From: a virus
Direction: 5' to 3' (one strand)
Length of the DNA: 22,811 nucleotides
Virus record (IMG/VR): IMGVR_UViG_3300006802_000624
Coordinates: 1-22,811 of that record
Below the pieces are notes generated by a model, which ran no database searches, was not told the DNA's origin, and saw only the letters and a list, made by a program, of their open reading frames with translations. A program made the position numbers and the translations under genes. This document shows, piece after piece, positions 1-22,811 of this stretch; within the stretch, counting starts at the first letter, position 1, and each line of letters opens with the position of its first letter.

Positions 1-2
1 AG

Positions 3-572
3 TTAGAGATAATCACACCACATTTAACAAATACTCGAGTGTGTCTAGATATTGGTGCTCACATAGGAGCAACTGCAATCAAATATTCTAAAATTTTTGA
101 TACAGTACACGCATTTGAACCAATTTCACACCTATACGGTTTATTAGAAGAGAATACAAACAATTTCGAAAATATTACTATACACAATGTAGCAGTATCA
201 AATATAGATGGTACAGTAAAAATATATGAAAACTCTAAAAACTCTGAATCGAATGTAGTCCTCCATGATGATACATTATCCTTAATTGAAGGCAGAAAGA
301 ATACTCGATTTAATACAGAACCTAAAGAAGTAAATAGTAGAACAATCGATAGCTATAACTTTAGTAATGTAGATTTTATTAAAATTGATGTTGAAAGATA
401 TACCGTTCCGGTTTTAGAAGGAATGATAAAAACATTAAAGAATAATTCTCCGATATTGCAACTCGAAGTAGATAACATACCTAGCATAAATTCTAGAACC
501 GCTAATTTATTAGAACCTTTGGGTTATAAAACATTTAAAAAACTATCAAGTGATTGGTTTTATAAAAAATGA
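3..572 (+). CDS. FkbM-family SAM-dependent methyltransferase, 5' truncated
   Basis: The open frame runs in from the left edge, so the N-terminus is missing. The visible part carries the class I methyltransferase glycine motif CLDIGAHIGATA followed by VHAFEP, then VDFIKIDVERYTVPVLEGM, which is the usual FkbM order (motif I, acidic adenosine-binding strand, central Asp strand). FkbM enzymes O-methylate sugars or polyketides; here sugar methylation of a surface glycan is the natural inference because glycosyltransferase genes follow. A GTG at position 39 lies inside motif I and is not a credible start, since coding continues upstream (HLTNTR before VCLDIG). The stop overlaps the next start as ATGA at 569-572, so the two genes are probably translationally coupled. 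Family assignment is good; the substrate is unknown. Confidence 0.85.
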   Translation, partial: LEIITPHLTNTRVCLDIGAHIGATAIKYSKIFDTVHAFEPISHLYGLLEENTNNFENITIHNVAVSNIDGTVKIYENSKNSESNVVLHDDTLSLIEGRKNTRFNTEPKEVNSRTIDSYNFSNVDFIKIDVERYTVPVLEGMIKTLKNNSPILQLEVDNIPSINSRTANLLEPLGYKTFKKLSSDWFYKK

Positions 573-1369
573 AAACATTGATCTATCAATATTGGGATGG
601 TACCGAAAGACCAGGCAATACTGCTGGAGTTGAATTAATGAAAGCATATGCAGATAGAATCGGCGCTGATCATGTATATGAGAAAAATGCTCAATTTGTT
701 ACTGACATTGGTCCTTATTCTTCAAGTTACGGGTTATTAAAACCCATTTACGAGTATGGCGATTATGATTACGTAATGTATGCAGATTGTGATGTAGTCC
801 CTCGAGATAATTGTAATGAAAATATATTTGAGGAATTTGGTGACTATGACCTTGGTATCTGTGAAGAACCAAATGCACCACTAGCTCGTAAGAAATACAC
901 GATAGGCGGTGGTATTAATAACAAGAATGATGAAGCTTGGGTAGACTTAATTGAACGCAAATGGAAAGTGGTTATGCCTCGTACCGAAGATGGTCTTCCA
1001 AAGGTATACAACTCTGGTATGGTATTATGGTCAAAGACTGGTATGGAAAAAGCTAGAGATAGATTATATGATTTTAAAAAATATGTTAATTTGATTAATG
1101 TATTTAAATTACCACCATTCTATACGTGTGATCAACATTATATTCATGCAATGCTTGAGGTTTGTGATTTTAATTGGTTACAGATGCCGTACAAATGGAA
1201 TAGCTCAGTCCATTACGATCCTGCGGTTAAAATACAACCAAGGCCTGTTATTGATCTTAGAAAAAAAGATTATAATTTTGTACATATTCAGTTAAACGGT
1301 GCTGATAATTTTGATAAAGAAAAAATCCACACAATAGTTAATAAACCGGTAAAGGAATGGAATCTATGA
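569..1369 (+). CDS. Small GT-A type glycosyltransferase (paralogue 1 of 3)
   Basis: A 266-aa cytoplasmic protein that opens with MKTLIYQYWDG and has YADRIGADH at about residue 27. A DxD-type metal/nucleotide-sugar motif is present as YADCDVV (D73, D75). A later segment, PKVYNSGMVLW, resembles the acceptor-side NSG motif of GT8/GT32-like enzymes, and VHIQLNGAD near the end supplies a C-terminal histidine. The N-terminus and the position of DxD are shared with the genes at 1461 and 2108, so the three look like tandem duplicates. Start and stop are both in ATGA overlaps with their neighbours. The role is inferred to be transfer of a sugar onto a phage or host-surface glycan; donor and acceptor cannot be read from sequence. 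Confidence 0.75.
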   Translation: MKTLIYQYWDGTERPGNTAGVELMKAYADRIGADHVYEKNAQFVTDIGPYSSSYGLLKPIYEYGDYDYVMYADCDVVPRDNCNENIFEEFGDYDLGICEEPNAPLARKKYTIGGGINNKNDEAWVDLIERKWKVVMPRTEDGLPKVYNSGMVLWSKTGMEKARDRLYDFKKYVNLINVFKLPPFYTCDQHYIHAMLEVCDFNWLQMPYKWNSSVHYDPAVKIQPRPVIDLRKKDYNFVHIQLNGADNFDKEKIHTIVNKPVKEWNL

Positions 1370-1464
1370 GTAAAATTTATAATTACACATATGATGAATA
1401 TATTAAGGCGCAAAAAGATCTTACAGATTTTAAATACGGCCGTATTGTATATGGAAGAAAATGA
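1366..1464 (+). CDS. 32-aa minigene between two glycosyltransferases
   Basis: A short frame of 32 residues (begins MSKIYNYTYDEYIKAQ, ends IVYGRK) starts in an ATGA overlap with the upstream glycosyltransferase stop and ends in an ATGA overlap with the next start at 1461. Such perfect fit at both ends argues that it is translated. Its last codons and stop/start junction (GGAAGAAAATGAAA) are identical to the junction at the end of the CmcI-like methyltransferase (about 4057-4070), whose C-terminus ends VLGRK. It may be the residue of a larger methyltransferase reduced by internal deletion, or simply a linker peptide that keeps translational coupling. No function is recognised. Confidence 0.5.
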   Translation: MSKIYNYTYDEYIKAQKDLTDFKYGRIVYGRK

Positions 1465-2111
1465 AAAATTTAATATTACAACATTGGAATGGTCCTTTGC
1501 CTTTATGGGCAGAGAAATGTAGACAAAGTGTTTCGGATTATGCAGAACAGATTGGTGCGGATTATCAGTTACTATCTGGCTATCCATTTATAACACCACC
1601 TCAAAAATTTGATGTTAAACCTTGGACTGTTATACAAAAGATTCATATGATAGATTCTGTATATGATGTATACGAAAATGTTTTAATGCTAGATATGGAT
1701 ATGATGGCAATAACACGTTTCCCTGTTGATAATATTTTTAATCATGAAGGAATTGGCCGCTTACATTTAAAATCAATGTCCGGGTTAAATAATAGTAGAT
1801 CTAGATTATGGCCTAAATTATATAAGGAAGGTGCTCCTGCATTTTTTGGTAATTGTGTAAAATTAAATAAAAGTGAAAGAATAGCATTAAGAAATGTTTG
1901 CGATAAAGAAGAAATTATAAATGCATCTAATGATGATATACCACCAAATGATGAAATCATAATGCATTATTTAATGTGTAAATCAAATATTTTAGAACAT
2001 AAAAAGAAATTAGAATTACCACATAATAAATTTTGTGATTTAGTTGAAGAGGCACATCCAGAAGCCACTCTAATTCATTTTTGCGGACCTAGGAAAAATA
2101 GTATAAAATGA
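1461..2111 (+). CDS. Small GT-A type glycosyltransferase (paralogue 2 of 3)
   Basis: A 216-aa protein starting MKNLILQHWNGPLPLW with SDYAEQIGADYQLL at about residue 25, nearly the same N-terminal pattern as the genes before and after it. The DxD motif is LMLDMDMM with D78 and D80. It ends with ATLIHFCGPRK, a His-containing C-terminal segment comparable to VHIQLNG and IIHVRYTPHK in its paralogues. It is shorter than paralogue 1. It is coupled to both neighbours by ATGA overlaps. No signal peptide or membrane segment is visible, so it should act in the cytoplasm on a nucleotide-sugar donor. Exact family (GT8/GT32-like against an unclassified phage family) is uncertain. Confidence 0.72.
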   Translation: MKNLILQHWNGPLPLWAEKCRQSVSDYAEQIGADYQLLSGYPFITPPQKFDVKPWTVIQKIHMIDSVYDVYENVLMLDMDMMAITRFPVDNIFNHEGIGRLHLKSMSGLNNSRSRLWPKLYKEGAPAFFGNCVKLNKSERIALRNVCDKEEIINASNDDIPPNDEIIMHYLMCKSNILEHKKKLELPHNKFCDLVEEAHPEATLIHFCGPRKNSIK

Positions 2112-2806
2112 AAAATTTAATCGTACAACACTTTCATCCACAATATGAAAACGTTGGTAAACCAATGCCGTGGATTGTGAAAAAAAGTACGGATAATATA
2201 AGACGATATGCAGAACAGTTGGGTGCTGAATATAGATTATTAGATGGTGAACCATTTAGAAAAGGCTTACGTGCACAATGTCAAAAGCTTTGTGTGTTAA
2301 ATGAAGAATTTGACGAGTACGATAATATTGCTGTATTTGATACAGATATGTTTTTAGTAAATGGCTGTAAAGAAAATATATTTAAAGCAAAAGGAATTGG
2401 TACTCATCCGGATGTTCACAAAACAAGAGTTATGGGAGATTTTCAAAGGGCATTTCCAAAATTGGCCAATCCAGATTATCCTATATTATCCGGATCTGCA
2501 TATTCTTTTCCCAAAGAATTTAGACAATTAATGCGTAAACAAATTAATTCCGGAATGGAATCAGTATTTCAATTGATAAGCCCAAAACCTTTTGTTGATG
2601 AAGGTATTTTACACGTATTGATGCAAAAAGCAAAATTTAAACTTGATCATTATCTAGATGAAAGATGGTCATATAGTAGCTATTTACCAGAGTTAACCAA
2701 GGCATATATAATTCATGTGCGATATACTCCACACAAAAAAGGCGGGCCCATCGACATGCGAGATGAAAATTGTAAAAAACTAATTAATAGTGGTATTATA
2801 TCATGA
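2108..2806 (+). CDS. Small GT-A type glycosyltransferase (paralogue 3 of 3)
   Basis: A 232-aa protein starting MKNLIVQHFHPQYENVG, with RRYAEQLGAEYRLL at about residue 32 and a DxD motif AVFDTDMFL at D78/D80, the same residue numbers as in the previous gene. PILSGSAYSFP is where an NSG-type acceptor motif falls in GT8/GT32-like enzymes. IIHVRYTPHKKGG near the C-terminus supplies a histidine typical of the end of the catalytic domain. It overlaps both neighbours by ATGA. Three related enzymes in a row suggest stepwise addition of different sugars, or alternative specificities created by duplication. The substrate is unknown. Confidence 0.72.
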   Translation: MKNLIVQHFHPQYENVGKPMPWIVKKSTDNIRRYAEQLGAEYRLLDGEPFRKGLRAQCQKLCVLNEEFDEYDNIAVFDTDMFLVNGCKENIFKAKGIGTHPDVHKTRVMGDFQRAFPKLANPDYPILSGSAYSFPKEFRQLMRKQINSGMESVFQLISPKPFVDEGILHVLMQKAKFKLDHYLDERWSYSSYLPELTKAYIIHVRYTPHKKGGPIDMRDENCKKLINSGIIS

Positions 2807-3498
2807 AAGCTTATATTATATGTGTGAAAGGAAATGAAATTTCAGAAAAGGGTGCGGATATCTGTATTACCTCATCTAAAAAAGTACGAAATGAATTTAA
2901 AATTGAAATATTTGATGCAGTAACTCCATCCATGGCTAATGTTGTGTTAACTGGTAATGGTTTAAAATGGAAATATCCATGGGAAGGTCAGGAAACTGAT
3001 TTAAAAACTGGCTTAATCAAATCTGCATATCCTACAAAGGTAAAAGAAAATAGAATTGCATGTGCAATGAGCCACTGGTTATTATGGAAACAATGTGAAA
3101 AATTAAATGAACCTATTTTAATTTTAGAGCACGATAGTATTTTTATTAAGCGTTTAGATTATGATTCAATTCTAAAAAGTAACTATGACATTATTGGTAT
3201 TAACTCCCCTGCGTCAGCTACACGTCGTGCACATATGTTCCATGATATTATACAAGAACGGACCGCATGGATACAACCAGTACCAGATATTGACGAATTT
3301 AATGTTCCACAAGGTCTTGCGGGAAATTCGGCATATATAATTAAACCAGATGGGGCTAAAAATGTTATTAAGGCAAGTAGAGATCATGGTGTTTGGCCAA
3401 ACGATGCTTTAATGTGTAAACAAATTATTCCTAATATGGGTGTTACTAAAACATATTTTACTAGAATTCAAGGATTACCATCAACAACTGTGAATTAA
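2803..3498 (+). CDS. GT25-like (LPS-type) glycosyltransferase, copy 1
   Basis: A 231-aa protein opening MKAYIICVKGNE, with RIACAMSHWLLWKQC at about residues 84-98 followed by PILILEHDSIF (E109-H110-D111). This is the GT25 arrangement: a conserved SH-x-LW helix, then an acidic E-x-D metal-binding strand. GT25 enzymes include LOS/LPS galactosyltransferases and related enzymes. GLAGNSAYIIKPDGAK at about 167 fits the family's A-Y-I-I/V region. The gene starts in an ATGA overlap and ends three bases before the next ATG. The related gene at 4068 has the same layout. A role in extending a surface oligosaccharide is inferred from family and context. Confidence 0.75.
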   Translation: MKAYIICVKGNEISEKGADICITSSKKVRNEFKIEIFDAVTPSMANVVLTGNGLKWKYPWEGQETDLKTGLIKSAYPTKVKENRIACAMSHWLLWKQCEKLNEPILILEHDSIFIKRLDYDSILKSNYDIIGINSPASATRRAHMFHDIIQERTAWIQPVPDIDEFNVPQGLAGNSAYIIKPDGAKNVIKASRDHGVWPNDALMCKQIIPNMGVTKTYFTRIQGLPSTTVN

Positions 3499-3501
3499 AT
3501 T

Positions 3502-4071
3502 ATGAAAAAATCAGAATTAAAAAATATTACAATACTGGAAGAATTTCACAAAGAAATTTATAGACAGCAAGAAGAAAATCATAGAGAACACTATTGTGCT
3601 ATTCATCATGCTGTTGTGAAATACTGGAACGAAGGTAAATGTGAATCATATATTGAACTTGGTGTTCATCAAGGCGGTACTGCATCTAATATTTTATTGC
3701 AAAAACCCAAAAAGGTTGTCCTTGTTGATAAAAATTTAGATTTATATAGAGAGCATTTAGAGCCAATTGCAATTCATTATTGTGATCAACATAATATTGA
3801 ATTAAAAACAAAAGAATGTGAATCAATTGACCTAGAAGCAATTGAATTGAATTGTGATATGCTTTTAATAGATAGTTATCACAAACCAGATTATATGCTA
3901 CAGGAATTATCCACACATGCACACAATATTAAAAAATATATAATTGCACATGATACATATGCAGTAAGGTCATTGCATAAATGCTTGGAAGATTTTGCTA
4001 TAAAAAATAAATGGAAAGTTTTAGAATATAATAAACAAAACGTTGGTTATACAGTATTGGGAAGAAAATGA
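3502..4071 (+). CDS. CmcI-like class I SAM methyltransferase
   Basis: A 189-aa protein with motif I as YIELGVHQGGTASNIL (about residues 50-65), followed by VVLVDKNLD, the acidic SAM-ribose strand. Downstream are CDMLLIDSYHKPDYMLQEL and YIIAHDTYAV, a pattern seen in the cephalosporin-hydroxylase/CmcI and Methyltransf_24 group, where D, H and HD residues line the active site. These enzymes often methylate sugar hydroxyls in glycan gene clusters. It lies between two GT25-like genes, so modification of the same glycan is likely. Its stop overlaps the next start as ATGA. The family is fairly secure, the substrate is not. Confidence 0.72.
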   Translation: MKKSELKNITILEEFHKEIYRQQEENHREHYCAIHHAVVKYWNEGKCESYIELGVHQGGTASNILLQKPKKVVLVDKNLDLYREHLEPIAIHYCDQHNIELKTKECESIDLEAIELNCDMLLIDSYHKPDYMLQELSTHAHNIKKYIIAHDTYAVRSLHKCLEDFAIKNKWKVLEYNKQNVGYTVLGRK

Positions 4072-4718
4072 AAGCATATGTAATTACAATTATGGATAAT
4101 GAACAGTCTGTAAAGTCTGCAGAAAGATGTATCAGATCTGGTAAAAAATACGGACAAGAAATTGAAAAGCACAAAGCATTTACTCCTAAGGATAATCCGT
4201 TTTATATTCTACACACCAAAGGAATTCAACCTTCTTTCTTTTCCGAAAAATATTCCAGGCAATTGAATTGTGCAGCTGCATTTTTATCACATCATTCTTT
4301 GTGGGAAAAAGCAGTAAAAGAAAATGAATCAGTTATGATTTTTGAGCATGATGCTGTAGTAATTGGTTATTTACCAACCGAAGAGAATTTTAAAGGTGTG
4401 ATGACTTTTTCAAAACCTTCATATGGTAGATTTAATACTCCTATTAAAATTGGCGTTGATGGGTTAAAACAAAAACCATATTTTGGTGGAGCACATGGTT
4501 ATATGGTTAACCCTTGGGGTGCAAAAGAATTAATTGATAAAGCAAAGACAATGGGTCGACCAACGGATGTTTATTTAAATTTAGAAACATTTCCATGGTT
4601 GGAAGAATATTATCCATGGGCCTGTATGGCAGTTGATGGATTTACAACAATCCAAAAAGAAGAAGGCTGTCAAGCAAAACATAATTACAAAGATGGATAC
4701 GAGATAATTGATGCCTAA
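4068..4718 (+). CDS. GT25-like glycosyltransferase, copy 2
   Basis: A 216-aa protein starting MKAYVITIMDNE. It has AAAFLSHHSLWEKAV at about residues 69-83 and SVMIFEHDAVV (E93-H94-D95), the same SH-x-LW plus EHD order as the gene at 2803. GGAHGYMVNPWGAKELI at about 155 corresponds to the A-Y-I/M-I/V region of GT25 enzymes. The start is in an ATGA overlap with the CmcI-like gene, and the stop lies eight bases inside the next gene. Sequence between the motifs differs clearly from copy 1, so the two are old duplicates or independent acquisitions. A sugar-transfer role in the surface-glycan pathway is inferred. Confidence 0.72.
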   Translation: MKAYVITIMDNEQSVKSAERCIRSGKKYGQEIEKHKAFTPKDNPFYILHTKGIQPSFFSEKYSRQLNCAAAFLSHHSLWEKAVKENESVMIFEHDAVVIGYLPTEENFKGVMTFSKPSYGRFNTPIKIGVDGLKQKPYFGGAHGYMVNPWGAKELIDKAKTMGRPTDVYLNLETFPWLEEYYPWACMAVDGFTTIQKEEGCQAKHNYKDGYEIIDA

Positions 4719-5388
4719 AATAATTGAAGAATTGGTTATAACCGGTTGTGATTCTAAAACTGAATGGCAATTACCTTGGTTTTTGGATAACTATTTAAAA
4801 CATAATAGAATTCCAATATGTGTTGCAAATTTTGGTGTTACAGAGGAAACAAGACAATGGTTAGCAACACACCCATTTATCCATTGTATAATGGACTTAA
4901 AGGAAACAAGTGACATTAAAGCATGGTTCTATAAACCAACTGCAATGTTTCATTTACCTGCTAAAAAAGGTGTTTGGCTAGATACAGATTGTCAAGTGCT
5001 TGATAACATTGGTAAAATATTCAGACTTATTGAACAAGATAAACTCTTAATGGCAGTTGATAGACCTTGGTTAAAACGGCGTGGTGAATTATGGCATAAT
5101 AGTGGAGTTGTAGGATGGACTGGTAGACCAGAAATTTTACAAAAATGGATTACTGCAATTAAAGAAAATCCTAATGTTGGAGATCAAGAGGTTTTACATA
5201 GTATTCTAAACCCTATCACTATGATGAAATATATAAAAGAGTTACCAAACGAATATAACTGGTTAAGATTACAAATTGAAAATGATGGAGAAGACAGTCC
5301 TAGTAAAAAAATTGTACATTGGACTGGTGAAAAGGGTAACGATCGTATTAGAGGAATGATGAAAGTTATGGAGGCTTTAAGTGCCTAA
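4711..5388 (+). CDS. GT8/GT32-like glycosyltransferase
   Basis: The ATG at 4711 (MPKIIEELVITGCDSK) is preferred over the TTG three bases upstream. The 225-aa protein has a DxD motif in GVWLDTDCQVL (D91, D93), an acceptor-site-like segment ELWHNSGVVGW near residue 125, GDQEVLHSIL near 155, EYNWLRL and a C-terminal KIVHWTGEKGN. DxD, then NSG, then D/E-Q, then NWL, then H-W-T-G is the usual order of motifs in GT8 and GT32 enzymes. It overlaps the previous gene by eight bases. Its stop lies eight bases inside the next gene, whose ribosome-binding site is in its own coding sequence. It probably uses a UDP- or GDP-sugar; the substrate is unknown. Confidence 0.78.
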   Translation: MPKIIEELVITGCDSKTEWQLPWFLDNYLKHNRIPICVANFGVTEETRQWLATHPFIHCIMDLKETSDIKAWFYKPTAMFHLPAKKGVWLDTDCQVLDNIGKIFRLIEQDKLLMAVDRPWLKRRGELWHNSGVVGWTGRPEILQKWITAIKENPNVGDQEVLHSILNPITMMKYIKELPNEYNWLRLQIENDGEDSPSKKIVHWTGEKGNDRIRGMMKVMEALSA

Positions 5389-6073
5389 AACAGTACATGT
5401 TATTGGTAATGGAGATTCTGCTACATTTTTTAATGAAGCGCCTAGGAAAGGATTAAAATTAGCCTGTAATTTAGCCCCATTTCCTATTGAAAATTGTTAT
5501 GCTTCATGCATAGTAGATTTTAAAATGATGAAAACGATACACAGTAAAGTTGTTGATATACCTGGTGAATGGATCCTTGGTGCAAGACCAAAAATATATA
5601 TGGAAAAAAATCCAGGTTTTAGAATGCAAAGAGCACATCAAATTAAAATGTTCTATACAAAACTCCCAAAATATGCTGGAAACTATACCGATTTTAATTG
5701 TGGTCATATGGCAGTATACTGTGCTGCAGAATATCTAAAAGCAGATGTAATCCATATGTACGGATTTGATTCTATTTTTGATTTTAATTTAAGAAGTTAT
5801 ACAGACACATTTATTAACTCCGATCGAGGCAATATGAATAATAATCGGTTGTCAACAAATTGGAGGCCTTTATGGATGAATATGTTTAAGGACTTTGATG
5901 GTTCTGGTAAAAACCAAAAGATTGAATTTGTTTTACATCACATGCATGATAATCTAAAATTTAATATTGGTAAAAATGTTATTATAGAAAAATACGGTCG
6001 TAGAGGTGAAATAAAACCTCCAAAGGAAAAATCGGAAAAGGCCTGGCAACCGCCGGCAAATGGGATAATGTAA
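5381..6073 (+). CDS. GNG-motif Rossmann-like protein of the glycan cluster
   Basis: The start is a GTG at 5381, supported by GGAGG at 5370-5374 six bases upstream. The 230-aa protein begins with a Rossmann-like loop, VHVIGNGDSATFF (G9-N10-G11-D12-S13), followed by LACNLAPFPI and CIVDFKMM. GHMAVYCAAEYLKADVIHMYGFDS in the middle, with a G-F-D-S loop, resembles the DUF115/MptE and GT42 sialyltransferase-like folds, which share a G-N-G-P-S opening and a G-x-D motif. That resemblance is by motif only. The proline-rich, charged tail (GEIKPPKEKSEKAWQPP) looks unstructured. It is the last gene of the glycan operon. Transfer or sensing of a nucleotide-activated sugar is possible but unproven. Confidence 0.6.
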   Translation: MPKTVHVIGNGDSATFFNEAPRKGLKLACNLAPFPIENCYASCIVDFKMMKTIHSKVVDIPGEWILGARPKIYMEKNPGFRMQRAHQIKMFYTKLPKYAGNYTDFNCGHMAVYCAAEYLKADVIHMYGFDSIFDFNLRSYTDTFINSDRGNMNNNRLSTNWRPLWMNMFKDFDGSGKNQKIEFVLHHMHDNLKFNIGKNVIIEKYGRRGEIKPPKEKSEKAWQPPANGIM

Positions 6074-6081
6074 AAAAACAC

Positions 6082-6110
6082 TTTACATTGTCAATACATT
6101 GTGTTATAAT
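6082..6110 (+). promoter_or_regulatory. Early-type promoter P1 (TTTACA-17-TATAAT)
   Basis: TTTACA at 6082-6087 and TATAAT at 6105-6110 are separated by exactly 17 bp, close to the sigma-70 optimum and to T4 early promoters with a GTTTAC-like -35. It sits nine bases after the stop of the glycan operon and drives the zincin-like gene. The spacer holds a direct repeat ACATTGT (6085-6091 and 6096-6102), offset by 11 bp, that could be an operator. Confidence 0.75.
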
Positions 6111-6129
6111 AAACATAATGGAGGATAAT

Positions 6130-6570
6130 ATGATTTTTGTAGAAGGTGGCAGTAAACGTCAAAGAGAAGTGACTTATCAAGCAGTTCAGTTTGCTTGGGC
6201 AGAATTGATGCCAAGGATAAAAAAATGTATTATCAATGTTGAATTAAAGCGATTGAAAGGTTATGACGGTACTTGTTTAGATACCGGCAATCGTGAATAC
6301 CAAATAGAAATCAATAAAAAGCTTAGTCTAGGTGATAACTTTCTTACAACAATTTTTCATGAAATGGTTCATGTAAAACAATATGTGAGGAAGGAACTTT
6401 TTAGCGATGTTAATTTCTATAAAACACGAGAAGAATATTTAAATTTACCTTGGGAAATTGAAGCTTATAAAATGCAGGAGGTATTATTAGAAAGATGGGA
6501 CAGTTTAAAGACCACCAACAATCGGAGTTGGAATTATTCCGTAGGGAAATTCTTAATCGGGAAGGTATGA
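6130..6570 (+). CDS. Zincin-like putative metallopeptidase (HExxH)
   Basis: The start at 6130 is chosen because GGAGG at 6120-6124 lies five bases upstream; an ATG at 6118 overlaps that site. The 146-aa product has TTIFHEMVHVKQ with H77-E78-xx-H81, the zinc-binding and catalytic motif of zincins, and a downstream LPWEIEAY (E109 or E111) that could give the third ligand, as in the small SprT-like and related minimal zincins. There is no signal peptide or membrane segment, so it should act inside the host cell. It is the first gene after promoter P1 and overlaps the coiled-coil frame that follows. Substrate and true peptidase activity are unknown. Confidence 0.7.
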   Translation: MIFVEGGSKRQREVTYQAVQFAWAELMPRIKKCIINVELKRLKGYDGTCLDTGNREYQIEINKKLSLGDNFLTTIFHEMVHVKQYVRKELFSDVNFYKTREEYLNLPWEIEAYKMQEVLLERWDSLKTTNNRSWNYSVGKFLIGKV

Positions 6571-6695
6571 TTGAAATCCTACAAAATAATATTAGAGAAT
6601 TACAAGAACAATTACAAAATTCTTATAAAAGAATAGAGGAGTTAACTAATGAAAAATGTACTCATTGCAACTGCGACCATCGCAGCACTAATTAA
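6495..6695 (+). CDS. Coiled-coil small protein with Cys/His tail
   Basis: A 66-residue frame overlaps the end of the zincin gene and the start of the glycine-zipper gene. Its middle (about residues 10-52, with REILNREG, LQNNIRELQEQLQ and RIEELTNEK) has clear heptad spacing of hydrophobic residues and should form a coiled coil. The tail CTHCNCDH offers three Cys and a His that could bind a metal. A start at 6567 (ATGA overlap with the zincin stop, 42 aa) is a real alternative; the longer start has AGGAGG about 13 bases upstream, which is far. The protein-like composition favours a real gene. Function unknown. Confidence 0.5.
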   Translation: MGQFKDHQQSELELFRREILNREGMIEILQNNIRELQEQLQNSYKRIEELTNEKCTHCNCDHRSTN

Positions 6696-7059
6696 CACAT
6701 CTGCAGCTGCAGAAACAGTAACCGATGTAACCAAACGTGTAATTCAAAAAACACCATATCAGGTTGAAGTTTGCCAGGAACAAGCGGTATCTGGAGATAA
6801 AACAGCTGATACATTAATGGGAGCTATTATTGGAGGCGCTATCGGTAATAATGTGACTAAGAATGTAGATAATGGTGGTGCTGTTGGTGCATTACTTGGT
6901 GGTATGATAGCCCATAACAACAGTAAAGCAACTGGTGGTACTCGACAAGTTTGTAGGCTTGAAACTCGTTACAATGAAGAGGAACGTGTTATCTATTCAC
7001 ACAGTGTGGTAACTTTTACATATATGGGTAAAACATATAGTCTTTCTTTTCAAAAATAA
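6649..7059 (+). CDS. Secreted glycine-zipper protein
   Basis: Start at 6649 follows GAGGAG nine bases upstream. The 136-aa product has a Sec signal peptide (Lys, hydrophobic stretch, then NTSAAA with probable cleavage near residue 21). Residues 57-86 form a double glycine zipper with GxxxG spacing (G58/G62/G66 and G76/G80/G84), as in Rickettsia 17-kDa antigen and OmpA-linked Gly-zipper lipoproteins. Unlike those it lacks a lipobox. C42 and another Cys near residue 103 flank the zipper and could form a disulfide. The predicted location is the periplasm or outer membrane. A phage gene of this type might modify the host envelope, for example in superinfection exclusion or lysis; that is inference. 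Confidence 0.7.
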   Translation: MKNVLIATATIAALINTSAAAETVTDVTKRVIQKTPYQVEVCQEQAVSGDKTADTLMGAIIGGAIGNNVTKNVDNGGAVGALLGGMIAHNNSKATGGTRQVCRLETRYNEEERVIYSHSVVTFTYMGKTYSLSFQK

Positions 7060-7101
7060 TGCATTTTAGGGGTTTACAGATCGGCTTTTTTGGTATATAA
7101 T
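7058..7101 (+). promoter_or_regulatory. Early-type promoter P2 (TTTACA-17-TATAAT)
   Basis: TTTACA at 7073-7078 and TATAAT at 7096-7101, 17 bp apart. The 21 bases at 7058-7078 up to and including the -35 are identical to 11277-11297 upstream of promoter P5. It overlaps the stop codon of the glycine-zipper gene and drives the gene at 7132. Confidence 0.8.
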
Positions 7102-7131
7102 ATATGTATAATTAAAAAAGAGGAGTTAATT

Positions 7132-7443
7132 ATGTTTACTAAAGATCAAATTGCACTTCAGAAACACATCGAGGCAAAGAATGCCGAAGGTAAAAAGTGG
7201 ATGGAAGAAAACCCTGGATCATATTATGGGATGACTGTGACAGATCCTGCGCATTGGGCTGAACAAGGTATCACTACTGTCGAACAGTATGAGTACCAGA
7301 TGGAGTATTACGGTTTGTTTGACTACATTGCAAATGTAACATCAAAGTCACATGCTCGCTACTTACTAAGCCTTTGTTGCACGATGGACGACCTGAATGA
7401 AGTGTATATCAACTTTACACAGCCAAAAAAAGAGGTGGCATAA
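7132..7443 (+). CDS. Unknown acidic early protein, 103 aa
   Basis: Start at 7132 is set by GAGGAG at 7120-7125; in-frame codons further upstream lie inside promoter P2. The product begins MFTKDQIALQKHIEAKNAEG and is rich in acidic and aromatic residues (EYQMEYYGLFDYIANV), with no signal peptide or membrane segment. A segment ARYLLSLCCTMDDLNEVY sits near the C-terminus. I do not recognise a family. Its stop and the next start overlap as TAATG at 7441-7445, so it forms a two-gene early operon with the following gene. The strong promoter suggests expression soon after infection. Confidence 0.72.
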   Translation: MFTKDQIALQKHIEAKNAEGKKWMEENPGSYYGMTVTDPAHWAEQGITTVEQYEYQMEYYGLFDYIANVTSKSHARYLLSLCCTMDDLNEVYINFTQPKKEVA

Positions 7444-7679
7444 TGGAAAATGTTCGTACAGTTGAATTACACGGTGTCAAGTATAGTACACATCCAATTA
7501 CTGGATATGAGGGTGAACCTTCTGCATTAAAAACAGCATTTGATATTCTGCGTGAAGATTATGAAAAGGATGGAAAAGAAATTATTTCCATGCAGACATA
7601 TTATAATAGTGGTTATAATAGTGCCACTGATAAAATTGAAGGTGAACCAGAATTTGGAATTGAGGTTGAATACCTCTAA
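7443..7679 (+). CDS. Unknown small early protein, 78 aa
   Basis: Starts in a TAATG overlap with the upstream gene, with GAGGTGG a few bases before. The product opens MENVRTVELHGVKYSTHPITG and ends GEPEFGIEVEYL; it is acidic, mixed alpha/beta in character and soluble. No catalytic motif or known family is recognised. It is the last gene before a structured RNA region and tRNA-Arg. Many T4-like phages carry such small host-modulating early proteins, but nothing in the sequence points to a target. Confidence 0.7.
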   Translation: MENVRTVELHGVKYSTHPITGYEGEPSALKTAFDILREDYEKDGKEIISMQTYYNSGYNSATDKIEGEPEFGIEVEYL

Positions 7680-7683
7680 GAGT

Positions 7684-7742
7684 TTCCCGAAGAGTTGTGA
7701 TCCTGTCTCGCTCCTCTCTCAGTAGATCTTTCTCTTCGGGAA
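7684..7742 (+). ncRNA. Long-range hairpin region, possible structured RNA
   Basis: TTCCCGAAGAG at 7684-7694 and CTCTTCGGGAA at 7732-7742 form a perfect 11-bp stem closing a 37-nt loop. It begins five bases after a stop codon and no T-run follows, so it is not an ordinary terminator. The sequence on to 7852 has further short complementary pieces (AGTCG/CGACT, CCTG/CAGG, GGTG/CACC) but no open frame. A processing signal for the tRNA transcript or an uncharacterised small RNA are both possible. Only the stem is directly seen. Confidence 0.4.
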
Positions 7743-7852
7743 TCCATATAGTCGAGCGGTATTATAAACGCGGTTAAGCCTGTAACGACTTTAAATTTAA
7801 GACGCAGGTGGGAAATTATAGAGCGCCCTCACTAGAAAGACTCACCTTATTT

Positions 7853-7929
7853 GGTTCCGTAGCTCAGTTGGATAGAGCAATTGCCTTCTAAGCAATGGGT
7901 CAGGGGTTCGAATCCTCTCGGAATCGCCA
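7853..7929 (+). tRNA. tRNA-Arg (anticodon TCT)
   Basis: A full cloverleaf can be drawn. The acceptor GGTTCCG pairs with CGGAATC (one G-U), the D arm is GCTC...GAGC, the anticodon stem ATTGC/GCAAT (7880-7884 and 7892-7896) encloses loop CTTCTAA with anticodon TCT at 7887-7889, and the T arm is AGGGG-TTCGAAT-CCTCT. The discriminator is G and CCA is encoded (7927-7929). It reads AGA/AGG, codons common in the AT-rich phage genes here, so it probably supports phage translation. Confidence 0.95.
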
Positions 7930-7945
7930 ATTAAGAGGAGTGTAT

Positions 7946-8161
7946 ATGTTTAAAGTTGATGGTGAGTTAATTGAATCGATAAGTATTGGAAATAATAAAT
8001 ATCAATTAAGAACCAATGGTATCTTTATCTATTCTAAAATCTTAAAAACTTGGAGTCCCTATGCAAGAAGAGAAATTAATCGACACTGGCTTAGAATTAA
8101 AACAACGAGCAAAGAGATTAAAAATGTCAGAAGCGGCAAGAGCTCGTCGAAAAAGGAATAA
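7946..8161 (+). CDS. Unknown basic protein, 71 aa
   Basis: Start at 7946 is set by GAGGAG at 7935-7940; any longer reading frame would run into the tRNA gene. The product begins MFKVDGELIESISIGNNKYQ and looks like a small beta-rich domain up to about residue 38, then becomes strongly basic and Ser/Lys-rich at the end (SGKSSSKKE). The last 101 bases overlap the 55-aa frame starting at 8061 in another frame. It may be that only one of the two is used in that stretch. No family recognised. Confidence 0.55.
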   Translation: MFKVDGELIESISIGNNKYQLRTNGIFIYSKILKTWSPYARREINRHWLRIKTTSKEIKNVRSGKSSSKKE

Positions 8162-8228
8162 AGTAATTATATCAGAAGTTTTAGAAAGAAGATATGCAAA
8201 AACTAGACGAATGCGAAAAAATAAATAA
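8061..8228 (+). CDS. Highly basic small protein, 55 aa, overlapping gene
   Basis: An ATG at 8061 follows TTGGAG (8050-8055) by five bases. The 55 residues (begins MQEEKLIDTG, ends RRMRKNK) contain about 21 Lys/Arg, mostly in a predicted helix from residue 14 onward with blocks ARARRKRNK and ERRYAKTRRMRKNK. Nucleic-acid binding is a reasonable inference from charge alone. It overlaps the preceding gene by 101 bases in another frame. No family recognised; either this frame or the end of the preceding one may be non-functional. Confidence 0.5.
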   Translation: MQEEKLIDTGLELKQRAKRLKMSEAARARRKRNKVIISEVLERRYAKTRRMRKNK

Positions 8229-8234
8229 AAGAAT

Positions 8235-8318
8235 GGGTTGGTCGCCTAATAGACCCGATAGTCCTTACTGTTAGGGACGATAACACAAAGGAGAATGCAT
8301 CCTAGATATATAACTAGG
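8235..8318 (+). other. Structured intergenic region with three possible hairpins
   Basis: The 114-base gap between the 55-aa and 47-aa genes contains GGTC/GACC (8240-8243 with 8252-8255), a 7-bp stem at 8261-8267/8272-8278 with a CTGT loop, and CCTAG/CTAGG (8301-8305 with 8314-8318). AAAGGAG plus ATG near 8287-8297 could start a 12-codon leader peptide. It may be a regulatory leader for the genes that follow; pairing strength is modest. Confidence 0.3.
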
Positions 8319-8342
8319 CTCTGCTACATTTAGGGAGATTCA

Positions 8343-8486
8343 ATGCTAAAATGGTATGATTATTTGATTGTATGTTTTTTCGCATACACCATAAGCCAGG
8401 GATTACTATATAGTTTTTTCTGGGCCATTATAGGTTGGATCTCCTTTATTCAATATATGTATCAAAGGAGAGATGGTAGTGTCTGA
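8343..8486 (+). CDS. Small membrane protein, 47 aa
   Basis: The ATG at 8343 follows GGGAG by about six bases. The 47-aa product (begins MLKWYDYLIVCFFAY, ends YQRRDGSV) is almost wholly hydrophobic from residue 7 to 40, enough for one long or two short membrane segments, with an Arg-rich C-terminus that should stay in the cytoplasm. It overlaps the next gene by eight bases, and that gene's ribosome-binding site lies in its 3' end. Small inner-membrane proteins of this kind are common in T4-like genomes. No specific function can be assigned. Confidence 0.62.
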   Translation: MLKWYDYLIVCFFAYTISQGLLYSFFWAIIGWISFIQYMYQRRDGSV

Positions 8487-8742
8487 TGATTTTTTTGATT
8501 TTGGTTTTACGGCTGTAGACGAGACTGAACTTCAGGCTGTGCAAGATGCACAGAAAACCGTAGGTGATGTTGAAGTTAAAGCCAATACTACTCAAGAGAA
8601 ACTAGATCGTCTTTATAATGCAATTGTACCTCTTTTGAATAACCTTAAGAAAAATCCCGAAAAAGAGTATATCTTGTGGCCTAATCGTATTGATAAGGTA
8701 GAACAGTTTGAGGAACATCTCCTTAAAATATACCGCTCCTAA
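8479..8742 (+). CDS. Acidic phage protein with DDFFDFGFTAVDE N-terminus
   Basis: A GTG start at 8479 gives MSDDFFDFGFTAVDE and has AAAGGAG at a good distance; an ATG two codons upstream is too close to that site. The 87-aa product is acidic, with an N-terminal DFFDFGFTAVDE motif, a helical middle (ELQAVQDAQKTV) and KLDRLYNAIVPLLNNLKKNP followed by LWPNRIDKVEQFEEHL. From memory, proteins with this N-terminus and the WPNR segment recur in T4-like cyanophages as conserved hypotheticals, so it is probably a conserved marine myovirus gene. The N-terminal acidic-aromatic motif looks like a docking peptide. Function unknown. Confidence 0.7.
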   Translation: MSDDFFDFGFTAVDETELQAVQDAQKTVGDVEVKANTTQEKLDRLYNAIVPLLNNLKKNPEKEYILWPNRIDKVEQFEEHLLKIYRS

Positions 8743-8803
8743 ACTTTTTTTAAACTATTTTACAAGTAATTGTTTTTATTACATATTTAAGTGCGTTTTT
8801 TTG

Positions 8804-8832
8804 TTTACAGACGCATAAAATTAGTATATAAT
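8804..8832 (+). promoter_or_regulatory. Early-type promoter P3 (TTTACA-17-TATAAT)
   Basis: TTTACA at 8804-8809 and TATAAT at 8827-8832, 17 bp apart, in the 130-base gap before the gene at 8873. The flanks GTTTACAGA and GTATATAATATA are also present in P2. No GC-rich terminator hairpin is seen in the gap after 8742. Confidence 0.8.
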
Positions 8833-8872
8833 ATACTTATAAAATCAAAGAGGCAATAGAGGAGCTTTTATT

Positions 8873-9151
8873 ATGACAAATCTTGATCTTGGAATTAACT
8901 TTATTGATGCTGACGAAGGTGGTTTACGCTTCACTATTATGACAACCGAAGGTGAGATCCGCCGCCGTGCAGACGATATTGAAGATGGCGTACATTGGGT
9001 AGAAACATATGGTGTCGCAAATACAGTATACGCTTCTTCTTCAATGGATTTTGCCACCGAAGAATGTTTCGAAACAGATGATGGTGCTAATCAGATGTGG
9101 CAGACTATTCTGAATACTGCAGCTGAAGCAAAAATGATGGAGATTGCTTAA
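8873..9151 (+). CDS. Unknown acidic early protein, 92 aa
   Basis: First gene behind promoter P3, with GAGGAG at 8858-8863 upstream. The product begins MTNLDLGINFIDADEGGLRF and is acidic throughout, predicted beta-rich in the first half (RFTIMTTEGEIRRRADDI) and helical at the end (WQTILNTAAEAKMMEIA). There is no signal peptide or membrane segment. No family recognised. The stop overlaps the next start as TAATG at 9149-9153, so it is co-translated with the basic protein that follows; an acidic/basic pair could interact, but that is a guess. Confidence 0.72.
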   Translation: MTNLDLGINFIDADEGGLRFTIMTTEGEIRRRADDIEDGVHWVETYGVANTVYASSSMDFATEECFETDDGANQMWQTILNTAAEAKMMEIA

Positions 9152-9447
9152 TGTCTAATATTGTTATTACTAAAAATTCTACTTATGATGAACGTATGCA
9201 AGCTATCCGTGAGGCATCTGAAAGATTTGCTATCCGTAAAGCACGACGTGCAAGACTAGCTGCCAGTGCTGCCCGTGTACGTAAGTATGTAGATGAAGTT
9301 GATAAACCTGAGCGCAAGAAATTTGATGATATGGTTTCCCGTATGGATGAAAACCATAATCACTATCAAGATGCACCTCAATATGCGGAGAAATATTATG
9401 GCGATAAGATGCGCGATACTGTTGCTATGGATAACGATTGGAACTAG
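9151..9447 (+). CDS. Basic helical protein, 98 aa
   Basis: Coupled by TAATG to the previous gene. The product (begins MSNIVITKNSTYDERMQAIRE) has a long Arg/Lys/Ala-rich helix from about residue 15 to 60, including RKARRARLAASAARVRKY, then an acidic, His/Tyr-rich tail ending DTVAMDNDWN. The helix suggests nucleic-acid or membrane-surface binding. Its last 50 bases are also read in another frame as the signal peptide of the following gene. No family recognised. Confidence 0.68.
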   Translation: MSNIVITKNSTYDERMQAIREASERFAIRKARRARLAASAARVRKYVDEVDKPERKKFDDMVSRMDENHNHYQDAPQYAEKYYGDKMRDTVAMDNDWN

Positions 9448-9676
9448 TGCTCAAGCACAGGATTGTTTCTATCAACAAGAAACTCAGTATCGAAATGGTA
9501 GTGCAATTAATTCAATCACTAAATACGATTGTAAATCCCCACCAAAGGTGATAGTGATTGAAAAACAAAAGGAAGTAAAACAAAGAACCTTTGGTGAATT
9601 TTTGTTTGGTGTTGAAGAAAACAGTAATGGAATTACACATTTATTTAGCACCTTGGTCAGTGTAGGAGTTTTATAA
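9398..9676 (+). CDS. Small secreted (Sec signal) protein, 92 aa
   Basis: The start at 9398 is chosen because GGAG at 9387-9390 lies seven bases upstream and because the product then begins with a textbook signal peptide: MAIRC, a hydrophobic core ILLLWITIG, then TSAQA with cleavage before QDC. The mature part has two cysteines (C23, C45) that could pair in the periplasm, then a charged stretch (VIEKQKEVKQRTFGEFLFGVEEN) and a hydrophobic end. The signal peptide is encoded inside the upstream gene in another frame, so the overlap is 50 bases. The stop overlaps the next start (TAATG). Function unknown; the location should be the host periplasm or inner-membrane face. Confidence 0.68.
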   Translation: MAIRCAILLLWITIGTSAQAQDCFYQQETQYRNGSAINSITKYDCKSPPKVIVIEKQKEVKQRTFGEFLFGVEENSNGITHLFSTLVSVGVL

Positions 9677-9801
9677 TGATAAAATTTTGTTTAGGTATGA
9701 TTACCGGTGGTATAATAGTAGCATATAATCCAGAAGTATTAAATTGGTTTGTCACTTCTGGTATGCGTGATAATATTGTATCTGTTTTACAAGGAGTTTA
9801 A
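9676..9801 (+). CDS. Tiny membrane-anchored protein, 41 aa
   Basis: A 41-codon frame starts in a TAATG overlap (9674-9678) and ends one base before the next ATG, with the next gene's AAGGAG site inside it. The product starts MIKFCLGMITGGIIVAYNPE and has one hydrophobic segment (residues 2-17) with a glycine-rich MITGGII core, followed by an amphipathic tail. Very similar-looking short membrane proteins (K-F-L-G-x-I-T-G-I-V-I pattern) are, from memory, common in T4-like cyanophages. It lies between a secreted protein and a lipoprotein gene, so all three act at the envelope. Confidence 0.62.
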   Translation: MIKFCLGMITGGIIVAYNPEVLNWFVTSGMRDNIVSVLQGV

Positions 9802-9802
9802 T

Positions 9803-10462
9803 ATGAAACGGTTAGTACTAATTCCCCTTATTATGTCTGTTGCTGCGTGTGATAAAACTCCACCGGAAACAGCAATGTCAAAACAGATGTTTGAATACAA
9901 AAAGGCTCAAGTATCCGAACAGTTAGACTCAATGCCAAAATGGTATACCGATATCCCAAAAGATGATAATGCAGTATATGCTGTTGGTACTGCACAAACA
10001 CCAGATATGCAAATGACAGTTGATATTGCCATTCTTTCTGCCAAAACTACTTTGGCCGATAGAGCAAACAGTCGACTTCGTTCACAATTAAAATTATATA
10101 AAACCAAACTTGGTGTAGATGATTTTGATAGTGTTGTACAAAATAACTTTGAACAAGTCACTCGTAATATTATTGCAGATGCAGATGTTGCAGGTTATAC
10201 TGTTAAGGAAACAAAACTTGTTCAAAACGGAACACAATTCCGTGCATATGTTCTACTAGAATATAAAGACTCAGTTGCCAATCAAATGATTAAAACTCGA
10301 CTGGCTAATAATGAACCACTCTATACGGAATTACGAGCAGCAGTTGCATTTAAAGAAATGGACGATGCAGTTGAGGCTCAAAAGGATTCTGAATTAAATG
10401 AGAAAAAAGTCATTATTGATAAAGTTATTGGTTTACAAACGCCTAAAAGTGTAGTAGAATAA
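9803..10462 (+). CDS. LPP20-like lipoprotein
   Basis: Start at 9803 follows AAGGAG by eight bases. The 219-aa product has a lipoprotein signal peptide with lipobox V13-A14-A15-C16 in MKRLVLIPLIMSVAACD. The residue after the lipidated Cys is Asp17, which in Enterobacteria marks inner-membrane retention. Residues about 45-90 (PKWYTDIPKDDNAVYAVG, then a helix with AILSAKTTLADRANSRL) match the LPP20/FlgT N-terminal type of domain: a W-Y/F-x-P entry, a Y-x-V/A-G-T/x turn and an Ala-rich helix. A host-envelope role such as exclusion or membrane stabilisation is possible. A promoter (P4) is embedded in its last codons. Confidence 0.72.
   Translation: MKRLVLIPLIMSVAACDKTPPETAMSKQMFEYKKAQVSEQLDSMPKWYTDIPKDDNAVYAVGTAQTPDMQMTVDIAILSAKTTLADRANSRLRSQLKLYKTKLGVDDFDSVVQNNFEQVTRNIIADADVAGYTVKETKLVQNGTQFRAYVLLEYKDSVANQMIKTRLANNEPLYTELRAAVAFKEMDDAVEAQKDSELNEKKVIIDKVIGLQTPKSVVE
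10432..10460 (+). promoter_or_regulatory. Promoter P4 embedded in the lipoprotein gene
   Basis: TTTACA at 10432-10437 and TAGAAT at 10455-10460 with 17 bp between, overlapping the last ten codons of the lipoprotein gene. The 21 bases at 10441-10461 are identical to 11301-11321 in promoter P5. It is seven bases upstream of the next start, so a transcript from it would be nearly leaderless for that gene but could serve those further down. Confidence 0.55.
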
Positions 10463-10466
10463 TATC

Positions 10467-10640
10467 ATGTTGGAAAATATGTCTTCAGATAGAATGATGG
10501 CTTGTAGAGTTTTTGATGGTGAAATACACAGAATCAAGTCATTATACGAAAATACCCCTCAGTGGACAAATTATTCACATATTATTCAATACCTAGAATC
10601 TCGTATTAAGTCCATGAAGGAAAGGGAATACAGTAGATGA
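10467..10640 (+). CDS. Unknown small protein, 57 aa
   Basis: A frame of 57 codons starts four bases after the lipoprotein stop and ends in an ATGA overlap with the next gene at 10637-10640, which supports it as real. The product begins MLENMSSDRMMACRVFDGE and ends LESRIKSMKEREYSR; it is helical, mixed-charge and soluble. The start is uncertain: a second ATG four codons on is possible, and no strong ribosome-binding site is seen. No family recognised. Confidence 0.55.
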   Translation: MLENMSSDRMMACRVFDGEIHRIKSLYENTPQWTNYSHIIQYLESRIKSMKEREYSR

Positions 10641-10984
10641 CAATGCACCTCGTCCGTGGTATGACTACACTTTCTACCCGTAAGCGTAAATCCCGCAAAA
10701 AAACCGCTGCAGTGTTAGAAGAAGAACGCAAGATGGCTAAACTCCTCAAGTCACTTGGGTATCATAAAAGTAGTAGTCGCTGGAAAGCTGACCTTCCAGA
10801 TTATACCGTGGCCGAGACTGTGCCCACCAGCGACCTCATCATGAAAGTAGAAGGTAAGCGTAAGGCTAATCAATATACTGGTGATGAGCTCGCTGGGATA
10901 GGCACTCTTCATAAATCAAATATGGTTCCCATTCGTAAGGATAGTAATGATGCACACGAAATTGCTCGTATGCGTAGAGGTTAA
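10637..10984 (+). CDS. Conserved-looking basic phage protein (MHLVRGMTT...HKSN)
   Basis: Starts in an ATGA overlap; the second ATG at 10643 (MHLVRGMTTLSTRKRK) is an equally good start. The 115-aa product has a basic N-terminal segment (TRKRKSRKKTAA), a helix around EEERKMAKLLKSLGYHK and a C-terminal block GIGTLHKSNMVPIRKD followed by EIARMRRG. From memory, that C-terminal G-I-G/A-T-x-HKSN-x-VPV...A-R-M-RR pattern and the N-terminal G-M-T-T recur in many tailed phages as an unnamed conserved protein. No enzyme motif is visible. The basic character suggests nucleic-acid contact. Confidence 0.68.
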   Translation: MTMHLVRGMTTLSTRKRKSRKKTAAVLEEERKMAKLLKSLGYHKSSSRWKADLPDYTVAETVPTSDLIMKVEGKRKANQYTGDELAGIGTLHKSNMVPIRKDSNDAHEIARMRRG

Positions 10985-10987
10985 TAT

Positions 10988-11176
10988 ATGGAAATTATTT
11001 GGCATATACTGTTAACTGTTTGTTTAGGTTCTACCTGTATTGAACAAGATGTACAACAGTTTGATACTAGAAAAGAATGTGATCAAACGTTAAAAGTATA
11101 TACTGATATACCACCAGATGGTGATTGGGATATTATCCAGTATGAATGCAAACCAGTTGGTTCAACTTCTACATAG
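10988..11176 (+). CDS. Small cysteine-containing protein, 62 aa
   Basis: Starts three bases after the previous stop. The product begins MEIIWHILLTVCLGSTC with a short hydrophobic N-terminus and has four cysteines (C12, C17, C31, C54), then PPDGDWDIIQYECKPVGS. The spacing F-D-x-x-x-E-C...I-P-x-DG-x-W-x-x-x-x-Y-x-C-K-P resembles short periplasmic or disulfide-bearing phage proteins I recall, so export is plausible though the N-terminal segment has no clear cleavage site. Its TAG stop (11174-11176) shares its last base with the first base of tRNA-Leu. Confidence 0.62.
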   Translation: MEIIWHILLTVCLGSTCIEQDVQQFDTRKECDQTLKVYTDIPPDGDWDIIQYECKPVGSTST

Positions 11177-11260
11177 CCCGCGTGATGGAATTGGTAGACA
11201 TAACGGACTTAAAATCCGTGGACTTAGGTCGTGCCGGTTCGAGTCCGGCCGTGGGTACCA
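11176..11260 (+). tRNA. tRNA-Leu (anticodon TAA)
   Basis: An 85-nt type II tRNA. The acceptor GCCCGCG pairs with CGTGGGT (two G-U pairs), the D arm contains TTGGTAGAC, the anticodon stem ACGGA/TCCGT encloses CTTAAAA with anticodon TAA, the long variable arm is GGACTTAGGTCGT, and the T arm is GCCGG-TTCGAGT-CCGGC. CCA is encoded at 11258-11260. It reads UUA, the leucine codon favoured by these AT-rich genes. Its first base is the last base of the upstream stop codon, so it is probably cut from the mRNA. Confidence 0.95.
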
Positions 11261-11276
11261 AAAAAAAATGAAATAA

Positions 11277-11320
11277 AATGCATTTTAGGGGTTTACATTT
11301 GCCTAAAAGTGTAGTAGAAT
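11277..11320 (+). promoter_or_regulatory. Early-type promoter P5, chimera of P2 and P4 sequence
   Basis: TTTACA at 11292-11297 and TAGAAT at 11315-11320 with a 17-bp spacer. Its left part (11277-11297) is identical to 7058-7078 in P2, and its right part (11301-11321) is identical to 10441-10461 in P4. It directly follows tRNA-Leu and an A-run and drives the gene at 11353. Confidence 0.75.
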
Positions 11321-11352
11321 ATATACACAATCAAAAAAGAGGAGCGATTGTT

Positions 11353-11511
11353 ATGTTGAAATCACCTGTTAAATTTATCATTACCGTTACTATGGAATGT
11401 GGTGAGGTTTGGGAAACTATCCGTCACACCAAGGATGGTATGCAGTCTGTAATTGAAGATGTTCTGGCAGACGCAGCTGTAGTTAAATTTACTGTTGAGG
11501 AGTGTGTATAA
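11353..11511 (+). CDS. Unknown small early protein, 52 aa
   Basis: Start at 11353 is set by GAGGAG (11339-11344) with an eight-base gap; a longer frame would begin inside promoter P5 and repeat the lipoprotein's last residues, so it is rejected. The product begins MLKSPVKFIITVTMECGE and looks like a small alpha/beta domain: a beta strand, then a helix near SVIEDVLADAA, then KFTVEECV. No motif or family recognised. The stop overlaps the next start as TAATG at 11509-11513, so it is coupled to the following gene. Confidence 0.65.
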   Translation: MLKSPVKFIITVTMECGEVWETIRHTKDGMQSVIEDVLADAAVVKFTVEECV

Positions 11512-11819
11512 TGATTAAGGTTTATCAGATACCATCCAAGGTTATGGCGACACAAAATATATTTCCATTTTCATATGGAATGGGTAAATTCAATATTCAT
11601 GAACATTTAGATAAATATGTTCACGTTGCAGATTTGGATGCCAATACTTTGGATGAGGCCTTTGAAATTGGAAATATTGGACCAGAGAACAAATATACTC
11701 GTTATGCCAGAATGCATTCTGTATCAGTAGGTGATATTTTGGTAGAAGAAACAGGTCAAGCACATATTGTTGCATCATTTGGATTTGATGAACTTGAATC
11801 AGATTTGGAGGTAATATAA
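11511..11819 (+). CDS. YodL-like small phage protein, 102 aa
   Basis: Starts in a TAATG overlap with GAGGAG eight bases before. The product (begins MIKVYQIPSKVMATQN) has VHVADLDANTLDEAFEIGN in the middle and a C-terminal block MHSVSVGDILVEETGQAHIVASFGFDEL. The pattern M-x-S-x-SVGD-V/I...G-x-x-x-x-V-x-x-x-GF is typical of YodL-like domains found in many plasmid and phage accessory proteins. From memory similar proteins occur in T4-like cyanophages. No biochemical role is established that I can name. The stop overlaps the next start (TAATG). Confidence 0.65.
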   Translation: MIKVYQIPSKVMATQNIFPFSYGMGKFNIHEHLDKYVHVADLDANTLDEAFEIGNIGPENKYTRYARMHSVSVGDILVEETGQAHIVASFGFDELESDLEVI

Positions 11820-12943
11820 TGCCGATGGTAAAACGCAAACAAAAAAAGGTAAGAGCAAGAGCTCGTACCGGTATTGCTGCAGCACCTATTGAAAAAGGTT
11901 ATGATGCAGTCAAGTATTATTTCCATATGGAATTAGATCGTAAGGATCTTGCAGCAGTAATTAAAACTTATATCAAACGGGTTTACAATAAAAAGGATGC
12001 TGCAGCAATTGTTGCAAATCCGGATTACAAGTTTACTGCATTTAGTCACTATTCATGTATTGCATTCTGGATGAATTCAGAATTACCACAAGATGAAAAA
12101 ACTGAATATTGGGAAAACAGTCTGAAAAAATATTTGGATGGTCTTATCGAATCTGGTAGGATTATTCAGGTAGAAAAGAAAGCAGAAGCCAAAAAAGCAG
12201 ATAATGTAATTACACTATCTCCTGCACAAAGACTTGCTAATAAAATTTCAAACACTATTATGCAAGATCTACTTGATTTGGAAGATGCATGGATCGAGGG
12301 TGAAAAAGCAGAACTCGATATATATCAACAATTTAAAAAGCATGGGTTAAGTGGTTCTGCCACAATTCCAGTGCGTAAAGTGGTTGAGGGATGGTTATTA
12401 GATTATGAAGATGCGTTCCACAAGCGTTGTGAACAAGCAGTTGAAGGTTACTCACACCTAAATAAACCAGAACTCAAGCGACGGCTAGCGGAGTGCCAAA
12501 AAATGTTGGACGACCTAGACCGTATAAAATCTGCTGCACGGGCTACGCGCGCGACACGTGTTAAACAACCTCGTGCAGCAGACAAACAAATTGCAAGTGT
12601 AAAATATAAAAAGGAGGACACAGATTTTAAATTGGTATCAATACCACCAATTAAAATTATAGGATCGTTTAGGTTATATGTTTTCAATGTTAAACATAAA
12701 TCCTTAACGGAATATGTTACCGAAAGTCCTAACGGCTTTGAAATATCTGGTACCACTATTAAAAATTTTGGACCAACAAGTCGGTCGGTAAAACTTAGAA
12801 AGCCACTAGACTTCTTACCATTAGTATTAGGTAAAACACCAAATCAAATTGATAAAGAGTGGAAAAACCTTACTACTAAAACTACTCAACCAAATGGTAG
12901 ATTAAACGATGATACCATATTAATCAGAGTATTGGATAAATAA
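11819..12943 (+). CDS. Unknown 374-aa protein upstream of gp33
   Basis: Start at 11819 has GGAGG at 11806-11810. The product begins with a very basic tail (VKRKQKKVRARARTG), then a compact alpha-rich region to about residue 115 (DAVKYYFHMELDRKDLAAVIKTYIKR), an acidic helical middle (about 135-235, with DLLDLEDAWIEGEKAELDIY), a basic low-complexity linker (AARATRATRVKQPRAADKQ) and a beta-rich C-terminal domain (KIIGSFRLYVFNVKHKSLTEY onward, interrupted by loops). I do not recognise a family. It shares a transcription unit with gp33, starting immediately downstream, so a role in replication or late transcription is possible. In T4 the neighbour is helicase loader gp59, but no similarity is seen. 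Confidence 0.72.
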   Translation: MPMVKRKQKKVRARARTGIAAAPIEKGYDAVKYYFHMELDRKDLAAVIKTYIKRVYNKKDAAAIVANPDYKFTAFSHYSCIAFWMNSELPQDEKTEYWENSLKKYLDGLIESGRIIQVEKKAEAKKADNVITLSPAQRLANKISNTIMQDLLDLEDAWIEGEKAELDIYQQFKKHGLSGSATIPVRKVVEGWLLDYEDAFHKRCEQAVEGYSHLNKPELKRRLAECQKMLDDLDRIKSAARATRATRVKQPRAADKQIASVKYKKEDTDFKLVSIPPIKIIGSFRLYVFNVKHKSLTEYVTESPNGFEISGTTIKNFGPTSRSVKLRKPLDFLPLVLGKTPNQIDKEWKNLTTKTTQPNGRLNDDTILIRVLDK

Positions 12944-13186
12944 ATGACAATTGAATCACACTTTTTAAATAAAAGTAAGTTCACTAAACTAATTGAAGGT
13001 ACTGTATCCGATTTAAGACTTAGTTATATGGATGCAGTTCTTCATCTCTGTGAGGAAAATAACATCGAACCAGAAGATGTTAGCAAATTTATCTCACCTA
13101 TAATTAAAAGTAAACTAGAGGCTGAAGCAATGAATCTTAATTTTTTACCAAAAACTAATTCACTTGACTCGGCCTTTTTTGAATAA
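12944..13186 (+). CDS. 33: Late-transcription co-activator gp33-like
   Basis: An 80-aa acidic helical protein whose ATG directly follows the previous stop. The order gp33 then gp32 is as in T4-like genomes. Residues LSYMDAVLHLCEENNIEPEDV and FISPIIKSKLEAEAMNLNFLP match the pattern of cyanophage gp33-like proteins, where a helix binds the RNA polymerase beta flap. The C-terminus ends SLDSAFFE, similar to the hydrophobic-acidic tail by which T4 gp33 and gp55 bind the sliding clamp gp45. T4 gp33 is longer (112 aa). Function: bridge host RNA polymerase to the clamp at TATAAATA late promoters, two of which are seen at 18765-18794. Confidence 0.72.
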   Translation: MTIESHFLNKSKFTKLIEGTVSDLRLSYMDAVLHLCEENNIEPEDVSKFISPIIKSKLEAEAMNLNFLPKTNSLDSAFFE

Positions 13187-13202
13187 AAACATTATATATA
13201 GT

Positions 13203-13231
13203 TTTACATTACAGCGATATTGTAATATAAT
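13203..13231 (+). promoter_or_regulatory. Promoter P6 for gene 32 (TTTACA-17-TATAAT)
   Basis: TTTACA at 13203-13208 and TATAAT at 13226-13231, 17 bp apart. CAGCGATAT occurs at 13212-13220 within the spacer and again at 13251-13259 just before the ribosome-binding site of gene 32, so it could be an operator or a leader RNA element. TATAATAAACATA is shared with P1. Confidence 0.78.
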
Positions 13232-13269
13232 AAACATACAAAACATATTTCAGCGATATAAAGGAAAAA

Positions 13270-14184
13270 ATGACTATGTCTTTCGAAGCACTAAAACGTA
13301 ATCGTACAGATATCTCTAAACTCGTTCAAGCCGCAGAAGCCGTAGGTGGTGCCGGTGGTGAAAAGAAAAATTATGATGATGAACGAATTTGGAAACCTAC
13401 TGTAGATAAAGCCGGAAACGGATATGCAGTCCTCAGATTTCTCCCAGCAGCAGAAGGTACCGATCTCCCTTGGGCCAGATACTGGGATCATGGATTCAAA
13501 GGGCCAACCGGTTTATGGTATATCGAGAACAGCCTTACATCTATTGGTCAGCCTGATCCTGTCGGGGAACTCAATTCCCGTTTGTGGAACTCTGGCCACG
13601 AAGAAGATAAGGAAACAGCCCGGAAACAAAAACGCAGACTACATTATGTAGTGAATGCTCTTGTTGTTGAGGATCCATCTGCACCTCAAAACGAGGGTCG
13701 TGTTGTTCTCTTTAAGTTCGGTAAAAAGATCTTTGATAAAATTATGGATGTTATGCAACCATCGTTTCAAGATGAGAAGCCTGTAAACCCATTTGACTTT
13801 TGGGAAGGTGCAGACTTTAAATTAAAGATCCGTCAGGTTGAAGGTTATCGTAATTATGATAAATCTGAGTTTTCATCTCCATCATCATTATATAATGGTG
13901 ATGAAACAAAACTTGAAACCATTTATAATGGTTTACACGATCTGAGTGAATTTACTGATCCTAAAAACTATAAAACATATGATGAACTAAAAGCTAAATT
14001 GGCTAGAGTACTAGGTGAGGAAGCATCAATGGGCGCACCAACGATGCATCAGGAAATGCAAATGAATACTCCGGCTCCTCAGCCAGAATATAAAGTTGCA
14101 GAACCTATCACGGCAGAACAAATGAATTTGTCTGACGATGATGATACAATGTCTTATTTTGCTAAATTAGCTCAAGAAGATTAA
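13270..14184 (+). CDS. 32: Single-stranded DNA-binding protein gp32
   Basis: A 304-aa protein with the T4 gp32 layout. The basic N-terminal tail (FEALKRNRTDISKLVQAAE) is for cooperativity. The OB-fold core has AGNGYAVLRFLPAAEG, YWDHGFKG, WYIENSLT, LHYVVNALVVEDPSAPQNEG, FKFGKKIFDKI and FDFWEGADFKLKIRQVEGYRNYD. The acidic tail, including SDDDDTMSYFAKLAQED, recruits replication partners. T4 gp32 has a structural zinc held by His and Cys residues near CPVC; here the matching segment is GQPDPVGELN with no Cys, so the zinc site is lost. GGA four bases before 13270 supports this start; ATG at 13276 is also possible. T4 gp32 is autoregulated, and the repeats before the start may serve that. Confidence 0.95.
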   Translation: MTMSFEALKRNRTDISKLVQAAEAVGGAGGEKKNYDDERIWKPTVDKAGNGYAVLRFLPAAEGTDLPWARYWDHGFKGPTGLWYIENSLTSIGQPDPVGELNSRLWNSGHEEDKETARKQKRRLHYVVNALVVEDPSAPQNEGRVVLFKFGKKIFDKIMDVMQPSFQDEKPVNPFDFWEGADFKLKIRQVEGYRNYDKSEFSSPSSLYNGDETKLETIYNGLHDLSEFTDPKNYKTYDELKAKLARVLGEEASMGAPTMHQEMQMNTPAPQPEYKVAEPITAEQMNLSDDDDTMSYFAKLAQED

Positions 14185-14192
14185 TCATAAAT

Positions 14193-14218
14193 AGGGCCAC
14201 TCTTTATGGAGTGGCCTT
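14193..14218. terminator. Bidirectional hairpin terminator between gp32 and tail genes
   Basis: GGCCACTC (14195-14202) and GAGTGGCC (14209-14216) form an 8-bp GC-rich stem with a TTTATG loop, extendable by a G-U and an A-T pair. On the plus strand TTTC follows, consistent with termination after gene 32. The stop codon of the convergent minus-strand gene (14204-14206) lies in the loop, so the hairpin also covers that mRNA's 3' end. Confidence 0.75.
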
Positions 14219-15853
14219 TCCCCAAATATTATCCCCGGGATCACCTGAATTCCATTGAAATCCCATAACATTTGTATCACCTGCATTATTTACAGATTGA
14301 TCAATTGTTTGTGAAGTAAATGCTGGAGTGCCACCTCCTCTAGTTTTATTCACTTCACTCTTAATGTATTCTTCCATGATTGGTGTCATAGTAGTTCCAG
14401 TTGGAACCTTACTTAAATCACCACTTGCTGTAGCAGGAGGTATATTTTTATTTAAAGCCGCACGTCTTTTTTCATCGGCGCGCCGGAACATATCTCCCCA
14501 ACTTCCTAAAGCCTGTGTTCCATTATAGGTTTCTTGTATATTTGCTGTCTCACTACCCTTAACCAATGGCGTAGTTTCATATTTGGCTTTAAGTTCTGCA
14601 TCTCTTTTGGCTTGAATTTTATCAGCTACTTCTTTCTCTAACTGCCTCTCAATGGCGTCGTACATCTCATTAAAGCCACCAGCACGCTTTAAATCCGCCG
14701 CTATGCGGCCTTGTTGAGCCAATAATGTATTTTTCAAATCTTCTTTAAGTAGCATGGGCCTTGTGTAAGAATCTACTTTGTCTCCATATAATTCATCTAT
14801 TCCTAGTCTTTTAGCTAGAGCTTTCATTGCATCAATATCTGTATTACTAATGCCTTCTAATTCTATTCTCGATCCGGTAATCTCGCTGATTTGTCCTTTT
14901 ATATTTGCTTCTTCTCTTAAAAGTTTTTGACCTGCTTCCGACTTAGACATTTCTTCTCTAATAGCTCTGTCTTCTGCTGAAGTTGTCACAAAGCTTGGTA
15001 GAAACTCATTTATTTTATTTTTAATCCAATCCTTAACTGAAGTTAGGGCATCGGTAATTGCCATAAACATTGGTGCTAATGCTTTATTAACATCCTTTCG
15101 AAACTCCTCATCTGTGGCATATGCAACAATTAATCCGCCGAGAGCAATTGATAATGCGACTAAAAGTCCTTTTGGGCCTAAAAAGAAAGGCATTAACTTA
15201 CCAGCCATTAAACCAATGAGTTTAGGTAAACTTAATCCAGCAGCTGCCAATCCACCAGAAATTGCTAAAGTTTGCCAATCATCCTTTTTAAGTTCAGTAT
15301 CTAACAAATCATTTAATTTTGTAGCAATCGAGTCTCTTACTCCATCTGAAAAAACCGTACCAAGTATTGCTCCAATAATACCACCTTTTAAACCGCCAAC
15401 AAGAAAACCAGCAGCACCTCCAATTGTTGCCCATTCCGATATTGATCCTAATATTTGGCTACCTGTAAGTTTTGTTACGGCTTCAGCAATTTCATCAGCA
15501 AGCACAGTAGCTAATATTGCAGGAATTCCTCTCTTTATCATACCAGATAAAAACGCACCAGCCAAAGGTAAAAGATTACCGACATCAAAATCAAAAAATC
15601 CTCCACCATTTTTTGCTGATTTTGTTCTACCTACAGAAGTAGATGCATCAGATCTGGTTTTACTTATTTCTCTTTTTGCTTCTTCAGCACTTCTTGCATC
15701 TTCTTCTTCAGCATTTTTTATCATATCAAAAAAGGCATTAAATCCTTTTGCAAGTGAGTCAACTCTTTGTGAAGTTTGAGCTTGTTTTTCACCAAGATCT
15801 AGAGTTTGCTCTTGTAAGGTTTTATTGATATCTGATAGTGTAACTGCTGCCAT
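14204..15853 (-). CDS. Tail tape-measure protein candidate (gp29-like)
   Basis: A 549-aa protein. It has an N-terminal helical, charged section (about 1-80), a glycine/alanine-rich hydrophobic region with likely membrane-type segments (about 95-150 and 205-245, for example GGAAGFLVGGLKGGIIGAIL and LLVALSIALGGLIVAY), a long charged helical section (about 290-440) and a low-complexity polar tail. Hydrophobic segments in a long helical protein lying directly after a tail-assembly chaperone gene are the hallmarks of tape-measure proteins. T4 gp29 has 590 aa, so length fits a tail slightly shorter than T4. Direct similarity to gp29 is not evident by eye. It starts in a TAATG overlap with the frameshift extension. 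Confidence 0.6.
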   Translation of the reverse strand: MAAVTLSDINKTLQEQTLDLGEKQAQTSQRVDSLAKGFNAFFDMIKNAEEEDARSAEEAKREISKTRSDASTSVGRTKSAKNGGGFFDFDVGNLLPLAGAFLSGMIKRGIPAILATVLADEIAEAVTKLTGSQILGSISEWATIGGAAGFLVGGLKGGIIGAILGTVFSDGVRDSIATKLNDLLDTELKKDDWQTLAISGGLAAAGLSLPKLIGLMAGKLMPFFLGPKGLLVALSIALGGLIVAYATDEEFRKDVNKALAPMFMAITDALTSVKDWIKNKINEFLPSFVTTSAEDRAIREEMSKSEAGQKLLREEANIKGQISEITGSRIELEGISNTDIDAMKALAKRLGIDELYGDKVDSYTRPMLLKEDLKNTLLAQQGRIAADLKRAGGFNEMYDAIERQLEKEVADKIQAKRDAELKAKYETTPLVKGSETANIQETYNGTQALGSWGDMFRRADEKRRAALNKNIPPATASGDLSKVPTGTTMTPIMEEYIKSEVNKTRGGGTPAFTSQTIDQSVNNAGDTNVMGFQWNSGDPGDNIWGKATP

Positions 15854-16026
15854 TAGTTATTTTCTGCTTCTCTTTCACGTAAATGATTTAACAACAATGT
15901 TAAATACACTTCTCTCTCCCACGGTAACATATTATCAATTTCAGTTAACGAATAATGAAAATTTTGTAATAACTGGAAATTAGTTCTATAAAAATTTTCA
16001 AGTGATTCATGAGAGAGGTTTATGAA
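15853..16026 (-). CDS. 57-codon extension reached by -1 frameshift (gpT-like)
   Basis: This minus-strand frame encodes FINLSHESLENFYRTN, then FQLLQNFHYSLTEIDNM, then LPWEREVYLTLL and NHLREREAENN, ending in TAATG with the tape-measure start. The composition and the YSLTEIDNMLPWERE type motif look like a genuine conserved tail-assembly segment. The frame has no ATG, GTG or TTG until an ATG at the NM residue, which would leave only 25 aa. It is open upstream across the T8 run in the gp26-like gene, so -1 slippage would give a 295-aa fusion (238 residues plus 57). Expression by reinitiation seems less likely. It is placed where lambda has gpT. Confidence 0.72.
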   Translation of the reverse strand, partial: FINLSHESLENFYRTNFQLLQNFHYSLTEIDNMLPWEREVYLTLLLNHLREREAENN

Positions 16027-16739
16027 AAAAAATCGTGCAGACCCTCCAAAGTATGTTTATGGTTTTTATTACAAGACTCGCATTTATATTCAATATCTAA
16101 TGTCATTTTTGGAATTTTATCTACAAATGTATTTACTATTGAAAATTGTTCTGAAGTAAGTGAATTAATAAATTCTTCAATTTCTTCCCTAGATTCATCC
16201 TTTAATGAAATATGTTCATTTTCCGTCATTACAGAATCAATACAAGATGTTAATATTTCGAACAATATTTCGGTTGTAGCTTGACCTTCGTTTATTATAA
16301 TTTTTTCATTTGTAATAAAATCATAATATGTTGGGTATTTCATTTTAAGTGAAATATCTTCAGTAAGTTTAATAATTTTTGGTTTTATAGAACCATCTAA
16401 TTTAATATTATCTAAATTAATTTTAATTTCGTTTTCGTGTTCACATTCTTTACATTTAATACTCACATTGGTAACTTCACCAACAGACTTTGATCTAATT
16501 TTTGTAAAAATGTAATCTACATCAAATGTTGATAATTTATTTACATCGTATGCATTATCTGTACAGTTGGCAACACAATTTAAAATTGCATTAATAATTT
16601 GTTTTTGATCTTGTGATTCATATGCAATTAAAAGTAGTTTTTGTTCCTTAATTAAAAATGGTCTATATTTTAATTTTTCCCCAGTTGAAGGTATATCTAA
16701 TTCATACTGTGAAGATTCATTCAATCTTGGTAGTGCCAT
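16020..16739 (-). CDS. 26: gp26-like baseplate hub / tail-assembly chaperone
   Basis: The ATG at 16739 (MALPRLNESSQYELDIPSTG) overlaps the upstream stop as TAATG and gives the usual N-terminus of this family; an ATG five codons upstream is less likely. The 239-aa protein begins with a beta-rich segment (YRPFLIKEQKLLLIAYES) and has a C4 zinc-ribbon-like set: IKCKECEHENEIK (about 113-125) and YKCESCNKNHKH (about 219-230). This matches T4_baseplate (PF12322, gp26-type) proteins. It sits just before the tape-measure gene, the place of gpG-type chaperones, and ends in a T8 run that allows a -1 frameshift to a 57-residue extension. A role in chaperoning the tape measure or hub is inferred. Confidence 0.75.
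   Translation of the reverse strand: MALPRLNESSQYELDIPSTGEKLKYRPFLIKEQKLLLIAYESQDQKQIINAILNCVANCTDNAYDVNKLSTFDVDYIFTKIRSKSVGEVTNVSIKCKECEHENEIKINLDNIKLDGSIKPKIIKLTEDISLKMKYPTYYDFITNEKIIINEGQATTEILFEILTSCIDSVMTENEHISLKDESREEIEEFINSLTSEQFSIVNTFVDKIPKMTLDIEYKCESCNKNHKHTLEGLHDFFS
16025..16032 (-). promoter_or_regulatory. Slippery T8 run, probable -1 programmed frameshift site
   Basis: On the minus strand the gp26-like gene ends GAT TTT TTT TCA TAA. The T-TTT-TTT heptamer within the eight T residues fits X-XXY-YYZ, and both tRNA-Phe anticodons could re-pair after slipping back one base. The zero-frame stop follows only two codons later, as often seen in phage tail chaperone frameshifts. No clear downstream stem was found by eye. 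Confidence 0.65.
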
Positions 16740-16978
16740 TATGCGTTTCTCCAAACATCCTTTGCATTCACCCGAATAAACGGTTTATTTGTTTCATTCT
16801 TATTTGGATTAGCAACAGTCAACATAACGTTTTTACCTTTTTTAAAGGCCTCTACCTTTGCAGTCATCTGAGCAGTACTGCCAACCCATTCTCTACGGGC
16901 CTCTTTACTCCAACGAGGATTCTGAGGTCTCCGCTCACCTTTTGATACTTGATGAGCTCTTTGTCTTTTTTTAGCCAT
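16739..16978 (-). CDS. Small basic protein between gp54-like and gp26-like genes
   Basis: A 79-aa basic protein (begins MAKKRQRAHQVSKGER) with AGGAGT eight bases before its ATG. The first 35 residues are dominated by Arg, Lys, Gln and Trp (PRWSKEARREW); the rest has VEAFKKGKNVMLTVANPN and PFIRVNAKDVWRN, which could form a small beta domain. Its stop overlaps the gp26-like start (TAATG), so it belongs to the tail operon and is probably made with it. No family recognised; a small assembly factor or RNA/DNA-binding structural protein are possibilities. Confidence 0.65.
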   Translation of the reverse strand: MAKKRQRAHQVSKGERRPQNPRWSKEARREWVGSTAQMTAKVEAFKKGKNVMLTVANPNKNETNKPFIRVNAKDVWRNA

Positions 16979-16987
16979 TATAACTCC

Positions 16988-17656
16988 TTATAAACTACCC
17001 AGGCCGCCAATCGCTTGAATCCAACCTTGGCCACTTGAAGTTGGTTCCCAATTTGTATATGATAATGTTACAGATACCTGTGCAAGCCCATCTAGTTCAT
17101 TATTCAATTCTATTTGTTGTATATCAAGAGGAAAAGCATCTTTCAATCTTACGGTATATACAGAACCACCACCCAATCCTACATTTATTTTAATTGGCCC
17201 AGCACCAAATCCTAAATTTTTAATTGGTTTTCTCAACTGATGAATTTTTATGTCTTTACTATATTGTGATTTATAGCCAACCGTACCTTGTTTTTCATCT
17301 AGTACAATACTTCTCCATTCATCAAAATATTTTTTTACACCATAATCATTCATTAAATAAAATGTAAGATTTACATCTGGGGCTATATAGCCATATGGAA
17401 CTTTTTGCATTTCCATACCCATAGGCCTGTCATGAGTTAATAAAGATTTACCTGGCATAGTAACTGATGAACACAGTAAATTTAAATCCCCACCACCAGA
17501 ACCTAGACCAATACCACTAGTAAGGAGAGTGGTTAATTGCCCAAGAAAACCACCACTTGATGCAAATGTTGTAGGTAATTCAACTAAAAATTGGTTTGTT
17601 CTTGCAAAACCTAATTTACTAGATGCTAGTGATTTTAATTGATCTACTGAACTCAT
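16988..17656 (-). CDS. 54: Tail-tube-fold protein, baseplate tube initiator gp54-like
   Basis: A 222-aa protein with the tail-tube fold signature: an N-terminal FARTNQFLVELPT strand, a Gly/Ser-rich loop, LCSSVTMPGKSLLTHDRP at about residue 80, YGYIAPDVNLTFYLMNDYGVKKYFDEW (strand, then an aromatic-rich helix), and a C-terminal QIELNNELDGLAQVSVTLSYTNWEP. The P-G/x-x-L plus F-Y-L-N-D-x-x-x-K-x-F-x-x-W block is shared by gp19, gp48 and gp54 relatives. Length and place among hub genes favour gp54, the first tube ring on the baseplate, over the main tube protein gp19, but that is inference. Its start overlaps the upstream stop (ATGA). Confidence 0.65.
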   Translation of the reverse strand: MSSVDQLKSLASSKLGFARTNQFLVELPTTFASSGGFLGQLTTLLTSGIGLGSGGGDLNLLCSSVTMPGKSLLTHDRPMGMEMQKVPYGYIAPDVNLTFYLMNDYGVKKYFDEWRSIVLDEKQGTVGYKSQYSKDIKIHQLRKPIKNLGFGAGPIKINVGLGGGSVYTVRLKDAFPLDIQQIELNNELDGLAQVSVTLSYTNWEPTSSGQGWIQAIGGLGSL

Positions 17657-18246
17657 TTGATTTTATTCCTTGAATCTCTATATATTTGAGATGAATTGGC
17701 TCCTGACCAACTAGCAGTAGGTAAAAATGTAGCAATTTCCCACTCTGGTGCAGAAACCCTAGCCAATCTAGATTTTACGTGTTGAGTCAAGTAGTGTTTA
17801 AAACATGGAGCAAAATATTTTGTTTTGCTTGCTTGCATTAACATTTTATAAGAAATTTCAAATCTAGTCGATTCATCGTATTTCGTATTTGTTGTGTTTT
17901 CAATTAGTGCATCTAAAAGTTTTGCTCTTAATGTATTAGGTAAATAGTGTAAGTTTAATCCATAAAATCCTTTTTCAGCAGGACCGACTATAATTGCCAA
18001 TGGAAATCTATCGTAATATGGTAATGTATCTTTATGTTTAGGATCATAAAAAAACATATTCATAGATCCAATTAAGGGGTTTTGCCTATTTACTAGTTTA
18101 AGTTCTTCAGCGTCCATTAAGTCCAACCGATTAATTCTGTTAATCGTGCGAACCCTTTTACGAAACCAGTCCTGTGCTTCTTTAGATCTAGGGTTTATCC
18201 CAGCTCTATAAGCTTCATATTCTAGTGTTTTAAATAAATTTGCCAT
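17653..18246 (-). CDS. Conserved-looking T4-like phage protein, 197 aa
   Basis: The 197-aa product begins MANLFKTLEYEAYRAGI, followed by a WFRKRVRTINR helix. The middle has IGSMNMFFYDPKHKDTLPYY and DRFPLAIIVGPAEKGFYGLN followed by LHYLPNTLRAKLLDAL, and the end has WEIATFLPTASWSGANS. I recall proteins with the FFYDPKHK...LPYYDRFPL...GFYGLNLHYLP pattern in many marine T4-like phages as an unnamed conserved gene, near gp4. A structural or DNA-end function (for example gp2-like) is possible but not shown. It has no Shine-Dalgarno sequence, and a TATAAATA box lies five bases upstream of its ATG. It is second in the minus-strand late operon after gp4. Confidence 0.7.
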   Translation of the reverse strand: MANLFKTLEYEAYRAGINPRSKEAQDWFRKRVRTINRINRLDLMDAEELKLVNRQNPLIGSMNMFFYDPKHKDTLPYYDRFPLAIIVGPAEKGFYGLNLHYLPNTLRAKLLDALIENTTNTKYDESTRFEISYKMLMQASKTKYFAPCFKHYLTQHVKSRLARVSAPEWEIATFLPTASWSGANSSQIYRDSRNKIK

Positions 18247-18251
18247 ACGAC

Positions 18252-18259
18252 TATTTATA
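18252..18259 (-). promoter_or_regulatory. Possible late promoter box just before the 197-aa gene
   Basis: The minus strand reads TATAAATA at 18259-18252, an exact T4-type late -10 box, followed by GTCGT and the ATG at 18246. A transcript from it would begin at or within a base or two of the ATG, giving a leaderless mRNA. The gp4 stop codon overlaps it by... the box lies immediately after the stop at 18262-18260. Chance occurrence in AT-rich DNA is possible. Confidence 0.35.
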
Positions 18260-18757
18260 TTATTTTTTAGGTTTTTTGCGATATGGTTTCATAGGCTTTA
18301 GAGGTTTCAATTTACCTTTTTGTTCTTTCATAATGCCCATAGACTTTAATGTATTCTCTGTCCATATTTGAAAATCCCAACCTCTATCCTTAGCGTATGC
18401 ATTGGCTGCTTCCCATTTATTCATATTTTTTACATAGGTCATTGCTTCACCTATGTATCTTTTACTTTTATTTGCATTTTTAGGTGGTTCTGTTTCTTTT
18501 GCTGGTTTAATTTCAACTAAAATTGTTTTACCATTTTTAAATGTTATTTTTAAATCTACAAAGTATCTATGATACCTTTTATCAATATCCCAGTAATATG
18601 GTATAACAGTTTCTTCGGAACTCCAATATTTTACATCTGGGTTTTTATCACACCAAAGAAAACAAAGTTTTTCCCAATGTGATCTATAAACAACACCAGA
18701 TGCATCACCTTTATATTTGCTTAGATTCTTTGGTATGTACTTGCCAGAATATGCCAT
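18260..18757 (-). CDS. 4: Head completion protein gp4
   Basis: The ATG at 18757 gives MAYSGKYIPKNLSKYKGD and is chosen because it follows a TATAAATA promoter on the minus strand by 30 bases. A longer frame would extend back through both promoters. The 165-aa product has VVYRSHWEKLCFLWCDKNPD, WSSEETVIPYYWDIDKRYHRYFVDL and KTILVEIKPAKETEPP, which is the T4 gp4 (head completion, gp50/gp4) pattern and resembles restriction-nuclease-like folds (E...D...E-x-K, here F-VDLK and VEIKP). T4 gp4 is about 150 aa. The basic end (KLKPLKPMKPYRKKPKK) would contact DNA. It prepares filled heads for tail joining. Confidence 0.88.
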   Translation of the reverse strand: MAYSGKYIPKNLSKYKGDASGVVYRSHWEKLCFLWCDKNPDVKYWSSEETVIPYYWDIDKRYHRYFVDLKITFKNGKTILVEIKPAKETEPPKNANKSKRYIGEAMTYVKNMNKWEAANAYAKDRGWDFQIWTENTLKSMGIMKEQKGKLKPLKPMKPYRKKPKK

Positions 18758-18764
18758 TTTACCA

Positions 18765-18772
18765 TATAAATA
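18765..18772 (+). promoter_or_regulatory. Late promoter box (TATAAATA) for the gp48 operon
   Basis: An exact T4-type late -10 box at 18765-18772, 31 bases before the ATG of gp48. Initiation is expected near 18779, leaving a leader of about 25 bases. It needs the late sigma gp55 (not in this window) and gp33. It faces the minus-strand box at 18787-18794, with 14 bp between the two. Confidence 0.75.
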
Positions 18773-18786
18773 ATGAGTAATAATCT

Positions 18787-18794
18787 TATTTATA
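18787..18794 (-). promoter_or_regulatory. Late promoter box (TATAAATA) for the gp4 operon
   Basis: TATAAATA on the minus strand (18794-18787), 30 bases before the gp4 ATG at 18757. The expected start is near 18780, almost the same base pair as the start from the plus-strand box. The two RNA polymerases would face each other and could not both open at once. Confidence 0.72.
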
Positions 18795-18803
18795 GGGTGT
18801 ACT

Positions 18804-20072
18804 ATGGCATATAAAGAAGTATGGAACGATCCAAAGCCTGGAACCAATTTTAGAACAAGAAGCTTTGTAAAAGAAAATAGCGATGGTGGTAACACTACTG
18901 TAACATCTACAAAGTATAATAATAATGCACCGGACTTTGTAAAAGGTATAATGCAAAGTAAAGGTAGTGGTGGTTCCAAAAGACCTGTGAGTTTAAAATA
19001 CCCTTTGGAAGATACAGATTTTTATAAAGCTGCTATAAAATTTAGTGTACACTCTGTGGATCCATATGAAGTAGATCTTATTAGTGCTATAGATTTAGCG
19101 GATGCTCCATTGCTTTTTTCCGGTGTTGATCAAATTAAAAAATTAGTAGAAACTGCTAATGATTATGGTGATTATGGTGGATATGAAGATGATGTTCCTG
19201 AAAATAGTAATACCGGTGGTACAGATGATTACGCTATTGGTGAGGTAGGAGAATTTGGTGGGGATTTACAATCTGGAAAAAATGCAATAAAACAAAAACA
19301 AAGAGAAGAAGCATTTAATGCAAGTATTGCAAAAGGTGGTAGATCATTAGGTCTTTTAACTAAAGATCTAGACAGAAAAGTTACATTATATTTTCCACCT
19401 GGCTTAATCATTCAAGATGGTGCACAATATGATAATGCCGAACTAGGGTTTATGGGAACAACTGCTTTAGGTGGTATCAGAAGAGGTAATAGTTTAGTAT
19501 CATCTATGGCAAAAGGCGTTAAAGATGGGTTAATGGATACCTTTCAATTAATGTTAGGTAACTTTGCACCAGGAGAGGCAGCACAATTAGCAGCTGCTAG
19601 AGCAGTAGAAAAAATTCCATTTTCTGGTGTACAAAATGCCGCTAAAATAGCATTGCAAAGAGTAATTAGCCCAAATACTAGAACCATGTTTAAGGGTGTG
19701 CCTATTAAAACATACGCCTTTACATTTAAATTTGTCGCGACATCCAAAAGTGAAGCAGATCAGGTTAATGATATTATTAAATTTTTTAGAACTGAAGTAT
19801 ACCCAGAATCAATGGCACCAGGCGGAATTCCATTGGGCTATAAATTCCCAAATATTTTTAGATTACAGTTTATGTGGAATGGTGGAGTCAACGAAGCAAT
19901 ACCGCAACCACTTTTATCTTATCTTTTAGATGTTTCCACAACGTATAATCCATCGTCAATGTCTTTTCATGAGGATGGAAATCCAACAGAAATTGATTTG
20001 ACATTAAGGTTCCAAGAGTACAGAGCAATGTCTAGACAAGATGTTGAACAGCCTCTTGATGGAGGTAAATAA
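18804..20072 (+). CDS. 48: Baseplate tail-tube cap gp48
   Basis: A 422-aa protein. The N-terminal third is polar and Gly-rich with an insertion around residues 115-150 (NDYGDYGGYEDDVPEN). The middle has KVTLYFPPGLIIQDGAQYDN, and the C-terminal part has ALQRVISPNTRTMFKGVPI, KTYAFTFKFVATSKSEADQV, IIKFFRTEVYPE and PNIFRLQFMW, the gp48 block: tube-fold strands plus a K/R-F-F helix. T4 gp48 is 364 aa. gp48 caps the baseplate hub and, with gp54, starts tube polymerisation. The ATG follows a TATAAATA promoter but only a weak Shine-Dalgarno (AGGG). The stop overlaps the gp53 start (TAATG). Confidence 0.82.
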   Translation: MAYKEVWNDPKPGTNFRTRSFVKENSDGGNTTVTSTKYNNNAPDFVKGIMQSKGSGGSKRPVSLKYPLEDTDFYKAAIKFSVHSVDPYEVDLISAIDLADAPLLFSGVDQIKKLVETANDYGDYGGYEDDVPENSNTGGTDDYAIGEVGEFGGDLQSGKNAIKQKQREEAFNASIAKGGRSLGLLTKDLDRKVTLYFPPGLIIQDGAQYDNAELGFMGTTALGGIRRGNSLVSSMAKGVKDGLMDTFQLMLGNFAPGEAAQLAAARAVEKIPFSGVQNAAKIALQRVISPNTRTMFKGVPIKTYAFTFKFVATSKSEADQVNDIIKFFRTEVYPESMAPGGIPLGYKFPNIFRLQFMWNGGVNEAIPQPLLSYLLDVSTTYNPSSMSFHEDGNPTEIDLTLRFQEYRAMSRQDVEQPLDGGK

Positions 20073-20827
20073 TGAATTTTTTCAAAGACTTTAAGTACGC
20101 CAATTATATTTTTGGAGAAGAAGGACATAGCAGAGCATCTGGGGATGTGATTACAGAGCTTTTTACAAATTTGGCTCAATATGTTGAAGTTCTTGATAGT
20201 GTAAAAGTAAATAATGCATATCATACAAAATATTATATTCAAGAGGGTGAAAGACCAGATCAAGTTTCTATGAAAATTTATGGTGTTCCATATTATCATT
20301 GGACATTTTTTATGATGAATGATAATCTAAGAGAGCAAGGATGGCCTCTTACATATAGGCAACTTGACGAAGTAGTAAAAAGGGATTTCCCACATACCAC
20401 CTGCACAACAACAGATGATTTAACTGGACACTTTTTACCTGGTGAAAGAGTTATTGGTTCTACTTCTGGTGCACGTGGTAATATTCTAAGAAGAAATTTG
20501 GATTTAGGACAAATAATTATTGAACAAGTAGGAACAGTTAATTTTTCATCTCGTGAAGTAATCACATCTAGTAATGTGAATGCAACCAAAACACAATCTG
20601 TACTAGTTGATACTGTAGCAGAATATAATGCCATACATCATTATGAAAATGCTGCTGGAGAGTGGGTTGATATTGATCCATTTGTTGGTAATCCAGGAAT
20701 ATATACTGCTGTTACTAATTACGATCGTTATGTAAAACAAAATGATCAACAAAAAGAAATTAATGTCATAAAACCAAATAATGTAATTGAAGTTGCAAAT
20801 TTATATAAACAGGCTTTGAATAGTTAA
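20072..20827 (+). CDS. 53: Baseplate wedge protein gp53
   Basis: A 251-aa protein starting MNFFKDFKYANYIFGEE. The gp53 (PF11246-type) signature is clear: YYIQEGERPDQVSMKIYGVP followed by YYHWTFFMMND and a Q-x-x-W-P segment (REQGWPLTYRQL), equivalent to the Y-x-x-G-x-P...A-x-x-I-Y-G-x-x-x-Y-W-x-x-x-x-N pattern that also occurs in LysM-like baseplate proteins. A second part (FLPGERVIGSTSGARGNILR onward) looks beta-rich and wraps the DNA-free wedge. T4 gp53 is about 196 aa, so there is a C-terminal extension. It is coupled at both ends by TAATG. It clamps the inner baseplate wedges together. Confidence 0.85.
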   Translation: MNFFKDFKYANYIFGEEGHSRASGDVITELFTNLAQYVEVLDSVKVNNAYHTKYYIQEGERPDQVSMKIYGVPYYHWTFFMMNDNLREQGWPLTYRQLDEVVKRDFPHTTCTTTDDLTGHFLPGERVIGSTSGARGNILRRNLDLGQIIIEQVGTVNFSSREVITSSNVNATKTQSVLVDTVAEYNAIHHYENAAGEWVDIDPFVGNPGIYTAVTNYDRYVKQNDQQKEINVIKPNNVIEVANLYKQALNS

Positions 20828-22197
20828 TGTCAGGCGCTCCTATACCAATATTGAATGATGTCAATTCATCTGACTTCTTAATCGAAACAGTTATTTTAAC
20901 TTCTGATAGAGCTATAGAACCTTTAGAGTTAAAATTTTCTGTTACGGACATTGCTGTGTTCGAGCATATGGATAAACCATACCTAACTGGTTATATTACC
21001 CTTTTGGATAGTAAAAGATTATTTGACAGGTTTGACTTTCAGGGTGCTGAAAAAATAGTAATATCGATCAGACGCACAGAAAAATCTCCGGAATATATTA
21101 AAACATTTTATATTGAACAAATTGTGAAAGGTATAAAGGTTAATGATACATCTGAGGTTTTAACATTTAGATTAGTTGAGGAAATTCTTTTTAATTCAAA
21201 TTTACAAAATGTGAATAAGGCATATTCAGGTAAACCATTTGATATTATTAAAAAAATTAGTAATGAATATTTAGATACTCAAATTGAAAAAGTGGGTGAA
21301 ACAGATTACCAAAAAAATATAAAAGTAATTGTTCCTAATATGCATCCTATACAAAGTATGTATTGGATAAAGGAAAGAGCAACAACAGTTGATGGATATC
21401 CACAATTTTTGTTTTCTACTTGGGCAAAAACTAAATTGTTATATGCAGATCTTGGAACTCTTTTAGAACAAAAACCAATTAATGAAAATATGCCATTCAT
21501 GTATACAATGAATGCTGGACAAGCACCAGGCGTAAATAAATTTTTTGGTATTCAATCATATAATTATAGTAAAAATGAAAATCTATTCGAGATGATTGAT
21601 CAAGGTGTAATTGGAGCAAAACACGAATTTTTTGATACAACTAATAATCAGATGTATTCTGTTGATTTTAACATTAACAAGGAATTGTCTGGTATGGTAG
21701 CAGAAAAAAATTCAAGACAACCAACTTTAAATGTATCAGAAGATTTTAAATTCAATGAAAGATCTTATGGACAATTAAACAGTAAGGTAATTACAAATAT
21801 TTCAAGTACTGGTGCGTATAGAATACCAGAAGGATATTATAGTACCTATGGTGAAGAAAATGATGTTGGTGGACATAAAAAGAAAGTAATTGCACAAGCA
21901 CTTAAAGCAATGATGAATAAAACTCCAATACAAATTTCTGTGAGAGGACGTGAATTTTTTTCTGCTCAAGAATCGGTGGCTAATCACAAAACAATTGGTA
22001 ATATAGTTAAAATCATTTTTCTTGCAAATGCTCCAGGAACAAATAATAATAATCCAAAAATAGATCCTTATAAGTCTGGTGATTATCTAATTTTTAGTGT
22101 TAAACACTTAATGCAGTCACAAAGATTTGATTCAGTTTTAACCTGTGTTAAAATTGCAAATTATACTTCAGATGAATTTCCTGTTGGGACAATGTAA
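20827..22197 (+). CDS. 27: Baseplate central hub gp27-like
   Basis: A 456-aa protein coupled by TAATG to gp53 and to the gp5-like gene. The N-terminal region has FSVTDIAVFEHMDKPYLTGY and ITLLDSKRLFDRFDFQGAEK followed by IVISIRRTE, then FYIEQIVKGIKVNDTSEVLT. The G-x-E-x-I/V strand and the order of domains fit T4 gp27 / tail-hub (VgrG N-terminal-like) proteins, which form the trimeric torus that holds gp5. The middle section IVPNMHPIQSMYWIKERATT and the C-terminal DYLIFSVKHLMQSQRF also fit hub proteins. T4 gp27 is 391 aa. The following gene encodes gp5-like, the T4 partner. Confidence 0.75.
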   Translation: MSGAPIPILNDVNSSDFLIETVILTSDRAIEPLELKFSVTDIAVFEHMDKPYLTGYITLLDSKRLFDRFDFQGAEKIVISIRRTEKSPEYIKTFYIEQIVKGIKVNDTSEVLTFRLVEEILFNSNLQNVNKAYSGKPFDIIKKISNEYLDTQIEKVGETDYQKNIKVIVPNMHPIQSMYWIKERATTVDGYPQFLFSTWAKTKLLYADLGTLLEQKPINENMPFMYTMNAGQAPGVNKFFGIQSYNYSKNENLFEMIDQGVIGAKHEFFDTTNNQMYSVDFNINKELSGMVAEKNSRQPTLNVSEDFKFNERSYGQLNSKVITNISSTGAYRIPEGYYSTYGEENDVGGHKKKVIAQALKAMMNKTPIQISVRGREFFSAQESVANHKTIGNIVKIIFLANAPGTNNNNPKIDPYKSGDYLIFSVKHLMQSQRFDSVLTCVKIANYTSDEFPVGTM

Positions 22198-22811
22198 TGA
22201 GACACGTACCTAATTTAAATTTAGAATATTATGGAGATGATACCAGATGGTTTGTTGGTGTAGTAGTTGATATTTTTGATCCTTTACAACTTGGTCGCGT
22301 AAAGGTAAGAATATATGGTATTCACACAGGTAATCAATCAGATATATCTCATTTTGATTTACCGTGGGCTCAAGTTGTTGCACCTATTACAGAAGGTGGT
22401 AGTTCTGGTATTGGAACAAATACAGGTATTAAGCCAATGGCATTAGTATTTGGTATTTTTATGGATGGTAAAAATTCACAAATGCCTATGGTCATAGGTT
22501 CGTTACCAAAATTTGAAACAACATCATCTGAATCTCCACCAGTAGCTCCAGTTGACGATCCTATAAGACCATCAAACGATTCTTTAGTTGCAGTTACAAC
22601 ATTACCTGCAAGTGAAATTGATAATAAGTATTTAGCAAAATATGGAACTGATAATAAAGAAAGAGCATATAAATTCTTTTTAAGTAATGAAGGTGGGTCA
22701 TTTCAAACACATCAAGCAGCAGGTATTGTTGGAAATTTAGTAGTTGAATCACAAGTCGATCCTACTGCATTAAATAAATCTGAAGGATCATTTGGTATTG
22801 CACAATGGAAT
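22197..22811 (+). CDS. 5: Baseplate hub gp5-like with tail lysozyme domain, 3' truncated
   Basis: The ATG at 22197 overlaps the gp27 stop (TAATG), and the frame runs open off the right edge (205 residues visible). Residues about 15-105 form the gp5 OB-fold: WFVGVVVDIFDPLQLGRVKVRIYGIH, LPWAQVVAPI and PMALVFGIFMDG, PMVIGSLP. After a linker rich in Pro/Ser/Asp (about 107-140), residues 145-205 contain KERAYKFFLSNEG, QAAGIVGNLVVESQVDPTAL and FGIAQWN, the pattern of Phage_lysozyme2/tail lysozyme (PF18013; A-G-x-x-GN-x-x-x-E-S-x-x-x-P...G-I-x-QW). T4 gp5 instead carries a T4-lysozyme-type domain. It would digest peptidoglycan during injection. The C-terminal needle cannot be seen. Confidence 0.83.
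   Translation, partial: MRHVPNLNLEYYGDDTRWFVGVVVDIFDPLQLGRVKVRIYGIHTGNQSDISHFDLPWAQVVAPITEGGSSGIGTNTGIKPMALVFGIFMDGKNSQMPMVIGSLPKFETTSSESPPVAPVDDPIRPSNDSLVAVTTLPASEIDNKYLAKYGTDNKERAYKFFLSNEGGSFQTHQAAGIVGNLVVESQVDPTALNKSEGSFGIAQWN

Follow-up and report, generated by a model that had tools for sequence, protein, structure and literature searches.

The stretch of viral DNA analysed here, 22,811 nt from a marine relative of phage T4 (IMG/VR record IMGVR_UViG_3300006802_000624, positions 1 to 22,811; hereafter the window), carries on its minus strand a gp26-like gene and, continuing it in the -1 frame, an extension, both sitting between a tail tube gene and a putative tape-measure gene (Table 1). 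The identity of the last of these is assigned mainly by position: the gene at the same place is annotated as a tape measure in phages phiM12 and Cr30, and the predicted product resembles the phiM12 protein weakly (E 0.003) and contains two long hydrophobic segments. A search of the locus for near-identity to isolate phages gave no match.

Table 1. Features of the gp26-like locus, in window coordinates.
Feature	Position	Strand	Basis
Tail tube gp19-like gene (upstream context)	16988..17656	-	phrog_45, E 3.3e-30
gp26-like gene, short form, TAC-N, 239 aa	16020..16739	-	PF12322 and phrog_150 matches; profile alignment to T4-type gp26
Shine-Dalgarno-like GGAGGG, 9 nt from its end to the heptamer	16042..16047	-	Sequence; GAG enrichment; anti-SD pairing
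Slippery heptamer T_TTT_TTT (0-frame gaT TTT TTT), within T8 at 16025-16032	16026..16032	-	Sequence and conservation
-1 extension, TAC-C (gp51-like, phrog_634), 57 aa after the slip	15853..16026	-	phrog_634; dN/dS; homology up to the slip site
Weak AU-rich hairpin downstream of the slip site	15948..16010	-	-10.7 kcal/mol, z -2.5
Putative tape-measure gene, 549 aa	14204..15853	-	Position; weak phiM12 similarity; hydrophobic segments

The product of the gp26-like gene matches PF12322 with a Pfam E-value of 1.2e-62 (211.9 bits against a gathering cut-off of 24.5), and the gene matches phrog_150 with an E-value of 2.7e-65. Read on the minus strand it ends GAT TTT TTT TCA TAA, the eight T residues running from 16032 to 16025 and the stop codon (16022-16020) lying shortly 3' of the heptamer. 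The -1 frame is open from just past a stop at 16059-16057, across the T-run, to a TAA at 15855-15853, and a fusion of the gene with this extension would be 295 aa long; no ATG, GTG or TTG occurs in the -1 frame until an ATG at 15930, from which a product of only 25 aa would result. The original prediction, which had proposed a probable -1 programmed frameshift at this place, gave each of these numbers correctly when the sequence was re-read: the 3' end of the gene and its T8 run, the coordinates of the -1 frame and its 57 residues, the lack of a start before the ATG that leaves 25 aa, and the lengths of the short form and the fusion. The TAA that closes the extension overlaps the ATG of the putative tape-measure gene (TAATG, 15851-15855, minus strand), and comparably tight overlaps of stop and start are present in many relatives, which suggests that translation of the tape measure is coupled to that of the long form.

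When 56 residues of the extension were used as a query, they matched phrog_634 ('baseplate hub assembly catalyst', gp51) with an E-value of 1.7e-21 and also the C-terminus of phrog_150, while Pfam returned no match. The segment that the original prediction had left unnamed is thus already known as gp51, although annotators mostly begin it at an internal ATG or overlook it altogether. A tblastn search with the extension at a lax E-value limit of 10 matched 880 phage records, mostly of cyanophages, and the best matches begin at the first residue searched, adjoining the slip site; the homology starts there, not at a start codon, and extends upstream of the annotated starts. Comparison of the window with four relatives (L003, L004, L007 and L009) gave dN/dS values of 0.03-0.20 for the extension in the -1 frame as against about 0.5 to 6, mostly near or above 1, for the other two frames; a further comparison, with L010, was saturated at silent sites. 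As dN/dS is low only in the -1 frame, it is in that frame that the extension is very probably translated. Within the genes of the window there are 61 in-frame heptamers of the form XXXYYYZ, and just five are followed by a -1 continuation of at least 25 codons; of the four besides the one described here, two are very short and two enter an overlapping or following ORF with its own ATG.

The sequence at the slip site is conserved among relatives. Relatives were gathered from 192 loci, 184 of which contain both the gp26 part and the extension. All 184 place the extension in frame -1, with T_TTT_TTN in phase within the overlap; the heptamer closes with TTC or TTT in 177 of them, with TTA in six and with TTG in the remaining one. 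Together with the low dN/dS of the extension, this pattern strongly supports the frameshift that had been called probable; loss of the T-run with the downstream frame unchanged was never encountered in the survey. It had also been suggested to look beside PF12322 genes in other T4-like phages for a T-run combined with a startless -1 frame: the run and the frame are universal among these relatives, but only nine of the 184 lack any possible start codon up to residue 20 of the extension. The invariance extends to silent positions, as the P-site codon is TTT and the codon preceding it ends in T in all 178 distinct loci, whereas the loci's own codon usage would be expected to give TTT in about 125 of 176 and the preceding T in 105 of 176 (about 60-70%); of 126 further Phe-Phe pairs in these genes, 4 are slippery. 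The loci do not represent phylogenetically independent samples, but the site is just as invariant across 85 clusters formed at 60% identity, and near-copies therefore do not account for it. The gp26 stop codon follows the heptamer by 0-1 codons in 172 of the 178. The site is also kept in six of eight more distant phages (Cr30, ACP17, LPCS28, Aeromonas 65, V05 and SRB7757), including ACP17 with its 59% GC, where the extension is unannotated.

A -1 extension also follows the gp26 homologue in Klebsiella phage Menlow (Ackermannviridae; L201, about 2260-2480) and in Pseudomonas phage Cygsa01 (L197, about 2200-2411). In both, a canonical XXXYYYZ heptamer is absent and ATT TTC stands at the equivalent place. 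The Cygsa01 extension has a start within a TAATG; in Menlow that position is occupied by ATT and there is no early start, leaving its extension, which is unannotated, startless.

One way to read the locus differently is to regard gp51 as a separate small protein, produced by re-initiation or from a start of its own near the gp26 stop, with the T-run being incidental. This is how public records treat it, as a gene in its own right, and 101 of the 178 distinct relatives do have an ATG in that frame no later than residue 10, so that a separate short protein is also possible in these. However, in the window, as in its nearest relatives, no start codon occurs before residue 33 of the extension; for the window, an own start or re-initiation was rejected as there is no usable start codon. 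The conserved protein reaches the slip site, upstream of the annotated starts, and T4-type gp51 carries a fused gp26-like domain. A separate gene also leaves unexplained why two silent positions and the phase should be invariant in 178 of 178 loci. The original prediction had itself allowed for homologues with a separate start and no slippery run, and what was found instead is homology that begins at the slip site and a run that is conserved. We regard a separate gp51 as improbable, and the production of the long form by transcriptional slippage on the T-run as marginally more so. The T8 of the window is near the length where polymerase slippage becomes plausible, but the run is T6 in 124 of the 184 relatives, which favours tandem tRNA slippage over both transcriptional slippage and homopolymer error, and the feature that is conserved is a heptamer in tRNA phase accompanied by a Shine-Dalgarno-like element at a dnaX-like spacing. 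Finally, a sequencing or assembly indel that splits one gene, as might be imagined from a break inside a T-run, can be dismissed, given that 184 contigs and isolates agree in the -1 offset (just T6 being present in two-thirds of them), that the 0-frame stop is almost always 0-1 codons from the heptamer, and that isolates obtained independently, P-SSM2, phiM12 and DLP6 among them, refute it.

We consider it very likely, judging from sequence, that the locus is a single gene from which two tail assembly chaperones are made by -1 programmed ribosomal frameshifting, gp26 corresponding to TAC-N and a gp26-gp51 fusion to TAC-NC. That these would be chaperones of the gpG/gpGT type is suggested by the position between tail tube and tape measure, by the short and long architecture, and by the evidence from T4 presented below. 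In the mechanism that we envisage, most ribosomes would terminate at the gp26 stop codon and release the 239-aa short form. A smaller fraction, perhaps detained where the internal GGAGGG pairs with 16S rRNA, would slip back by one base while two tRNA-Phe occupy the TTT TTT of T_TTT_TTT, and would then read 57 more codons to give the 295-aa long form. We infer both the occurrence of slippage and its rate. If the pair works as lambda gpG/gpGT does, the short form would coat the tape-measure protein encoded directly downstream, and a few copies of the long form, by binding the tape measure, would recruit it.

The likeness to lambda gpG/gpGT and to other such chaperone pairs of caudoviruses is one of organisation: a short ORF, a heptamer near its 3' end, a startless -1 extension and an adjoining tape-measure gene. 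No significant similarity of sequence or fold to these pairs was found, and the slippery sequences differ, being T_TTT_TTN in the marine phage and G_GGA_AAG in lambda. A confident AlphaFold2 model of the short form (pLDDT 83.8) matches gp26-like proteins of many myoviruses; its similarity to the HK97 tail chaperone (HK97 gp13, 2ob9) is insignificant (E 2-2.7, probability 0.12-0.21), and 2ob9 and 3fgx appear for this model only at E 2-4.5 and probability 0.12-0.21. A sequence search of the PDB with the gp26 profile gave no match, and a search of NCBIfam with these proteins gave nothing convincing.

What might stimulate slippage? One candidate lies upstream of the heptamer. The Glu codon at the position of the Shine-Dalgarno-like element is GAG in 95 of 133 relatives (71%) as compared with 29% elsewhere in the gene, and across relatives the mean energy of pairing with the 16S anti-Shine-Dalgarno sequence has a sharp peak at this position, where it is -6.8 kcal/mol as against the -5.3 expected from synonymous codons and is stronger than that expectation in 128 of 176 loci. 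It is possible, on these patterns, that GGAGGG acts as an internal stimulator of -1 slippage. The E. coli dnaX cassette consists of A_AAA_AAG with a stable stem-loop and an upstream Shine-Dalgarno-like element, and the two systems are alike in having a homopolymeric heptamer preceded, at a distance of about 10 nt, by an internal element of this kind; they differ in that no counterpart of the dnaX stem-loop was found to be shared among the gp26-51 relatives. The downstream hairpin of the window is a doubtful stimulator. Relatives have a mild tendency to fold just downstream (mean z -1.6, falling to about -0.25 further on), and RNAalifold applied to anchored alignments of the relatives detected no shared downstream RNA structure.

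The relationship to T4 provides a further view of the long form. The short form aligns with T4-type gp26 in a profile comparison (E 3.8e-18) that ends at the same FF, whereas T4-type gp51 is matched by the entire fusion (hhalign, 98.9% probability, E 2.1e-17, columns 14-294); T4-type gp26 and gp51 also match each other (E 3.3e-17). Gp26 and gp51 of T4 are, by these profiles, paralogues, with gp51 bearing an extra C-terminal domain. The alignments indicate that a short and long pair exists in both groups, from a frameshift in one gene here and from two paralogous genes in T4. In T4 itself (genes 26 and 51, L021 4303-5729), as in ECD7, Mineola, AhMtk13a, Ursula and L9-6, the two are separate, divergently transcribed neighbours, and the FF codons of T4 gp26 are TTC TTT, which is not slippery; the Tevenvirinae lack the site. 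Both proteins are listed as hub assembly chaperones in T4, and gp51 was described in 2010 as a protein needed for assembly but not present in the particle, with a function still unknown (PMC3004832). A tree of frameshift-type fusions, T4-type gp26 and T4-type gp51 resolves three monophyletic groups, but as it is unrooted neither replacement of a frameshift by a duplication nor the reverse direction is proven. We lean slightly towards a scenario in which the Shine-Dalgarno-like element plus T_TTT_TTN cassette is the near-universal form of gp26/gp51 in the T4 superfamily outside Tevenvirinae-type lineages, in which it would have been replaced by duplication into genes 26 and 51 so that the essential gp51 of T4, a puzzle for so long, would be a constitutive 'frameshift product', with the Ackermannviridae keeping a startless -1 extension that has no canonical heptamer.

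The principle of such a frameshift is already known in other phages and has been discussed for T4-like phages. Vladimirov, Gautam and Davidson (2022, Virology 566:9-15), as cited in PMC10274946 and PMC12846349, identified the TAC genes of T4-like phages; the paper on PRFect reports from that work that some T4-like phages do without a frameshift and carry a fusion gene alongside the short one (PMC10274946), and the same work is cited for the presence of poly-T slippery sites in the TAC-N genes of such phages (PMC12846349). The original prediction knew of no such frameshift described for the gp26 family of T4-like phages, and these citations indicate otherwise. A tail chaperone frameshift has also been reported in Vandenendeviridae and Andersonviridae, where, as here, the -1 frame continues the TAC-N gene upstream of the tape measure and a T-rich motif is conserved, although that motif is GTTTTT and the phage families are others (PMC12846349). 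What our analysis adds is breadth, the invariance of the heptamer, the Shine-Dalgarno-like element, an explicit mapping onto gp26 and gp51, and the recognition of widespread misannotation. In public records gp51 is begun at an internal ATG or missed (loci L016, L018, L019, L032, L196, L198 and L199 of our set), and the conserved N-terminal part of the extension is therefore missing from databases; many phage genomes on public record seem to share this systematic error of annotation. The short ORF labelled 'gp51' in T4-like phages, marine ones among them, would be the end of a frameshifted chaperone, not a separate gene. The comparison also offers a testable role for T4 gp26 and gp51, and suggests that the ratio of two such products can be attained either by recoding or by gene duplication.

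Elsewhere in the window, a 148-aa gene at 6124-6695 on the plus strand has an in-frame TTTAAAG 19 codons before its stop. Its -1 continuation of 61 codons is coiled-coil-like and may be an overlapping gene, as that frame contains an ATG at 6495 and shows a weak lambda ea8.5-like match. Also on the plus strand are genes for tRNA-Arg (anticodon TCT, 7853-7929) and tRNA-Leu (anticodon TAA, 11176-11260), and a sugar-transfer cluster at 3-6073 that comprises an FkbM methyltransferase, a family 25 glycosyltransferase, a weak family 8 match and several more similar ORFs that have no Pfam matches.
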